Assembly: GCF_000802235.1 (NCBI RefSeq) | Contig: NZ_JTDL01000016.1 | Coordinates: forward strand, 34,816 to 98,815 | Direction of reading: 5' to 3' | DNA from: Sinomonas humi | GTDB taxonomy: Bacteria > Actinomycetota > Actinomycetes > Actinomycetales > Micrococcaceae | DNA length: 64,000 nt | The notes under the pieces: generated by a model | Database searches by the model: none | Told to the model about the DNA's origin: nothing | Seen by the model: the letters and a program-made list of their open reading frames with translations, nothing else | Shown: piece after piece, positions 1 through 64,000 of the stretch | How the letters are laid out: every line of letters begins with the position of its first letter | Numbering within the stretch: position 1 is the first letter of the stretch | Made by a program: the position numbers and the translations under genes

Positions 1-1
1 C

Positions 2-751
2 GAGACCAGGCAGGTCGCCGTCGTCACCGGAGCCGGCTCGGGGATCGGCCGCGCGGTCGCGTGCAAGCTCCTCGGCGAGGGGTGGCGCGTCGCGCTGGCG
101 GGGCGCCGCCACGAGTTGCTGGAGCAGACCGCGGACGGATTCGGCGACGCCGCGCTTCCCTTCGTTGCAGATGTCACCGAACCCGATGCAGTCGAGCGGC
201 TCTTCGCCGAAGTGAAGCGCCGCTGGGGACGCGTCGACGTCCTCTTCAACAATGCCGGCATGTTCGGTCCGAGCGGCGACGTCGGCGAGATCTCCCCCTC
301 GGATTGGGACGCAGTCCTCGGAGTGAACCTCACCGGCAGCTTCCTCTGCGCCGCGGCCGCGTTCCGGGCCATGAAGGCGCAGGAGCCGAGAGGGGGCCGC
401 ATCATCAACAACGGCTCGATCTCGGCCCACAGCCCTCGGCCCAAATCGGTCGCCTACACCGCCACGAAGCACGCCATCACGGGCCTGACGAAGAGCATCG
501 AGCTCGACGGCCGGCCTTACGGGATCACGTGCGGGCAGATAGACATCGGGAACACCCGTACGGAAATCATGGACACCCTCGGCGTGGGCGAGGGGGCGCT
601 CCAAGCCGACGGGTCCCGCCGCGTCGAGCCGACCTTCCCCGTCGAGGAGGCCGCGAACGCCGTCTTCCTGATGGCGTCCCTCCCTCCCTCTGCGACCGTC
701 GGCTCGCTGCTCATCACCGCGTCCGGCATGCCGCTCGTGGGGCGGGGGTAG
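2..751 (+). CDS. SDR family oxidoreductase, 5' end outside the window
   Basis: Short-chain dehydrogenase/reductase, a cytosolic NAD(P)-dependent oxidoreductase of unknown substrate. The frame is open from base 2, so the start lies upstream; 249 residues are visible, close to the usual 250 of the family. The Rossmann glycine motif TGAGSGIG is visible residues 9-16, NNAG follows the fourth strand, and the catalytic YxxxK is YTATK with its Tyr codon at 455-457. The segment after it contains the ordinary SDR helix. The stop is 3 nt from the stop of the convergent SCP2-like gene. No neighbour indicates a substrate. Confidence 0.93.
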
Positions 752-754
752 GGA

Positions 755-1138
755 CTACGCGAGCGGCAGGAGCTCGCTCAGGTCCGTGCGTGTTCCGGAG
801 GCGCTGAGCTTCCCGGACGCGAGGGCTTCAGGCCAGGCGATGCGCCCGGTTGCGAGTGAGAGCCACGTCTCCGCGTCCGATTCGACAACATTCGGCGGCG
901 TGCCGCGCGTGTGCCGGGGTCCTTCGATGCATTGGGCGACCCCGAACGGGGGAACACGTACTTCGACCGAGTTCCCCGGCGCGCGGGTCGCGAGTTCCTC
1001 GAGGGTGTAGCGCACGGCCGTCGCCAGCAGGGGGCGGCCCAGCTTCGTCGCTTCCCCGCCGGTCTCCTCTCGCGCCGCGAGCCACGCAGCGATCGCCGCC
1101 CGCCCTTCATCGGCCGCGATTCTCCGTCTTGGCGGCAC
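755..1138 (-). CDS. Bacterial SCP2-like (sterol carrier family) protein
   Basis: A 127-residue protein resembling the small actinobacterial SCP2 orthologues, a fold also found in mycothiol-dependent isomerases and related proteins. Conserved-looking stretches include VPPFGVAQCIEGP and the closing WPEALASGKLSASG. Function in this family is not established; binding a hydrophobic ligand is inferred from the fold. I chose the GTG at 1138 because GGAGG lies 6 nt upstream; the frame continues further upstream but without family-like sequence. It is convergent with the SDR gene and downstream of the asparaginase gene, with a 170-nt gap that holds no other gene. Confidence 0.8.
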   Translation of the reverse strand: MPPRRRIAADEGRAAIAAWLAAREETGGEATKLGRPLLATAVRYTLEELATRAPGNSVEVRVPPFGVAQCIEGPRHTRGTPPNVVESDAETWLSLATGRIAWPEALASGKLSASGTRTDLSELLPLA

Positions 1139-1308
1139 TTTTGTCCCTCCTCGTTCCTCTTCTGCCACGCTAGCCAGCCTTCCGGCCCGCTTCTCACCGT
1201 TCGTGATTCGTGTCGCTCGGCGCCACGCCGGCTCCTGAGTGATTGGGAAATCACAACCGGGCGGGAGCGCGGGCAGGAGGCTCCTCAAGGGGTTCCGGAG
1301 AGGTGCCG

Positions 1309-2325
1309 CTAGCCCAAGAGAGCCGAGACGGCGCTGCCGAGGCGGATCCGTCCCACCGGACGCCCGCCGCCCATAACGGGCTCCACGACGTTCTCGAGGA
1401 CGCGTGCAACTTCGGGGATGTCGACGGCATCGGCGGCCGCCAGCATCGTGAGCCCGACGAGCGTGGTCGCGCGGACGTTGCCGTCGAGGACCTTGACGGC
1501 CGCCGTGGCACCCTGCGGGGTCGCGAGGACCAGGACGCCCTCGGCACCGATCTTCGCGAGGATGCCGAGCTCCTCCATGACCACGGTGTTCTCTCGCCCG
1601 CGCCCTTGAACCGCCCACGGGTAGTCGAGCATCGACGTTGCGATGGTGGCGGATCGCGCGTCCCCCGCCGCCCCGCGTGCACCCGGGGCCTTTGCGAGGC
1701 GCGAGAAGGCGCGGGCGAGGCCCGTGAGCGAAATGGCTGCGACGGGCGCTCCGCAGCCGTCGATCCCGAGATGCGCGATGCTTTCCTCGGTGTATTCCTC
1801 AATGGTCTCGCGCACCCGCTGCTGGAGTGGATGGTTCGGCTCGAGATAGCTCTTGCGGTCCCACCCGTTCACCGAGCACGCCCACAGGAACGCGGCGTGC
1901 TTGCCCGAGCAGTTGAAGGCGAGGCGTCGGCGGCCGATCTCGGAGCGGACAAGCCACGCGCGCGCCTCCTCGTCCTTGGGCCAATCAGGCGGGCAGAGGA
2001 GATCCGCTTCGCGGAGTCCGGCGGCCTTGAGCATCCCTTCGACTACATCCATGTGGTCGAGCGAGCCGACGTGCGAGGCACACGCGAGCGCCACCTGGGC
2101 ACCCCGGAGCGGAACGCCGCTCCGCATGGACGCGAGTGCTTGGAGGGGCTTGAGGGCGGAGCGCGCAAAGACGGGTGTCGTGACGTCTCCCAGTGCGGTT
2201 ACTACGGTGCCATCGCCGGCGAGCACGACGGCGGAACCGATGTGCCGGGACTCGACGAATCCGCTGCGCTCGATCACAGCGAGTTCCACGGCGTCGTCAG
2301 CCGTGAAGGTTGAATGGGAGGCCAT
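1309..2325 (-). CDS. Asparaginase II family protein (PF06089-like)
   Basis: Predicted L-asparaginase of the thermolabile Rhizobium-type family, distinct from the classical type I/II enzymes; the expected reaction is asparagine to aspartate plus ammonia in the cytosol. The 338-residue length is typical. Family-like blocks are the N-terminal VESRHIGSAVV, RSALKPLQALA, ACASHVGS, FNCSGKHAAFL and DGCGAP. The ATG at 2325 lies 6 nt after a TAGACT box on the same strand (2332-2337), so the mRNA may be leaderless. It is divergent from purD, whose own start lies 84 nt away. Confidence 0.88.
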   Translation of the reverse strand: MASHSTFTADDAVELAVIERSGFVESRHIGSAVVLAGDGTVVTALGDVTTPVFARSALKPLQALASMRSGVPLRGAQVALACASHVGSLDHMDVVEGMLKAAGLREADLLCPPDWPKDEEARAWLVRSEIGRRRLAFNCSGKHAAFLWACSVNGWDRKSYLEPNHPLQQRVRETIEEYTEESIAHLGIDGCGAPVAAISLTGLARAFSRLAKAPGARGAAGDARSATIATSMLDYPWAVQGRGRENTVVMEELGILAKIGAEGVLVLATPQGATAAVKVLDGNVRATTLVGLTMLAAADAVDIPEVARVLENVVEPVMGGGRPVGRIRLGSAVSALLG

Positions 2326-2408
2326 GTGCGAAGTCTATGCGGCGTAGAACGGCCGTCATGGGAGGGCTCGCTGTGCACCGGCTTCGGCACGCCCGATACC
2401 CTTGTCGG
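2326..2408. promoter_or_regulatory. Divergent promoter region, asparaginase and purD
   Basis: Both genes appear leaderless. TAGACT on the minus strand (2332-2337) is 6 nt before the asparaginase ATG, and TACCCT on the plus strand (2397-2402) is 6 nt before the purD GTG at 2409. Neither start has a Shine-Dalgarno sequence. The -35 regions are not recognisable by eye. Confidence 0.5.
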
Positions 2409-3707
2409 GTGAAGGTTCTCGTGATCGGCCCGGGCGGCCGCGAACACGCTCTTGTCCGTTCCCTCCTCGCCGATCCCGCTGTGACTGAAGTCCATGCGGC
2501 GCCTGGCAACGCGGGCATCGCCCAGGTCGTTCCGACCCACTCGATCAACGCCAATGATCCTGCCGAGGTCACCGAGCTCGCCCGGAAGCTCGACGTCGAC
2601 CTCGTCGTAGTCGGCCCCGAGGCGCCGCTCGCAGCGGGCGTCGCGGACGCGGTGCGTGAGGCCGGCATCCCGGTTTTCGGCCCGAGCAAGGCGGCTGCGC
2701 AGCTCGAGGCCTCCAAGGCGTTCGCGAAGCAGGTCATGGCCGAGGCCGGCGTGCCGACGGCGATGGCGCGCGTAGCGACGACGGTGGAGGAGGCCGCGGA
2801 CGCCCTCGACGCGTTCGGTGCCCCGTACGTCGTCAAGGACGATGGGCTCGCGGCCGGCAAGGGAGTCGTCGTGACCGAGGACCGCGATGCCGCGCTTGCC
2901 CACGCCCAGGCTTGCTTCGATGCGGGCGGCTCAGTGGTCATCGAAGAGTTCCTCGACGGCCCCGAGGTCTCGCTCTTCGTCGTCAGCGACGGCCAGACGG
3001 TGATCCCGCTCTCCCCGGCCCAGGACTTCAAGCGCATCTTCGACAACGACGAGGGCCCCAACACCGGCGGCATGGGCGCGTACACGCCGCTGGACTGGGC
3101 CCCCGAGGGCCTCGTGGACGAGGTCGTGCAGCGCATCGCCCAGCCGACCGTCGACGAAATGGCCAAGCGCGGCACCCCCTTCGTCGGCGTCCTCTACTGC
3201 GGCTTGGCACTCACCTCCCGCGGCACCCGCGTGATCGAGTTCAACGTCCGCTTCGGCGACCCGGAGACCCAAGCGGTCCTCGCGCGCCTCAAGACTCCGC
3301 TCGGCGGCATCCTGCTGGCCGCGGCGAAGGAGCAGCTCGCGGACGTGCAGGAGCTGCGCTGGTCGCAGGAGAGCGCGGTCGCCGTCGTCCTCGCGTCCGA
3401 GAACTATCCGGACAAGCCCCGCACCGGCGACCGCATCCGCGGGCTCAAGAAGGCGGGTGCGATCGAGGGCGTGCACGTCCTGCACGCGGGAACGAGGGTC
3501 GACGACGAGGGGAACGTTGTGAGCGCGGGCGGCCGCGTGCTGGCGGTCGTCGCGCTTGGCGAGGACCTCCAGGAGGCGCGGGAGCATGCCTACGAGGGCA
3601 TCGGCCTCATCCGCCTCGACGGCGGCCAGTACCGCAAGGACATTGCGGCCAAGGCCGCGCGCGGCGAGATCAGGGTCCCCGAGCGGGCCGGGAAGGCAGG
3701 CGTGTGA
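2409..3707 (+). CDS. purD: Phosphoribosylamine-glycine ligase (GAR synthetase)
   Basis: Second committed step of purine synthesis: ATP-dependent joining of phosphoribosylamine and glycine to give GAR, in the cytosol. The 432-residue product has the PurD N domain (VLVIGPGGREHAL at residues 3-15), an ATP-grasp core with YVVKDDGLAAGKGV, NTGGMGAYTP and EFNVRFGDPETQ, and the C domain. The GTG at 2409 is chosen because VKVLVIGPGG is the family N terminus and TACCCT sits 6 nt upstream. The stop overlaps the purC start by one base (TGATG), so the two are translationally coupled. Confidence 0.97.
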   Translation: MKVLVIGPGGREHALVRSLLADPAVTEVHAAPGNAGIAQVVPTHSINANDPAEVTELARKLDVDLVVVGPEAPLAAGVADAVREAGIPVFGPSKAAAQLEASKAFAKQVMAEAGVPTAMARVATTVEEAADALDAFGAPYVVKDDGLAAGKGVVVTEDRDAALAHAQACFDAGGSVVIEEFLDGPEVSLFVVSDGQTVIPLSPAQDFKRIFDNDEGPNTGGMGAYTPLDWAPEGLVDEVVQRIAQPTVDEMAKRGTPFVGVLYCGLALTSRGTRVIEFNVRFGDPETQAVLARLKTPLGGILLAAAKEQLADVQELRWSQESAVAVVLASENYPDKPRTGDRIRGLKKAGAIEGVHVLHAGTRVDDEGNVVSAGGRVLAVVALGEDLQEAREHAYEGIGLIRLDGGQYRKDIAAKAARGEIRVPERAGKAGV

Positions 3708-4717
3708 TGAGCGAGCACGGCACACCCAGCAGTTCGGGCCCTGCAAGTAGTTCAGGCCCTGCAAGCAGTTCGGGCACCGTGGGCGGCGCGGGCGGGAAGC
3801 GCGGCTACGATACAGACGCCCCGCAGCTCGAGGGCTGGAAGCACATCTACTCGGGCAAGGTCCGCGACCTCTACGAGCCAGTCGACGGGTCAGGCTTCTC
3901 GCATCCTGCAGATGTTGTTCTCGTCGTCGCGAGCGATCGGATCAGCGCCTACGACTACGTCCTCTCGAGCACGATCCCTGACAAGGGCCGGGTTCTGACC
4001 CAGCTGAGCCTCTGGTGGTTCGAGCAGCTCAACGTGCCGAATCATGTGGTCGGGTCAACGGCCGACGACGGCGTCCCCGCCGAAGTTGTCGGCCGCGCCA
4101 TGGTCTGCCGGCGCCTTGAGATGTACCCGGTCGAGTGCATCGCCCGCGGGTACCTCACCGGCTCGGGGCTCGTGGAGTACCGCGAGCACGGGACGGTGTG
4201 CGAGATCCCGCTGCCGGGCGGCCTCGTCGACGGCTCACGGCTCCCGGAAGCGATCTTCACGCCGTCCGCGAAGGCCGAGGTCGGGGACCACGACGAGAAC
4301 ATCACCTACGAGGACGTCACCGGGATGGTGGGCGACGACGCGGCCGCCCGGCTGCGCGACCTCACGCTTGAGGTGTACCGCGAGGCGGAGCGGGTCGCGC
4401 GCGAGCGGGGCATCATCCTCGCGGACACGAAGGTCGAGTTCGGCTTGGACCCCGTCACCGGCGACATCACCCTCGGCGACGAGGTGCTCACGCCCGACTC
4501 GTCCCGGTTCTGGGACGCGGCCACGTGGGAGCCCGGGAAGGCCCAGCCGTCGTTCGACAAGCAGTTCGTCCGGGACTGGCTTACGTCGTCGGCCTCGGGT
4601 TGGGACCGCCACTCGGGCGAGGAGCCGCCCGCGCTGCCGGCCGACGTCGTCGAACGCACCCGCGAGCGGTACGTCGAGGCCTACGAGCGGCTCACCGGGC
4701 GTCGCTTCGACGTCTGA
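3707..4717 (+). CDS. purC: SAICAR synthetase
   Basis: Phosphoribosylaminoimidazole-succinocarboxamide synthase: condenses CAIR and aspartate with ATP in purine synthesis. 336 residues. The catalytic region begins at WKHIYSGKVRDLYE and contains ASDRISAYDYVL, VECIARGYLTGSG and the late block TKVEFGLDP. The protein has an extra N-terminal tail of about 40 residues, with three copies of a Ser/Gly/Pro repeat (ASSSGP) encoded by near-identical 18-nt units at about 3729-3779. The tail is absent from compact PurC enzymes and is probably a disordered linker. The ATG overlaps the purD stop. Confidence 0.96.
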   Translation: MSEHGTPSSSGPASSSGPASSSGTVGGAGGKRGYDTDAPQLEGWKHIYSGKVRDLYEPVDGSGFSHPADVVLVVASDRISAYDYVLSSTIPDKGRVLTQLSLWWFEQLNVPNHVVGSTADDGVPAEVVGRAMVCRRLEMYPVECIARGYLTGSGLVEYREHGTVCEIPLPGGLVDGSRLPEAIFTPSAKAEVGDHDENITYEDVTGMVGDDAAARLRDLTLEVYREAERVARERGIILADTKVEFGLDPVTGDITLGDEVLTPDSSRFWDAATWEPGKAQPSFDKQFVRDWLTSSASGWDRHSGEEPPALPADVVERTRERYVEAYERLTGRRFDV

Positions 4718-4731
4718 TCGCGGCAAATGAC

Positions 4732-4761
4732 GTGGCGGGCGCCCTTTGGGGCCCCCGCCAC
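4732..4761. terminator. Bidirectional hairpin between purC and the HTH-TPR gene
   Basis: GTGGCGGG at 4732-4739 pairs with CCCGCCAC at 4754-4761, and inner GCC/GGC bases extend the stem. It lies in the 60-nt gap between two convergent genes. There is no clear T tract, so Rho-independence is uncertain. Confidence 0.6.
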
Positions 4762-4777
4762 AATGCTCTGACCGTCT

Positions 4778-6028
4778 CTAGTCGCCGGCCCGCTGCTGCG
4801 CGAGCCGGATCTCGAGGATTGCGTCCATGGTCTGCTGGACCTTCTCCGAGGCTCCCGCGTAACTGAACTGTTCGCGGGCGTCCTTCAGCAGTTCGAGCGC
4901 CTCGTCATTGCGGCCGAGCGCCTTGAGCGCCCGCCCGTAGAGGAGCGCGACCTCGCCTGCCGTGTGCCGCCCCAGGGCCGTCTTCTCGGAGTGGATCTCC
5001 TTGAGCCGCTCGATGGCCTCGGGAATCTGGCCGTTGAGGTAGAGCCAACGGGCTCGGATGAAGGCGACCTCGAGCTGCTCGGGCCTCGATCCGCCCACGA
5101 TCGAGAGGGCGAGCTCGGCACGTTCGATGGCGGCGAGGGTCTCGGGCTCGACGATCCCGCCCGAGAGACGGACAGCGGCCGAGGCTTTGTTGAACCGGGC
5201 CCAGAGCTCGATGTCGTTGGCGGGGGAGAGCAGCTTCGCGGCGCGCTCGTGGTGCTTGACGCCCTCCTCGTAGTCCGCACGCATGAACGCGACGTTGCCG
5301 ATCACCCACTCGACCTCGCCCGAGAGCTGCCCCATGGACTCCTCGTCAACGAGGGTGCCGAGGATTCGGCAGTAGTCCCACGCCTCGTCGAGGCGACCGC
5401 TCTCGGCCAGCGCCCCGATGAGGGCGCGCAGCGCTCCGATGTAGATCGTGGAGCCGGCCGGAAGCTGGGCACCGAGGCGTACCGCCTCGCGGGCGTGTTC
5501 GACGGCGGTGCCAAGCTGGCCGAGGCCGTGGGACACCGCTGCGAGCATCTGGTGTGCGCGCACCGCGAGGCCGTCCGACTCCGCGATGATGGGGTGCTCG
5601 AGGAGGTGCTGGACGATCCGCTGGCACTCGGCGAGCTGGCCCTGCTTCATGAGGCACTCGGCCTGCATGTAGGTCATGTTCCACCACGCGCTGTTGTTCT
5701 TCGCCTCGAGGGCGAACTGTGCGGCGGTTGCGGCGTGGCTCGCCGCCTGCGCGTAGTCGCGCATGTCCCAGGCCTGCCGGGCGTAGAGGCCCGCCAGGAC
5801 ATACTCGGCGTCGTTGGCCGTGACGGGCTGGCTCCAGGCCTCCAGTGCCTTCGGAGCGAGCTCGAGCCGGCGCGCGAGCTCTTGGATTACCTCGGGGGTG
5901 GGCTCACGGCGCCCTGTTTCGAGGAGGGAGATGTAGCTCGGCGAGTACAGGTCCTTCCCGAGCTCTGCCTGCGTCAGCCCACGCTCGAGGCGCTCGGCTC
6001 GCAACTTTTCGCCGAATCCGCTACCCAC
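4778..6028 (-). CDS. HTH (XRE-type) + TPR cytoplasmic regulator, candidate peptide receptor
   Basis: 416-residue DNA-binding regulator. An XRE/HTH_3 domain covers residues 9-61 (LRAERLERGLTQAELG, then SYISLLETGRREPTPE), followed by about 330 residues of helical repeats with TPR character, for example ALRALIGALAESGRLDEAWDYC and VALLYGRALKALGRNDEALEL. There is no signal peptide or membrane segment, so it acts in the cytosol. N-terminal HTH plus C-terminal TPR is the architecture of RRNPP receptors (Rgg, PlcR, NprR, PrgX), which bind short signalling peptides. The GTG at 6028 is chosen because GAGGAGG lies just upstream and the HTH begins immediately. It is divergent, over 155 nt, from a repeat-bearing secreted peptide gene, which makes a peptide ligand plausible but unproven. 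A TPR regulator with another partner is the alternative. Confidence 0.85.
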   Translation of the reverse strand: MGSGFGEKLRAERLERGLTQAELGKDLYSPSYISLLETGRREPTPEVIQELARRLELAPKALEAWSQPVTANDAEYVLAGLYARQAWDMRDYAQAASHAATAAQFALEAKNNSAWWNMTYMQAECLMKQGQLAECQRIVQHLLEHPIIAESDGLAVRAHQMLAAVSHGLGQLGTAVEHAREAVRLGAQLPAGSTIYIGALRALIGALAESGRLDEAWDYCRILGTLVDEESMGQLSGEVEWVIGNVAFMRADYEEGVKHHERAAKLLSPANDIELWARFNKASAAVRLSGGIVEPETLAAIERAELALSIVGGSRPEQLEVAFIRARWLYLNGQIPEAIERLKEIHSEKTALGRHTAGEVALLYGRALKALGRNDEALELLKDAREQFSYAGASEKVQQTMDAILEIRLAQQRAGD

Positions 6029-6078
6029 AACTTCCTCCTCGACTGGCCCCCCACCCAGTGGCTTGGGGGTAAGGCGAT

Positions 6079-6084
6079 AGACTA
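6079..6084 (-). promoter_or_regulatory. Candidate -10 box for the HTH-TPR regulator gene
   Basis: TAGTCT on the minus strand, 51 nt before the GTG. The left arm of the 6090/6129 inverted repeat lies immediately upstream of it, so a protein bound there could control this promoter too. I see no convincing -35. Confidence 0.35.
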
Positions 6085-6089
6085 GCGGC

Positions 6090-6118
6090 TTGACACCTGC
6101 TGTGGATGTTATTTTACT
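6090..6118 (+). promoter_or_regulatory. Promoter of the repeat-peptide gene
   Basis: A consensus -35 TTGACA (6090-6095), a 17-nt spacer, and -10 TTTACT (6113-6118). The ATG is at 6184, giving a leader of about 60 nt. The -35 overlaps the left arm of an inverted repeat. Confidence 0.7.
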
Positions 6119-6129
6119 TGGGGTGTCAA
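6090..6129. promoter_or_regulatory. Inverted repeat TTGACACC/GGTGTCAA, candidate operator
   Basis: Perfect 8-bp arms at 6090-6097 and 6122-6129. Their centres are 32 bp apart, about three helical turns, so both arms face the same side of the helix. The left arm contains the -35 and the right arm falls just after the -10 of the peptide promoter. This is a natural place for the divergent HTH-TPR protein to bind as a dimer or bridge two sites. Confidence 0.55.
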
Positions 6130-6183
6130 TCACGACAAAGCACGCTCTGCCCGATTGCACCCGCTACAACATAAGGACACGAC

Positions 6184-6444
6184 ATGCTCAAGAAGCTGAC
6201 TGCGTCACTCGCCCTCATCGGCGCGCTGGCAGTTGGAGGCGTTTCTGTTGCCCCGACCGCCATCGGCAACTGGCCCGACCCCATGAAGACCACCGCGATC
6301 GGCAACTGGCCCGATCCTATGAAGGCCACGGCCATTGGCAACTGGCCCGATCCCATGAAGGCCACGGCCATTGGCAACTGGCCTGACCCCATGAAGGCCA
6401 CCGCGATCGGCAACTGGCCCGACCCGATGAAGTCGACCTTCTGA
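6184..6444 (+). CDS. Secreted pre-propeptide with five copies of TAIGNWPDPMK
   Basis: 86-residue protein of a type I do not recognise. Residues 1-23 are a signal peptide (MLKK, then a hydrophobic stretch rich in Ala, Leu, Gly and Val). Residues 25-84 are five contiguous 12-residue units, TAIGNWPDPMK plus one variable residue (T, A, A, A, S), and the protein ends TF. All 11 core residues are identical in every copy, while the DNA copies differ at synonymous third positions. AAGGA lies 6 nt before the ATG. The gene has its own promoter and a strong terminator and is divergent from an HTH-TPR regulator. Inference: a multi-copy precursor of an extracellular signalling peptide, organised like yeast alpha-factor precursors. 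A repetitive wall or adhesive peptide, or a peptide bacteriocin, are alternatives. Confidence 0.85.
   Translation: MLKKLTASLALIGALAVGGVSVAPTAIGNWPDPMKTTAIGNWPDPMKATAIGNWPDPMKATAIGNWPDPMKATAIGNWPDPMKSTF
6256..6435 (+). repeat. Five 36-bp in-frame repeats in the peptide gene
   Basis: Units start at 6256, 6292, 6328, 6364 and 6400. Variation between units is synonymous at codons 1, 2, 3, 7, 8 and 9 and amino-acid-changing only at codon 12. The copies have therefore diverged while the peptide was held constant. Confidence 0.97.
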
Positions 6445-6519
6445 TTCGACTTCGGTGAGGGCCACCCGCCCTCATTCATGATCCGCTGTTGATCTAGCGG
6501 GTCCAGAGAAGTGCCAGGA

Positions 6520-6554
6520 AAGCCCCGCTTGTCTACCGACAGGCGGGGCTTTTC
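6520..6554. terminator. Strong Rho-independent terminator after the peptide gene
   Basis: AAAGCCCCGC plus TTGTC pairs with GACAG plus GCGGGGCTTTT around a four-base loop (TACC), ending in a T run. It stops the plus-strand peptide transcript. The A run on its left side means it can also terminate the convergent phosphoesterase gene ending at 6614. A smaller stem (TGAGGGC/GCCCTCA) precedes it at about 6455-6473. Confidence 0.9.
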
Positions 6555-6613
6555 CCGTCTCACGCTCCGTCAAATTCGCGCGCCATCCCTTGACAAATGT
6601 GTCAAACGCTTGC

Positions 6614-7423
6614 TTACGTTTGCCGCTCCTGCTGGGTTCGCCCGTTCCTCTGCCCGGGGATTTGGACGAACTGTTCGACGCTGAGAGTCTTCGTGTCGAG
6701 GACGACCGAGTTGCCCAGACGACGCTGCATATCGAGAACCTGGAGGAGGGTCTCGCTTCCGGGGACGTGAACCGTGAGGCGTTGGTGCCAGTGGCCCGAG
6801 AACATCTGGGCCGGCCGGGTGGCTTCGACTGCAGCCTGTACGAGCTGCCGGTTGCGATTGACTGCGGCTGCAGTCTCTGGACGAAGGCGGAGCAGGCCCG
6901 GCAGTTCGACGCTCGAGGGCACCTCGTGGGTGAGCAGGACGTCCAATCGCCCGTCACCGAGGCGGCGGACGTCGTCGGCTGTGAGCTCTTCCTCCGGCCA
7001 CCAGTCAACGTGGTGGCGCCGCTGCCGGCGGTCAACAGAGTAAGCCCCTCCCAGCGCGCCGAATCGCCTCCGGCCCAGACGGAAGCGCGTGCCTCGGGGA
7101 AGGTACGTGAGCCCCATCATCTCGGCGCGCCCGCCACGGCGTCGCGGCAGCTGCGCGAGGAATTCATGGTTGTCATTGTTCCCGTCGATGAACATGAACC
7201 GTATGTTCGCGTCGCGGACTGCCTCTGAGAGGGAGCGAGTGAAGCCGTAAGCGTTCCCGAAACGATTCGTGCGGCTCGGGAGCTCGGGGTAGTCGGAGGG
7301 CCAGAAGACACCCAGATCGCCCAGATGGATGAGGTGCCGCAATCCCTGCTGCCGCGCGGCCTTGATGGTCTCGACCGCCCAGTGGGCGTCCCGATGCCAG
7401 TCTCCAGCGATCAGAATCTTCAT
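6614..7423 (-). CDS. Calcineurin-like metallophosphoesterase
   Basis: 269-residue cytosolic metallophosphoesterase of unknown substrate. The two-metal motifs are present: AGDWH at residues 5-9, HLGDLGV, the GNND/H block at DGNNDNHE, and the C-terminal SGHWHQ. GGAGGG lies about 5 nt upstream of the ATG at 7423, which fixes the start. No signal peptide or transmembrane segment is seen. It is convergent with the repeat-peptide gene and shares that gene's terminator; a functional link with the peptide is not evident. Confidence 0.88.
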   Translation of the reverse strand: MKILIAGDWHRDAHWAVETIKAARQQGLRHLIHLGDLGVFWPSDYPELPSRTNRFGNAYGFTRSLSEAVRDANIRFMFIDGNNDNHEFLAQLPRRRGGRAEMMGLTYLPRGTRFRLGRRRFGALGGAYSVDRRQRRHHVDWWPEEELTADDVRRLGDGRLDVLLTHEVPSSVELPGLLRLRPETAAAVNRNRQLVQAAVEATRPAQMFSGHWHQRLTVHVPGSETLLQVLDMQRRLGNSVVLDTKTLSVEQFVQIPGQRNGRTQQERQT

Positions 7424-7540
7424 GGTGCCCTCCTGACCCGTCGTCCTCGATTCTTCCATGGACATCGATCGCGGCGCTCCGCCGCCCATTCAGATGTGGA
7501 CAACCCCAGACTTGGACAGCGCGAGAAGTGGCATCGGCCG

Positions 7541-7574
7541 GCGATAGCCCAGACAACGCGATAGCCCAGACAAC
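7541..7574. repeat. Two tandem 17-bp copies (GCGATAGCCCAGACAAC)
   Basis: Exact tandem duplication at 7541-7557 and 7558-7574, just outside the tRNA-Pro terminator. No function is evident; it looks like slippage. Confidence 0.9.
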
Positions 7575-7576
7575 AA

Positions 7577-7600
7577 GAAAGGCGCCGATTTCTCGGCGCC
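7577..7600 (-). terminator. tRNA-Pro terminator
   Basis: GGCGCCGA and TCGGCGCC form a perfect 8-bp stem with a four-base loop. On the minus strand it is followed by TTTCTTG. It lies 15 nt downstream of the tRNA 3' end. Confidence 0.85.
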
Positions 7601-7614
7601 ATTCTTGTTCACTC

Positions 7615-7691
<77 letters not shown>

Positions 7692-7801
7692 ATCGCTGCC
7701 GGCTCCCCTTAGCGGGCTCCCCGAGCAACTCATACAGAATACCCGATCAGGCTCCCGCACGTGAAATCGTCGGGTGGCTCACGGCGGAATCCGAGGAGCC
7801 G

Positions 7802-9652
7802 TCACACGAGCGAATCGCGCCACGCTCCGTGGAGAGCGGCGAAGCGGCCACCACCGCGGATGAGTTCCTCGGGAGTGCCGTCCTCGACGATACGGCCGCC
7901 GTCCACGACGAGCACGCGATCGGCGATCTCGACCGTCGAGAGGCGGTGGGCGATGATGATCGCCGTCCGGCCCCTGCGCGCGAGCAGGTTGGAGAGGCCG
8001 GCCTGCACGAGGCGCTCGGAGGGGATGTCCAGCGACGAGGTCGCCTCGTCGAGGATGAGCACTGCTGGCGCGGCCAGGAACGCCCGAGCGAACGAGATGA
8101 GCTGGCGCTGGCCAGCAGAGACGCGTCCGCCGCGCTTGTTGACGTCCGTGTCATAGCCGTCCGGCAACGCCGAGATGAACTCATGCGCGCCCACCGCCTT
8201 GGCGGCGGCCTCGATTTCGTCGCGGGTCGCCGTCGGACGTCCCAAGGCGATGTTCTCCGCAACGGAGCCGCTGAAGAGGAAGGCCTCCTGGGTGACCATG
8301 ACGACGGCGCGGCGCAGGTCCGGCGTCGAAAGGCGCCGGAGATCGACGCCGTCGAGGGTCAGTGCGCCCGAGGAGACGTCGTAGAAGCGCGCCACGAGCT
8401 TTGCGAGCGTCGACTTCCCCGCCCCGGTCGCGCCGACGAGCGCGACGGTCTGGCCGGCTGGGATCTCGAGGCTGAACTCGGGCAGCACGAGGGGACCGTC
8501 GCCGTAGCGGAACTCGACGTGGTCGAAGCGGATGCTGCCGCGTGGCTCGGGGAGCGGCTCGGGGTCCTTCGGCGGGACGACGGTCGGGACCTCCTCGAGC
8601 AGGCCGGACACCTTCTCGAGGGCAGCCTGGGCGCTCTGGAAGGAGTTGTAGAACATGGCCATGTCGGCGATCGGCTGGTAGAAGCGCTTGACCGAGAGCA
8701 CGAGGGCGAGGAGGACGCCGACGGCGAGGGCGCCGTTGAGCACGCGAAGGCCGGCCACGAGGAGCACGACGGAGACCGTGATGTTGCCAATGAGGACGAG
8801 GCCGGGCTGCAGGATGCCGTTGAGCTGGATCGACCGGGCGGTGACCTTGCGGTAGTCCTCCGTGAGGGCGCCGAACTCCTCGTTGTTCTCCGGCTCCTTG
8901 CGGAACGCCTTCACCGCGCGGATGCCGGTCATGGTCTCGACGAAGTGCACGATGAGCCGAGCTGATGCCACTCGGGAGGCGCGGTAGGCGATCTGTGAAC
9001 GGATCTGGTACCAGCGCGCGAGCGCAAACATCGGAACCGCTGCCGCGAGCATGATGAGCCCCGACGTCCAGTCGAGGAGGAACACCGTACTTGCCGTGAA
9101 CACCATGAACAGGATGCCCGAGACGAGGGAGCTCACACCCGAATCGAGGAGGTCGCGCAAGGCCTCGAGGTCCGAGGTCTGGCGGCTGATGATGCGTCCT
9201 GAAGTGTAGTGCTCGTGGAAGTCGAGGCTTAGCCGCTGCGTGTGGCGGAACACGCGGACGCGCAGGTCGAGGAGCATCGTCTGGCTCAGCTTCGCGGTTG
9301 ACGTCACGTACCCGGCGGTAAGGCCCGCCGTCGTCAGAGCCGCGGCGAGGTACGCGGCACCGGCGAACCACGTCATGAGCGAGCGCCCATGAATGAGCGC
9401 TGGCAGCGCGTTGTCGATGCCGAACGCGATGATCGCAGGTCCCGCGGCCTTGGTCGCCTGCGACACCACGACCATGCCGAGCGTCGCCCAGAAGCGCACT
9501 CGCACGGGGTAGATGAGTTCGCGCAGGAGGCGGAGCGAGCGGCGGCGGACGGCCCTCGAGTCCTCGCGGGTGAGGTCGACGGCGTCCTCCGCGTGATCCT
9601 GCCCGGCCCCTGCCCGCTGCATGGCCGGGGCGGTGCGGGGAGCGGGGCTCAT
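7802..9652 (-). CDS. ABC exporter half-transporter, canonical ATPase site subunit
   Basis: 616 residues: a six-helix type IV ABC transmembrane domain (about 45-345) fused to a nucleotide-binding domain (about 370-610). Walker A is GATGAGKST near 407-415 and Walker B VLILDE near 531-536 has the catalytic Glu, but the signature is VSAGQ rather than LSGGQ. Its partner at 9649-11598 has the opposite combination. In heterodimeric exporters such as TM287/288 this gives one active and one degenerate ATP site. The ATG at 9652 overlaps the partner's stop (ATGA). Substrate unknown: drugs, lipids or peptides are possible. Confidence 0.94.
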
Positions 9653-11598
9653 CGTGCCTCCTCAAGATCGTCGAGGCTGTCGTCGGGGTCGAGCCCGGAG
9701 TCGAGATCCCGCGGCTCCGTGTCGAGGCTCGCGATGACGTAGCGATAATGAGCGCTGCGGGCCAAAAGCTCGGAGTGGGTGCCGACGTCGTCGATCACGC
9801 CATCCCTGAGGAGAGCAACGCGGTCCGCGAGGGCGACCGTTGAGGGCCGATGGGCGACGATGAGCGTCGTCGTCTCGGCGAGCACCTCGCGGAGGCGCGC
9901 CTCGACGCGTTCCTCCGTCGCGACGTCGAGCGCCGAAAGCGGATCGTCGAGAACGAGGACGGAAGGCTTCGCCGCGATGGCCCGGGCGAGCGCAATACGC
10001 TGCCGCTGGCCGCCCGAGAGGCTCAACCCCTCCTCACCGACCCTTGTATCGAGCCCCTCGGGGAGCGAGTACGCGAAGTGGGCCTGCGCGACGTCGAGCG
10101 CTTCGCCGAGGATCGCCTCGGCCTCGGGGCCCTCACGGACGGGGGCGCCGAGGAGGACGTTGTCGCGGACCGAGCTCGAGAAGAGCGTCGTGTCCTCGAA
10201 GGCGACGGAGACGATGCGCCGCAGCTCGGCGAGCGGGAGTCGGCGGACATCGACTCCGTCGATTTCGACGGCGCCGCCGCTCACCTCGTAGAGGCGTGGG
10301 ACGAGCTGGAGCAGAGTGCTCTTGCCCGATCCCGTAATCCCCACGAGGGCCATCGTCTCGCCGGGGACGAGCTCAAGGTCCACGCCTCGGAGCACCGGGC
10401 GGCCGGCGTCGTCGTGCGCTGCGGCGCGGCTTGGTGCCTGCTTGCCCGCGCGGGGCGCCCTTGGCGCCGTCGTGCGGCTCGGCCGCGGCGGTTCGTAGGC
10501 GAAGCGCACACCGCGGAAGGCGAGCGCACCGCGCGTGGCGGCCGACGGCGGCTGCGAGCCTGTGCGGGCTGGGTCGGCGGGGTCGGTGATGGACACAGGC
10601 TCGTCCATGACCTCGTAGTGGCGGTCGATCGCCGTCTTGGCTGTCAGGGCCATGCCCACGAGGGCACCGGACATCTCGACAGGGTTCGCGACTGCCGCCG
10701 CCGTCGCGAAGAAGGCTGCGAGCGCCCCGACTGTGATCTGCCCGGTTGCCGCGAGCCATAGCCCGACCATGAGCCCGCTGCCGAGCGCGAGCTCGGGGAG
10801 CAGCGTCACGACCATGCTGAACACCGCGAGGTGGCGTGCCTTCGCGACTTCGGTCTCCCGCAGCCCCTCGGCCTGAACCGCGAAATTCTCGAGCGCCTCC
10901 CGGCTACGGCCGAACGCCTTGAGCACGCGGATGCCATGCACGGACTCCTCGACGGCCGTCGCGAGATCGCCCGCCTGGTCCTGGCTCCGACGGGAGGCTG
11001 CGACGTACTGGCGGCGGAAGCGGAAGCTGTAGACGCTGATCGGAATGGCGGCTGCAAGGAAGATGAGCGCGAGCTGCCACGAGATCGTGAACAGCATCGA
11101 GATGCCGACGATCACGGTCGCGAACGAGATGACGAGATAGATGGCGCCGAAGGCGAGCCAGCGGCGGAGCATGTTGAGGTCGGTCATCGCGCGCGAGAGC
11201 AGCTGGCCCGAGCCCCAACCGTCGTGGAACGAGACGGGAAGCAGCTGCAGATGGCGGTAGATCTTCACCCGCAGCGAGGCCTCGACGTTCGTCGCTGGAT
11301 CGAGCACGAAGAGCCGCCGCAGGAAGGTCAGGACCGCTTCGAAGACGCCCATGACAAGTACGACGGCGGCCGCCCAGACAACGGCCGACGGCCCCGCGCC
11401 GGGCCGGAGCAGGGCGTCGATGACGGCGCGGAAGACCTGCGGGACGAGCACGGCGAGGACAGACGCCGAAAGTCCCACCCCGAGGCCCGCGAGGAGGCGC
11501 GGAATGATCGGACGGGCTTCCGGGGCGAGCCGGGCGAGGCTGCTGCGGAAAGGAATCTGGTGACTGGCGGGGGCCTGTGCAGGCATGCCGGCGCTCAC
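9649..11598 (-). CDS. ABC exporter half-transporter, degenerate ATPase site subunit
   Basis: 649 residues with transmembrane domain (about 35-325) and nucleotide-binding domain (about 358-640). Walker A is GITGSGKST near 420-428, the signature is perfect ([10 protein letters not shown], about 525-534), but Walker B is VLVLDD, with Asp in place of the catalytic Glu. About 30 low-complexity residues rich in Pro, Arg and Ala (about 370-400) are inserted between the A-loop region FAYEP and the next strand. The start is uncertain: GTG at 11598 lies only one base after GGAGG, and ATG at 11586 is 13 nt from it. First gene of the exporter operon. Confidence 0.93.
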
Positions 11599-11632
11599 AC
11601 CTCCGGCTAGAAGTAGTTAGCTGTGGCAACTA

Positions 11633-11658
11633 CCCTACGCCATGTGCCCGGCGTAGGG
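11633..11658. terminator. Hairpin between the phosphoesterase and exporter genes
   Basis: CCCTACGCC (11633-11641) and GGCGTAGGG (11650-11658) form a perfect 9-bp stem. It follows the end of the minus-strand PBP-phosphoesterase operon (stop at 11667) and lies upstream of the exporter operon. Confidence 0.65.
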
Positions 11659-11666
11659 GAGCGGGC

Positions 11667-12665
11667 TCAGGGCCGGGCAGTGAGCGTCAGGAGGACTGCC
11701 TCCGGGCGGCACGCGATGCGGATGGGCGCGAAGCGGGACGTCCCGATCCCGCCCGAGACGTTGAGCTGAGACCAGTTCCCCGCGTGCTCCCATTTCGTGA
11801 GGCCTTTCGCGCGCCACGTCGGGAGGTCACAGTTCGAGACGAGTGCGCCGTAGCCCGGGAGGCAGATCTGACCGCCGTGGGTGTGCCCGGCGAGGATCAG
11901 GTCCGCACCCGTGTCCGTGAAATGATCCAGCACCCGCTGATACGGAGCGTGGATCACCGCGATCTTCACGTGGGGGTCACGCTCGTGGTTGGAGGAGCCG
12001 CTGGGCCAGGCGGCGTACTGCTCGCGCTTGAGGTGCGGATCGTCGACTCCGGAGAACTCGAACCGTACTCGGTCGAACATTATGGACTGGGAGCGGTTTG
12101 TGAGGTTGATCCACCCCGCTGCGCCGAAGCCGCCGAAGAGCTCGCGCCAGTCGAGCTCGACCCGGTCGGGGAGAGGGCGGCGGTTGGACGGCCCGAGGAG
12201 GTACGACGCCGGGTTCCTCGCGATGGGAGCGTAGTAGTCGTTCGAGCCCGGCACGAAGACGCCAGGGAACCGCAGCAGCGGGCCGAGTGCCTCGAGGAGC
12301 GGCGCTACGCCATCGACGTGGCTCAGGTTGTCTCCCGTGTTGACCACGAGATCCGGGTAGAGGTCGGCGAGGCTTGAGAGCCACGCCGCCTTCTTGGCCT
12401 GCCCCGGCACGAAATGGATGTCGCTCAGATGCAGGACACGGATCGGGGACGAACCCTTCGGGAGGATCGGCACCGTCTCCTCGCGGAGGCGGAACTGGTC
12501 CTTCTCCCACCAGCCGTAGGCAGCAGCCGCGGCCCCCGTCGAGGCAGCGATGGCGGCCAGGATGCCAGCCCGCTTGGCGCCGGTGGCGAGGGCCGCCGTC
12601 GTGCGCCGGACCGCACGGGTGAGGGTTCCCCCCTGAGTGGGGACGGACGCTCCGAGCGTGTCCAT
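11667..12665 (-). CDS. Membrane-anchored metallophosphoesterase downstream of the PBP gene
   Basis: 332-residue calcineurin-like phosphoesterase. A hydrophobic Ala/Gly-rich segment near residues 30-50 looks like an N-terminal anchor or uncleaved signal, placing the catalytic domain outside. Metal motifs are LSDIHF, NTGDNLSH, GSNDYY, VIHAPY and the closing LAGHTHGGQ. The ATG at 12665 overlaps the PBP stop by one base (TGATG), so it is coupled to it. M. tuberculosis has the same pair, Rv3682 (ponA2) beside the phosphoesterase Rv3683. A role in envelope lipid or wall-precursor metabolism is an inference. Confidence 0.9.
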   Translation of the reverse strand: MDTLGASVPTQGGTLTRAVRRTTAALATGAKRAGILAAIAASTGAAAAAYGWWEKDQFRLREETVPILPKGSSPIRVLHLSDIHFVPGQAKKAAWLSSLADLYPDLVVNTGDNLSHVDGVAPLLEALGPLLRFPGVFVPGSNDYYAPIARNPASYLLGPSNRRPLPDRVELDWRELFGGFGAAGWINLTNRSQSIMFDRVRFEFSGVDDPHLKREQYAAWPSGSSNHERDPHVKIAVIHAPYQRVLDHFTDTGADLILAGHTHGGQICLPGYGALVSNCDLPTWRAKGLTKWEHAGNWSQLNVSGGIGTSRFAPIRIACRPEAVLLTLTARP

Positions 12666-15034
12666 CAGCCCTTCTTCTTGGTCGTGGGCGCAGGTGCAGG
12701 AGGTGCGGGCGCCGGGGGCGCGGGGGCCGGGGGCGGCGGGGCCACGGTTGGAAGCGGGGCGGTCTGGTTCTGGCCCGTGGTGCCGCCGCCCGTGATGCCC
12801 TGCTGGCCAGTCCCCTGGCCTGTTGTCCCTTGGCCAAAGTTGCTGCTTGGGGGCTGGAACTGCGGCTGCGGCGAAGCGCCCGTGATCAGGTTCTGCGGCG
12901 GGGCGTCGAAGTCGCCGTGGTCGTAGTACCCCAGTGCCTTCTGCATGTAGAACGCCCACTGGGGTCCGGCAATATACGCACCGTCGACGCTCGGGTAGAA
13001 GCGGCCGTTGATCGTGACGTTCTGGCCGATGTGCCCGGCGGGCTTGAAAGCGTCACCGAAGAACGACGCCGTCGAGAGGCCCTTCGTGTAGCCCACGACC
13101 CACGTCTGCCCGTTGTACTGGTTGGTGCCGGTCTTGGCAGCGTCAGGAACGCCGAGCTTGATCGTTTGGCCGTTGGCATCCTTGATGTTGTAGCCGGAGC
13201 CCTTGTTCAGCACGTCTTGGAGGACGTTCGTCACGGCCTTCGCGACGTCGGGGTTGAGCGCGTTGGCCTGGCAGCTCTGGTTCTGGCCGCCGATCTTCTT
13301 GCCCTGGGAATCGTCCACCTCGGTGATGGACATGGGCTGGCAGAGCGTGCCGTTGCTCGCGAACGTTGCGAAGGCGTTGGCCATCGTCATCGGCGAGACA
13401 TTCGAACCACCGAGCAGGTTGCCCAGAGTCGACATGTCGAGCTTCTCGTTCTTGCCGCTGCCGAGGTGCATTCCTATCGCGTCGGAGGCTCGCTGGATAT
13501 CGCAGAAGTCGTTGAGCGCTGCGGCCGAGGCGAAGGTCGCGGTGTTGATCGACTGGTAGATGCCCTCCCGCACAGTCATCGGGCGGTACCATCCGTCTTC
13601 GTCATTCTGGAGGTCCATAGATCCGGGGACGGTGGAGTCATAGATGCCCTGAACCTTCTGGCACGTGGTCTTCCAGGGGTAGTTCGCGGGATATCTTCGC
13701 TGGGCCGCGTTGACGATCTGATTCGTCGGCTTGCCCTCATTGAGCCACGCTGCGAGCGTGATCGGCTTCATCGTCGAACCGGGCTGCATGCCGCCGATTC
13801 CGCCCAACGGGTTGCCGTTCGCATCCGCGCTGTCCACGTTGAAGTTGTACGAGGTGAGGAAATCGGCACCCTGGCCCGCGAGGATCCTCGTGTTCTGAGC
13901 CATCGCAAGGACCTTGCCGGTGCCAGGCTGAACCGTCACGAGGGCGGCCGACCACTTGTCAGGGTTCGCGCCGGCCGTCGAATCGACCTGTTGCTGGGCT
14001 GGGCCCTGCAGGCGCGGATCGAGGGTTGTCTTGATCGTCAGGCCCCCGCGCATGAGCTTCTGGACGCGATCATCCGTGGTGGCACCGAAGGCAGGATCGT
14101 TCTGGATCTGGTTCACGACGTAATCGCAGAAGTACTGAGCCTGCGAGGCATAGGCGCAGCCCTGCTTCGGCGGGTTCAGCTTTAGCTGGATCGGGGTGTT
14201 GACCGCGTCGTCGTGCTGCTTCTTGTTGATGTACCCATGCTCAAGCATTGCGTCGAGGACGAGGTCGCGGCGTTCCTTGGATGCCTGCGGGTGCTGGGTC
14301 GGATCGTAGCCCGAGGGGCTGTTCACGAGACCTGCGAGGAGGGCGGCCTGCGGGAGCGTCAGATCCTTGGCATTCTCGGAGAAGAAGTACTGGCTCGCGG
14401 CCTGGATCCCGTAGGCGTTGCTGTTGAAGAAGACGATGTTGAGGTAGCCCTGAAGGATCTGGTCCTTCGAGTACTGCTTCTCGAGCGCGATCGCCAGCTT
14501 CATTTCGCGGAGCTTGTCGCCCACGCCCTTCTGGCCGTTGAGGACGACTTGGGCCTGCTTGCCCTGCGAGATGAGGTTCTCGTTGATGACATTGGTCACA
14601 TACTGCTGGGTGAGCGTCGAGGCACCCTGCTTGTCGCCGCGGACGTTAGAGACGAGCGCACGGAGGATGCCGGTCATGTCGACGCCGCCGTGCTGATAGA
14701 AGCGGTAGTCCTCGATCGCGACGATCGCGTTCTTGATGTTGGGAGACATCTGATCGAGCGGAACCTGAGTCCGGTTCTCGCTGAAAAGCGTGGCAATCGG
14801 CGATCCGTCCGAGGCGAGGATCTTTGTCGCCTGCCCCGGCGGGGTCACCGTGAGCTCGCTCGGCAGACTGTTGAAGAACTGCACCGAGCCGTTTGCGGCG
14901 CTCCCCGTGACCGCGGCGGCGGGCACCATGAGGCCCGCCACGAGCACTCCGCAGATCGCGCTTACTCCGAGGAAAGCGAGGATCTTGCCGAGCGTTGTGG
15001 CAGTGTCGAAGAGCGGGTTCTTGCCTGACGCCAT
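12665..15034 (-). CDS. ponA: Class A penicillin-binding protein (PonA-like transglycosylase/transpeptidase)
   Basis: 789-residue bifunctional peptidoglycan synthase. A short cytosolic N terminus and one transmembrane segment (about residues 15-45) lead into the glycosyltransferase domain (VAIEDYRFYQHGGVD with the catalytic Glu, STLTQQYV). The transpeptidase has SxxK as GSTMK, SxN as QSIN and KTG as AAKTGTNQ. The C terminus is a Gln/Gly then Pro/Ala-rich tail ending TTKKKG. The ATG at 15034 lies 7 nt after TAGACT (15042-15047), suggesting a leaderless mRNA. The gene is divergent from the DUF4177-like gene with only 37 nt between starts. Confidence 0.95.
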   Translation of the reverse strand: MASGKNPLFDTATTLGKILAFLGVSAICGVLVAGLMVPAAAVTGSAANGSVQFFNSLPSELTVTPPGQATKILASDGSPIATLFSENRTQVPLDQMSPNIKNAIVAIEDYRFYQHGGVDMTGILRALVSNVRGDKQGASTLTQQYVTNVINENLISQGKQAQVVLNGQKGVGDKLREMKLAIALEKQYSKDQILQGYLNIVFFNSNAYGIQAASQYFFSENAKDLTLPQAALLAGLVNSPSGYDPTQHPQASKERRDLVLDAMLEHGYINKKQHDDAVNTPIQLKLNPPKQGCAYASQAQYFCDYVVNQIQNDPAFGATTDDRVQKLMRGGLTIKTTLDPRLQGPAQQQVDSTAGANPDKWSAALVTVQPGTGKVLAMAQNTRILAGQGADFLTSYNFNVDSADANGNPLGGIGGMQPGSTMKPITLAAWLNEGKPTNQIVNAAQRRYPANYPWKTTCQKVQGIYDSTVPGSMDLQNDEDGWYRPMTVREGIYQSINTATFASAAALNDFCDIQRASDAIGMHLGSGKNEKLDMSTLGNLLGGSNVSPMTMANAFATFASNGTLCQPMSITEVDDSQGKKIGGQNQSCQANALNPDVAKAVTNVLQDVLNKGSGYNIKDANGQTIKLGVPDAAKTGTNQYNGQTWVVGYTKGLSTASFFGDAFKPAGHIGQNVTINGRFYPSVDGAYIAGPQWAFYMQKALGYYDHGDFDAPPQNLITGASPQPQFQPPSSNFGQGTTGQGTGQQGITGGGTTGQNQTAPLPTVAPPPPAPAPPAPAPPAPAPTTKKKG

Positions 15035-15071
15035 GTAGGGCAGTCTACCGGGACCGATTACTCTGGATTTT
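15035..15071. promoter_or_regulatory. Very compact divergent leaderless promoters
   Basis: TAGACT on the minus strand (15042-15047) is 7 nt before the PBP ATG. TACTCT on the plus strand (15059-15064) is 7 nt before the DUF4177-like ATG. The two -10 boxes are 11 nt apart, so polymerases could not occupy both at once. Confidence 0.6.
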
Positions 15072-15230
15072 ATGACCACGTGGGAGTACGCGACTGTACC
15101 GCTGATTGTCCACGCGACCAAGCAGATCCTCGACCAGTGGGGCGAGGACAGCTGGGAGCTCGTCCAGGTTGTTCCTGGCCCCGGCGGAAACGGGCTGGTG
15201 GCGTACATGAAAAGGGAGAAGCAGGCATGA
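15072..15230 (+). CDS. DUF4177-like small protein
   Basis: 52-residue protein, MTTWEYATVPLIVHATKQ onward, with the WEY..VPL start and WELV core of DUF4177-type proteins. Function unknown. It has no signal peptide. The start is fixed by the TACTCT box 7 nt upstream and by the ATGA overlap with the following RidA gene. The same pair (small DUF4177-like protein, RidA) occurs beside ponA2 and crp in M. tuberculosis, which supports the assignment. Confidence 0.85.
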   Translation: MTTWEYATVPLIVHATKQILDQWGEDSWELVQVVPGPGGNGLVAYMKREKQA

Positions 15231-15727
15231 GCGAAGCACAGGCCGCCACGGCAGGGACTGAAGCCGCAAGCGCCGTCGAACGGCGTCTCGCGGACCTCGG
15301 CCTCAACCTGCCCGAAGTGGCCGCGCCCGTTGCCGCATATGTTCCGGCCGCGGTGGCCGGCGGCTTCGTCTACACGTCTGGCCAGCTTCCTTTCGTCAAG
15401 GGCGAGCTGCCCGCTACGGGCAAGGTCGGCGCCGACGTCAGCGCTGAGGATGCGAAGCGCTACGCGGAGCTCTGCATCATCAACGCGCTCGCCGCAGTCA
15501 AGGCACAGATCGGCGACCTCGACCGCGTGACGCGCATCGTGAAGGTCGTGGGCTTTGTGGCCTCTGATCCCTCGTTCACCGGGCAGCCCGGCGTCGTCAA
15601 CGGCGCCTCCGAACTGCTCGGCAAAGTGTTCGGCGACGCGGGCGCTCACGCCCGATCCGCCGTCGGCGTCGCGGTCCTGCCGCTCGACGCACCGGTCGAG
15701 GTGGAGTTGATTGCAGAGTTCGCATAG
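15227..15727 (+). CDS. RidA family (YjgF/UK114) protein
   Basis: 166 residues. RidA proteins hydrolyse reactive enamine/imine intermediates from pyridoxal-phosphate enzymes; some subfamilies have other roles. Family features are FVYTSGQLPFVKG, GADVSAEDAKRYAELC and the C-terminal HARSAVGVAVLPLDAPVEVE, which carries the usual Arg. The N terminus is about 30 residues longer than that of compact RidA proteins. It overlaps the upstream gene (ATGA) and the downstream NUDIX gene by 17 nt, forming a coupled three-gene unit. Confidence 0.92.
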   Translation: MSEAQAATAGTEAASAVERRLADLGLNLPEVAAPVAAYVPAAVAGGFVYTSGQLPFVKGELPATGKVGADVSAEDAKRYAELCIINALAAVKAQIGDLDRVTRIVKVVGFVASDPSFTGQPGVVNGASELLGKVFGDAGAHARSAVGVAVLPLDAPVEVELIAEFA

Positions 15728-16661
15728 CCGCCGCTTCATCGTCCCCAAGCGGCTTCAGGGGGCGGCGCGCAGCTGGCTCGAGGAGGCAGACCGGCCGCCG
15801 CGGACCACGCGGCTGGCTTCCTCGGTAGTACTGGTCCGGGATTCGGCCGAAGGCACGGAGACGTGGCTCGCGTACCGCCCCGGCAACTCGCCGCTCGGGG
15901 TCGTCGCGTTCCCCGGGGGCTCGGTGCAGAATGCCGATCACGACACATTCGACTGGTTCGGCCCGTCTGTTGGCCAATGGGCAGAGATGCTCGGGGTCGA
16001 GGAGTTCTCGATCGCTCGAGCCCATGTCGTGGGAGCCATTCGGGAGCTCTTCGAGGAGACCGGCGTGCTCCTTGCTGGTTCGGACGCCACGACGGTGGTC
16101 GAGGGCACCGGCACCGCCGAATGGACGCGGGCCCGGGAAGCCGTGGCCAACGAAGAGATCAGCTTTGCCGACTTGATGGCCAAGCGCGGACTCGGCCTGC
16201 GGACCGATCTCCTGCGGCCGCTCGTGCACTGGGTCTCGCCGGACTTTGCCCACCGGCGTTTCGACACCCGTTACTTCGCCGCGACGCTTCCCGTGGGGCA
16301 GACTCCAATGCTTCTCCCCAGCCGCGGTGTCTGGGGCGAGTGGGTGCTGCCTGCTCGGCTACTCGCGGACCGTGAGACGCCGGCCTTCGGAGACCACGTC
16401 GGTGAGGACGACACCAAGGGACTTGCCTTGGCAGAGCTCCTCGTTCCGGCGAGCGAGATCATCCTCGAGAAGATCGCGAAGGCCAAGGGCTGCATTGCGT
16501 ACCTCAACCTCAAGCGCTCGACGCACACCTATCAGGCGCAGCTCGAGCAGGAGGACGGGAAGCTCTGGCTCCGTGTAGAGGCCCCGACCGTGGCCCCGGC
16601 AACGGCAGCCCTCACCGCCGTCCCCCGCCCCACCGTTTCGGGTACAGATAATCCCTCCTGA
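15711..16661 (+). CDS. NUDIX hydrolase
   Basis: 316-residue NUDIX-fold protein. VVAFPGGSV precedes a roughly 40-residue insert and then the Nudix helix HVVGAIRELFEETGVLL, a spaced arrangement typical of longer NUDIX proteins in this neighbourhood. Substrate unknown. The TTG at 15711 is chosen: GGAG lies 5 nt upstream and no other start precedes the conserved region. The stop (16659-16661) lies inside the first unit of the GTACCCG repeat cluster, so the last residues (VSGTDNPS) are repeat-derived. Confidence 0.88.
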   Translation: MQSSHSRRFIVPKRLQGAARSWLEEADRPPRTTRLASSVVLVRDSAEGTETWLAYRPGNSPLGVVAFPGGSVQNADHDTFDWFGPSVGQWAEMLGVEEFSIARAHVVGAIRELFEETGVLLAGSDATTVVEGTGTAEWTRAREAVANEEISFADLMAKRGLGLRTDLLRPLVHWVSPDFAHRRFDTRYFAATLPVGQTPMLLPSRGVWGEWVLPARLLADRETPAFGDHVGEDDTKGLALAELLVPASEIILEKIAKAKGCIAYLNLKRSTHTYQAQLEQEDGKLWLRVEAPTVAPATAALTAVPRPTVSGTDNPS

Positions 16662-16921
16662 GCCCATCTCGGGTACGGATACGAGCACCCCTAGGCGATT
16701 CGGGTACAGATAATCCGCCCTGAGCCCGTCTCGGGTACGGCTAACGACGACGGCCGGCCCCTTCCGCTGTGGAAGTGGCCGGCCGTTGAGTTTCCGTACC
16801 CGAGACGCCGGGGGAGTTGGCGTACCCGCAACGCTCTAGAGGGGGAGTTGGCGTACCCGAAACGGTCTAGAGAGGGAGTTGGCGTACCCGAAACCGGTTT
16901 TGGCGCGAGTTGGCGTACCCG
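16639..16921. repeat. Cluster of nine CGGGTAC/GTACCCG elements around a hairpin
   Basis: Four CGGGTAC copies (16639, 16670, 16701, 16732) lie left of a hairpin and five GTACCCG copies (16796, 16822, 16853, 16884, 16915) lie right of it, so orientation flips at the hairpin. The left copies are spaced exactly 31 bp, alternating CGGGTACAGATAATCC and CGGGTACGG contexts. Right copies share GAGTTGGCGTACCCG and are spaced 26-31 bp. The cluster fills the gap between convergent NUDIX and crp genes. Confidence 0.9.
16750..16786. terminator. 16-bp hairpin between the NUDIX and crp genes
   Basis: ACGGCCGGCC plus CTTCC pairs with GGAAG plus GGCCGGCCGT around a five-base loop, with one mismatch. It sits between convergent genes, so it probably terminates both. 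It is also the symmetry point of the CGGGTAC repeat cluster. Confidence 0.75.
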
Positions 16922-16928
16922 AGACGGG

Positions 16929-17606
16929 TTAGCGGGAGCGCTGACGCAGGCGCGGCATGTCGAGGATGACGACGGCACGCGCCTCGAGGCGGATCCACCC
17001 GCGCTGCACGAACTCGGCCAGGGCCTTGTTCACGGTCTCCCGGGAAGCGCCGACGAGCTGCGCGAGCTCCTCCTGAGTGAGCTCGTGGGCCACAAGGACG
17101 CCGTCCGTCGCAGGACGGCCGAAGCGGTCCGCGAGATCGAGGAGGGCCTTGGCGACGCGTCCGGGCACATCGCTGAACACGAGATCGGAGAGCGAATCGT
17201 TCGTGCGCCGCAGGCGGCGGGCGAGGGCCTGGAGGAGCTGGGCCGAGACCTCGGGACGGGCGCGCAGGAGGGCTACGAGGGCATCGTTCTTGAGGCCGGC
17301 GAGCCGCGTCTCGGAGACAGCGGTCGCCGTTGCGGTGCGCGGAGCCGGGTCGAAGAGGGCCATCTCGCCGAAGAGCTCACCCGGGCCGAGGATCGCGAGG
17401 AGGGACTCACGCCCGTCAGGCGAGGTGCGGCCGAGCTTGATCTTGCCGGAGACGATGAAGTACATCTGATCGCCCTGATCGCCCTCGCGGAACACCGAGG
17501 CACCGCGGGAGAGGTCGACCTCCGTGAGCTCATCGGTCAGAAGGCGAAAAGCCTCGTCGTCGAGAGTGGCGAAGAGCGGCGCGCGGCGAAGTACCTCGAT
17601 GTCCAA
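16929..17606 (-). CDS. crp: Crp/Fnr family regulator (GlxR/Crp-like)
   Basis: 225-residue global regulator of the cAMP receptor family. The cyclic-nucleotide domain includes a phosphate-binding cassette GELFGEMALFDPAPRTATAT (residues about 75-94) with the Glu and Arg expected to contact cAMP. The winged helix has TQEELAQLVGASRETVNKAL as the DNA-reading motif. The start is TTG at 17606 with AGGAG 6 nt upstream. The position next to marP, NUDIX and RidA genes matches the crp (Rv3676) neighbourhood of M. tuberculosis. Autoregulation is likely but I could not identify a site. Confidence 0.94.
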   Translation of the reverse strand: MDIEVLRRAPLFATLDDEAFRLLTDELTEVDLSRGASVFREGDQGDQMYFIVSGKIKLGRTSPDGRESLLAILGPGELFGEMALFDPAPRTATATAVSETRLAGLKNDALVALLRARPEVSAQLLQALARRLRRTNDSLSDLVFSDVPGRVAKALLDLADRFGRPATDGVLVAHELTQEELAQLVGASRETVNKALAEFVQRGWIRLEARAVVILDMPRLRQRSR

Positions 17607-17724
17607 TTCAGTCTCCTAGTCAATAGCCAGTCCTAGCGCTGGGCCTCATTCTTCCAGACTTTGCAAGGGTTTGTGACGAACGCACCACCCCCGCCGCGCC
17701 CAGCTTGACCACAGCACGCGCCGA

Positions 17725-17730
17725 TAGACT
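17725..17730 (+). promoter_or_regulatory. -10 box of the MarP-like gene, leaderless start
   Basis: TAGACT followed by 7 nt and the ATG at 17738. No Shine-Dalgarno sequence is present. TTGACC at 17705-17710 is 14 nt away, too close to be a good -35. Confidence 0.55.
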
Positions 17731-17737
17731 GAGGCCA

Positions 17738-18922
17738 ATGTTCGACACGGCCTTCCTAGACCTTGTTCTCGTGGTGGTCCTGATCGGCTACCTCGTGTAC
17801 GGGGTGCGGGCGGGATTCCTCGTGAGCCTCGGCGGCATCATCGGCTTCCTGGTGGGCGGCGCTGCGGCCTTCTTTGCTGTGCCCCTCGTGAGCCAGTGGC
17901 TCTCCGACAACTCGTGGCGGGCGGCCGCCGTCGTCGTCACCGCGATCCTGCTCATGGTGGCGGGCAACGCCGTGGGGACCACCCTCGGGCGGAAGGTGCG
18001 ACGCAATATTCCGTGGAAGTCGTTCGGCGTGGTCGACCGGGTCCTGGGTGGGGTCGCGAACGTCGCCGTCGCCGCCCTCGTCATGTCGATGCTCGCCTTC
18101 ACGGTCTCAAGCGTGGGCGTTCCGGTGCTCTCGCAGCAGCTCGCGTCCTCCCGCGTGATCACGACCATCAACGGGCTCACCCCCGATCCAGTCAAGGCCG
18201 AGGCCGCGCAGCTGCGTGCATTCGTTCTCGGCGACACGCTCCCGCGGATCATCGAGGGGATCGGCCCGCTTCGGCCGGTTCCGATCCCGCAGGAGAACAC
18301 CGACTCGACCGCCCTCAGGACCGCTTCGACCTCGATCGTGCGGATCACCGGCACGGCCTACCAGTGCGGGCAGAACCAGACTGGAAGCGGCTTCGTGGTG
18401 GCGCCGAACCGAGTCATCACGAATGCCCACGTGGTCGCGGGGGTGCAGGAGCCCGTCGTCGACCTTCAGGACGGAAGCGTCCGCACGGCCCGAGTGGTCT
18501 ACTTCGACAGCGTCCATGATCTCGCCGTGCTCGCCGTCGACAACCTCCCGCTCCCGCCCCTCCATCTCACGGGCAACAGCCCGGGGGGAACGTCCGCCGC
18601 GTTCGGCGGCTACCCCCTCGGCGGCCCATTCCAGATACGGCCGGCCGCGATTCAAGGCACGACGACGGTGCTCGCCCCCGACATCTACGGCGCCAATGCC
18701 GTGCCGAAGGTCGTCTACCAGATCGCCGGCGACGTGCAGCAGGGGAACTCGGGCGGCCCGCTCCTGACGCTCGACGGTGCGGTGACCGGGATCGTCTTCG
18801 CGAAGTCGGACAATACCCAGAACGTGGGCTACGCGATCACCATGACCGAGGTGCGGCCCGTAGCGGACGAGGCTCCATCGCTCTCCAAGTCGGTCCAGCC
18901 CGGGCAGTGCACGCGCAAGTAG
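17738..18922 (+). CDS. marP: MarP-like membrane serine protease
   Basis: 394 residues: four transmembrane helices of CvpA type (residues about 5-125), then a periplasmic chymotrypsin-like protease domain. The catalytic triad is His231 (TNAHVV), Asp261 (HDLAVL) and Ser338 (GNSGGP). Cys210 and Cys391 match the disulfide described for M. tuberculosis MarP (Rv3671c, 397 residues), a protease needed for acid and oxidative stress resistance. The ATG at 17738 is chosen over an upstream in-frame start because TAGACT lies 7 nt before it and the first helix begins there. Confidence 0.94.
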   Translation: MFDTAFLDLVLVVVLIGYLVYGVRAGFLVSLGGIIGFLVGGAAAFFAVPLVSQWLSDNSWRAAAVVVTAILLMVAGNAVGTTLGRKVRRNIPWKSFGVVDRVLGGVANVAVAALVMSMLAFTVSSVGVPVLSQQLASSRVITTINGLTPDPVKAEAAQLRAFVLGDTLPRIIEGIGPLRPVPIPQENTDSTALRTASTSIVRITGTAYQCGQNQTGSGFVVAPNRVITNAHVVAGVQEPVVDLQDGSVRTARVVYFDSVHDLAVLAVDNLPLPPLHLTGNSPGGTSAAFGGYPLGGPFQIRPAAIQGTTTVLAPDIYGANAVPKVVYQIAGDVQQGNSGGPLLTLDGAVTGIVFAKSDNTQNVGYAITMTEVRPVADEAPSLSKSVQPGQCTRK

Positions 18923-18929
18923 GCGGGGC

Positions 18930-19409
18930 TCAGACGTTGCGGTCGCGGGTGAGTTCGGCGAGGTAGTCGATCGCGAAACGGTAGCCGAGCGGGCCGGCCC
19001 CAGCGATCACCGCACGGCACACGTCGCTCAGGTACGAATGGTGGCGGAACGGTTCGCGGGCGTGGACATTCGTGATGTGGACCTCGACGGCCGGAAGCTC
19101 GACCGCTGAGATCGCGTCGCGGATTGCGACTGAAGTGTGGGTGTAGGCAGCCGCGTTGATCACGATGCCCAGCGACTTCTGCCGAGCCTCGTGGATCGCG
19201 TCGACGAGCGCGCCTTCGTAGTTGGACTGCACGAAATCGCACTCGAGCCCGTGGGCATCGGCCGCGCCAGCGCAGAGCCGTTCGATGTCGCCGAGGGTTG
19301 CGGTCCCGTATTTCTCGGGCTCGCGAGTGCCGAGGAGATTCAGGTTCGGGCCGTTGACCACGAGGATGCTCGAGCGGGCGGGGGCGGGGGAGACTGTGGG
19401 CTCGGTCAT
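18930..19409 (-). CDS. aroQ: Type II 3-dehydroquinate dehydratase
   Basis: Third step of the shikimate pathway: trans-dehydration of 3-dehydroquinate. 159 residues, normal length for the dodecameric type II enzyme. Diagnostic motifs are [15 protein letters not shown], the catalytic Tyr34 in [24 protein letters not shown] and the substrate-binding [17 protein letters not shown]. The first 14 residues are an extra low-complexity lead. It is convergent with marP (7-nt gap) and not next to other shikimate genes. Confidence 0.97.
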
Positions 19410-19660
19410 GGTTCCGATCCTAAGCCGGGCAGGGCGTTGCCGGGCGCGTAGGCGAGGCCTACCCTAGACGGAGGTCCCCGGGGGCAAGGGGACCGGCACC
19501 CTATCTTCGACGAGGTCTCGGAGTCGAAACGGCGTTCACCCGGTGAAACGGGGCATCGTGTCGCGCCGTCCGCTCTGGGCGTGCGCACGGCGCACGCCAG
19601 CCACCCGCCGTCGTCCGCGCTGGCCGGCCACGGCACGCACCTCTTGCGAGGAGCACCCTC

Positions 19661-20596
19661 ATGTCATTTCCTCCGCATCGGCGCCGTCTTGCTGTCGTCG
19701 TCGCCTTGGCTGGCCTGCTGATCGGCCTCTTTGGAACGGCGCCCGCTCGGGCGTCCGACACCGACGACCATGCCGCCACTGTCACCTGGAAGGTCCTCGT
19801 GGGCGAGCAGTCCCGGGACATGGCCATTCAAGGAATGAGCTTCCTTCCCGGCGACATCACGATAGACCAGGGCGATTCGATCAACTTCGTCGCAAACAGC
19901 GCCGAGATCCATACCGTGAGCTACGGAACGCCGCCCCTCCCGCCCACAACCGTCAACAACATCCTCTCCGACGCCGCGCAGCGCGTCGGAGGCCCCGTCT
20001 TCAACCCGAAGGCACAGTGGACCAATTCGGGCATCATCACCACGATGCCGTCGCCGGAATTCCCGTCAGTGACTTCTTACGTCCAGAAGTTCACGATGCG
20101 CGGCAACTTCACCTTCTACTGCCTCATCCATGGACAGATGATGTCCCTCACCGTGCACGTCCATGCTCCGCACGCTCCATATCCGCACACCCAGGCGTGG
20201 TACGACCGGCAGGCCCGGACGGAGACCAGCACCATCCTCGCCGATGGCTACAGGCTCTGGGACGCGACAGCGGACAAGGCAACCCCAACCCATGTCTATG
20301 TGGGGGCGAGCGACGGCATGGCCATGGTCATGCGGTTCATCTGGTCTCATGACGTGGTGCGGCGCGGGACGACCGTGACGTTCGACATGAGCGCGAACCA
20401 GACGGTCGAGCCGCATACCGTCACGTTCACGACGCTCCAGCAGAACGGGAAGCCCGTTGATTCGGGAACGATGCTGCCAGCGATTGCGGGCGGACCATCG
20501 ACCTTCGCGGTCAAGTTCACTCAGAGCGGGACGTGGAACTACATCTGCCAGTTCCACGACAGCATGGGGATGGCAGGCAGCGTGACAGTGCGCTGA
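19661..20596 (+). CDS. Secreted protein with two cupredoxin domains
   Basis: 311 residues with a signal peptide (RRR, hydrophobic core, likely cleavage after ARA at residue 31). Two plastocyanin-like domains follow. In the first, His84 and Cys154-x2-His157-x2-Met160 form a type 1 copper set; in the second, His252 and Cys296-x2-His299-x2-Met302. Such domains carry electrons or copper outside the membrane; there is no multicopper-oxidase signature. GAGGAG lies 9 nt before the ATG. It appears monocistronic, with a strong terminator. No partner oxidase or copper-resistance gene is adjacent. Confidence 0.88.
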   Translation: MSFPPHRRRLAVVVALAGLLIGLFGTAPARASDTDDHAATVTWKVLVGEQSRDMAIQGMSFLPGDITIDQGDSINFVANSAEIHTVSYGTPPLPPTTVNNILSDAAQRVGGPVFNPKAQWTNSGIITTMPSPEFPSVTSYVQKFTMRGNFTFYCLIHGQMMSLTVHVHAPHAPYPHTQAWYDRQARTETSTILADGYRLWDATADKATPTHVYVGASDGMAMVMRFIWSHDVVRRGTTVTFDMSANQTVEPHTVTFTTLQQNGKPVDSGTMLPAIAGGPSTFAVKFTQSGTWNYICQFHDSMGMAGSVTVR

Positions 20597-20621
20597 CCCT
20601 TCCTTCCCTGAGCGTCTGATT

Positions 20622-20658
20622 GTCACCTCCCGCGGGTCGCGCACCCGCGGGAGGTGAC
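20622..20658. terminator. Perfect 16-bp hairpin between the cupredoxin and beta-galactosidase genes
   Basis: GTCACCTCCCGCGGGT and ACCCGCGGGAGGTGAC pair without mismatch around a five-base loop. It separates convergent genes and probably terminates both. The right arm contains CGGGAGGTGAC, also the core of the 60.5-61.0 kb repeat array. Confidence 0.85.
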
Positions 20659-20668
20659 TTCTGGACGC

Positions 20669-22702
20669 CTAGGAGAGGCGGACGACGGCGACTGCGCCCG
20701 CGGGGACGGTCAGCTCGCCTGCCGTCGGGCTTCCCGAGAGCAGCTCGGTGCCATCGAGGGCCAGGCGGGCGTCATCCTCGCCGTGGTTGATCGCGAACAC
20801 CCACGAACCGCCGTCGGAGGTTCGCCTCACCACCTCGAGGTCCGGGTGCTCGACGGCGTGGCGCGGGCTCTCGATTCCGGCGTCATCGAGGAGCCGCGAG
20901 AGGAGTCCGGCGAGCGCCTCCGAATCCGGGGCGGTGCCCACGTAGTAGGCGTGTCCCGCTCCGACCTCGTTACGGGTGATCGCGGGGGATCCGGCCGTTG
21001 GTCCTGCCTTGTAGCGGGAGAGGACCTCCGCCGTCGTCGTCCGCCCCAACTCGCTCCAGCGCCCGCAGGCTCCCTCGGTGAGGGGTACGGCCTCGGCAGC
21101 CCTGAGCGGGAAGAACTCCTCGACCTCGATGCCGAGGAGCTCGCGGAAGGCGCCAGGGTAGCCTCCGCCGTCGATGGGATCCATGATGATGCGGTCGTTC
21201 TGGTCGACGATCCCGGAGAAATAGGTCAGAACGAGCGTGCCACCGCCCTCGACGTACCGCCGGAGGTTCGCCGCGCCGTCGTCCGTGACGAGGTACAGCA
21301 TCGGTGCCACGACGAGCCGGTAGGCGGAGAGGTCGTCGGTGCTCTGCCGGACATCGGTCGTGATGCCGGCGCGGAAGAGGGCGTCGTGCCATTCCCGGAG
21401 CTCGCGCACCGGCTGGGCTTCCACGCTCGGATGCGAGTCCAGCTCTGCCGCCCAACGGGCGTCCGTGTCGAAGACCAGCGCTGCGTCCGCGAGCACGCGG
21501 GAGCCGGCGACCTCGGATGCCTTCTCGAGGGCCGCGCCGAGCTCGACGACCTCGCGCCACACCTTGGTGTCCCGACCCGCATGCGGAAGCATGCCCGAGT
21601 GGTACTTCTCCGCGCCCGCGCGCGAGGCGCGCCACTGGAAGAAGAGGATGCCGTCGGCGCCCCGGGCGAGGTGCTGGAACGAGTTCCTTAGCATCTGTCC
21701 CGGGCTCTTGGCGATGTTGCGTTGCTGCCAGTTCACGGCCGAGGTGGAGTGCTCCATGAGCAGCCAAGGGTTGCTCTGGGCCCAGCCGCGCGTGAGGTCT
21801 GCGACAAGGGCGAGGTCCTGATGGTTCCTGGGATCTTCGGCCATGAGGTAGTGGTCGTTCGAGACGATGTCCATGCGCGGAGCCCAGCGCCAGTAGTCGA
21901 TCGGGCGCGCCAGGCCCATGTTGATGCCCATGAAGTTCGTGGTGACGGGCTTGTCCGAATTAGCGCGGATGATTGAGGCCTCGGCCTCGAAGCATTCGAG
22001 GAGCGAATCGGAGGAGAAGCGCGCGAAGTCGAGCTGCTGAGTCGGGTTGACGTGGGTGCCCGAGTGGCGCGGGGGCATGATCTCGGCCCAGTTGTAGTAG
22101 TGCTGGGACCAGAAGGCCGTTCCCCAGGCGTCGTTGAGGGCATCGATGGTTCCATAGCGAGCCTCGAGCCATTCCCGGAAGCCGCGCTCCGCGTGCGGGC
22201 CGAAATCGGGCTGGTTGTGGCAGCCGTACTCATTGTGGATGTGCCACATCGCCAGCGCGGGGTGGGATGAGTAGCGCTGGGCGATTGCCGTGGTGAGAGC
22301 CGCGGCGGCTCGGCGGTAGTCGGGGGAGCACGCGGCGAAGGCCTGACGCGAGCCGTGGGTCTGGCGGACGCCGTTCGCATCGACTGGCGCCGAATCGGGG
22401 TACTTCACGGTGAACCAAGGCGGTGGCGAGGCGCTCGCGTTGGCGAGGTCGACGGCGATTCCGTTCGCGTGCAGGAGGTCCATGACCTCGTCCAGCCAGC
22501 CGAACTCGTAACGGCCCTCCTCGGGCTCGAGCAGAGCCCAACTGAAGATGCCGACGCTCACGAGGTTCACGCCGGCCTCGCGCATGAGTTCGACGTCGTG
22601 CTTCCACACCTCCTTTGGCCACTGTTCGGGGTTGTAGTCCGCGCCGAACGCGATGCGGGGCGTTCCGTTGCCGAGGCGACGGGTGAGATCAGAGATGTCC
22701 AT
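20669..22702 (-). CDS. Beta-galactosidase, GH42
   Basis: 677-residue cytosolic glycoside hydrolase of family 42. The TIM barrel opens FGADYNPEQWP. The acid/base is Glu158 in HIHNEYG and the nucleophile Glu317 in WLLMEHST. The trimerisation and C-terminal beta domains follow (SVAVVRLS-like ending). No signal peptide. GGAGG is 12 nt before the ATG, a little long. It sits at the end of a galactoside cluster, separated by about 330 nt from a small two-gene unit, with its own candidate operator at 22795-22807. Confidence 0.95.
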   Translation of the reverse strand: MDISDLTRRLGNGTPRIAFGADYNPEQWPKEVWKHDVELMREAGVNLVSVGIFSWALLEPEEGRYEFGWLDEVMDLLHANGIAVDLANASASPPPWFTVKYPDSAPVDANGVRQTHGSRQAFAACSPDYRRAAAALTTAIAQRYSSHPALAMWHIHNEYGCHNQPDFGPHAERGFREWLEARYGTIDALNDAWGTAFWSQHYYNWAEIMPPRHSGTHVNPTQQLDFARFSSDSLLECFEAEASIIRANSDKPVTTNFMGINMGLARPIDYWRWAPRMDIVSNDHYLMAEDPRNHQDLALVADLTRGWAQSNPWLLMEHSTSAVNWQQRNIAKSPGQMLRNSFQHLARGADGILFFQWRASRAGAEKYHSGMLPHAGRDTKVWREVVELGAALEKASEVAGSRVLADAALVFDTDARWAAELDSHPSVEAQPVRELREWHDALFRAGITTDVRQSTDDLSAYRLVVAPMLYLVTDDGAANLRRYVEGGGTLVLTYFSGIVDQNDRIIMDPIDGGGYPGAFRELLGIEVEEFFPLRAAEAVPLTEGACGRWSELGRTTTAEVLSRYKAGPTAGSPAITRNEVGAGHAYYVGTAPDSEALAGLLSRLLDDAGIESPRHAVEHPDLEVVRRTSDGGSWVFAINHGEDDARLALDGTELLSGSPTAGELTVPAGAVAVVRLS

Positions 22703-23034
22703 AGGCGTGATCAGCCTCCGCGAGGGTCGCTTGGTGAGCTCAGGTATGACCCAGCGTATGCCCGTACACAGAAACTCACAGAACTAATCAGAAGCGAAAG
22801 TTTTTCGAGTTCGGTGAGCCCGCCATTGCTGGCAGGGCTACCTCGGCGAGGACGACGACGGCGGCACCACTGCCGTCGCCGCGCCAGGGCGCGGGTCTTG
22901 ACTGTCCCGTGTGCGCGATCCCCAAGGCTTCTCCACCCGGCGGGCGGGGCACCCCCGCCTCCGCCGGCCACACAGGTAGCAGAGACCGTTGGGCATGACG
23001 TGAACACCCGCCGGTGGTGCGTCATGTTCGGGTT
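22703..23034. other. Gap with no convincing gene
   Basis: Holds the probable beta-galactosidase promoter region (22740-22830, noticeably less G+C rich) and a G/C hairpin near 22938-22966 that could terminate the upstream minus-strand small genes. Open frames here lack family-like sequence and ribosome binding sites. Confidence 0.5.
22795..22807. promoter_or_regulatory. Candidate operator CGAAA-N3-TTTCG upstream of beta-galactosidase
   Basis: A 13-bp inverted repeat about 93 nt before the beta-galactosidase start, in an AT-richer stretch. It resembles LacI-family half sites in a general way, but differs from the CGAGTAACTT elements at 29.2-29.3 kb. Confidence 0.35.
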
Positions 23035-23277
23035 CTAGGAGTCTTTCCGCCTTCTTCGCACTCGGAGCCACGGTTGGCCGCCGGGGACGCTCGCCGAGAA
23101 GATTCCGAAGATGAGCGCGAACATGACGGGACTGAAGTCGGTCGGTTTGATCTGTTGCCAGCTCGTGGCCCAGTAGAGGAGCCATTGAGCAGAGTAAGCC
23201 CCGGCAGTTGACACGACGAAGAGAAAGAGGCGGCCCCTCCATGTCCCGGGTGTACGTAGGAGCGGGCTCGAACTCAT
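23035..23277 (-). CDS. Small membrane protein
   Basis: 80-residue protein with two hydrophobic segments, about residues 18-36 (LFLFVVSTAGAYSAQWLLYW) and 46-62 (FSPVMFALIFGIFSASV), and a basic C terminus (RVRRRRKDS), suggesting a two-helix inner-membrane protein. I do not recognise the family. The ATG at 23277 overlaps the stop of an upstream 38-residue frame (ATGA), which supports both the start and coupled translation. Located between the alpha- and beta-galactosidase genes without an obvious link to sugar use. Confidence 0.5.
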   Translation of the reverse strand: MSSSPLLRTPGTWRGRLFLFVVSTAGAYSAQWLLYWATSWQQIKPTDFSPVMFALIFGIFSASVPGGQPWLRVRRRRKDS

Positions 23278-23390
23278 ATCTTCTGTGTTAGCACGCGGCA
23301 TCCCAGTTGATCAGCGGCGGCAACAACGGCAACCGCTAGCGCCTTTGCGCCTCCGAATCTGACTCGTCCCTCGAGGTTCTCGATGGTCAT
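23274..23390 (-). CDS. Very small ORF coupled to the membrane protein gene
   Basis: 38 residues (MTIENLEGRVRFGG onward, ending LTQKI), unrecognised. AGGGGAG lies 3 nt before the ATG and the stop overlaps the next ATG (ATGA). The frame also extends upstream to an ATG at 23504, just after a TTGAC/TTTAAT-like promoter region (about 23480-23510), which would give 76 residues. A translated leader, a small regulator or a gene remnant are all possible. Confidence 0.35.
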   Translation of the reverse strand: MTIENLEGRVRFGGAKALAVAVVAAADQLGCRVLTQKI

Positions 23391-23628
23391 TAGCTCCCCT
23401 AACAGTGACGGCGGGCGGTGCCTCGCTCGCGGCGTGGCCGGAACTTGGGAAGGTCGCCTCCCGGAGCGCAAGCTCACGCCCACCAAACTATTAAACATAG
23501 TCAATCGTCAATGAACTAAGGACGTCCTCTGCTCGCTATAGCCGCATAGCTCACGGAAACATAAGGACGAGAGGCGATGCCTTGGGCCAGACATACGAGC
23601 TTTTACCGTGGAAGCGTTTGTCGTCGCC

Positions 23629-25809
23629 TTACTCCACGGCTGTCACATGCAGCAGGATCGCGTGCTCCGGCCGGAGTATCGGCAGCGGAAGGCCGACCTC
23701 GGCCAGGAAGCGGCCCGTCGCCGTCGCTCCTTCCGAGAGCCAAGCGGGAGGTGACGTCTGGATGAAGCTGTCAACGAAGTCCGCGTCCTCGGGAGTCGGG
23801 AGGGCGACGGCGAGGCGGTAAGTCCGCTCGGGATCGAGCCCCGGAATCCCCACCCGGCCGGGCATCTCAGCCGACAGCGAGCCCAAGGCGACGGCCGCGA
23901 ACAGGGCCTCGCCGCCGTCGTGCGCTACGACGCCGTGGAGCGTGAGGTTCGGCTCGGCGAGGTCCGCGTTGATGCGGACGCCCGAGTGCAGGAGATCCCG
24001 GTGCTGCTTGTAGAGCGCGATGGCGCGTCGGAGGGTCTCCCGCTCGGCAGCCGTTGCCTGGCGGATGTCCCATTCCATCCCGAAGTGCCCGAACAGGGCC
24101 GTGATGGCGCGGAACGAGATGTCGTGGACGCGGCCGGTCGTGTGGGAGTGGGTCGGGCCGACGTGCGCGCCGACGAGTTCGGGCGGGAGGACCGCTTCGG
24201 TCCAGCGCTGGATGGTCTGGCGCTCGAGCGCGTCGTTGCAGTCCGAGGCCCACACTCGGTCGGTCCGCTGGAGGATTCCGAGGTCCACCCTGCCTCCGCC
24301 CGAAGAGCACGATTCGATCTCGACTCGCGGATGCGCGGCCTTGAGCGCGTCGAAGAGCCGGTAGGCGGCGAGAGTCTGCTCGTGCACAGACGGACGGCCG
24401 GCATGGCCTTGCTCGGCGAGGTCCCGGTTCTGGTCCCACTTGAGGTACGCGATGTCATTCTCGCGGAGCAGGGCGTCGAGGCGATCGTAGACGTACTGCC
24501 ACGCTTCGGGGTTGGCGAGGTCGAGGACGTGCTGGTGGCGCCATTCGCGCGGAAGCCGGCCGCCGTCTTTGGGCGAAGCCGCCGACGGCCGGGAAATCCA
24601 TTCCGGGTGCTCGCGGGCGACGTCGGAATCCAGGTTCACCATCTCCGGCTCGACCCAGAGGCCGAACTCCATTCCCCGCGAGGTGACGGCCTCGATGAGC
24701 GGCGCGAGGCCGTCGGGCCACATGGTCTCGTCGACGTACCAGTCACCGAGGCCGGCATGGTCGTCTCGGCGCCCGCGGAACCAGCCGTCGTCGAGCACGA
24801 AGCGTTCGACGCCGAGGTCCGCGGCCGCGTCCGCGAGCTCGATGAGCGGCTCGAGGCGGTGGTCGAAGTACACCGCCTCCCACGTGTTGAGCACCACCGG
24901 CCGCGGTCGGTAATTCGCCAACGCGTGCGACGTCACGTGCTGACGCCGTGCTCTGAACCAGCGGTAGAACGCGTCCGTGACCCCGTCGAGGCCACTGTCT
25001 GAGTACGCCGCGTAGAGCGTGGGGGTCCGATAGCTTTCCCCCGCGGCGAGCACGATCTCTCCCGAGCCGAGCAACTCGGCGGCTCCGAGCATGCGGCGAC
25101 CGTCGGCGAGCGAGTCGAGGTACTGCTCGTGATTGCCTGACCAGCCAAAATGGACAGCCCAGATGCGGCCACTGCGGTTCGAGAAGCCGACACTGCCTGC
25201 CGCGACGAGGAGCGAGGAGTCGTGCCCAGTGCGGCCGTGGCGTCCGGAGCGCACCCACGTCCCCTGCAGGATCTGCTGGCGCTGGGGGTGGTTCTCGCGG
25301 CACCAGCGCCCGGTGAGGTCCAGCAGCTCCGAGGCGGCGCTGGGGACGGGGACGACGACGCCGAGTTCCCCAAGGTGGTAGGCGCCGGTTCCGCGGTTGA
25401 TCAGCTCGTGCGAGATCTCGAGGAGGCCGCCCTCGTTCAGAACGAGTTCCGACACGAGCTCGAGCCCCGCCTCCGCATCCGACTGGGTGATCCTCGCCCG
25501 GCGTCCATCCAGGCTCGCCTCCGCCGCGGTGACGCGCAGGGCGGGCGAAAAAGCGAAGCCGGGGGCGCCGTCGTCGTCTGTCCGATGCCCCCGCAGCCCT
25601 GGCCGACCAAGCCAGCCGGACGAGGCTTGGGGAAGCAAGCCGGCGACGACGGGCACGTCCAAGGCGGAGTGCGGAACGGGGGCGCGCAGGAGATTGAGGT
25701 CGGGAATGGCCTCCCCGAGGTCTGCGCCCCAGTGCACGATCTCGGCCTCGCCGGAATCGAAGGCCAGCAGGAGGCTGACGCCGGCGGAACGGAGATGCAG
25801 GGGGTTCAT
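23629..25809 (-). CDS. Alpha-galactosidase, GH36
   Basis: 726-residue cytosolic alpha-galactosidase releasing galactose from melibiose/raffinose-type sugars. An N-terminal beta domain leads into the barrel with FVLDDGWF, GLWVEPEMVN, the nucleophile Asp459 in LKWDQNRDL, SCSSGGGRVDLG and the acid/base Asp523 in WASDCNDALERQ. The ATG at 25809 begins MNPLHLRSAGVSLLL; upstream in-frame sequence runs into the terminal part of the solute-binding protein gene and is unlikely to be translated. It follows the ABC importer genes in the same direction and is probably in that operon. Confidence 0.95.
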   Translation of the reverse strand: MNPLHLRSAGVSLLLAFDSGEAEIVHWGADLGEAIPDLNLLRAPVPHSALDVPVVAGLLPQASSGWLGRPGLRGHRTDDDGAPGFAFSPALRVTAAEASLDGRRARITQSDAEAGLELVSELVLNEGGLLEISHELINRGTGAYHLGELGVVVPVPSAASELLDLTGRWCRENHPQRQQILQGTWVRSGRHGRTGHDSSLLVAAGSVGFSNRSGRIWAVHFGWSGNHEQYLDSLADGRRMLGAAELLGSGEIVLAAGESYRTPTLYAAYSDSGLDGVTDAFYRWFRARRQHVTSHALANYRPRPVVLNTWEAVYFDHRLEPLIELADAAADLGVERFVLDDGWFRGRRDDHAGLGDWYVDETMWPDGLAPLIEAVTSRGMEFGLWVEPEMVNLDSDVAREHPEWISRPSAASPKDGGRLPREWRHQHVLDLANPEAWQYVYDRLDALLRENDIAYLKWDQNRDLAEQGHAGRPSVHEQTLAAYRLFDALKAAHPRVEIESCSSGGGRVDLGILQRTDRVWASDCNDALERQTIQRWTEAVLPPELVGAHVGPTHSHTTGRVHDISFRAITALFGHFGMEWDIRQATAAERETLRRAIALYKQHRDLLHSGVRINADLAEPNLTLHGVVAHDGGEALFAAVALGSLSAEMPGRVGIPGLDPERTYRLAVALPTPEDADFVDSFIQTSPPAWLSEGATATGRFLAEVGLPLPILRPEHAILLHVTAVE

Positions 25810-25877
25810 GGGATCGCTTTCGGTCTTGAGGGGTGGGGGCTCGGATGGCCCGAGCCCCCACGGTACGGGCATGGCGT

Positions 25878-27230
25878 CTACTGCTGGAAGAGGGCGTTGA
25901 CCTGATTGTTCGCATCGGTGAGGGAGCTCACCGGCGCTTTGCCGGACATCACGGAGTCCATGGCCGGCTGCATGATGTCGTTGATCTTCGCGGCGTTGTT
26001 CGTGATCGGCATGAGGAACGTGGTGCCGTCCTTGACCTGCTGAGTGAATGGGGTGACGTCGGTTCCCTTGGCCTTGAAGGCCGCAGCGGCCTTGTCCGTT
26101 GCTTCCTTGATGGCTGGGAAGACGACGGCGTGCGAGGCGACGACGTCTTGGCAGGCCGACGAGGCGAGGTATTCGACCCACTTTGTCGAAGCAGCCGGGT
26201 TCTTGGTGGCGGCGTTGATGGAGTCAGCGAGGCCGTTGAACATCGAGGCACGCTTGCCATCGGGGCCGGTCGGGGTCGGGGCGAGGCCCAGGTTGATGCC
26301 CTTGTAGCCCTTGTACTGGCTGAGCAGCCAGTCGCCGTTGACGTTGATAGCCGACTTGCCCGCGCCGAAGTCATCGGGCTCGGACGCTCCGACGGTCGTC
26401 TCGAGCTTGGGCATGTAGCCCTTGTCGATGAGGCCCTTGTACCAAGCGATGGTCTGCTGGAACTTCGGGTCGTTGTAGTTGTACTGAGTGCCCCAGGGAT
26501 TCTTGTTCGTGTAGTTCCACCCGGTGGTGCCGGTCAGGAAGCTCCACTCGGTCTGACCGATGCCTGAGCCGGACCCGTCGAGGCCGAACCCGTAGGTAGC
26601 GACATTGTTCTTGTCGAAGCCGGGCTCGTCGCCGCGCTTTCCGTTCTTGTCGACGGTGAGGTGGGCGATGACCTTCTCGAAGCTGCCCCCATCCTGGGGG
26701 TTCCAGTTGAGACTCTGCATCGCCGAGTCGGAGATGCCGGCCTTGGCGAGCATGTCCTTGTTGTAGAACAGGGCGACCGTGTCCCAGTCCTTCGGCAGCC
26801 CGTAGCGCTTGCCGTCCGAGCCCACCCACAGGTCTGCGAGGCCGGGCTGGTACTGGTTGAGATCGATGTTGTCCGTCTTGACGGCGTCGTCGATGGGCAG
26901 GATCTCGTGGTTCTTCACGAAGTCGCCGAACTTCGAGAGGTGGTCGGTGAAGACGTCGGGCCCGTTGCCAGCGACAAGGCTGTTCGTGAGGTTGCCCCAG
27001 TAGTCATTCCAACCCGTCTGGGTCACCTTGACGGTGATGTTGGGGTTGGCCTTGTGGAAGTCGTCGGCGCACTGCTGGTAGGCGGGGAGCTGGTTCGCGT
27101 CCCAGAGCCAATAGTTGATGGTTCCGCTCGCGTCGCCCTTACTTGAGGCTTGGTTCGAGCCGCTCGTGCAGGCAGAGAGGGCGAGTGCTGCCGCAGCTGC
27201 GACGGCGACCGCGCCGAGTGCTTTCTTCAT
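25878..27230 (-). CDS. Sugar ABC transporter, substrate-binding lipoprotein
   Basis: 450-residue extracytoplasmic binding protein of cluster B/MalE type. The signal peptide ends in the lipobox ALSAC, with lipidated Cys21, followed by a Ser/Gly/Asn-rich linker and a body containing NYWLWDANQLPAYQQCADDF and INVNGDWLLSQYKG. AAAGGA lies 7 nt before the ATG. It is third in the order permease, permease, binding protein, alpha-galactosidase, which suggests alpha-galactosides (raffinose family) as substrates. Confidence 0.94.
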   Translation of the reverse strand: MKKALGAVAVAAAAALALSACTSGSNQASSKGDASGTINYWLWDANQLPAYQQCADDFHKANPNITVKVTQTGWNDYWGNLTNSLVAGNGPDVFTDHLSKFGDFVKNHEILPIDDAVKTDNIDLNQYQPGLADLWVGSDGKRYGLPKDWDTVALFYNKDMLAKAGISDSAMQSLNWNPQDGGSFEKVIAHLTVDKNGKRGDEPGFDKNNVATYGFGLDGSGSGIGQTEWSFLTGTTGWNYTNKNPWGTQYNYNDPKFQQTIAWYKGLIDKGYMPKLETTVGASEPDDFGAGKSAINVNGDWLLSQYKGYKGINLGLAPTPTGPDGKRASMFNGLADSINAATKNPAASTKWVEYLASSACQDVVASHAVVFPAIKEATDKAAAAFKAKGTDVTPFTQQVKDGTTFLMPITNNAAKINDIMQPAMDSVMSGKAPVSSLTDANNQVNALFQQ

Positions 27231-27318
27231 GGTGGAGTCCTTTCAGGGAACGGAATCGGGCAGGGGAGAAGGGCGCTTCCGGCGTCCGCCGGGAGCTCGA
27301 GAAGGGACTTGCTGGGAC

Positions 27319-28218
27319 TTACTTGATGCCGGAGAAGCCGATGGAGTTGACGATCTTCTTTCCGAAGGCGACGAACAGCGCCAGGATCGGCAGCGCCGAG
27401 ATGAGCGTGGCCGCCATGAGGCCCGACCAGTCTGGGGCGCCCTGGGGGGACTGGGACTGGAAGATTCCGAGGGCCACGGTGAGGACGCGTACCGAGGGAT
27501 CATTGCCGACCAGAAGCGGCCAGAAGTAGTCATTCCAGGCAGTGATGAACGTGAGCAGGCACAGGGTCGCGAGGGGCGCGGTCGCGTTCGGGAGGGTGAT
27601 CTGGAAGAAGATCCGCGCGTGCTTCGCCCCGTCGAGCATCGCGGCCTCCTCGACTTCCCGGGACATCCCGAGGAAGAACTGGCGCAGGAAGAACACGGCG
27701 AACGGCGTCATGAGCATGGTGGGGAGGGCGATCCCGAGATACGTGTTCAGAAGGCCGAGGTTCTTCACGAGCAGGAAGTTCGGCAGCGCGGTGAAGATCG
27801 ACGGCACGAGGAGCGTGCCGAGGAACAGGCTGAACACCTTGTCCCGGCCCGGCCAGCGGAGACGGGCGAAGGCGTAGGCGGCGAGGGAGCTGAAGAAGAC
27901 CTGGGAGACGGTGATGACCGTCGAGACGATCAGCGAGTTCAGCAGGTACTGCCAGAAGCTGATCGCAGCACCCGATCCGCCTTCCGCGATCGCCTGCGCC
28001 GGCGACTCGAGACCGAAGACTCGGGCGAACGCGCCCCAGCTGAAGTCCGCCGGGAGGAGGTCTGCCGAATGCGAGGCCAGGGCGTGGTCGCTTGAGAGGG
28101 CGGTGCGGAGCATCCACAGCATCGGTCCGAGGGAGACGGCGATGGCGACGGCGAGGGCTGCCCAGGCGGCCGTGCGTCCCCAGTCGATGCGGCGGCGCGG
28201 AGTGGTCATGGTTGTCAT
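27319..28218 (-). CDS. Sugar ABC transporter permease, MalG-like
   Basis: 299-residue inner-membrane permease with six predicted helices. The EAA loop that contacts the ATPase reads EEAAMLDGAKHARIFFQI. The C terminus GFSGIK is typical of MalG-type permeases. GAGAGGAC precedes the ATG at 28218. No ATPase gene is adjacent; as in many actinobacterial sugar systems a shared MsmK-type ATPase encoded elsewhere probably energises it. Confidence 0.94.
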   Translation of the reverse strand: MTTMTTPRRRIDWGRTAAWAALAVAIAVSLGPMLWMLRTALSSDHALASHSADLLPADFSWGAFARVFGLESPAQAIAEGGSGAAISFWQYLLNSLIVSTVITVSQVFFSSLAAYAFARLRWPGRDKVFSLFLGTLLVPSIFTALPNFLLVKNLGLLNTYLGIALPTMLMTPFAVFFLRQFFLGMSREVEEAAMLDGAKHARIFFQITLPNATAPLATLCLLTFITAWNDYFWPLLVGNDPSVRVLTVALGIFQSQSPQGAPDWSGLMAATLISALPILALFVAFGKKIVNSIGFSGIK

Positions 28219-28228
28219 GGCTGTCCTC

Positions 28229-29185
28229 TCAGTCCAGGTCGTTCTCGTTGCCGCGGAGGATCTTCATCTGCAGGAAGGCGATGATCGCCAGGATGATGAA
28301 GAGGATGACGCTCAGAGCCGACGCGTATCCGAACTCCTGATCAGAGAAGGCCTTCTGGTAGATGAAGTACTGGATCACCCTTGTGGCGTTCACCGGGCCG
28401 CCCTTGGTCGTCACAGCGACGGTGTCGAAGATCTGGAACGAGCCGGTGATCGTCACAACGAGGACGAGGAGGAGCACCGGACGCAGGAGCGGAATGGTGA
28501 TCTTCCAGAACGTCTTCCACCTGTTCGCGCCATCGAGTGCCGCGACCTCGTAAACATGCTTCGGAATGGCCTGCAGCCCCGCGAAGAGCAGGAGGGCGGT
28601 ATAGCCCATGTTCCGCCACACGTTGACGAACGCGATGGTCGGGATGGCCCATTGATCGTTTCCGAAGAATGCGACCCGGGGGAGTCCAATCCATTGCAGG
28701 ATCTCGTTGACGATGCCGATCTGGTAGTCCAGCATCCAGAACCAGAGGAGCGCGACGACGACGTTCGCCACGAGGTAGGGCATGAGCAGGATGCCCCGGA
28801 CGAGCGTCGACCTCGTGACGTGGTACATGAGGAGTGCGAGGCCGAGGGCGATGACCGTCTGGAAACCGATGTTCAGGAGGACGTACTCGGTCGTGACGCC
28901 CATGGCGTTCCAGAAGAGCTTGTCCTGGAAGATCTTGATGTAGTTAGCAAGGCCCACCCAGACGGGGTTGGAGAAGAGATCGTAGTCCGTGAAGCTCAGG
29001 TAGACGCCTCGGACGGTCGGAACAAGGTAGAAGAGCACGAAGCCGACGAGCGCCGGCGCAACGAAGACGAGGGCAACACGCAGATCGCCGAGCTGGCGCC
29101 GACGACGGTTGGGAGCACCGTCCGAGGGGAGGGCGCCGGCGCCGCGTCTTACTGGCTTCCGCGCTCCCACTGAGGTGGTCGTCAT
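28229..29185 (-). CDS. Sugar ABC transporter permease, MalF-like
   Basis: 318-residue permease; a basic N terminus (RRRRQLGDLR) precedes six helices. The EAA loop is YEVAALDGANRWKTFWKI. GGAGG lies 6 nt before the ATG. First gene of the importer-alpha-galactosidase operon, transcribed from a promoter facing the Gfo/Idh/MocA gene; an operator-like CGAGTAACTT lies in the promoter spacer. Confidence 0.94.
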   Translation of the reverse strand: MTTTSVGARKPVRRGAGALPSDGAPNRRRRQLGDLRVALVFVAPALVGFVLFYLVPTVRGVYLSFTDYDLFSNPVWVGLANYIKIFQDKLFWNAMGVTTEYVLLNIGFQTVIALGLALLMYHVTRSTLVRGILLMPYLVANVVVALLWFWMLDYQIGIVNEILQWIGLPRVAFFGNDQWAIPTIAFVNVWRNMGYTALLLFAGLQAIPKHVYEVAALDGANRWKTFWKITIPLLRPVLLLVLVVTITGSFQIFDTVAVTTKGGPVNATRVIQYFIYQKAFSDQEFGYASALSVILFIILAIIAFLQMKILRGNENDLD

Positions 29186-29223
29186 TGAATCCTCCGCTGT
29201 GACATGGCTAACAATTGACGTCG

Positions 29224-29253
29224 AATCTACACGAGTAACTTTCGGGCGCGCAA
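29224..29253 (-). promoter_or_regulatory. Importer operon promoter with embedded operator half
   Basis: On the minus strand, TTGCGC (29248-29253), an 18-nt spacer and TAGATT (29224-29229). CGAGTAACTT (29232-29241, plus strand) lies entirely in the spacer, where a repressor would block transcription. Confidence 0.5.
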
Positions 29254-29305
29254 GCCCCAGTCTCGGTGGTTACGTGAAAGGACACGCGACCTTTGAGCCA
29301 AGGCG

Positions 29306-29334
29306 TTGACTCGAGTAACTTCTGCTGCGAGACT
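29306..29334 (+). promoter_or_regulatory. Promoter of the Gfo/Idh/MocA gene with embedded operator half
   Basis: TTGACT (29306-29311), exactly 17 nt, then GAGACT (29329-29334), followed by 6 nt and the ATG at 29341, so the mRNA is probably leaderless. A second CGAGTAACTT occupies 29312-29321 in the spacer. The two copies are 80 bp apart. Confidence 0.6.
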
Positions 29335-29340
29335 TCCCGC

Positions 29341-30618
29341 ATGACGCACACCACCCGCTTTTCCCTCGGCCTTGTCGGTGCAGGGCAGTTCGCCGGCCAG
29401 TTCGCGAAGCTCTTCGCGGCCCACCCGCTCATTGCGTCCGTGCACGTTGCCGACGTCCTGCCGGAACGGGCGGAAGACCTCGCTGGCAGCCTTGGTCTCG
29501 CGGGCACCGTGCCGAGTTTCGAGGCGATGCTCGACAGCGATCTGGACGCCGTCGCAATCTTCACCCAACGCTGGACCCACGGACCGCTCGTGGTCCAAGC
29601 GCTCAGGGCCGGCAAGCACGTGTATTCTGCGGTGCCGATGGCCATCGGCGTCGAGGAGATCGGCGCCATCATAGAGGCCGTCCGCGAAACCGGCCTCACG
29701 TACATGATGGGCGAGACGAGCTATTACAACCCGGCAACCGTGTACGCGAGGGAGCGCCGGGATCAAGGCGCCTTCGGACGGATCTTCTACGCCGAGGGCG
29801 ACTACGTGCACGACATGGACTTGGGCTTCTACGAGGCTTACCGGTACAGCGGGGGCGCCGACTGGAAGCGCACGGCGAGCTACCCGCCGATGCTCTACCC
29901 GACCCACTCAGTGGGCGGGGTGCTCGGCGCCATCGGTGGCCGCGCCGTGAGCGTGAGCTGCATCGGCGTCCGCGACGAGCGCGGCGACGGAGTCTTCGAC
30001 CGCGACGTCAGCATGTTCAGCAACGACTTCTCCAACGCCACCGCTCTCTTCGAACTCGCGGGTGGCGGGTCCATGCGGATCAACGAGTTCCGTCGCGTCG
30101 GATACCCTTCGCACCTCCGCGAGAGCCGCTTCCGCTATTTCGGCACCGAGGGCAGCTTCGAGCAGCTCGTGAACACGAGCGTCTGGCAGGACAAGGCGGG
30201 GGTCACCGATGTGAGCGAGCTGCTCACGACGGCGGCGACGCTCGACGCCGACGACCCTTCCCTCGCGCACGTGGCCCCTGCGCTCCGGGACGCCTTCGTG
30301 TCCGGTCTTGCCCCCGTGCACGACGCAACGCGTCTCCCCACCGAGCTGCGGGGCCTGCCCAACGGGCACGAGGGGAGCCATCACTTCCTCGTCGACGACT
30401 TCGCGCGTGCCGTAGCGACCCGGACGCTTCCACCCGTCAACGCCTGGGAGGCTGCCCGGTACACCCTCCCGGGAATCGTTGCCCACCAGTCCGCCCTCAG
30501 GGGCGGTGAGCGCCTACCGGTCCCTGACTTCGGCGACGCCCCCGGCGGGTTCTCCACCCAGGGGGACGCGCCGTCGTCGTCCGTCTCCTCCCCCACCGGC
30601 ATTGGGGGCCGAAGCTAG
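29341..30618 (+). CDS. Gfo/Idh/MocA family oxidoreductase
   Basis: 425-residue NAD(P)-dependent sugar or cyclitol dehydrogenase-like protein. The Rossmann domain starts GLVGAGQFAGQFAKLF (residues 9-24), with the family-typical KHVYSAVPMAIGVEE in place of the canonical CEKP-type lysine motif. That lysine is missing (SAVP), which raises doubt about ordinary dehydrogenase chemistry; some members lacking it have other roles. A C-terminal alpha/beta domain follows. It leads a two-gene plus-strand unit with the LacI regulator and is divergent from the importer operon. Confidence 0.88.
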   Translation: MTHTTRFSLGLVGAGQFAGQFAKLFAAHPLIASVHVADVLPERAEDLAGSLGLAGTVPSFEAMLDSDLDAVAIFTQRWTHGPLVVQALRAGKHVYSAVPMAIGVEEIGAIIEAVRETGLTYMMGETSYYNPATVYARERRDQGAFGRIFYAEGDYVHDMDLGFYEAYRYSGGADWKRTASYPPMLYPTHSVGGVLGAIGGRAVSVSCIGVRDERGDGVFDRDVSMFSNDFSNATALFELAGGGSMRINEFRRVGYPSHLRESRFRYFGTEGSFEQLVNTSVWQDKAGVTDVSELLTTAATLDADDPSLAHVAPALRDAFVSGLAPVHDATRLPTELRGLPNGHEGSHHFLVDDFARAVATRTLPPVNAWEAARYTLPGIVAHQSALRGGERLPVPDFGDAPGGFSTQGDAPSSSVSSPTGIGGRS

Positions 30619-30619
30619 C

Positions 30620-31633
30620 ATGGTGGCCATGCCCCATCCCACCGCTGCGAAGCCCGCCGCCACCCGCAAGGACGTGGCGCGGCTCGCGGGGGTGAGCAGC
30701 GCCGTCGTGAGCTACGTTGTCAACGGGGGGCCGAAGAAGGTCTCTCCGGCTACCGAAGCCAAGGTGCGCGACGCGATCGCGGCGCTCGGGTACCGGCCCA
30801 ATGCCGCGGCGCGGGCGCTCAAGCTCGGCTCGAGCGAGATGCTCGGCATGGTGGTCCCCGACGCCACGAATTCGTTCTTCGCCACGCTCGCCCACGCAGT
30901 CGAGGAGGCAGCCGCCGAGCGGGGCTACGCGCTCCTCATCGCCAACTCCGGTGGCTCGCTCTCCGCTGAGCGACGGCAGGTCGAGAACCTCGTCTCGCGT
31001 CGTGTCGACGGCGTCTTCCTGTGCAGCGTGCTGTTCGAACCGGACCTTCGTGACCTGGAGGCGGCCGAGATACCCGCCGTCCTCCTGAACCACAGTGCCG
31101 AGAGTCCGGGCTTCGACTCCGTAGGTGTCGCGCTCCAGGACGGGGCGCGGCTGGCAGTGGAGCACCTAGCGCAGCACGGCCACCGCAAGATCGGCCTCAT
31201 CATGGGGACCAATACCGGAGGCGACCTGGACGCGCGCGAAGTCGGATGGCGGCAGGGAATTGAGGAGGCCGGGCTTCAGGCTGGCCCTGTTATGCGCGGG
31301 CCGTTCAGTCGCGAGGGCGGCTATCGGGCAGGCAAGTGGCTGCTCAATGAAGCCGATCGCCCCACGGCCGTGTTCGCTAGTTCAGACCTTCAGGCCGTCG
31401 GTCTCCTCAAGGCGTGCCACGAGGCCGGAGTGCGGGTTCCGGAAGACCTCGCGGTCGTTTCGTTCGACGGCTCCGCCGAGGCCGAGTACAGCTGGCCTCC
31501 GCTCACGACCGTGGCCCAGCCCGTCGAGGACATGGCTCGGGCGGCGGTCGAGGCCCTCGTGGGAGGCGGGGGACACAAGCGCAACCGGATCTTCCCCGGG
31601 ACGCTCATCCGCCGCGCGTCCTGCGGCTGCTGA
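30620..31633 (+). CDS. LacI family transcriptional regulator of the galactoside cluster
   Basis: 337 residues. HTH at about 15-40 (TRKDVARLAGVSSAVVSYVV, with NGGPKKVSPAT as hinge lead-in), then a periplasmic-binding-protein-like effector domain (MLGMVVPDATNSFFA, VSRRVDGVFLCSV, DRPTAVFASSDLQAVG, VSFDGSAEAEYSWPPLTTV). The ATG at 30620 is one base after the upstream stop; ATG 30629 is an alternative. It probably represses the importer and dehydrogenase promoters through the two CGAGTAACTT sites and is relieved by an alpha-galactoside or galactose; this is an inference from position. Confidence 0.93.
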   Translation: MVAMPHPTAAKPAATRKDVARLAGVSSAVVSYVVNGGPKKVSPATEAKVRDAIAALGYRPNAAARALKLGSSEMLGMVVPDATNSFFATLAHAVEEAAAERGYALLIANSGGSLSAERRQVENLVSRRVDGVFLCSVLFEPDLRDLEAAEIPAVLLNHSAESPGFDSVGVALQDGARLAVEHLAQHGHRKIGLIMGTNTGGDLDAREVGWRQGIEEAGLQAGPVMRGPFSREGGYRAGKWLLNEADRPTAVFASSDLQAVGLLKACHEAGVRVPEDLAVVSFDGSAEAEYSWPPLTTVAQPVEDMARAAVEALVGGGGHKRNRIFPGTLIRRASCGC

Positions 31634-31674
31634 GGCGCCCCGGCCGGGGGCCGCGGCCGGTTGCGCCCGGACGC

Positions 31675-31735
31675 AAAGTTCCGTTCTCGCGGAGAAGTCC
31701 GCTTGTTGAAAGAGCGAAGTTCCGCTCTCGCAGAG
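31675..31735. repeat. Two imperfect 20-bp direct repeats
   Basis: AAAGTTCCGTTCTCGCGGAG (31675-31694) and GAAGTTCCGCTCTCGCAGAG (31716-31735), 17 of 20 identical. They lie between the LacI gene and the AbiEi-like gene and share the GTTCC/CTCGC theme with the 30-bp elements flanking that gene. Confidence 0.75.
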
Positions 31736-31736
31736 G

Positions 31737-31766
31737 AGTTCACGCTACGTGAACTTGTCTGCGAGA
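31737..31766. repeat. 30-bp flanking repeat, copy B
   Basis: Begins AGTTCACGCTACGTGAACTT, itself an inverted repeat, and ends CTGCGAGA. It matches 25 of 30 bases with copy A at 32858-32887 in the same orientation. It covers the stop of the AbiEi-like gene (31745-31747), so the protein's last residues are repeat-derived. Confidence 0.8.
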
Positions 31767-32719
31767 CCTGGCTTGCGCGCCGTCGGCCGAAGCCCGCCCT
31801 CGATGAGTTTCGCTCGGAGCAATGCTGGTTGTTCCAACTCCGACCAGTCCCATCGGAGGACCGGATGGCCCAACGCGAGCAGCCTGTTCTCGCGGCGCTT
31901 CTCTCGCCTGATGATCTCTCGCGGATCCTCCCCGCCAGTCAGTTCGCGGCGAAAGTACTTTCCCCAGCCGTCGAATTCGCCCACGGGTTCCGGGGCGACA
32001 TCCCAGGCGAAGTCAGTCCGACCGACAAACCCTTGAGCGTCCCGATGCTCCCTTTGGAGAATCGGCTCGGGAAAGCCGAACAGATGCATGAGTGCGCGGC
32101 TCACGGACTCGCCGGCCGATTCAGATCCGGCCCTCGTGAGCGAGGCGATCACCTCCGCTCTCTGCCGGTGTTTCTTGTGCGGGAGACGCGAGATGGCCGA
32201 CGTGATCTCCGGCAGCTCGAGCAGCGATTCTCTGCCGCTGCGGCGAAGCACGCCATCGGCCACAGTGATGGCTCGCGCGAACCGACCCGTCGCGAGGCCC
32301 GTGAACGTCGTGTGCTGATCGTCGTGACGGTGACGCCGAACAGGAGGCGGTGCAACGCGACGTGCGCGGCGCGCAAGGTCGGAATCGCCGCGAACGTCGA
32401 ACGTGTTCGGCCGAAGGCCGAGCCGCGTCGTCGAGCGGACTGCAACGTCGATGGACAGCGGGACCTTGACGACCGGTATTCCGTTCAAGAAGAGGGCTGT
32501 CTCCCCGCAGAACACGGTGTTGGGGTTCGCGAGGGCGTGGGCTATGGCCGCTGCTCGGAACCGGTCCGAAGCCGATGCCTCAAGCCACACCTCGGTGGGC
32601 ATGTAGAAGCCACGTCTGAGCCTTACCAGCCGACCATCCCCGAACCTGGTCCTCGGGTCGAACGCGTGGCCGTCGAGTTTTCGCAGCGAACTGTCGACGA
32701 GATGAGCCAGAGGATCCAC
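31745..32719 (-). CDS. AbiEi-like N-terminal domain protein with a PD-(D/E)XK-like C terminus
   Basis: 324 residues. The N terminus (LVRLRRGFYMPTEVWL) resembles the AbiEi-type antitoxin winged helix. The C-terminal part has GRTDFAWDVAPEPVGEFDGW then KY, a D...ExDGxxKY pattern found in Vsr/DUF559-like nuclease-fold proteins; the middle is Arg-rich. Such proteins are common, single and uncharacterised in Micrococcales. No toxin (AbiEii) gene is adjacent. The GTG at 32719 is 7 nt after CAGACT, so it may be leaderless. It sits between two copies of a 30-bp repeat, with base composition that looks less extreme than its neighbours, suggesting gain by transfer. Confidence 0.7.
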   Translation of the reverse strand: MDPLAHLVDSSLRKLDGHAFDPRTRFGDGRLVRLRRGFYMPTEVWLEASASDRFRAAAIAHALANPNTVFCGETALFLNGIPVVKVPLSIDVAVRSTTRLGLRPNTFDVRGDSDLARRARRVAPPPVRRHRHDDQHTTFTGLATGRFARAITVADGVLRRSGRESLLELPEITSAISRLPHKKHRQRAEVIASLTRAGSESAGESVSRALMHLFGFPEPILQREHRDAQGFVGRTDFAWDVAPEPVGEFDGWGKYFRRELTGGEDPREIIRREKRRENRLLALGHPVLRWDWSELEQPALLRAKLIEGGLRPTARKPGLADKFT

Positions 32720-32848
32720 GATCTCGAGTCTGGTGCCGTAACGCGGTCAGGGCGGGGGGGGTGAAGCTCCTATGTGGAGGGGCTCGCGAAATTCCTCCCT
32801 GTCGAGGAACAGTCGAGCTCGGTAGCTCACCCAGGTGGGCGGCCGTTA

Positions 32849-32885
32849 TCGCAGGGAAGTTCACGTAACGGGAACTTCCCTGCGA
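32849..32885. repeat. 14-bp inverted repeat containing 30-bp repeat copy A
   Basis: TCGCAGGGAAGTTC (32849-32862) and GAACTTCCCTGCGA (32872-32885) are perfect inverted arms with a nine-base loop. Bases 32858-32887 are copy A of the 30-bp element also found at 31737. The hairpin is 57 nt downstream of the acs stop and may terminate it. Confidence 0.85.
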
Positions 32886-32941
32886 GAAGGCGTCACGGAA
32901 GGCTCGAGGGGTCCGTGAGGCGCGCGCCTGTGTCTGCCGGC

Positions 32942-34909
32942 CTACTTCCGCAAGTCAGCCGCGATCTGCTGCATGACGGAGGGGTCCGCGAGGGTGGTCG
33001 CGTCGCCGGGATCGCGGCCCTCCGCGACGTCCTTGAGGAGGCGCCGCATGATCTTCCCCGAGCGGGTCTTCGGCAGCTCGGGCACTACGAGGACGTGCTT
33101 GGGCTTGGCGATGGGGCCAATCTCCTTGCCCACGTGCGCGCGGAGGATCGCGGACGGGTCGTCGCTCTCGGAGATCTCGGCCTCGCCTCGCAGGATCACG
33201 AACGCGACGACGGCCTGGCCTGTTGTCTCGTCGACAGCGCCCACGACCGCGGCCTCCGCAACCCACTCATGGGAGACGAGGGCGGATTCGATCTCGGTGG
33301 TGGAGAGGCGGTGACCGGAGACGTTCATCACGTCGTCGACGCGCCCGAGGAGCCAGATGTCGCCGTCGTCGTCCTTCTTCGCCCCGTCGCCCGCGAAGTA
33401 CACACCCTCGAAGCGGGACCAGTAGGTCTCCTTGAACCGCTCCGGATCCCCCCAGATGGTGCGCAGCATGGACGGCCAGGGCTCGCGGACCACGAGGAAG
33501 CCGCCGTGCCCGTTCGGCACGGGCTTGCCGTTCTCATCGACGACGTCCACCGCGATCCCGGGCAGGGGCACCTGCGCGGAGCCGGGCTTGGTCGCGGTGA
33601 CGCCGGGCAGCGGGGCGACCATGATCGCGCCGGTCTCGGTCTGCCACCACGTGTCCACGATCGGAGCCTTGCCGTGCCCGATCACCTCGCGGTACCACAT
33701 CCACGCCTCCGGGTTGATGGGCTCGCCGACGGAGCCCAGGACGCGGATGCTCGAAAGGTCGTACTTGTCCGGGATCTCGCGGCCCCACTTCATCATGGTG
33801 CGGATCGCGGTCGGAGCCGTGTACAGGATCGAGACCTTGTACTTCTCGACGAGTTCCCACCACCGGCCCTGGTGCGGGGAATCCGGGGTGCCCTCGTACA
33901 TGACCTGGGTCGCCCCGTTCACGAGCGGTCCGTACACGACGTACGAATGGCCCGTGACCCAGCCGATGTCGGCGGTGCACCAGTAGACATCCGTCTCGGG
34001 CTTGAGGTCGAACACCGCGGAGTGCGTGAACGCGCATTGGGTCAGGTACCCGCCGGTGGTGTGGAGGATGCCCTTCGGCTTCCCCGTGGTCCCGGAGGTG
34101 TAGAGGATGTAGAGCGGGTGCTCGGAGTCGTGCCCGACGGCGGTGTGCTCACCGGAGGCGGCTTCCATGACCTCATGCCAGTGCAGGTCGCGGCCCTCGG
34201 TCCAGGCGACGTCCTGCCCGTTGCGGCGCACGACGACGACGTGCTCGACCGTGTGCCCGGGCTCGGCGAGGGCGTCGTCCACTGCGGGCTTGAGCGAGGA
34301 CGGCTTCCCGCGCCGGTACGTTCCGTCGGCCGTGACGACGAGCTTGGCCTCGGCGTCGTCGATCCGCGAGCGGAGCGCCTCGGCGGAGAACCCGCCGAAC
34401 ACCACCGAGTGGACCGCGCCAATGCGCGCGCAGGCGAGCATCGTCACGACGGCCTCGGGGATCATCGGCAGGTAGACCGCGACACGGTCGCCCTTGCGCA
34501 CCCCGAGGGACTCGAACGCGTTTGCGGCCTTCTTGACCCGCTCCGTCAGGTCCGCGTACGTGATCGTTTCGGTGTCCCCGGGTTCGCCCTCGAAGTGGAT
34601 GGCGACCCGGTCCCCGAGCCCGTTCTCGACGTGGCGGTCGAGCGCGTTGTAGGCCGCGTTGACCTCCCCGCCCACGAACCACTTCGCGAACGGCGCCTCG
34701 GACCAGTCAAGAGCCTGATCGAAGTCCTTCGACCACGTCAGATACTTCCGGGCCTGCTCGGCCCAGAACGCCACCCTGTCCTCGGCGGCCTTCGCATAGA
34801 TTTCCTCATGCACGTTGGCGGCCGCGGCGAATTCGGGGGTGGGCGGGAACTTGCGCTCCTCGTGGAGGAGGTTCTCGAAGGCGTCACCATTGACGGTTTG
34901 CTGGGACAT
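32942..34909 (-). CDS. acs: Acetyl-CoA synthetase (AMP-forming)
   Basis: Activates acetate to acetyl-CoA through acetyl-AMP, in the cytosol. 655 residues, the usual length. Motifs include [11 protein letters not shown], the acetate-pocket region [30 protein letters not shown] and the C-terminal [11 protein letters not shown], in which Lys619 is the residue regulated by acylation in this family. GAAAGGAC lies just upstream of the ATG at 34909. Monocistronic, divergent from the alanine-rich membrane protein gene. Confidence 0.97.
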
Positions 34910-35148
34910 GAACGTCCTTTCGGCTCGATCCGGCGCGTGATCCAGCCCTGCGTCCTCGCGACACGACCCAGAACTCCAGGTCTGTGGAACCGGACACAGT
35001 CGGCTGCCTCTTCCCACACTAAACCTTGCGCAGTAGCGGTGGAGTTGCATACGTCACATCCCGGACGGCCGAGAGCGGGCTTGCGCGCTAGGTGCCGCAC
35101 AGACGTTATGGCTAGGCTGAACTGGAAGGACGACCGAAGGAGCAGCCC

Positions 35149-36837
35149 ATGTCTGATTCCCGTCAGGGTTCCTCTCGCGTTGGCGGTGCCGTGCCCGGAC
35201 CCGGAAGCGTGCCCGAGACCGCGGGGGACCGCAACGCGGCCCAGGATGGCAGAGCCGCAGCCGTTTTAGGCCCGTTCACGGCTCGTGACATCGCCGTGTT
35301 CGTGGGCGTACTCATCACGTTCGTCGGTTCGCTGCTGCCGCTCGTGGAACGTGGGAGCACGCTGAACCTCTGGAATGCCCAGAACCTCTACTTCATCGGG
35401 ATCGGCATCCTGCTGCCGCTCGTGCTCGCGGCTCTCTTCGCATGGCGCCGCCTCTCGCCGGGAATGCACCTCCGGATCGGCTCGCTCTCGCTTGATCAGT
35501 TCGCATCCGTCGTGGCAGCCTTCGCCTGCTCGTACTACTTTGTCTTCGCCGTGACGGCGTTGACGCCGGGCGGTCTCGTCGGCTTCGTGGGAGGGGCAGT
35601 CCTTGTCGTCGCGACTATTCTGGCGCCGGTCATCCCGGCCTTCGCGATCGACTTCGCGGGACGCGCCGAGGTTCCCGCCCACGTCATTGCGCGCGACGCC
35701 GTGGAGCCAGTCCAGAAGCCCAAGACCCGGGCCGCCGGGGCGCAGAAGGCAGGGGCCCAGAAGGACGGGGCTGTGAGGCCGAGTGCGTTCAAGCCCTCGC
35801 AGGAGTCGAAGGCGCCACAAGCTGCCCGGTCCCAGTTCCCTGCGGCCGCGCGCCTGAAGAATTCCCCGAACGGCAGCCCGACACCGTGGGCCGGGAGCCT
35901 GGCGTCCGACGGCGCGAGCGCACCAGAGGGCGAAGGCGTCCGAGGCTCCGGGGTCTCCTCAGCGGGAGCAGCGGCAGCGGCGACCGGTGCCGCCGGCGCC
36001 GCCGCGGCAGGAGCGAGCATCGCGGCGCTCGCAGCCGGAGCGATGGCTGCCCAGGGCGAGGGCGGCAAGGACAAGACCGAAGAAGCGGCTGGCCACGACG
36101 AGCCCATCGGGCGGCACAATTCCGGCACTCCTGCGGCCGAGGCGCCCGCTTCGACTGCCGAGGACGCTGCTTCGACTGCCGCGGCGCCTGTTGGGCCTGC
36201 TGCGGACGACGACGTCGTGCTCGGCGACGCGGATGGCGAGGCCTATGGTGCGCCCCGGGTTGCGGGACGGGTCGAACCGACGGTTGGGTCGCATGCCGGC
36301 GAGCCTCAGGCTGCCCGGCCGGCGGCCGTCGAGTCCGAGGCCGCCGAGCCCGCGATTGCGGGCCAGGCCGCCGAGCCCGCAGCGGACAAGACGTCCGTGA
36401 TGCCCTCCTCTCACGAAGCCGGACAGGAGCAGGCCGCCCGGGAGAAAGCCGCCCAGGCCGAGGCCGTAGCACCTGAAGGGGCGAGCGAACCCCCTCAGAG
36501 CGAGCCTGCCCCGACACAGGCCTCGCCCGTCCTTCACCCCGTCGAACCAGAGCCGGAGGTGGGCCCTGCAACCCAGCTTGCCCCCGCCGTCGACCGCTCG
36601 GCCGGCTTCGAGGCGACTCGGAACTACGAAGAGCCCGAACCCGAGTATGAGGCGTTCTGGTTCGCTGTGAACCACGCGAGGGCCGCGCTGGATCCGGAGA
36701 GCGGACTCCCGCTGTTCACCCTCGAGCCCGGACAGTGGATCCTCGCGCTCCAGGACCGAGGGGACGAGTTCCTCGTCCAGAGCCAGGATGGGAGGATCGG
36801 CGTGCTGCGCGATCTCTCCGGAATCGAGCGCGGCTGA
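35149..36837 (+). CDS. Four-helix membrane protein with long Ala/Pro/Glu-rich tail
   Basis: 562 residues, family not recognised. Four transmembrane segments lie between about residues 40 and 175 ([67 protein letters not shown]). About 320 residues of low-complexity, charged Ala/Glu/Pro sequence follow. The last 65 residues form a compact domain ([15 protein letters not shown], then [16 protein letters not shown]) that looks like a small beta barrel. GAAGGAG precedes the ATG, and a TAGGCT -10 candidate lies at about 35113. Its stop lies within or at the start of nth. Confidence 0.8.
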
Positions 36838-37703
36838 CCGGCCTCGCCGGCGCCGCTCGGAAGCCCGCGCGGCGCCGGCTCACCCCCGACGAGTCGCCGC
36901 TCGCGCTCAAACGGCGCGCCCGTAAGATCGACCGGATACTTGCGGACTTCTACCCCTACGCCCACGCCGAGCTCGACTTCCGCAATCCCTTCGAGCTTCT
37001 CGTCGCGACCGTGCTCTCGGCGCAGACCACGGACGTGCGGGTCAATCAGGTCACGCCGACGCTCTTCGCCCACTACCCCGACGCCCGCGCACTGAGCGAA
37101 GCCGAGCCCGCCGACATCGAAGAGATCATCAAGCCGACCGGCTTCTTCCGGGCAAAAGCCCGGAGTCTTCACGTGCTCTCGCAGAAGATCGTGGACGACT
37201 TCGACGGCGTCGTGCCCGGCCGCCTCGAAGATCTCGTGACGTTGCCCGGCGTCGGCCGGAAGACCGCGAACGTGGTCCTCGGAAATGCCTTCGGCGTGCC
37301 GGGGATCAGCGTGGATACTCACTTCGGCCGGCTGGCGAAGCGGTTCGGCTGGACGGATTCCGATGATCCGGTCAAGGTCGAGCAGGACGTCATGGAGCTC
37401 TTCCCGCCCCGTGACTGGACGATGGTCTCCCACCGCGTGATCTTCCACGGTCGCCGCGTGTGCCATTCCCGCCGTCCTGCCTGCGGGGCGTGCCCGGTGG
37501 CGGCCTTGTGCCCCTCGTTTGGCATCGGTGAGACAGATCCCGATAAGGCGCGGAAGCTCCTGAAATACGAACTCGCGCCGGGGCAGGAGGAACTGCGCAA
37601 CGAGATGGTCGCGAATGTTCACCGAGCTGCCGAGATCCGGATGCGCGAGCAGGGACATCCCGTTGCAGGGCTCGCTGACCCGGAGCCGGGCGGGACCCCG
37701 TGA
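36735..37703 (+). CDS. nth: Endonuclease III
   Basis: Base-excision repair glycosylase/AP lyase acting on oxidised pyrimidines. The HhH-GPD core has [15 protein letters not shown], the hairpin [18 protein letters not shown] with the catalytic Lys, and SVDTHFGR with the catalytic Asp. The 4Fe-4S loop is C-x6-C-x2-C-x5-C ([17 protein letters not shown]). The start is unresolved. The nearest GTG (36735) would overlap the upstream gene by 103 nt with no family-like sequence, and homology begins near 36834, where the only candidate is CTG overlapping the upstream stop (CTGA). It overlaps the NUDIX gene (GTGA). Confidence 0.9.
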
Positions 37704-38377
37704 GCGCGAGGGCGGAGCTCGAGGCTCTCGCGGCTGGTATCCGTGAGGGCAAGACCGACCCGTTCGATCCGCGCTGGCACCCGAAAGTTCTCGACCACAA
37801 GGCACGTGAGGCCGCGGTCCTCGTGCTGTTCGGCAAACTCGATGATGTTCCGGCAACCTCCGACAAGCCCCTCGCGCCGGCCGATCTGGATGTCCTTCTC
37901 CTTGAGCGGGCTCAGACGCTCGGCTCCCATCCCGGACAGGTCGCCTTCCCCGGCGGGAGCCGCGATCCGCAGGACGCAACGATCGTTGACTGCGCGCTGC
38001 GCGAAGCGGTCGAGGAGACGGGGCTGGATCCAACGGGCGTCGACGTATTGGGAGAGCTCCCCGCCCTCGCGCTCGGGGTGAGTGGCTTCCTCGTGACGCC
38101 GGTGCTCGCGTGGTGGGCGTCGCCGTCGCCCGTCGATGTGGTTGACTTCGCCGAATCCGCGCAGGTGTTCCGCACACCGGTCCGCGACCTCCTCGATCCC
38201 GCCAACCGGGTCATGGGCGTGCTGCGGCGCCGCGGCGCGATCTTCTCGAGCCCCGCCTTCCTCGTCAACGGCGTCCTTGTCTGGGGCTTCACGGCAATGG
38301 TGCTCGACGCGCTCCTCACTGGGCTCGGCTGGGCGGTCGAATGGGACCGCGACCGGAAGCACTACATCGCCGTCTGA
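37700..38377 (+). CDS. NUDIX CoA-pyrophosphatase-like hydrolase
   Basis: 225-residue NUDIX protein similar to the CoA-directed subgroup (Rv3672c-like). The Nudix box is [20 protein letters not shown] followed by EETGLD, preceded by the CoA-type [11 protein letters not shown]. Expected reaction: hydrolysis of CoA or related dinucleotides. GTG start overlaps the nth stop (GTGA), so it is translationally coupled to nth, the same pairing as in M. tuberculosis (Rv3674c nth, Rv3672c NUDIX). Confidence 0.92.
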
Positions 38378-38390
38378 CTGTCCGCCTGCG

Positions 38391-40061
38391 CTACTTCGCT
38401 TGGTCATAGGAGTCGACGACGGCGATGCTCACCGGGAACTGCACGGGAGCGTCGCCGAAGAGGAGCCGCTTGGCCGCCGTCGCCGCCTCCTGCACAGCGT
38501 CCGCACACGCGCCCGCAGCCTCCTCCTCGGCGTGGACCATGACCTCATCGTGGAGGAAGTACACGAGCTCTGCGTGCAGGCCGCGGGACGCGAGGCGGCG
38601 CAGTTGCTGGCGCAGCTCGGCGATCCAGCACTCGGCCCACTCGGCGGCCGTCCCCTGGACCACGAAGTTCCGCGTGAAGCGGCCCCGGTCACGTGCCGCG
38701 GCGTCAGCCCGTCGCTGTTCTTCCGCTGAAGCCGATCGCTGCAGTCGTTGCCAGCGCTCCGACGGGGCAGGTGAGCTCCTGCCGAGGTGAGTTGTCACCG
38801 TCAAGCCGCGTTCGCCGTCGCGCGCTGCTTGCTCGACGAACGCGACGGCGCGCGGGTACAGGCGAGCAAGCTGGGGCATGAGGCGGCCCGACTCACCGGT
38901 CGTCGCTCCGTAGATTGCCCCCAAGAGAGCGACCTTCGCCTTCGCCCGGTCGCCGCCGAAGCCGGCGGCGGCGATACCCGCGTAGAGGTCGGCGTCCCGG
39001 GCCGCAGCGGCCATGGCGTCGTCTCGCGCGAGCGCAGCTAGGACACGGGGCTCGAGCTGTGACGCATCGGCAACCACGAGCTTGTGGCCGGGGCGGGCAC
39101 GGACAGCCGCACGGACCTGCTTGGGGATCTGGAGCGCGCCTCCGCCTCGCGACGCCCAACGCCCCGTCACAACCCCCGCGACGACGTATTCGGGCCGGAA
39201 CCTGCCGTCCCGAACCCACGCGTCGAGCCAGCCCCATCCGTTCGCTGCGAACAGCCGAGCCATCTTCTTGTACTCGAGGAGCGGTGGGATTGCCGGGTGT
39301 GTGAACTCCCGGAGCTCCCAGGCGCGGGTGGTGCGCGCCTCGATGCCCGCTCGGTGCAGTGCCCGCATGAGCTCTTGAGGCGAGTCGGGATTGAGGCTGG
39401 GAGCCCCAAGGCGAGCGCGCAGTTCGTTTGCCTTGTCCTCGAGCCGAGCGGGTCGTTCGAAGCCCCGAGGGCGGGGTCCGAGCTGGTCGGCCAGGAGAGC
39501 TTCGTGAGTCTGGGCGTCCCAGGGAATGCCTGCTGCCTGCATCTCCGCCGCGACAAGCGCGCCAGCCGAGTCTGCTGCGCACAAGAGCCTCAGCTTGCCG
39601 GGGTGGGCCGAGGCAGCGACAGCAGCAAGCTGGGCGGCGAGCTCGGCCTCGAGTTCGTCCGCACTCGGTCCTTGCGCAGACGGCTCCTCGAAAAGCGAGC
39701 CTTGTCCTTGCGCGGGGGCAGCCGACGGGAGGCTCCCTGGCTGACTGGCTAGGCCCTCGACGTCCGCGAAGGAGGTCGCGAACACCCCCGCATAGGCGGA
39801 ATGGGTGAGGAGCGTTGCGCACAGCATCAAGTCATGGCAGCGGCGGAGGGGGACGCCTGAGGCCAGCAGATCCGGATACCAGTCGGCGGCAGTCCGCCAG
39901 ACCCAGCGGGGGTGGTGGGAGGCCTCGAACTCGGCCACGAGGCCCGGGAGGCCGGAGCGATCGGTAGTGGTATCGGGGCCATTCCTCAGCCCTGAGGGAT
40001 CGAGGGTTCTGAGCACGATCTGACGGTCGGGAGAGGCGGCCAGAATCGCGTACACCTCCAT
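38391..40061 (-). CDS. PolA-like 3'-5' exonuclease/DNA polymerase family protein
   Basis: 556-residue family A polymerase relative without the 5'-nuclease domain. The polymerase core has motif A VVADASQLEPRVLAALA, motif B RAKAKVALLGAIYG and motif C YFLHDEVMVH. The N-terminal third is a weak DnaQ-like exonuclease region in which I do not see the acidic metal ligands clearly. Such proteins are common in actinobacteria in addition to PolA; role unproven. I chose ATG 40061 (MEVYAILAAS) as the family-like N terminus; an ATG at 40124 is possible. Convergent with the NUDIX gene (13-nt gap), divergent from the Tad operon. Confidence 0.88.
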   Translation of the reverse strand: MEVYAILAASPDRQIVLRTLDPSGLRNGPDTTTDRSGLPGLVAEFEASHHPRWVWRTAADWYPDLLASGVPLRRCHDLMLCATLLTHSAYAGVFATSFADVEGLASQPGSLPSAAPAQGQGSLFEEPSAQGPSADELEAELAAQLAAVAASAHPGKLRLLCAADSAGALVAAEMQAAGIPWDAQTHEALLADQLGPRPRGFERPARLEDKANELRARLGAPSLNPDSPQELMRALHRAGIEARTTRAWELREFTHPAIPPLLEYKKMARLFAANGWGWLDAWVRDGRFRPEYVVAGVVTGRWASRGGGALQIPKQVRAAVRARPGHKLVVADASQLEPRVLAALARDDAMAAAARDADLYAGIAAAGFGGDRAKAKVALLGAIYGATTGESGRLMPQLARLYPRAVAFVEQAARDGERGLTVTTHLGRSSPAPSERWQRLQRSASAEEQRRADAAARDRGRFTRNFVVQGTAAEWAECWIAELRQQLRRLASRGLHAELVYFLHDEVMVHAEEEAAGACADAVQEAATAAKRLLFGDAPVQFPVSIAVVDSYDQAK

Positions 40062-40176
40062 ATTGTCCCGTGAGCGCAGGACTGTTCTTGTCCTCCACAT
40101 CAAGCCTCGCGGAGTGTCCTCCACATGGCGCTCGTCCCCACGCCCCCGGTGGCTGAACGAGCATCAGGGTTGAACC

Positions 40177-41382
40177 ATGGGCATGAGACAGGAAATGGGC
40201 GAGGTCGAGGTCGGTGGGCTTCCGCGCGAGGGAACCGTCCTCTGCGTGACCGAGGACCCGCTGCTTCTCGACGAGTGCGCCCGTGTTGCTGCGGTGGCCG
40301 GCGTCGCGCTCCGAACAGCCCAGACCCTGGGCGAGGCGATACAGGGAACGGACGACGGCGCGCTCCTCCTTCTCGGCGTGGACGTCGGCGACGTCTCGGG
40401 GCGGAATCGGCCCGACACAGTCCTCGTCGGAAGGGAGAACGACCGGGGTCGCCTATGGCAGAGGGCGGCCGATTTGGGGGTCGAACATGTTGCAGAACTG
40501 CCCGAGGCCAGTGGATGGCTCGTCGAATTTCTCGGCAGGCGGCTGTCCCAGGCGAACGACGGCCTTGTCGTGGGGGTCATCGGCGGCTGTGGGGGTGCGG
40601 GTGCGAGCACGACGGCGGTGCTTCTCGCGATGGTGGCGAACGCTCGCGGCGACTCTGTGCTCCTTGTCGACGGCGATCGCCTCGGCGGCGGCCTAGAGCT
40701 GTGCCTGTCAGAGGAGCGCGCCTCGGGGCTCACGTGGCCCGACCTAGCTGCGGCAAGCGGTCGCATTCACCCTCCCCAGCTCGAGGCGGCCCTTCCTCGC
40801 GCCAACGGTGTGCCCTACGTCTCGTGGCCAGCCTTGGCCGGATCTGCAACCCCTGTGGGGCAGGAGGCAGTCGCGAGAGTGCTCGAAGCGGGACGGAGCG
40901 CATTTGGATCCGTCATGATCGACGTTGGTAGAAGCAGGGAAGGAATCAAGGACTTCGGCTGGGCCAGCGATCGTCTCCTCGTCGTCGTTCCGGGCAGGCT
41001 CCGTGCAGCCGTGGCGGCAGCTCAACTCTTGCACGAGATCCCACCGGTTCCCACTGGGATAGTGGTGCGGGGGCGGCTTGGCGAGGGCGTCGATGCCGAA
41101 CGGCTTGCGGAAGCAGTAGGCGGGCCGCTCGCGGCCCATGTGCCGGAACTCCGGGCTCTGGGCACAGCGGCTGAGGAGGGCCGTCTTCCTGAACTGGCCC
41201 GTCATCGTGCGCTGCGTAGAGCTGCTACGTCGATCCTCGAGGGACTGGTTACCTCTCCGCCCGACGCCTCACCGTCGAGGGCCTCGAGGTCATCAAGGGC
41301 CTGGTGGTCGTCAAGGTCGTCGAGGGCCTCGGAGGCGGGACTGGCGGTTGCACGGCACGCGCGAGTCGAGGCGACCCGATGA
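40177..41382 (+). CDS. ssd: Septum site-determining-like protein Ssd / CpaE-TadZ-type ATPase
   Basis: 401 residues; first gene of the Tad pilus operon. The N-terminal third is receiver-like without obvious phosphoacceptor, followed by a MinD/ParA-type domain with a deviant Walker A (GGCGGAGASTT, about residues 131-141), VLLVDGDRLGGGL and VVVPGRLRAAV. This is the CpaE/TadZ architecture; in M. tuberculosis the equivalent gene Rv3660c (ssd) heads the same cluster. Probably localises pilus assembly. The last 50 residues are Ser/Arg-rich. The stop overlaps the next ATG (ATGA). Confidence 0.9.
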   Translation: MGMRQEMGEVEVGGLPREGTVLCVTEDPLLLDECARVAAVAGVALRTAQTLGEAIQGTDDGALLLLGVDVGDVSGRNRPDTVLVGRENDRGRLWQRAADLGVEHVAELPEASGWLVEFLGRRLSQANDGLVVGVIGGCGGAGASTTAVLLAMVANARGDSVLLVDGDRLGGGLELCLSEERASGLTWPDLAAASGRIHPPQLEAALPRANGVPYVSWPALAGSATPVGQEAVARVLEAGRSAFGSVMIDVGRSREGIKDFGWASDRLLVVVPGRLRAAVAAAQLLHEIPPVPTGIVVRGRLGEGVDAERLAEAVGGPLAAHVPELRALGTAAEEGRLPELARHRALRRAATSILEGLVTSPPDASPSRASRSSRAWWSSRSSRASEAGLAVARHARVEATR

Positions 41383-42554
41383 CCGCTGTCCCGATTGTCG
41401 ACTCGAAGCTTCTGGACGATGTGCGAGAGCGCGTCCTCGCCGTGCCCGGAGCGGTGACACCCGCGCGCATCGCGGCGGCCGTCCACGAGAGCGGGCGGTT
41501 GCTCGGGACAGCCGGAACGCTTGCTGCCGTGGACCTCATATCCGCAGAGTTGAGCGGTCTCGGCCCCCTCCAGAATCTCGTCAAAGACCGCGCCGTGACC
41601 GACATTCTCGTGAACGGGCCTGAGGACGTCTGGCTCGATCGCGGGCGTGGGCTCGAGCGCGCACCGATCAGCTTCCCTTCCGAGGAGGCGGTGCGCGCGC
41701 TCGCGGTGCGATTGGTGGCATCGGGCGGGCGGAGGCTCGACGACAGTTCGCCCTGTGTGGACGTGCGAGTCGCGGGCGGCTATCGAGTGCATGCGGTCCT
41801 CCCTCCCATCTCCACGGGAACGACGCTCCTGTCCGTAAGGATCCGTCGGCATCGGGCCTTCGATCTCGCGGACCTTGAGCACGCCGGAACGATTGTCGGT
41901 GAGCAGCGCTCCATCCTCGAATCCATGGCCGCCGGAGGACTCAGCTATCTTGTGAGCGGCGCCACCGGGAGCGGCAAGACGACTTTGCTCAGTACGCTTC
42001 TCGGGCTTGCTGCGCCTACCGAGCGGATTGTCCTCGTTGAAGACGCGTCGGAACTCAACCCTGCACATCCGCATGTGGTGGGTCTTGAGGCACGCCACGG
42101 GAATGTCGAGGGCAGCGGGAAGGTCGATCTCGCCGAGCTCGTTCGGCAGGCACTGCGGATGCGGCCTGACCGCCTCGTGGTGGGCGAGTGCCGTGGCGCT
42201 GAGGTGCGTGAGCTGCTGGCCGCGCTCAACACAGGTCACAGCGGTGCGGGAACTGTTCATGCGAACTCGGCGGAAGCTGTGGCCGCCCGCCTCGTCGCAC
42301 TCGGTGCCCTCGCAGGCCTCTCGTCCGAGGCGATGACGCTGCAAGCCGCGAATGCCTTCAGCGTTGTGCTCCATCTTGAGCGAAGGGACGGTCTGAGGCA
42401 GCTTGCCACGATCGCAGTGGTGTCAGAGCAAGCCGGAAGACTCCTCGTGACTCCCGCCCTGACACGTGCCCGTGATGCGGTGCAAGTGGAAGATGGCCCC
42501 GGCTGGGACCTCCTATGCGAGCGGTTGTCCGGTGCGTCTGGGGCTAGACCATGA
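41379..42554 (+). CDS. tadA: Tad pilus assembly ATPase (CpaF/TadA)
   Basis: 391-residue secretion ATPase powering pilus assembly. Walker A is SGATGSGKTTLL, Walker B region RPDRLVVGECRGAEVRELL, and the His/Asp box LNTGHSGAGTVHANS. The N-terminal domain (PLQNLVKDRAVTDILVNGPE) is typical of CpaF. Shorter than Proteobacterial TadA at its N terminus but complete in its motor core. ATGA overlaps at both ends. Confidence 0.96.
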   Translation: MTAVPIVDSKLLDDVRERVLAVPGAVTPARIAAAVHESGRLLGTAGTLAAVDLISAELSGLGPLQNLVKDRAVTDILVNGPEDVWLDRGRGLERAPISFPSEEAVRALAVRLVASGGRRLDDSSPCVDVRVAGGYRVHAVLPPISTGTTLLSVRIRRHRAFDLADLEHAGTIVGEQRSILESMAAGGLSYLVSGATGSGKTTLLSTLLGLAAPTERIVLVEDASELNPAHPHVVGLEARHGNVEGSGKVDLAELVRQALRMRPDRLVVGECRGAEVRELLAALNTGHSGAGTVHANSAEAVAARLVALGALAGLSSEAMTLQAANAFSVVLHLERRDGLRQLATIAVVSEQAGRLLVTPALTRARDAVQVEDGPGWDLLCERLSGASGARP

Positions 42555-43483
42555 TCGCCTCACTCATGGTGTTTACGCTCCTGTGGTCAGCGGCCATCCT
42601 GGGGAGGCCAAGGCTGCCCGATTTCCGGGGTTACTCCATCCGGCCTCAGGCATCCAACCTGTCGATTGCCTCCCCGGCCCGCGAGAAGACGGCTTCCACA
42701 AGTCTGCATCAAGCCGCGCTCCTTGTTGGCGAGCTAGCAGCCCTGCTCCGCGCGGGGCGATCCCCCGAGCAGATGTGGCGGCAGGCGGCTCTGAGCGCGA
42801 GGCGGCGCCTCGGCGACGGGGGCCTTGATGGCAGCAGGAAATCCGCACGATCCGCGTATTCGGCCTCGTCTCTGCAGATCCTCTACGCGGCGTCAGTCCT
42901 CGAGGCGGCCGCTCGGGCCGCGGCTCTCGGCATTCCCGTTGCGCGGGCGATTCGGGATGCCGCAAGCCTTGCCTGGCGGGAGGGGTTCCCAGCTGTGACC
43001 CCTAGTTCCGTGCATGGGGTTGCCCCTGCAGTCTTCAACGCGATGCACGGGCTCAGCCCTGCAATCTCGAACTCGATGGGTGACCCAGGCTCGAGGAAAC
43101 GGCCGGGGGGCGGGCGCCTCCGCCTGCGAGAGCCCCGCATGCTGGCCGTCTGGTTGGAAGTCGCAGCCTGTGTCGAGGTAGCGGAGGCATCGGGCTGTCC
43201 TCTCTCCTCGGTCTTCGACCGGCTCTCGTCCCACCTTGAGTCGGACGCTGATGCTGCTGCCGCACGCGCAACCGCCCTTGCGGGTCCCAAGGCCACCACT
43301 CGGATCCTTACCGTCTTGCCGTTCGGCGGACTCCTGCTTGGGACGCTCATCGGAGCCGACCCGTTGGTGGCCCTCACCAGCACCGCGGTTGGCCTTGTAT
43401 GCCTTGTGGGCGGTGTCGCGCTCGCGCTGGCAGGGCGGCTTTGGTCGAGGCGGCTCGTAGCCCAGACCGGGGCGCTTCGATGA
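42551..43483 (+). CDS. tadB: TadB-like type II/IV secretion platform protein
   Basis: 310-residue inner-membrane platform protein with a T2SSF-type domain. Helices lie at the N terminus (residues 1-18) and C terminus (about 255-300: VLPFGGLLLGTLIG, VGLVCLVGGVALAL). The cytoplasmic domain (LLVGELAALLRAGRSPEQMW, then LEVAACVEVAEASGCPLSSV) is interrupted at about 155-190 by an imperfect repeat (HGVAPAVFNAM, HGLSPAISNSM) encoded by tandem 33-nt units, unusual for the family. Coupled to neighbours by ATGA overlaps. Confidence 0.85.
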   Translation: MIASLMVFTLLWSAAILGRPRLPDFRGYSIRPQASNLSIASPAREKTASTSLHQAALLVGELAALLRAGRSPEQMWRQAALSARRRLGDGGLDGSRKSARSAYSASSLQILYAASVLEAAARAAALGIPVARAIRDAASLAWREGFPAVTPSSVHGVAPAVFNAMHGLSPAISNSMGDPGSRKRPGGGRLRLREPRMLAVWLEVAACVEVAEASGCPLSSVFDRLSSHLESDADAAAARATALAGPKATTRILTVLPFGGLLLGTLIGADPLVALTSTAVGLVCLVGGVALALAGRLWSRRLVAQTGALR

Positions 43484-44094
43484 GCGGTGGGGTGGCGGGG
43501 CCTGGGCTGCTGGCCGTGGGATTGGGCTTCCAGCTGTTCGCGGCCTGTTGGATTCTCTTGCTGGAGCGAAGCCGTTGGAACGCCTTGTCCCTCCGGCAAG
43601 GATCGACTCAAGTCGACAGTCGGAGGGGCCTTGACCGGCGAGGTTCGGGAAATCAGCCTCGGGGGCCTGAAGACGATCGTTCAAGGGCCGCTCTCATGCT
43701 CGAGCTCATCGCGGCGATGCTCGAATCGGGCTCGTCACTTCATCGCGCGCTGACTATCGTCACTCACGCTGTGGGGGAAGGTCGTGGGTCCGCTGCTCGG
43801 GCCGCCACTGCGCTCGGGCTTGGCGTCCCCTGGGATCACGCGTGGGCCACGTCTCGCGAAGATCGGCTCGCGGGAGAACTACATGAGGCCCTCGACTTCG
43901 CCGCGGCGTCCGGAGCTCCCTCCGCTGAGCTGATTTCCGCGCGGGCACGCATGCTCCGACGCGAGAGGCACCGCGAGCTCGAGCGGCGAGCAGCTGCGCT
44001 GGGGGTCAGGCTCGTCGTTCCCCTCGGGGCCTGCTCCCTTCCTGCGTTTCTGTGCCTCGGCGTCGTCCCTGTGCTCCTATCGATGGCACCATAA
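43480..44094 (+). CDS. tadC: TadC-like secretion platform protein
   Basis: 204-residue membrane protein with T2SSF-type features (LMLELIAAMLESGSSLHRAL, LDFAAASGAPSAELI) and helices at both ends (residues about 10-25 and 180-200). ATG overlaps the tadB stop (ATGA). With TadB it would form the inner-membrane platform of the pilus machine. Confidence 0.85.
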   Translation: MSGGVAGPGLLAVGLGFQLFAACWILLLERSRWNALSLRQGSTQVDSRRGLDRRGSGNQPRGPEDDRSRAALMLELIAAMLESGSSLHRALTIVTHAVGEGRGSAARAATALGLGVPWDHAWATSREDRLAGELHEALDFAAASGAPSAELISARARMLRRERHRELERRAAALGVRLVVPLGACSLPAFLCLGVVPVLLSMAP

Positions 44095-44212
44095 CGCCGA
44101 AGCAATAGATTCCGTCTATTTCGATGGGTATTCAAATTGGATATCCAAAGACAAATGAAAACAGCAAATGGAAATAGCAAGAACATGGCAGGAAAGAGGA
44201 GAAAGGGAAGTC
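44095..44212. promoter_or_regulatory. AT-rich leader of the pilin gene with a 12-bp palindrome
   Basis: A sharply AT-rich island breaks the otherwise overlapping operon just before the pilin gene. It includes the perfect palindrome TTGGATATCCAA (44137-44148). A second promoter giving extra pilin mRNA, a processing site or a regulator site would all fit. GGGAAG lies just upstream of the pilin ATG. Confidence 0.45.
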
Positions 44213-44653
44213 ATGGGGCAGAAGAACACGTCGGCACGCGAGCAGTTGGATGCGGGGGAGGAGGCCCCTACTTCCGCAGAACGGCAACATGTCCGAAATG
44301 GACCGGCAGAGGTCGTTGAGCTCTATCCCGGAGCCTCTGTGAAACGACCGGTCCGCCAGCCGCGCAGAGTGGACCAAATTCGCGATGACGCTTCCACTCG
44401 CCGAGATCCCAGATGCAGGGAGCCGCGACGCTTTCGGTTGGTGGTAGCGAAGTCACGAAGGGGAGCGTCGCGGGCGGGAACGCCGCCGAAAGGAACGCCG
44501 CGTGGGAGCGAAGAGGGAATGGCGACCGCCGAATACGCAATCGCCACCCTTGCGGCGGTAGCCTTCGCCGGGCTCCTCGTTGTCATCATGCGAAGCGAAG
44601 AGGTGCGGGGCTTTCTGCTCAACATCATTCGAGCGGCCCTAGCCATTCCGTGA
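44213..44653 (+). CDS. Flp-type pilin-like protein (DUF4244)
   Basis: 146 residues: a long basic leader (about 98 residues) followed by the prepilin motif EEG/MATAEYAIATLAAVAF and one hydrophobic helix ending in RSEEVRGFLLNIIRAALAI. The G/xxxxEY cleavage pattern is that of Flp/Tad pilins. The leader is longer than in most Flp pilins. I chose ATG 44213 because GGGAAG precedes it; upstream in-frame starts exist in the AT-rich leader. The prepilin peptidase is not in this window. The stop overlaps the next ATG (TGATG). Confidence 0.82.
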   Translation: MGQKNTSAREQLDAGEEAPTSAERQHVRNGPAEVVELYPGASVKRPVRQPRRVDQIRDDASTRRDPRCREPRRFRLVVAKSRRGASRAGTPPKGTPRGSEEGMATAEYAIATLAAVAFAGLLVVIMRSEEVRGFLLNIIRAALAIP

Positions 44654-45054
44654 TGTCGGAGAGGGTGAGATGCAACGGTGCCGCGGCGGAGCGGAAGGGG
44701 TCGCTTCTGGCCCCCTGCTCAAGAGGCGCAGTTACGGCCGAGTTGGCTGTAGGCGTCCTCGCTGTTGTGGCTCTTCTCGGGGTGCTCCTCACGGCACTCA
44801 GCGCGGCCATTATGCAATTGCAGGTCGAAGAGGCAGTGCGGGGTGCAGCGAGGGAGATCGCGCGAGGGGAATCGCCCGAAACGGCGACCGCCTTGGCTAA
44901 GCGAATAGCAGGCGATGCCGTCATCATCACGGTTGGGGTGGATGGATCGACGGCCAGCGTCGCTGCGCGAATGCAGGTGCCGGGCCCGTTGGCAATTGTT
45001 GGCGGCGTCGTCGCGCAGGCAACGGCGTCCGTCCGGCTCGAGTCGGCCCCTTGA
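44653..45054 (+). CDS. TadE-like pseudopilin
   Basis: 133 residues. TadE signature RGAVTAELAVGVLAVVAL (about 25-42), one N-terminal transmembrane helix, and an extracytoplasmic remainder (VEEAVRGAAREIARGE, MQVPGPLAIVGG). A minor pilus component in the Tad system. ATG overlaps the pilin stop by one base; its stop overlaps the next start (TTGA). Confidence 0.85.
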   Translation: MSERVRCNGAAAERKGSLLAPCSRGAVTAELAVGVLAVVALLGVLLTALSAAIMQLQVEEAVRGAAREIARGESPETATALAKRIAGDAVIITVGVDGSTASVAARMQVPGPLAIVGGVVAQATASVRLESAP

Positions 45055-45587
45055 AAGGGGAGGGGCGAACCTTGCCGCGGGGGGATTCGGCCGGGAGACT
45101 CGGGGATTCGGCTGCGGTACGTGGGCGTCCAGCCTGGCCTCCTGAGAGCTCGGGCGGGAGACTCGGGGATTCGGCTGCGGGGAGAGCAGTTGCCGCCCCG
45201 GGCAGGCGGTCCTCGCGTCCCGCGTCGGGGCGAACTGCCATCGGAGGCGCCGACAGGGGTGCCGGGACAATTCTGGCCTTAGCGCTGGCTCTGGTGGCAA
45301 TTCTGGGCTGTTCGGCGGCAGTCTTGCTGTCCCAAACCGTGATCGCGGCCGAGCGTGCTGGACGGGCGGCCGATCTCGCGGCGCTGGCTGCTGCAGATGC
45401 CGAGCGTGGTCTCGCACCCGGCGAGACGTGTGCCGTCGCCCAAGAGGTTGCACGGCTTAACGCAGCTCGAGTGGTGTCGTGCGACGTTGAGCTGCCGGGG
45501 GCGGTGGTCCGAGTGGTGGTTCGGGGGGAGGAAGTCATGGCCACGGGCCACGTCGAGGGCCGAGCCCGTGCTGGCCAGCCGCCGTGA
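45051..45587 (+). CDS. TadE/TadG-like secreted protein (Rv3654c-like)
   Basis: 178 residues starting with TTG (TTGA overlap). A Gly/Arg/Ser-rich leader of about 70 residues is followed by DRGAGTILALALALVAILG (one helix) and an extracytoplasmic domain with ERAGRAADLAALAAADAE and two Cys (GETCAV, VVSCDV) that could form a disulfide. This matches the last small gene of the M. tuberculosis Tad cluster. The leader contains a duplicated segment (GRLGDSAA twice) encoded by an exact 26-bp DNA repeat. The stop lies inside the 23-bp repeat array. Confidence 0.8.
   Translation: MKGEGRTLPRGDSAGRLGDSAAVRGRPAWPPESSGGRLGDSAAGRAVAAPGRRSSRPASGRTAIGGADRGAGTILALALALVAILGCSAAVLLSQTVIAAERAGRAADLAALAAADAERGLAPGETCAVAQEVARLNAARVVSCDVELPGAVVRVVVRGEEVMATGHVEGRARAGQPP
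45092..45180. repeat. Exact 26-bp direct repeat within the TadE/G-like gene
   Basis: Copies at 45092-45117 and 45155-45180, starting CGGGAGACTCGGGGATTCGG. A partial copy (GGGGATTCGG) lies at 45081-45090. Both encode GRLGDSAA in the same frame. Confidence 0.95.
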
Positions 45588-45683
45588 GCCAGTGCAGGTC
45601 AGTCGCTGTGAGCCGTGCGGGCCAGCCGCCCTGAGCCGTGCTGGCCAGCCCCCCTGAGCCGTGTGGGCCCAGGCGCCGCGAGC
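45568..45683. repeat. Five 23-bp tandem repeats at the end of the Tad operon
   Basis: Units begin at 45568, 45592, 45615, 45638 and 45661, consensus GTGCTGGCCAGCCGCCCTGA then GCC. There is a one-base insertion between units 1 and 2. Unit 1 contains the stop codon of the TadE/G-like gene. The gap to the convergent helicase gene is otherwise empty. Confidence 0.9.
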
Positions 45684-45780
45684 ACCGCTGGCCCTTCCGG
45701 GAGCGGCTCAGGCCGTCGTCCCGTCGTCCCGTCGTCCCGGCGAGCCGGAGACGCCGGGTGCACCGGGCGCACAGAGCGCG

Positions 45781-48141
45781 TCACCATGGGGAAGGTCCCA
45801 CTCCCAGCTTCGCTCGCTCGGCTTCACGGAGGAGCGCGCCGAGGAGGAGGACGGCTCCTGCCTTGTCGAGCGGGTTGTTCTTGTTGCCGCATTTCGGGCT
45901 CTGAACACATGAGGGACATCCGGAAGGGCATTCGCAAGCTTCGATGGCTGCCTTCGTCGCTGAAAGCCAGTCGCGGGCGCGATCGAAGCCCCGTTCGGCG
46001 AAGCCAGCACCGCCGGGGTGCCCGTCGTAGACGAAGATGGTCGGCCCTTCGGTGTCGGCGTGCAGCGCGGTCGAAACGCCTCCCACGTCCCACCGATCGC
46101 TCGATGCGACGAGAGGGAGCAGGCCGATGGCGGCGTGCTCTGCGGCGTGGAGCGCCCCTGGGAATTGCGCCTCGATGAGCCCGGCGGCGAAGAGGTTGCG
46201 GTTGTCCATGGTGAACCACACGGCCTTCGTGAAGAGCTCCCGTGCTCCCAGCTCAAGAGGCTCCTCGCCGAGGACCTCATTCGAAATGAGTGCCTTGCGC
46301 TGGAACGAGACGACTTGGGTCGTGACCTTGACCTCGCCGAAATGCACGGCTACGGGACCCCAGGTTTCGCTCCGTTCCTCGGAAAGGACCTCGATCTGGG
46401 TGATGTCGCGGGCTGTTGTGTAGTAGTCCGGATTGACTCGGCGTACCACCACACAGTGCTCGGCCTCGTTGAGCTCTTCAACGAAGTAGCTCGCGCCCTG
46501 ATGCACGTAGATTGCGCCCTGATGCGCCTGATAGTGCGTCTGGGGCGAATCCATCGAGCCCAAGACCTGTCCGGTCTCCGATTCGATGATCTGTACCGGT
46601 CCTCCACCGTCGGCCCTCAGGTTAACCATGCTGGCAGCGCTCTCGGGATGGGTCCAGAACCAGCCCGAAGGACGACGCCGCAGAAGCCCTTGGCGTTCGA
46701 GCTGGGCGAGGATTCCCTCGGCGGCTGGGCCGAAGAGCTCGAGGTCGGCTCGCGTCAGGGGCCTCTCGGCAGCGGCGGCGCAAAGATGCGGGCCGAGGAC
46801 GTAGGGGTTGGAAGGATCGAAGACTGTGGCCTCGACGGGAACGTCGAAGATTGCCTCCGGATGATTGACGAGATAGGTGTCGAGTGGATCGTCACTTGCA
46901 ACGAAGGCGGCGAGAGCATCTTGACCCGCCCTGCCAGCACGGCCAATCTGTTGGAACAGCGAGGCCCGCGTTCCCGGCCAGCCGGCGACGAGCACGGCGT
47001 CGAGGCCAGAGATGTCGATGCCCAGTTCGAGCGCCGAGGTGCTCGCGATTCCGAGCAGTTCGCCGGTCCTCAAGCGCCGTTCGAGTTCGCGACGTTCCTC
47101 GGGGAGGTATCCCGACCGGTAGGCGGCGACTCGTCCTGGAAGGCTCGGGTCGACCTCGTCGAGAAGCCGCTGGGTGATCGAAGAGATCGCTTCCGCGCCT
47201 CTGCGGGACTTGATGAAGGCGATGGTCCGTACCCGGGAGGAGACGAGGTTGGCGAGCAGATCCGAGGTCTCGGCGACGGCGGTTCGTCGCTGCGGCGCCC
47301 CGTTCTCGCCCCGAGACTCAGTCAGGGCGGGCTCCCAGAAGGCAACCTCTGTAGCTCCGTGCGGGGACCCGTCTTCCGTCACTGCGACCACGGGCGAGCC
47401 GATCAGGCGGGCCACGGAGGTCTCGGGCTCGGCGGTCGTAGCGGAGGCGGCGATGAAGACCGGGTCTGCCCCGTAGTAGGCGCAGACCCTCCGGAGCCTG
47501 CGGAGGAGGTTTGCGACATGCGAACCGAAGACGCCCCGGTAGCTGTGCGCTTCGTCGATTACGACGAAGCGCAGGCGCCGGAAGAAGGCCGACCACCAGG
47601 CGTGGTTGGGCAGCACCCCATAATGCAGCATGTCCGGGTTGGCCAGGACGACGTTCGCATGATCGCGGATCCATCGCCGAGCTGACTGTTCCGTATCCCC
47701 GTCATAGGTCTCTGCTCGTACGGTGGGCAGCCTGAGAGCCCGGATCGCGGCAAGCTGGTCAGCGGCGAGGGCCTTGGTGGGGGAGAGGTACAGGACGACA
47801 GCCCCGTCGTCGTGCACACGTCCGGGTTCGGCGAGCACGCGCAGTTCCGAGCGGTGGACGGCATCGAGCGCTGGGAGTTGGTAGGCCAGGGACTTTCCCG
47901 AGGCGGTTCCCGTTGCCACCACCACGTGGCGCCCGGAATGGGCATGATCAGCCGCTTCGATCTGATGCTTATAAGGTGCTACGACGCCGAGGCGAGCATA
48001 TGCCTCCACGAGGTCCGGGTGGACCCACTCAGGCCAAACGACCGTGCGAGCGGCGCGCGCTGGCAGCCGCCGGACGTGGCGCAGCTGCTCCGGCTCGGGA
48101 CTTCTCCCGAGGAGCGGAATCAAAGAATCGTGCTGCGCCAC
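45781..48141 (-). CDS. MrfA-like DEAD/DEAH helicase with DUF1998
   Basis: 786-residue superfamily 2 helicase. RecA domain 1 has TGTASGKSLAYQLP (Walker A), DEAH in VVIDEAHSYRG and SATT; domain 2 has STSALELGIDISGLD and QQIGRAGRAGQ. The C-terminal DUF1998 region ends with a cysteine cluster (CECPSGCPSCVQSPKC), matching the metal site described in B. subtilis MrfA, a helicase implicated in mitomycin-damage repair. GTG start at 48141 begins VAQHDSLIPLL. Located beside the Tad cluster as Rv3649 is in M. tuberculosis. Confidence 0.93.
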   Translation of the reverse strand: MAQHDSLIPLLGRSPEPEQLRHVRRLPARAARTVVWPEWVHPDLVEAYARLGVVAPYKHQIEAADHAHSGRHVVVATGTASGKSLAYQLPALDAVHRSELRVLAEPGRVHDDGAVVLYLSPTKALAADQLAAIRALRLPTVRAETYDGDTEQSARRWIRDHANVVLANPDMLHYGVLPNHAWWSAFFRRLRFVVIDEAHSYRGVFGSHVANLLRRLRRVCAYYGADPVFIAASATTAEPETSVARLIGSPVVAVTEDGSPHGATEVAFWEPALTESRGENGAPQRRTAVAETSDLLANLVSSRVRTIAFIKSRRGAEAISSITQRLLDEVDPSLPGRVAAYRSGYLPEERRELERRLRTGELLGIASTSALELGIDISGLDAVLVAGWPGTRASLFQQIGRAGRAGQDALAAFVASDDPLDTYLVNHPEAIFDVPVEATVFDPSNPYVLGPHLCAAAAERPLTRADLELFGPAAEGILAQLERQGLLRRRPSGWFWTHPESAASMVNLRADGGGPVQIIESETGQVLGSMDSPQTHYQAHQGAIYVHQGASYFVEELNEAEHCVVVRRVNPDYYTTARDITQIEVLSEERSETWGPVAVHFGEVKVTTQVVSFQRKALISNEVLGEEPLELGARELFTKAVWFTMDNRNLFAAGLIEAQFPGALHAAEHAAIGLLPLVASSDRWDVGGVSTALHADTEGPTIFVYDGHPGGAGFAERGFDRARDWLSATKAAIEACECPSGCPSCVQSPKCGNKNNPLDKAGAVLLLGALLREAERAKLGVGPSPW

Positions 48142-48211
48142 CCCAGCATTCTGCCAGCGTCACGTGCCGGCTACGGATTCGGGGCAGCAACCGGCACCGT
48201 TGGGACGGCGG

Positions 48212-48898
48212 TCAGTCGTTGAGGGAAGGGCCGTCCGGATTGCTCGCATTCTTGAGCATGAGGACGCCCGAGACGTCACTCCAGCCGAGGTGATGGTAGA
48301 GGTGCTGGCCATCGATGGAGGCAATGAGGAGCCCTTGGTCGGCTCCGTGCTCGCTCACCGCTGCCGTGAGCGCGCGCATGATGAAAGAACCGAGCCCGCG
48401 CCGACGGTACTTGGGTTCAGTGACAATGCGGTCGAACACCGCGAAGCCATCCGCGACGGCGACGTGACCGCTCGCGGCCAACTCGCCGTCCTGCGTTGCC
48501 ACGGTAACGGTTGCGGAGCTGTCTTCGATCTCGGTCCTGAGCTTGAGTTCGTCGTCGTTGAGCCAAGGCTCTTCGACGTCCTTGCCCTCGAAATCCATGA
48601 CCATGAGCTCTTGATCGGCCCCCAGCACGGCGAGACCGTGCTGTTCGGCGAGCGTCCGGAACCGTAGGTGGTTGTCCGTGAGCACGGCCAGAACGCGGTC
48701 ACGGCTCGCTGACATGAACTCGGCGAGTCGGCCGAAGTCCTCGTCGGACGGTTCGGCCGCGAACGCGACCCAGTCCCCGCTGCGATCCGTCAGCTGTGCG
48801 GCCGGGAACCCCCCGATTGACTGCGTCGGATAGTGCCGTGACGAGGCCCAGCCCTCTACCCACGTGACCAGAAGATCCTTGAGCTCTGCCTCTGCCAT
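48212..48898 (-). CDS. GNAT family N-acetyltransferase
   Basis: 228 residues. The N-terminal half is a degenerate GNAT-like lobe (EFMSASRDRVLAVLTDNHLR), the C-terminal half has a clear acetyl-CoA loop (VTEPKYRRRGLGSFIMRALT) and GLLIASIDGQHLYHHLGW. Substrate unknown. ATG 48898 is chosen because TATCGT (minus strand, 48906-48911) is 7 nt upstream, the leaderless pattern seen elsewhere here; ATG 48904 is two codons upstream. Confidence 0.88.
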   Translation of the reverse strand: MAEAELKDLLVTWVEGWASSRHYPTQSIGGFPAAQLTDRSGDWVAFAAEPSDEDFGRLAEFMSASRDRVLAVLTDNHLRFRTLAEQHGLAVLGADQELMVMDFEGKDVEEPWLNDDELKLRTEIEDSSATVTVATQDGELAASGHVAVADGFAVFDRIVTEPKYRRRGLGSFIMRALTAAVSEHGADQGLLIASIDGQHLYHHLGWSDVSGVLMLKNASNPDGPSLND

Positions 48899-49001
48899 AG
48901 GCATGACGATACCCGGCGTCGCGAGCTCCTGATAAGCCTCGTGACACAACTGTCACTCCTCGGCAACCCCACGGTCACCGGGCCCTCTTCACTGGCCTCG
49001 G

Positions 49002-49007
49002 TACCCT
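49002..49007 (+). promoter_or_regulatory. -10 box of the TrhO-like gene, leaderless GTG start
   Basis: TACCCT, then 7 nt, then GTG at 49015. The out-of-frame ATG at 49011 in between argues that the transcript starts at the GTG. Confidence 0.5.
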
Positions 49008-49014
49008 AGAATGC

Positions 49015-49938
49015 GTGGCTCTGAACCGAATCGTCCTCTTCTACTGCTTCACTCCGCTCTCCGATCCCGAAGCCGTGCGGCTTTGGCAGCGGGTGCTGTG
49101 CGCGGGGCTTGGGCTCCGGGGACGCATCATCGTCTCGCCTCACGGGATCAATGCCACCGTGGGCGGTGAGCTTGGCGCCGTCAAGCGCTACGTGCGCGCG
49201 ACAAAGGAATACCCGGGCTTTCACGGAATTGACGTCAAGTGGTCCGAAGGGGGCGCTGAAGACTTCCCGCGCCTGAGTGTCAAAGTTCGTCCTGAGCTCG
49301 TTTCGTTCGGAGCGCCGTCAGAGCTCGAGGTCGACGCCGAAGGCGTGGTTGGCGGGGGAACTCGCCTCACCCCTCAGGGGCTCCACGAGCTCGTCGACTC
49401 GCGGCGCGCCGAGGGGCGGGACGTCGTGTTCTTCGACGGCCGCAACGCGTTCGAAGCCCAGATCGGGCGGTTCAGAGGCGCAGTCGTGCCCGAGGTCGAG
49501 ACGACACGAGATTTCATTCGCGAGCTGGATTCAGGCGCGTACGACGATCTCAAGGGCAAGCCCGTCGTGACCTATTGCACGGGCGGCGTCCGCTGCGAGG
49601 TCCTCTCAGCCCTCATGCGCCGCCGTGGCTTCGAGGAGGTCTACCAGCTCGATGGCGGGATCGTCCGGTACGGAGAGGCCTTCGGCGACGCCGGGCTGTG
49701 GGAAGGCTCGCTGTACGTGTTTGACGGAAGAATGCATATCGAGTTCAGCGAGGACGCGGTTGAGATCGGCGACTGCGCTCGATGCGGGGCCGCGACCAGC
49801 GATTTCCACAACTGCGAGAATTCCGCTTGCCGGCAGCTGACGCTCTTCTGCGGGGACTGTGCTGCCGGCCCCGAGCCGCTGCGATGCCCGGGGGGCTGTG
49901 CGGCTCCTGCACTGGAAACTCGCGCGCTTACCGTTTGA
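49015..49938 (+). CDS. trhO: Rhodanese-domain tRNA uridine hydroxylase (TrhO/YceA family)
   Basis: 307 residues. The N-terminal acylphosphatase-like domain ([16 protein letters not shown]) precedes a rhodanese domain with active-site loop [12 protein letters not shown], and a C-terminal cysteine-rich tail ([20 protein letters not shown], then FCGDC and CPGGC). TrhO proteins hydroxylate tRNA U34 in the prephenate-independent pathway. The last 11 nt overlap the convergent lipoprotein gene. Confidence 0.92.
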
Positions 49939-50488
49939 CGACGCGGAACGCGTAGGCAGCCGCGTTGCCTCCCGCCGCGGACGCGGTGACCTCGGCGACC
50001 CCGTCCTGAGGGGCTACGAACGTCTTGGCCCACATCTGCCCACACGCATAGTCGCCGTCGATGATCGGAGTGGCCCCGAGCTGGAGAGCCAGGTGGAACG
50101 CAGGCCCTCCCCGGCACTCGTATTCGATCGTGAAGGTTCCTCCCGGTACAACAGTGCTTGCCAGGACTGGCTCGCCCTGAAGCACCATGCCGAACCCGAA
50201 GCCAAAGGAGAGTCCCCTGTTGTCCGGCAGCGCAGCTTCGGCCCAGGATGCGACCATGTCGGAGGTCCAGTCGCGCAGGGGAGGATCGGAAGCCGGGGGC
50301 GGGGGCACGCGTTCGAAAGCTAGCGGCGAGGGAGCGGACGACGGCGTAGAGCGCTCACCGAGGGGCGGGAGGCCGTCGTCGTAGGAATAGGCGCAGGCAG
50401 ACAAGGCCGCCGTTGAAGCCAGCAGAAGGCCGAGGGCGCAGCACATCTTTCCAGTCCCGAGCCCGGCAGCTGAACCCCCAAGCGGCAT
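49928..50488 (-). CDS. Secreted lipoprotein of unknown function
   Basis: 186 residues. Signal peptide with lipobox LSAC (lipidated Cys32), a Ser/Pro-rich linker (about 35-60), then a compact domain of about 120 residues with Cys pair YECRGG and DYACGQ and beta-rich ending [12 protein letters not shown] do not recognise the family. GAGGAGGTGAGC directly precedes the ATG at 50488, fixing the start. Anchored to the outer face of the membrane. Confidence 0.8.
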
Positions 50489-50655
50489 GCTCACCTCCTC
50501 GCCCACTTTCGATGATGCGCCCGGGCCGTCAGCGGCGCCAGAGCGGAAAGGCCCTCGAGGTGAAGGGCTGTCCACATAGCGAGGTTTTGGGGCGAATCCT
50601 GTCGGGAACTCGTTATAGCGTGGACAAGCAGCGATCATTCATCGAAGGAGACTCC

Positions 50656-51504
50656 GTGGGCCAGCCCGGTGCAGTCAGCAACATAAGCCTCAACAACGGG
50701 GTGGAGATCCCACAGCTCGGGTTCGGCGTGTTCCAAGTGCCGTCTGCGGAGACTCAGGCAGCAGTCGAAGCCGCGCTAGAGGCCGGCTATCGACACATCG
50801 ACACCGCCGCCGCCTACCAGAACGAAGCCGGGGTAGGCGCCGCCCTCCGCGCGACCGGCATTGCACGCGAGGACGTGTTCGTCACGACGAAGCTCCGCAA
50901 CGGAGAACAAGACACCCCCCGCGCAGCGTTCGACGCGAGCCGGCGTGCGCTCGGCTTGGACGTGATCGATCTCTACCTCATCCACTGGCCCGTTCCCTCC
51001 CGGGACCTCTATGCGGCTGCCTGGAAGGAACTTGAGCGGATCTACGCCCAAGGTGAGGCGAGGTCAATCGGAGTTTCGAACTTCCTTCCCGAGCACCTCG
51101 ATCGTCTCCTTGGAGAATCAGACGTCGTGCCCGCGGTGAACCAGATCGAGCTCCACCCCACGTTCCAGCAGCCCGCGACGGCGCAGCGGACCAGGGAAGC
51201 GGGCATCGCCGTCGAGGCCTACAGCCCCTTGGGGCAGGGCAGGGACCTGGCCGCGGACCCGGTAGCCGCCGCCGCTCGGGCCCACGAGGCGACGCCGGCC
51301 CAAGTCGTGCTTGCATGGCATCTCGCTCACGGCACGATCGTCATTCCGAAGACGACGAGCGCCGAACGCATGCGCGAGAACTTCGCTGCGGCCACCCTCG
51401 ACCTCACGGCGGAGGAAGTCTCAGCCATCGACGCACTGGACTCAGACGCTCGTATCGGCTCCGACCCGGCCACTGCCGCACACACCCAGATGCCACAGGT
51501 CTAG
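50656..51504 (+). CDS. Aldo/keto reductase
   Basis: 282-residue NADPH-dependent carbonyl reductase of the DkgA-like group. Motifs: GYRHIDTAAAYQNEAGVG with catalytic Asp and Tyr, FVTTKL with Lys, YLIHWPVP with His, and the cofactor region VIPKTTSAERMREN. GTG 50656 is preceded by GAAGGAG at 5 nt. TATAGC (about 50614-50619) is a -10 candidate. The stop is one base from the methyltransferase GTG, so both are probably co-transcribed. Substrate not predictable. Confidence 0.95.
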   Translation: MGQPGAVSNISLNNGVEIPQLGFGVFQVPSAETQAAVEAALEAGYRHIDTAAAYQNEAGVGAALRATGIAREDVFVTTKLRNGEQDTPRAAFDASRRALGLDVIDLYLIHWPVPSRDLYAAAWKELERIYAQGEARSIGVSNFLPEHLDRLLGESDVVPAVNQIELHPTFQQPATAQRTREAGIAVEAYSPLGQGRDLAADPVAAAARAHEATPAQVVLAWHLAHGTIVIPKTTSAERMRENFAAATLDLTAEEVSAIDALDSDARIGSDPATAAHTQMPQV

Positions 51505-51505
51505 C

Positions 51506-53104
51506 GTGGGAATCGACACCCTCGACGCACCCCGTTCCGAGGACCTGAGCCTCCTTCGGGATCTTGCCGCGGAGCTTGCCGGCCTCGGCTACACAGTCGG
51601 CGGTGTTGCGGACCTCCTCGGCCCGGCGGCCCATGCAGCCCTCGCGCGTGATCAGATCGTTCCCGCTCTTGTCGCGCTCGAAGGAAGGGTCCAGGGTGCG
51701 AAGAGGACTCAGCCGGACGCCCTGGCCACCGCCGTCCGGTTCTTCCTGCTGAGGCAGGAGGTGCGGGCCGACGAGCTCGAAGCGGCCTTCCCCGCGGTCC
51801 GCGTGGGCGGCCTCCTCGAGCTGGGTCTTGCCGAGGAGGCCGAGGGGTCCCGTCTGCTCCGCGCAAGCGTTGACCTCCGTCCCTATGCGTGGGACGAAGA
51901 GGAAGGCGAGGTCCGCCTGTGGGTCGCCTCTGACCTCGCGGCCCACCAGCGGGCCGGCGTCCTGCGCAGGGATCATGTCCTGGGGATCGGCCATGCGTCC
52001 GCAACCCTCATTCAGTCAACCGCGCGGCGTCCCGTCGGGAACGCCTTGGACCTGGGTACCGGGTGCGGGATCCAGACCTTCCACCTGCTACGGCACGCAC
52101 GCCACGTTGTGGCCACGGACATCTCGGAGCGAGCGCTCGCCTTCGCGCGCTTCAACCTCCTGTTGAATGCCGAGACGCTGGCGATCGACCCCGAGCAACT
52201 CGAGGAGCGTGTCGAGCTCCGGCTCGGCTCGCTCCTCGAGCCGGTGGCGGGCGAACTCTTCGACATGGTGGTCTCGAATCCTCCCTTCGTGATCACGCCG
52301 CGCGTTGCAGGTGAGACCGCGCAGGATCAATTCACATACAGGGATGCAGGCCTTCCCGGGGACCAGTTGGTCGGGGGACTCGTCTCAGGCCTCGGCGACG
52401 TCCTGGCCGAGGGGGGAACCGCCCAGATGCTCGGAAACTGGGAGATCCGCGAGGGGTCTGCGTGGCACGAACGCATCCGATCGTGGGTTCCGAAAGAGCT
52501 TGATGCCTGGATCGTCCAACGCGAGCACGTCGGACCAGAGCAGTATGCGGAAACGTGGCTTCAGGATGCCTCCGAGCAGAGGGACGTCGAAGCGTACGCT
52601 CGCTCGTACGCCGCCTACCTGGAGGACTTCGCAACACGGAATACCTCTGGCATCGGTTTCGGGATGCTGTGGTTCCGCCGCCCGAGCGCAGGGCAGGCCC
52701 GACTCGATCGCTACGAAGAGCTGGCCCATCCTCTCGAGCAGCCGCTCGGGCCCTATTGGCAGGCTGCCGTAGAACGCGCGGACTGGCTCGAGCGCCTCGG
52801 AACGGAGGGGCTCGAGGCAGCCCATCTCGTGGTGGCGGACGATGTGACGGAAGAACGCCATCAGAGGCCGGGGGCCGAGCATCCGGGAGTCATCCTCCTG
52901 CGACAGGGGGCCGGGTTCCGGCGAACGTCACTTCTGAGCACCGAGCAGGCAGGCTTTGTCTCGGCGTGCGACGGCGAGCTCGCAGTCGGGCAGATTGCGG
53001 GCGCACTCGGCGCCCTTCTGGGCCGGGACGACGAAGAATTCCGGCGCGATCTCGTCCAAGCGGTGAGGGAGTTGATCCTCGACGGGTTCCTTGTGAAGGC
53101 ATAG
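51506..53104 (+). CDS. SAM-dependent methyltransferase, NPPF type
   Basis: 532 residues. A Rossmann methyltransferase domain lies at about residues 165-330 with motif I LDLGTGCGIQTFHLL, VVATDISERALAFAR, and the NPPF of MVVSNPPFVI, characteristic of enzymes modifying amide or exocyclic amino nitrogens (PrmC/HemK, RsmC-like). The N-terminal region (about 1-150) looks like a helical DUF7059-type domain found with these actinobacterial proteins; the C-terminal 130 residues are helical. Target (protein glutamine, rRNA) unknown. Starts with GTG one base after the reductase stop. Confidence 0.88.
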   Translation: MGIDTLDAPRSEDLSLLRDLAAELAGLGYTVGGVADLLGPAAHAALARDQIVPALVALEGRVQGAKRTQPDALATAVRFFLLRQEVRADELEAAFPAVRVGGLLELGLAEEAEGSRLLRASVDLRPYAWDEEEGEVRLWVASDLAAHQRAGVLRRDHVLGIGHASATLIQSTARRPVGNALDLGTGCGIQTFHLLRHARHVVATDISERALAFARFNLLLNAETLAIDPEQLEERVELRLGSLLEPVAGELFDMVVSNPPFVITPRVAGETAQDQFTYRDAGLPGDQLVGGLVSGLGDVLAEGGTAQMLGNWEIREGSAWHERIRSWVPKELDAWIVQREHVGPEQYAETWLQDASEQRDVEAYARSYAAYLEDFATRNTSGIGFGMLWFRRPSAGQARLDRYEELAHPLEQPLGPYWQAAVERADWLERLGTEGLEAAHLVVADDVTEERHQRPGAEHPGVILLRQGAGFRRTSLLSTEQAGFVSACDGELAVGQIAGALGALLGRDDEEFRRDLVQAVRELILDGFLVKA

Positions 53105-53105
53105 T

Positions 53106-53135
53106 TTGACATCCTTGGAGAGATGTGGCGTAAAT
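53106..53135 (+). promoter_or_regulatory. Promoter of the winged-helix regulator gene
   Basis: TTGACA (53106-53111) and, 18 nt later, a TAAATA-containing -10 near 53130-53135, within an AT-richer stretch. The ATG is at 53166. Confidence 0.55.
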
Positions 53136-53165
53136 AACAGCCACACCCCACGAAGTAAGAAGCAC

Positions 53166-53849
53166 ATGACCGAGAAGAAGCGCAGTCCCCGCACTGAGAA
53201 CCCCGTGCGGATCACGGACCCCAAGGCGATCAGGGCACTGGCCCACGGAGCACGGCTCGCTGCCATCAATGAGCTGTACTCGAGCCAGAAGAGTTGGACT
53301 GCGACGGAACTCGCGGCGTTCACAGGGCTCACACCGAGTGCGATGAGCTATCACCTCAGGGCGCTGAAGAAGTGGGGGATCGTGGTAGACGCGCCCAACG
53401 ACGGCGATGGCCGAGAGCGGCGTTGGAAGGCTGCTGGGACCGACCTCAACCTCGACACCGCAACGACGGGCCAGACGCCGGGGCTTGCCATTGTCGACAT
53501 GGAGCTCGATGCCCTGCGCAAGCGGATTGCGAGCCACGCGAAGCACCGCGAGGCCGCGCGGCGTCGTGGGGAACCGGACGAGTCACCGGTCATGATGGTC
53601 TCGGGCAACGTCCTCAAGCTGAGCCTCGAGCAGCGCGCCGAGTTCAAGCGGCGCATGTCCGAACTGCTCGACGAGTTCGATCAGGCCGCAGTCGAGGATC
53701 AGGAAGAGATCGACGCGACTCCTCCCGGAACCGAACGGATGTACGTCCTGTGGTCGATGCTTCCTGAGGTCCGCGAGCCAGCCGAGCCGGCGGGCAAGAC
53801 GTCTGTGCGTCGAGCGGCCGCCAAGGCCGCGACTGGCAATCCTGCCTAG
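53166..53849 (+). CDS. ArsR-like winged-helix transcriptional regulator
   Basis: 227 residues. The winged helix lies at residues about 17-80: ITDPKAIRALAHGARLAAI, then TATELAAFTGLTPSAMSYHLRALKKWGIV as the reading helix. There are no metal-binding Cys clusters, so it is not a classic metal sensor. The C-terminal half is helical and charged (LSLEQRAEFKRRMSELLDEF), perhaps for dimerisation. The ATG at 53166 has AAGTAAGAAG upstream. Targets unknown. Confidence 0.85.
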   Translation: MTEKKRSPRTENPVRITDPKAIRALAHGARLAAINELYSSQKSWTATELAAFTGLTPSAMSYHLRALKKWGIVVDAPNDGDGRERRWKAAGTDLNLDTATTGQTPGLAIVDMELDALRKRIASHAKHREAARRRGEPDESPVMMVSGNVLKLSLEQRAEFKRRMSELLDEFDQAAVEDQEEIDATPPGTERMYVLWSMLPEVREPAEPAGKTSVRRAAAKAATGNPA

Positions 53850-54023
53850 TCGACGGCCTGGTCGGTTTCTCCACAAGGCGAACGGCTCCACTTGCACACC
53901 GGTCACCGTCGTATGGTGAACTAGGGACTTGCGCGCAGGGCGTCATCAATCGGTGGGGCCGTCGCGCCGTCGGGCGGCCCCTGAGCCGCTCGCCCTGCAT
54001 CGTTTGCTGTCCTGAGGAGTAGC

Positions 54024-56792
54024 GTGGCCACGAAGGCTAGATCCGGCAAGAAGCTCGTGATTGTGGAGTCGCCGGCCAAGAGCAAGACCATCGCCCAGTA
54101 CTTGGGCGAGGGCTTCGAGGTCGACGCGTCCATGGGTCACATTCGCGACCTGCCGCAGCCGTCCGACCTCCCCGCCGAGCTCAAGAAGAGCTCGCTCGGG
54201 AAGTTCGCCGTGGACATCGAGCACAACTTCGAGCCGTATTACGTCGTCTCCCCGGAGAAGCGGAAGAAGGTCGCGGAGCTCAAGGCCAAGCTCAAGGACG
54301 CTGACGAGCTCTACCTCGCCACCGATGGTGATCGCGAGGGCGAGGCCATCGCGTGGCACCTGCTCGAGGTGCTCAAGCCGAAGGTGCCCGTGCACCGCCT
54401 CACGTTCCCCGAGATCACGAAGGAGGCAATCCAGCGCGCCATGGCGGAACTGCGCGACGTCGACGAGTCGCTCGTCGACGCGCAGGAGACCCGCCGCGTG
54501 CTCGATCGCCTCTACGGCTACGAGATCTCCCCCGTTCTCTGGCGGAAGGTGGCCGGCGGCCTCTCCGCCGGGCGCGTCCAATCCGTGGCGACCCGCCTCG
54601 TCGTCGAACGCGAGCGCGAGCGCATGGCGTTCCGCACTGCCGACTATTGGGACCTCCTTGCAACGCTCGCCCCCCAGGCAGCGGGAGCGAACGACGGCGC
54701 TCCCGGCCAACGCTTCCAAGCGCGGCTGGCGACGGTCGACGGCAAGAAGGTCGCTTCTGGGCGCGACTTCGACGATCGCGGGAACCTGACGGCCCGCAAT
54801 GCTGTGCTCCTCGACGAAACCACGGCTCGTGCGCTCGCCGAGGGCCTTGAGAATTCGGCGTTCACGGTTCGTTCAGTCGAAGAAAAGCCCTATACGCGGC
54901 GTCCGGCCGCGCCGTTCACGACGTCGACCCTCCAGCAGGAGGCGGCTCGCAAGCTCCGTTTCTCGGCCAGGGTCACGATGCAGGTTGCGCAGCGGCTGTA
55001 CGAGAACGGGTACATCACCTATATGCGTACCGACTCGACAGCTCTGAGCGATCAAGCGGTCGGCGCCGCTCGTCGCCAGGCCTCGGAGCTGTATGGCCCG
55101 GACTACATTCCGCAGCGCCCTCGCGTCTATGCCTCGAAGGCGAAGAACGCGCAGGAAGCCCACGAGGCAATTCGCCCCGCGGGTGATTCGTTCCGTACGC
55201 CCGCCCAGGTTGCGAAGGAACTGCGCGGCGACGAGTTCAGGCTCTACGAGCTCATCTGGAAGCGCACGGTCGCCTCGCAGATGGAAGACGCGAAAGGCTC
55301 GACGGCAACCGTCCGTCTCGGCGCCGTCGCCGGCTCCGGCGAAGCCGCCGGACGCGACGCTGAATTCTCCGCCTCCGGCACGGTCATCACGTTCCGTGGC
55401 TTTCTCGCGGCCTATGAGGAGGGCCGCGACGAGATCCGCGAGGACACCGAGAACGGATCCGGAGCCACCGATGGTGGTCGTCTTCCCGCCCTTAGCAAGG
55501 GTCAGCCCCTCGACGCCCTCGAGCTTGCCCCGAACGGCCACCAGACCTCCCCGCCGCCGCGCTACACGGAAGCGTCGCTCGTCAAGACGCTTGAGGAGCG
55601 GGGCATCGGGCGCCCGTCGACTTACGCCGCGACGATCTCGACCATCATGGACCGCGGCTACGTCCGAACCCGCGGCAACGCACTCGTGCCGAGTTGGATC
55701 GCGTTCTCCGTTGTGCGCCTTCTCGAGGACTACTTCCACGACTACGTCGACTACGACTTCACGGCCGAGATGGAGGAGGACCTCGACCGCATCGCCGCCG
55801 GGCAGCAGGCCGGTGCCGAGTGGCTCAGCGATTTCTACTTCGGCGGCGAGGGCAAGCCGGGCCTCACGACGATCGTCAACGGGCTCGGCGAGATCGACGC
55901 TCGCGTGGTCAACTCGGTCGAGATCGCGCCGGGCATCGTTCTGCGCGTTGGCAAGTACGGCCCCTACCTCGAGAAGCCGCTGCCTGCTGATGCACCAGAG
56001 GATGCTGTCCCCGAACGCGCGAACGTCCCCGAGGACCTCGCGCCCGATGAGCTGACGGCGGACAAGGCACGTGAGCTCATGGAGAGCGCCGGCCCGGAGG
56101 AACGCGTGCTCGGCACCGACCCGCTCACGGGTCACACCGTCGTCGCGAAGAACGGCCGGTACGGCGCCTACGTCACCGAGGTGATCCCCGAGCCGACCCC
56201 GGAGCAGCTCGCCGCCCAGCCGGTCGAGTACTACAAGAACGGCAAGCCGAAGCCGCCCAAGAAGCCAGCGAAGGTCAAGCCACGCACGGCTTCCCTCTTC
56301 AAGTCCATGAGTGTTGACACCGTCACGCTCGACGAGGCCCTCAAGCTCATGAGCCTGCCGCGGGCCCTGGGCAATGACGAAGAAGGCAACGTCATCACGG
56401 TGCAGAACGGGCGCTTCGGCCCCTACCTAAAGAAGGGCTCCGACTCGCGCTCGATCGGCAGTGAAGAGGAGATCTTCACGATCACGCTCGAGGACGCGCT
56501 CAAGATCTACGCCCAGCCCAAGACGCGAGGCGGCCGGACGGCAGCCGCGCCGCTCGCAGAGTTCGGCGACGACCCGGAGTCGGGCAAGCCGATCGTCGTC
56601 AAGGAGGGCCGCTTCGGCCCATACATCACGGACGGCGTCACCAACATCACGGTGCCCCGCGCCACGGCCATCGAGGAGTTGACGCGCGAGCGCGCTGTCG
56701 AACTCCTCGCCGAGAAGCGCGCGAAGGGACCGGTCAAGCGACCCGCACGGCGCACCACAGGCGGTACCCGAGCCAAGGCAGGAGCCAAATGA
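54024..56792 (+). CDS. topA: DNA topoisomerase I
   Basis: 922-residue type IA topoisomerase relaxing negative supercoils. The Toprim domain (KKLVIVESPAKSKTIAQYLG, ATDGDREGEAIAWH with acidic metal ligands) precedes the active site YMRTDST with catalytic Tyr333. The C-terminal third has several topo-C repeats (VGKYGPYLE, NGRYGAYV, NGRFGPYLKKG, EGRFGPYI) without zinc-finger cysteines and a Lys/Arg-rich tail, as in other actinobacteria. GTG start with GAGGAG upstream. Coupled to the SseB gene (ATGA). Confidence 0.97.
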   Translation: MATKARSGKKLVIVESPAKSKTIAQYLGEGFEVDASMGHIRDLPQPSDLPAELKKSSLGKFAVDIEHNFEPYYVVSPEKRKKVAELKAKLKDADELYLATDGDREGEAIAWHLLEVLKPKVPVHRLTFPEITKEAIQRAMAELRDVDESLVDAQETRRVLDRLYGYEISPVLWRKVAGGLSAGRVQSVATRLVVERERERMAFRTADYWDLLATLAPQAAGANDGAPGQRFQARLATVDGKKVASGRDFDDRGNLTARNAVLLDETTARALAEGLENSAFTVRSVEEKPYTRRPAAPFTTSTLQQEAARKLRFSARVTMQVAQRLYENGYITYMRTDSTALSDQAVGAARRQASELYGPDYIPQRPRVYASKAKNAQEAHEAIRPAGDSFRTPAQVAKELRGDEFRLYELIWKRTVASQMEDAKGSTATVRLGAVAGSGEAAGRDAEFSASGTVITFRGFLAAYEEGRDEIREDTENGSGATDGGRLPALSKGQPLDALELAPNGHQTSPPPRYTEASLVKTLEERGIGRPSTYAATISTIMDRGYVRTRGNALVPSWIAFSVVRLLEDYFHDYVDYDFTAEMEEDLDRIAAGQQAGAEWLSDFYFGGEGKPGLTTIVNGLGEIDARVVNSVEIAPGIVLRVGKYGPYLEKPLPADAPEDAVPERANVPEDLAPDELTADKARELMESAGPEERVLGTDPLTGHTVVAKNGRYGAYVTEVIPEPTPEQLAAQPVEYYKNGKPKPPKKPAKVKPRTASLFKSMSVDTVTLDEALKLMSLPRALGNDEEGNVITVQNGRFGPYLKKGSDSRSIGSEEEIFTITLEDALKIYAQPKTRGGRTAAAPLAEFGDDPESGKPIVVKEGRFGPYITDGVTNITVPRATAIEELTRERAVELLAEKRAKGPVKRPARRTTGGTRAKAGAK

Positions 56793-57322
56793 GCGACGAG
56801 CAGGAACTTCCCGGGGAGAGCACGGACGACGGCGCGACGACGGCGGCCGGCGAGCGATCGCCGTCGTCCGCTCCTCACCTCGATCCGGCACCCCTCAACG
56901 AACTGGAGGCCGCACTCGACTCGGCCTCGAAGGGTGAGGCCGAGAATGCGGAACCGGTGCTCGTGTTCCTCAACAGCCTCGTGTGCCTCCTCGTTCCAGA
57001 GCCCGTGCCGGGGCAGACCGAATACGTCGAGCCGCTCATTCTGACGAACTCCGAGGGCAAGCCTCTTGTCGCGGCGTTCACTGACGCGGCCCGCATCAGG
57101 CCCGACTTCCTCGAGCACGCTCCAACAGTCGTGACAACCCAGGGAGCGGTTCTCCTCCAGAATCTGGGCACTGAACTCGGTGTCGTGCTCAATCCCGGCA
57201 GTGCGTTCGGATTCGAACTCGCTGCAGAGCAGGTGGCGGCGATCCTGAAGGACTTCAGGCCCGCAACTGAAGATGAGATCGATGCGGCGCGGGAAAGCGC
57301 GCCGGGGACGGGCGGGGAATAA
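56789..57322 (+). CDS. SseB family protein
   Basis: 177 residues with the SseB N-terminal-type fold (AEPVLVFLNSLVCLLVPEP, LVAAFTDAARIRP, NPGSAFGFELAAEQVAAIL). The first 30 residues are acidic and disordered-looking. Function of the family in bacteria is unknown. ATG overlaps the topA stop (ATGA), so it depends on topA translation; 7 nt then separate it from the Ppx/GppA gene. Confidence 0.85.
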   Translation: MSDEQELPGESTDDGATTAAGERSPSSAPHLDPAPLNELEAALDSASKGEAENAEPVLVFLNSLVCLLVPEPVPGQTEYVEPLILTNSEGKPLVAAFTDAARIRPDFLEHAPTVVTTQGAVLLQNLGTELGVVLNPGSAFGFELAAEQVAAILKDFRPATEDEIDAARESAPGTGGE

Positions 57323-57329
57323 TAGGCTC

Positions 57330-58349
57330 ATGCGTCTAGGCGTCCTCGACATCGGTTCGAACACCGTGCACCTGCTTCTGGTGGACGCCCATCCCGGCGC
57401 GCAGCCGGTGGCCTTCGCTTCGCACAAACGGCCGCTCTCCCTCGTGAAGCACCTTGAGGACGACGGCAGCATCAGCGAGAAGGGCCAGCAGGAGCTCATC
57501 GACTTCGTCCACGAAGCGCGGGACTTCGCCGGCCGGCACGATGCCGAGGACCTGCTCGCCTTCTGTACCTCGGCCATCCGGGAGGCCGCGAACGGCGAGG
57601 CCGTGATCGAGCGGATTCACCGCGAAACAGGTGTGACGCTCCAGGAGCTAACAGGGCGCGAGGAAGCTGCAATGACCTTTTTTGCTGTGCGGCGCTGGTA
57701 TGGCTGGGGGCGCGAGAAGATCCTCTCCCTTGACATCGGCGGTGGTTCGTTCGAGATGGCGATGGGCAACGACTCCCTCCCGGACATCGCGGAATCGGTG
57801 CCCCTCGGAGCGCAGCGGCTCACGCGGGACTGGCTCTCCGAAGACCCGCCGACGGCGAAGTCGGTCAAGGAACTCCGCCGGTACATCCGTTCAACGCTCA
57901 AGCCGGTAGTGCACGCATTCAAGGAGCTTGGCCAACCGACCCTCGTGACCGGCACGTCGAAGACGTTCCGTTCGCTGGCCCGCATCGCGGGAGCCGCGCC
58001 CAGCGGAGCCGGACCCTACGTTCGGCGGGTCCTGCAGCGCACCGACCTCGGCCTTTGGACACAGCGGATCTCCGCGATGGCCTCAGGAGACCGGGTCCAT
58101 CTGCCCGGCGTCTCCGAAGCGCGCGCGCTCCAGGTCCTTGCCGGGGCGCTCGTCGCCGAGGCGGCGATGGAGCTCTTCGAGGTCGACGAGCTCGAGATCT
58201 GCCCGTGGGCCCTTCGCGAGGGGCTGATCCTGCGCCGCCTCGACCAGCTCGTCTTCGATGGGCCGCTAGCGCCACCCGATCACATACGGCCGATCGCGAG
58301 TGAGCGACGACGCATCGAAATGCAGCACCCTGCTTGGAGCGCCCGATGA
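57330..58349 (+). CDS. ppx: Ppx/GppA family exopolyphosphatase
   Basis: 339 residues, cytosolic. The ASKHA-fold motifs are VLDIGSNTVHLLLVDA (residues 5-20), SLDIGGGSFEMAMG and VTGTSKTFRSLARIAG. Expected to hydrolyse polyphosphate or ppGpp/pppGpp; short (single catalytic module) like the actinobacterial Ppx1/Ppx2 proteins. AATAAT (57318-57323) is 6 nt before the ATG, so it may also be transcribed from its own leaderless promoter. Coupled to the next gene by ATGA. Confidence 0.93.
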   Translation: MRLGVLDIGSNTVHLLLVDAHPGAQPVAFASHKRPLSLVKHLEDDGSISEKGQQELIDFVHEARDFAGRHDAEDLLAFCTSAIREAANGEAVIERIHRETGVTLQELTGREEAAMTFFAVRRWYGWGREKILSLDIGGGSFEMAMGNDSLPDIAESVPLGAQRLTRDWLSEDPPTAKSVKELRRYIRSTLKPVVHAFKELGQPTLVTGTSKTFRSLARIAGAAPSGAGPYVRRVLQRTDLGLWTQRISAMASGDRVHLPGVSEARALQVLAGALVAEAAMELFEVDELEICPWALREGLILRRLDQLVFDGPLAPPDHIRPIASERRRIEMQHPAWSAR

Positions 58350-59206
58350 GCGGCGCGGAGCAGCCCCAGTGGCGACAGTCAAAGGGCATGCCTGACGTCC
58401 CGGTCGCGCTCTCGAGCGCCTCCGTCTACCCCCTGAGCGTTCACGACGCGTTCGCTTGCGCCGCCGATCTCGGCTACGACGGGGTGGAGGTCATGGTGAC
58501 CAACAACTCGACGAGCCAGGAGCCAGACGCCCTCATCCACCTTTCCGAGCGGTACGACCAGCCGATCGTCTCGATCCACGCCCCGACGCTCTTGCTGACG
58601 CAGCAAGTGTGGGGCGGTGCGTGGAACAAGATCCGCCGGTCGTGCGCGATGGCTCGCGACGTCGGCTGCGACACGGTGGTCGTCCACCCGCCGTTCCGGT
58701 GGCAGACCGGCTACGCCGACGGCTTCTCCGTAGGGGTCCGCGACCTCGCCGAAGAGTACGAGGTCCACATCGCCGTCGAGAACATGTACCCATGGCGGGT
58801 CCGTGGGCGGGACGCGCGGGCGTATCTCCCGCACTGGGACCCGGTAGGCCAGGGGTACCGTGACGTGACGTGGGACTTCTCGCACGCCGCGACGGCTCGC
58901 GAGGACAGCCTCGAAGCACTCAAGGCTCTCGGTGACACCATTCGCCATATCCACCTTACGGACGGCTCCGGGCTCTCGTTCCGCGACGAGCACCTGCTCC
59001 CGGGCCAAGGGACGCAGCGTGTGGCGGAGTGCCTCGCGTACCTTGCGGATTCGGCGTTCGACGGCGTGATCGTCGCCGAGATCAGCACGCGCAAGGCGCG
59101 CTTCGCGGGGGAGCGGGAGGAGATGCTGGGCGCGACCCTCGAGTTCGCCCGAAGGCACCTCGGCCAACTCACGGAGAGCAGCGACGCCCAGCAGCGCGGG
59201 CGGTAG
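58346..59206 (+). CDS. Sugar phosphate isomerase/epimerase-like TIM barrel protein
   Basis: 286-residue xylose-isomerase-like/AP endonuclease 2 superfamily member. Metal-site-type motifs are SIHAPT, VVHPPFRWQTGY, IAVENMYPW, DFSHAAT and HIHLTDGSG with EI near the end. Substrate unknown. The ATG overlaps the ppx stop (ATGA); this is the last gene of the topA run. A large hairpin lies 85 nt downstream. Confidence 0.88.
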   Translation: MSGAEQPQWRQSKGMPDVPVALSSASVYPLSVHDAFACAADLGYDGVEVMVTNNSTSQEPDALIHLSERYDQPIVSIHAPTLLLTQQVWGGAWNKIRRSCAMARDVGCDTVVVHPPFRWQTGYADGFSVGVRDLAEEYEVHIAVENMYPWRVRGRDARAYLPHWDPVGQGYRDVTWDFSHAATAREDSLEALKALGDTIRHIHLTDGSGLSFRDEHLLPGQGTQRVAECLAYLADSAFDGVIVAEISTRKARFAGEREEMLGATLEFARRHLGQLTESSDAQQRGR

Positions 59207-59290
59207 CGCCGCCGTCGTTGTCTTGTTGGGGCGACGCCGGGCTGAGCGGGCAAATCGGGGTTGTCGGGGCTATCCGGGTTAAACGAGAAA

Positions 59291-59343
59291 CGCCGGGCGG
59301 AATGCAGGAAACATTGGGGGGAATCTCCTGCACCCGTCCGGCG
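59291..59343. terminator. Two-helix hairpin between the isomerase and proC genes
   Basis: The outer stem pairs CGCCGGGCGG (59291-59300) with CCGTCCGGCG (59334-59343), with one G-U. The inner stem pairs GCAGGA (59304-59309) with TCCTGC (59326-59331) around a 16-base loop. It separates convergent genes, so termination is the simplest role. There is no T tract and the internal-loop architecture is unusual. Confidence 0.6.
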
Positions 59344-59472
59344 CCCGGCCCCGTTCCGTTGCCGGAAGGGCCCTTCACTCGCACCTAATGAGTGATTTGA
59401 TCTTAGGAAGAAATGCTGGACGATTCCTCACCGAACTCTGCAAGGAAGCTGGGAGTCGGCGGGGGGCCGGGA

Positions 59473-60303
59473 TCAGCCAAGTTCGCGAGTGATGTCCTTG
59501 GAGCGTTCGGCCGCAGCGCGGGCGCCGTCCGCGATGATGCCGGGCAGGCCGCGCTCGTCGAAGGTCGCGATCGCACGCTCTGTCGTCCCATTCGGACTCG
59601 TGACGGCGCGACGCAGCGCAATGGGATCGGCGCCTGGCTCGGCGAGCATGAAGCCCGCGCCCACGACCGTTTCGCGTGCGAGGCGCAGCGAGAGTTCCGG
59701 GTCCAGCCCGAGGCGCGTGCCGGCGTCGGCCATCGCCTCGGCAAGGTAGAACGCGTACGCGGGGCCGGACCCGCTCACCGCGCTCACCGCGTCGACCTGG
59801 GCCTCGGGAACTTCGACGACGAGCCCGAGGCTGTCGAAGAGGCCCTTCACCTTCTCGACCTGCTCCCGGGTGGCGTGGGTGCCGCCGGAGATCGAGACCA
59901 CTCCGCGGCCGAGCCGGGCAGGAGTGTTCGGCATTGTGCGGATCACTGCCTGCCCTTCGGGCAGCGCCCTTTCGAGCTGGGCGATCGAGACCGCGGCGGC
60001 AACGCTGACGACGACGGCGCTCGGCGAGAGCGCAGGGGCGATCCCACGCGCGAGGTCGGCAATCCCGACGGGTTTGACACCGAGGATCACGAGCGACGCG
60101 CCGCGCACGGCCTGCTGATTCGCGTCGTCCTCTTCGGACGTGGCCATGACTGTCACTCCGTAGCGCTTGGCCAGCTCCGCCGCCCGCTCGCGGCGGCGGA
60201 CCGTCGCCGTCACATCGGTCTTCGGGAAGCCCGCGGCAAGGAGGCCGGCCATGATGGCCTCGTTCATGGAGCCGCAGCCGAGGAAGGCGATCTTGTTGCT
60301 CAT
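59473..60303 (-). CDS. proC: Pyrroline-5-carboxylate reductase
   Basis: Last step of proline synthesis: NAD(P)H reduction of pyrroline-5-carboxylate. 276 residues. The Rossmann motif is IAFLGCGSMNEAIMAGLL (residues 5-22); also VILGVKP, RTMPNTPARLGRG and the P5CR C-terminal signature SAVSGSGPAYAFYLAEAMAD. ATG 60303 (MSNKIAFLG) is the family start; the longer frame is unlikely. Upstream lie about 735 nt without a gene, including the 32-bp array. TTTACA at about 60394-60399 (minus strand) is a possible -35. Confidence 0.96.
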   Translation of the reverse strand: MSNKIAFLGCGSMNEAIMAGLLAAGFPKTDVTATVRRRERAAELAKRYGVTVMATSEEDDANQQAVRGASLVILGVKPVGIADLARGIAPALSPSAVVVSVAAAVSIAQLERALPEGQAVIRTMPNTPARLGRGVVSISGGTHATREQVEKVKGLFDSLGLVVEVPEAQVDAVSAVSGSGPAYAFYLAEAMADAGTRLGLDPELSLRLARETVVGAGFMLAEPGADPIALRRAVTSPNGTTERAIATFDERGLPGIIADGARAAAERSKDITRELG

Positions 60304-61037
60304 GTGCCCATCCTGCCAGCAGCGGCCCCCGGCGCGCATTCCCAGCTTCTTCACATCTGCGCTGGGGCCTACTCACAAGAAGGCTGCCTACTGTTGTAAA
60401 TACCTCACAGGGTGCGAGTGATGGAGCGGCCGCTTCCCCAAGCGGTCGCACGGCGCTGGCAGTTGCGGATATTGGTCCCCCACCTTCCCCGCTTCTGCCA
60501 GCGCCTTACTCGTTAAGGCCGTGATTTGGGCGTCGGGCACCGTCGGGAGGTGACGCTTGGACGGGTGGGCACCCCGGCGTCGTCGTCCGTTGGTCACGTA
60601 CCGACGGTCTTCGAGCGTTCAAGTGTCACGTGACGACGGCCGGGCGCCCCTCCGGAAGGCGAGGCCACCGTCGGGAGGTGACGCTTGGACGGGAGGGGCG
60701 CGCCGTCGTCGTCGTCCATTCGTCACGTACCGACGGTCTTCAAGCATTCAAGCGTCACGTGACGACGGTCGGGCGACCCTTGGACGGGAGGGCACCGTCG
60801 GGAGGTGACGCTTGGATGGGTGGGCACCGTCGGGAGGTGACGCTTGGATGGGTGGGCACCGTCGGGAGGTGACGCTTGGATGGGTGGGCACCGTCGGGAG
60901 GTGACGCTTGGACGGGTGGGCACCGTCGGGAGGTGACGCTTGGATGGGTGGGCACTGTCGGGAGGTGACGCTTGGACGGGTGGGCACCGTCGGGAGGTGA
61001 CCCTTGGACGATGCGTTTGGAGGAGGCGCTTGGGGGG
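60304..61037. other. 735-nt gap: inverted repeats and a tandem array, no gene
   Basis: From 60304 it holds the proC upstream region. Next is an 11-bp inverted repeat (GGCGCTGGCAG 60452-60462, CTGCCAGCGCC 60495-60505), then the repeat array to about 61015. The short open frames inside the array are translated repeats without ribosome binding sites and I do not call them. Confidence 0.7.
60542..61015. repeat. 32-bp tandem repeat array with a higher-order 128-bp unit
   Basis: The 20-base core GTCGGGAGGTGACGCTTGGA occurs at 60797, 60829, 60861, 60893, 60925, 60957 and 60989 (the last with one change), a strict 32-bp period. Outlying copies are at 60542 and 60670, 128 bp (4 x 32) apart. Each outlier is followed by a related segment containing TCACGTACCGACGGTCTTC and TCACGTGACGACGG. 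There are no unique spacers. Confidence 0.95.
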
Positions 61038-61721
61038 TTAGGGGCGGGCCGCGAACCGCTCGAGCAGGTCCACGTGGCCCGAGACGATGAGCATGTCGCG
61101 GCTGCTGACCTTAGTGTGCGGCTGCGCGTACGTGAAGTCTTCACCAGGGCTTTTGACGCCGACGACCGTCACGCCGTATTTCGCCCGCACCTGGGACTCG
61201 GCGAGCGTGAATCCCTGCGTCTCCTTCGGCGGGTACATCTTGACGATCGCGAAGTCGTCGTCGAACTCGATGAAGTCGAGCATGCGCCCGCTCACGAGGT
61301 GCGCGGTCCGTATGCCAGCGTCCGACTCCGGGTAGATGACGTGGTTGGCGCCGATACGGGAGAGGATCTTGCCGTGGGACGGCGTGATCGCCTTGGCCCA
61401 GAGGTGCTCGATGCCGAGATCCACGAGGTTGGCCGTGATGAGCACGGAGGACTCGATCGACGTGCCGACGCCGACGACGGCGGACTGGAACTCCTGCGCG
61501 CCGAGCTGGCGGAGCGATTCGATGTTGGTCGCATCGGCCTGTACAGCATGCGTGAGGACGGGAGCCCAGATCTCGACAAGATCCCGGTCGCGTTCGATCG
61601 CGAGAACCTCGCGGCCCTGCTTGACGAGCTGCTGAGCTGTGGCAGCACCGAAGCGGCCCAGACCGATGACGAGCACGGGCGCGTTCGGGTGGGGCCGGCC
61701 CGAGGGATTCTTGTCAGCCAA
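61038..61721 (-). CDS. trkA: TrkA-type potassium uptake regulatory subunit (RCK)
   Basis: 227-residue cytosolic RCK protein. The N domain binds nucleotide (VLVIGLGRFGAATAQQLV, residues 16-33; VLAIERD; QADATNIESLRQLG), the C domain follows (VRAKYGVTVVGVKSPGE, ending MLIVSGHVDLLERF). It gates the adjacent TrkH/KtrB channel. The TTG at 61721 overlaps the trkH stop by 8 nt, giving translational coupling. Confidence 0.93.
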   Translation of the reverse strand: MADKNPSGRPHPNAPVLVIGLGRFGAATAQQLVKQGREVLAIERDRDLVEIWAPVLTHAVQADATNIESLRQLGAQEFQSAVVGVGTSIESSVLITANLVDLGIEHLWAKAITPSHGKILSRIGANHVIYPESDAGIRTAHLVSGRMLDFIEFDDDFAIVKMYPPKETQGFTLAESQVRAKYGVTVVGVKSPGEDFTYAQPHTKVSSRDMLIVSGHVDLLERFAARP

Positions 61722-63132
61722 TGATCGGCCTCTCTTCCGGATAGTGGTACAGCGATCTGCGCTGACGCAGGGACAGGGCCGTGGCCATCGTGATGGTGCC
61801 GACCCGGCCGAAGAACATGAGCGCAGTGAGGATGTAGACCCCCGCGGGAGGAAGCTCCGAGGTGAGCCCGGTACTGAGCCCGACCGTCGCGAAGGCGGAA
61901 ATCGAATCGAAGAGCACGCGATCGAGGCTCTGCCCGGAGATTGCGAGCAGGAGCAGGCACGCGACCATGAGGAGCGTGGCGGCCATGACGATGACGCTGA
62001 TGGCCAGGCGCATGACCTCCTGGGGAACGGTTCGCCCGAACGCACGGACGTCGCGGTCACCGCGCGCCTCGGCGACGATCGCGAGGAACATGACGGCGAC
62101 GGTCGTGACCTTGATGCCGCCCGCAGTCGACGCCGAGCCGCCGCCGGCGAACATGAGTGCGTCCGAGAGCAGGAGCGTGGACGGTGTGAGGTGATTCATG
62201 TCGACGAGGTTGAACCCGAGCGATCGCGTCATGACGGACGCGAAGATGGCCTGCACGACCTTCTCACCGGAGGGCATGTTCCCGATGGTCTGGGCGTTGT
62301 TCCACTCCATCCCGCCCCACAGGATGGCGCCGAGCACGAGCAGGATGACCGAGACGACGATCGTGAGCTTCGCGTGCAGCGTCCACAACCGCACTCGAGC
62401 CTTGAAGCGCAGGAACACGAGCAGGACCGGGAACCCCAGGCTCCCGACGAAACCGCCGGCCATGAGCGGAACGAGGACCCAGAGATCGTACTGGTACGGC
62501 ACCAGGCCGTTGCTGTGCGGGGTGAAGCCCGCGTTGTTGAAGGACGAGATGGCGTAGAAGACGGCGTGCCAGACGGCGGGCCCGAACTGTTCGCCGTGCG
62601 CCATGAAAGCAGGGGCGAGAAACAGGACGAGGATGCCTTCGATGGCGGCCGAAGTCGCGACGACGACCCTCAGCAGGCTGCCGACCTCGCCGAGGCGGCC
62701 TGCGTTGTTCATCGCCTCCCGTGCGATGAGCTTCCCGCGGACGCCGAGGCCGCGGCTCATGGCGAGCGAGAGGACCGACGCGAGGGTGAGGATGCCCAAA
62801 CCGCCGATCTGGATCGCCAGAAGGATCACGACGTGTCCGAAGGTCGACCAGTGCGCGGCCGTCGAGACGACCGTGAGGCCCGTGACGCACACGGCGGACG
62901 TCGCAGTGAAGAGCGACTGGTGGAGCGGCGTCACCTGACCGTCCGCGGCGGCAAACGGAAGGGACAGAAGGAGCGTGAAGACGACGATGACCCCGAAGAA
63001 GGAGAGGAGCGCGAGGCGCGCTGGCGACGACGCGGCGAGCCTGTCGACGAAGTCACGCAGCCCCGTGAAGGGGCCCAGGCCTTGGTCCGGCGGCGTGGGC
63101 CGCCATGACGACTCCGTCTGTACCACGCTCAA
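61714..63132 (-). CDS. trkH: TrkH/KtrB-type potassium transporter
   Basis: 472-residue channel-like K+ transporter with four M1-P-M2 repeats. The selectivity-filter glycines are visible in SAVCVTGLTV, SSFNNAGFTP, TRSLGFNLVD and SAFATVGLSTG. About eight hydrophobic helices are present. The start is TTG 63132; GTG 63126 is an alternative. Operon with trkA. K+ uptake is expected to be Na+-coupled or channel-like as in KtrAB. Confidence 0.94.
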   Translation of the reverse strand: MSVVQTESSWRPTPPDQGLGPFTGLRDFVDRLAASSPARLALLSFFGVIVVFTLLLSLPFAAADGQVTPLHQSLFTATSAVCVTGLTVVSTAAHWSTFGHVVILLAIQIGGLGILTLASVLSLAMSRGLGVRGKLIAREAMNNAGRLGEVGSLLRVVVATSAAIEGILVLFLAPAFMAHGEQFGPAVWHAVFYAISSFNNAGFTPHSNGLVPYQYDLWVLVPLMAGGFVGSLGFPVLLVFLRFKARVRLWTLHAKLTIVVSVILLVLGAILWGGMEWNNAQTIGNMPSGEKVVQAIFASVMTRSLGFNLVDMNHLTPSTLLLSDALMFAGGGSASTAGGIKVTTVAVMFLAIVAEARGDRDVRAFGRTVPQEVMRLAISVIVMAATLLMVACLLLLAISGQSLDRVLFDSISAFATVGLSTGLTSELPPAGVYILTALMFFGRVGTITMATALSLRQRRSLYHYPEERPIIG

Positions 63133-63200
63133 CCGTCTTTCATGCCGGGTCTTTTGGGCGGCCGAAGGCCGTACCGGACCAGTAAACCATGCGGTTCCGG

Positions 63201-63206
63201 TAGCCT
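63201..63206 (+). promoter_or_regulatory. -10 box of the AcuC-like gene, leaderless start
   Basis: TAGCCT, then 6 nt, then ATG 63213, without a Shine-Dalgarno sequence. Confidence 0.45.
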
Positions 63207-63212
63207 GAACTT

Positions 63213-64000
63213 ATGTCCGACGCCGCACCGACGCAGCACTCGACCGCGGCCTCGGGTGCGGCGCGCCGCCCGGACTACCAGACCAGGGTCGCGTGGTCCG
63301 AGTCGCTCTGCGACTACGACTTCGGCCCCCGCCATCCCATGCATCCGAGCCGGCTCGACCTCACGGCCCGGCTCTGCGAGGACTTGGGCCTCTTCTCCCT
63401 GCCGCGCGTCTCGGTCGTGGAGCCCCACGTCGCGAGCGACGACGAGCTGGCCGCCGTCCACACGCGCGAGTACATCGCCGCCGTCCGCCGCGCGAGCGAG
63501 GACCCGTCGTCGTCCGATCCGGCCCGGGGGCTCGGAACCGAAGACGACCCGGCGTTCGCGGGCATGCACGAGGCCAGCGCGCGCATCGCGGGCGGCTCGC
63601 TCGAGGCGGCCGACGCCGTCCTGGACGGCCGCGCTCAGCACGCCGTCAACTTCGCCGGCGGGATGCACCACGCGGCTGCCGACCACGCGAGCGGCTTCTG
63701 CATCTACAACGACGCGGCCCTCGCGATCCAGCGGCTGCTCGACGGCGGGATCCAACGGGTCGCGTACATCGACGTCGACGTGCACCACGGCGACGGGACG
63801 CAGGGCGTCTTCTGGAACGATCCGCGCGTCCTGACGGTCTCGCTCCACGAGAGTGGGCTCAGCCTGTTCCCCGGCACGGGGTTCCCGCACGAGATCGGCG
63901 GCCCCGACGCGGCCGGGATGGCCGTGAACGTCGCGCTCCCCGCGAGGACGGGCGACGGCGGGTGGCTGCGCGCGTTCCACGCCGTCGCCCGTCCTCGCGG
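63213..64000 (+). CDS. acuC: AcuC-like histone deacetylase family protein, 3' end outside the window
   Basis: 262 codons are visible and the frame is open at the window end. Zinc-dependent deacetylase fold: RHPMHPSRLDLT near the start, NFAGGMHHA with the catalytic His pair, FCIYNDAALAIQRLL, and the metal-binding YIDVDVHHGDGTQGVF. In bacteria AcuC deacetylates and reactivates acetyl-CoA synthetase; an acs gene lies at 32.9 kb, which fits but does not prove a link. The ATG is chosen for the TAGCCT box 6 nt upstream. Confidence 0.92.
   Translation, partial: MSDAAPTQHSTAASGAARRPDYQTRVAWSESLCDYDFGPRHPMHPSRLDLTARLCEDLGLFSLPRVSVVEPHVASDDELAAVHTREYIAAVRRASEDPSSSDPARGLGTEDDPAFAGMHEASARIAGGSLEAADAVLDGRAQHAVNFAGGMHHAAADHASGFCIYNDAALAIQRLLDGGIQRVAYIDVDVHHGDGTQGVFWNDPRVLTVSLHESGLSLFPGTGFPHEIGGPDAAGMAVNVALPARTGDGGWLRAFHAVARPR

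Follow-up and report, generated by a model that had tools for sequence, protein, structure and literature searches.

The locus described here raises the question of whether an actinobacterium may possess a peptide-signalling pair of the RRNPP type. According to the available text of PMC10075063, peptide signalling through cytoplasmic TPR receptors has been described for Bacillota, and actinobacterial signals are typically small molecules. In the window, that is, the whole stretch of 64,000 nucleotides of Sinomonas humi DNA that was analysed, an earlier note had pointed to a 416-aa HTH–TPR protein encoded divergently, over a gap of 155 nt, from an 86-aa ORF with five identical units. The gene pair is as it was described there, with exact coordinates, and comprises the following features:

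4778..6028, minus strand: receptor/regulator gene, 416 aa, GTG start at 6028 (ORF call), with an HTH at about residues 3–66 and a TPR solenoid at about residues 71–415
6090..6129, no strand assigned: predicted operator TTGACA-N28-TGTCAA with TTTAC inside, a 40-bp inverted repeat (alignment, shuffles)
6184..6444, plus strand: propeptide gene, 86 aa, five TAIGNWPDPMK units (translation, TRF, homologues)
6184..6252, plus strand: predicted Sec signal peptide, residues 1–23 (sequence reading; passes a simple rule of basic n-region and hydrophobic stretch)
6256..6288, plus strand: repeat unit 1, TAIGNWPDPMK
6292..6324, plus strand: repeat unit 2, TAIGNWPDPMK
6328..6360, plus strand: repeat unit 3, TAIGNWPDPMK
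6364..6396, plus strand: repeat unit 4, TAIGNWPDPMK
6400..6432, plus strand: repeat unit 5, TAIGNWPDPMK
6519..6553, plus strand: terminator-like hairpin 3' of the propeptide gene, 10-bp stem, 14-nt loop, then T (found by eye, stem checked)

The regulator has an HTH_3 domain in Pfam (residues 9–57, E 7e-12) as well as several TPR families, and its AlphaFold2 model (mean pLDDT 91.6) likewise consists of an HTH followed by a TPR solenoid. An AGGAGG was seen by eye just 5' of the start, and the protein is 99% identical to its counterpart in Sinomonas susongensis (L071). RRNPP receptors are characterised, in the excerpt of PMC10075063, as proteins of 250–500 aa with tetratricopeptide repeats; the 416-aa regulator with its TPR lies within this RRNPP(A) range, and its HTH_3 domain corresponds to the N-terminal HTH of all these receptors but Rap. 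As regards common descent with the RRNPP receptors, a PlcR profile matches the HTH and part of the TPR at E 6.6e-11, but designed PPR proteins score higher in that comparison, and the TPR-only profile search of the regulator had no RRNPP chain in its list. The fold lists are topped by LGN, which ranks above the RRNPP receptors, and do not single out the latter among TPR proteins. The pair is flanked by purD and purC on one side and by a phosphoesterase gene, tRNA-Pro and the genes of two ABC-transporter proteins on the other.

The propeptide is built of a basic N-terminus, a hydrophobic stretch and the five TAIGNWPDPMK units. Its 86 aa fall within the 10–100 aa of Sec-exported RRNPP(A) propeptides, and the leader is signal-like by the simple rule, so that export is predicted. 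Tandem Repeats Finder reports a period of 36 bp and 4.9 copies at 6256–6432. Six sites vary between the five 33-nt units, each at a third codon position and without effect on the amino acid. Some 20% of single changes in the units would be synonymous, which puts the rough odds of this pattern at 7e-5 if the shared ancestry of the units is ignored. As all the unit differences are synonymous, the TAIGNWPDPMK peptide itself, and not the DNA alone, is conserved. Family searches with the propeptide gave sub-threshold matches only (Pfam E 0.11, NCBIfam E 0.21), and comparison with PADLOC and PHROGs gave no match at E 0.01. The hairpin 3' of the gene is absent from a terminator-type scan with a loop limit of 8 nt, which its loop exceeds. 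The palindrome TTGACAAATGTGTCAA at 6590–6605, also 3' of the gene, has similar counterparts in 3/16 close loci including its own and was not counted as part of the system. Elsewhere in the window there are dense tandem repeats at 60538–61010 (periods 32 and 129) and short tandem arrays at 16638–16927 (period 31) and 45566–45677 (period 23).

Orthologues of the regulator were present in 14/14 same-genus genomes searched; a regulator match at E 1e-3 was found in 31/58 genomes (own included), and one at E 1e-10 in 143 of the 295 genomes of the family sample. The protein search with the 86-aa ORF yielded 374 proteins with E-values up to 1, and GNWPDP occurs two to five times in 120/120 of the matches listed, with unlike linkers. 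Linkage was scored blind, by a rule that asks for a divergent ORF starting within 320 nt, with a basic N-terminus, a hydrophobic stretch and no early acidic residue. A divergent WP-containing secreted-type ORF was thus found at 80/80 named GTDB loci, which are close ones because they are the 80 top-ranking of 242 confirmed relatives (74–99% identity), and at 83/133 diverse loci, while control windows of the same loci contain a WP ORF in 15/3103 and 15/3639 cases (0.4–0.5%). A consistent lack of an adjacent repeat peptide in homologues, which the earlier note had named as fatal to its reading, was looked for, and these counts show the opposite. Short leaderless forms added by eye (GIGDWPHAA, SVGDWPD, RVGNWPD, GRVNWPF) bring the diverse loci with a peptide to 91/132. 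The named and diverse counts overlap, the receptor of 16/80 named loci recurring unchanged in the diverse set; because of such duplicate receptors, copy and core counts are given below for 157 distinct pairs of 171. The Micrococcaceae linkage counts leave out L067 (an HTH fragment) and L068–L070 (other families), which keeps 133 loci, and the operator counts also leave out L051 (a split gene), which keeps 132; nine peptides in the covariation, operator and copy counts, which the blind rule had missed or mis-picked, were supplied or put right by eye.

At the Sinomonas receptor paralogues L052–L059 we found neither a WP peptide nor an operator repeat, and the same holds for a clade of 16 receptors (L193, L195–L197, L199–L209, L226). 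Receptors of this kind could be eavesdroppers, or could have another ligand or role. In Arthrobacter-type genomes there are also unlinked ORFs (L367, L368, L370, L371; alignment A4) with about four RIGNWPDPM-like repeats and no obvious signal peptide, which lie far from the receptor gene in G022 and G265.

The core of the peptide, GNWPDPM, is frozen in the close relatives, and the linkers and the copy number drift. Among 269 copies from 95 distinct closest-clade loci, the G, W, P, D and P of the core are invariant, N is kept in 266 and M in 262, and the G is preceded by I or V in 266; the next position outward is A in 175/269, and the letters beyond vary widely. The ORF ends right after the core in 79 of these 95 loci (73 with M), which suggests that the mature C-terminus lies at the core end. 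In the 122 distinct HTH-type pairs the copy number ranges from 1 to 8, being at least two in 110 and one in 12, and a single copy is found in 26/35 pairs in which the receptor has no HTH. In distant relatives the core differs with the receptor: GDWPH, GEWPH, GIWPNS, GNWPDAV, GIWPDS, WIWPDS, GNWPDR and GNWPDPS occur, and the HTH-less pairs have GWWPN, GWWPH, NNWPY, GSWPF, GDWPN and DDWPH; the core of L245 (NQNDWPISY) is doubtful and was kept in the counts.

Covariation of the core with the receptor was assessed by Mantel tests. For 56 HTH-type pairs, a set without the 80 named loci (L071–L150), the correlation of core distance is 0.81 with TPR distance and 0.79 with HTH distance. The partial correlation is 0.32 for TPR given HTH (0/999 permutations) and 0.13 for HTH given TPR (42/999). 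In a reduced set of 32 receptors below 690 bits, 6 of them with the GNWPDPM core, the corresponding values are 0.17 (29/999) and 0.10 (140/999). The TPR-specific covariation is thus clear when all 56 pairs are used and weak among the 32, and shared descent accounts for a part of the core–receptor covariation; the covariation of the repeat with the TPR domain that had been proposed as a check is borne out to this extent. For 34 HTH-less pairs (L066 left out) the correlation of core and receptor distance is 0.64 (0/999 permutations). An earlier covariation set (n = 50; 0.42 vs 0.02) was set aside owing to a mis-picked core at L185. In a tree of 131 receptors, a quick one with long branches flagged, the HTH-less receptors form one clade, so that a single change accounts for them. 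Gain or loss of the peptide is counted about nine times, maybe one too many since L198 was miscounted as lacking a peptide; the tree also shows the mis-picked core at L185.

The regulator and propeptide genes are directly adjacent, as in RRNPP(A) systems, and the 155 nt between them (6029–6183) contain the inverted repeat. The pattern TTGACA...TTTAC...TGTCAA was seen across 26 aligned intergenic regions, with fixed spacing wherever present. In its strict form, TTGACA-N28-TGTCAA, it occurs in 79/80 named loci and in 38/56 diverse HTH-type loci with a peptide, and in 0/40 HTH loci where no peptide was found and 0/36 HTH-less (TPR-only) loci; the number expected from shuffles of the window is 0. 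The own genome has a single such site, and still one when up to three mismatches are allowed in a longer form. In a search of 22 genomes the own locus was matched in 14/15 Sinomonas genomes; G009 has a second site with unlike inner sequence and G012 has none. Single unlike sites appeared in 2/7 genomes of the same order, one of which had a control match too. No output genes could be named from this search for a regulon. We read TTGACA-N28-TGTCAA as the predicted site of the regulator across the propeptide promoter. In operator control of the PlcR/TprA type the regulator binds an inverted repeat at the promoter of the propeptide, and the conserved repeat would be the counterpart here. The first half of the inverted repeat could be the -35 box, and TTGACA, 17 nt and TTTACT would form the core promoter on this reading; the scan with the loop limit of 8 nt does not list this combination either.

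These data make the pair a well-supported candidate for an RRNPP-type peptide-signalling pair in an actinobacterium, in which the sensing is what we infer, and we judge it quite probable that it works as a peptide-pheromone system in the manner of RRNPP quorum sensing. The candidate reading offered in the earlier note thus gains support from the linkage (80/80, 83/133) and from the core–receptor covariation. Since the two genes adjoin and the peptide varies with the receptor, these bacteria likely signal by peptides as Bacillus and Streptococcus do. The propeptide would be exported by the Sec pathway and cleaved by signal peptidase after ...VSVA, and extracellular proteases would cut the variable linkers to yield several identical peptides around IGNWPDPM; copy number might raise the dose, as the earlier note proposed. 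An oligopeptide permease would bring the IGNWPDPM-type peptide back to the cytoplasm; candidates for this step are four SBP_bac_5 proteins in the own genome, a family also present in 11/14 control genomes. There the peptide may bind in the TPR groove of the regulator, whose gene is divergent from its own, and alter the regulator's grip on TTGACA-N28-TGTCAA, a site that overlaps the probable promoter of the propeptide. As to polarity, our bet follows the analogy of TprA/PhrA: unbound, the regulator would repress the propeptide promoter, and the peptide would relieve this repression, giving a self-amplifying switch.

The secreted repeat protein might, alternatively, be the product itself (antimicrobial, surface or plant-active), the regulator responding to something else, such as a nutrient or partner protein, and only controlling its expression. 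Such an arrangement would fit an operator-like repeat confined to this locus in the own genome and a regulator with no known output genes, and TPR domains bind many kinds of partners, LGN ranking above the RRNPP receptors in our fold lists. The covariation of the core with the TPR part of the receptor speaks against it, however, as do the HTH-less TPR receptors that keep their own peptide gene, for which a simple effector regulator offers no explanation, and the single-copy forms of about 45–55 aa ending in ...WPx, which resemble Phr-type propeptides. We regard a product role of this kind as unlikely.

Much less probable is a structural or wall-binding protein with repeats that slippage keeps alike and that have no role as free peptides. 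Tandem DNA repeats of variable copy number would be expected of it, but slippage fits poorly with unit differences that are synonymous only, with a core that is kept although the linkers differ considerably in sequence and length, or with the single copy found in 26/35 HTH-less and 12/122 distinct HTH-type pairs. We give marginally less credence still to the repeats being cores of a modified peptide (RiPP), with the leader serving for recognition and not as a signal peptide. Multi-core precursors occur in RiPP families, and the unlinked RIGNWPDPM-like repeat ORFs have no obvious signal peptide, but no maturation enzyme is present among the neighbours examined (purD, purC, the phosphoesterase, tRNA-Pro and the two ABC-transporter proteins), and the leader passes the signal-peptide rule in 80/80 named loci.

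In four Arthrobacter-type or related loci (L060, L065, L227, L235) the HTH-less receptor has a long ORF next to it, and these ORFs are alike in sequence. Domain searches in L235 and L065 identified the long ORF of L235 as REC-GAF-HisKA and a DUF7793 ORF nearby, and a GGDEF-EAL ORF lies near the receptor in L065; the other four HTH-less loci inspected (L217, L218, L223, L238) have different neighbours. Because of the REC-GAF-HisKA, DUF7793 and GGDEF-EAL neighbours, our guess is that the HTH-less receptors might act on a phosphorelay in the way of Rap-like receptors, the targets of which are response regulators or other proteins.

Beyond the family, weak A1 relatives from other families of the order, chosen for their receptor score without regard to the peptide, frequently have a divergent secreted-type ORF ending near Cys-Cys, a type also seen twice among L068–L070. 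Profile A2, built on the distant receptors, matches 67/296 class genomes at E 1e-30. Among the 86 receptor rows of L282–L366, which include some near-duplicates and 15 loci from a separate search and from which A2 matches starting at profile position 10 or later were dropped, 51 have a signal-like divergent ORF and 35 do not; CC occurs in the last 12 residues of the ORF in 40/86 rows vs 16/1880 control windows. The loci with CC at the ORF end or close to it are L283–L285, L288–L290, L292–L295, L298–L319, L324, L325, L327, L328, L330, L332, L337, L341–L343, L362 and L364, and the endings in distant HTH–TPR loci include WPGMCC, SPGDFCC, HPPTCC, GIWCC and GPGPMCCAG. Forms such as QPDWPGMCC and LNWPKCC link the WP and Cys-Cys classes. 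The Streptomyces-like loci L345–L352 carry neither the WP nor the CC motif, and in L365, from a Streptomyces-like genome, the neighbour of a distant receptor relative is a divergent ORF of secreted type that contains two DIGWP units.

A phage or plasmid origin of the window locus was rejected on searches of viral contigs and of phage and plasmid records. The viral_contigs set gave no confirmed relative with A3 and one weak match, over the first 110 residues, with A2; the phage records contained no relative, and the plasmid records 21 (20 Streptomyces, 1 Embleya), all below 60% identity, with the 15 listed at 26.6–50.0%. In two Streptomyces plasmids (L380, L382) a small ORF of 45 or 36 aa overlaps and follows the gene of the regulator relative. 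Its C-terminus, GRATAIMAALSAC, is common to both, and it may represent a third type of peptide, here encoded downstream; L381, another plasmid locus, is without such an ORF.

The closest known systems are TprA/PhrA and TprA2/PhrA2, PlcR-type RRNPP systems of Streptococcus pneumoniae. In TprA/PhrA a PlcR-homologue regulator and a Sec-type propeptide likewise lie in opposite orientation, and the PhrA-type peptide is internalised by oligopeptide permease and relieves repression; unlike the pair studied here, TprA/PhrA belongs to Bacillota, and the excerpted text of PMC7595303, the source for these points, mentions no multi-copy form. PlcR/PapR and NprR/NprX of Bacillus differ in phylum and in that the propeptide lies immediately downstream in Bacillales, as stated in the relevant passage of PMC9765709. 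The HTH-less clade resembles Rap/Phr of Bacillus in its mostly single-copy C-terminal peptides, but its pairs are divergent and have the WP core. Several pheromones per propeptide are known from Rap3T/Phr3T and Rap105/Phr105, and PMC11343458 gives 1–4 copies for tandem Phr propeptides, vs 1–8 here with the core frozen in the close clade, and 5–10 aa for the mature RRNPP peptide. In RRNPP(A) systems it is the concave face of the TPR to which this peptide binds, thereby switching the receptor. The view of the earlier note that RRNPP propeptides normally carry one copy does not hold in the face of these tandem forms, and multi-copy propeptides are called common for AimR, NprR, Rap and PlcR in the passage of PMC9765709. 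In the open-licence PMC literature, outside of which subscription papers and bioRxiv lie, we found no description of an actinobacterial RRNPP-like system, and neither GNWPDP nor NWPDPM; the available text of PMC12700828 has no word starting with 'actino'. That no example with this peptide had been described thus agrees with the open-access literature searched, and the larger family around the pair seems to be undescribed.

Taken as one joint reading, and with less assurance than for the pair itself, we lean towards the view that Actinomycetota own a broad peptide-pheromone superfamily of TPR receptors with or without an HTH and divergent short secreted propeptides. In its WP branch IGNWPDPM would be frozen, in up to six repeats in Sinomonas and Arthrobacter and up to eight in relatives, with private codes elsewhere, and its other branch, in more distant families, would use Cys-Cys-ending peptides, WPGMCC and WPKCC standing between the two. 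Two receptors with different cores occur together in several genomes, e.g. IGNWPDPM (HTH) and IGWWPN (HTH-less). If true, the copy-number change around the frozen unit would be a clean case of its kind, and the receptor–peptide pairs would form a natural series for studies of specificity. Such a pheromone family would also open cell–cell communication in soil Actinomycetota to direct experiment, since the peptide can be read from the genome and synthesised.
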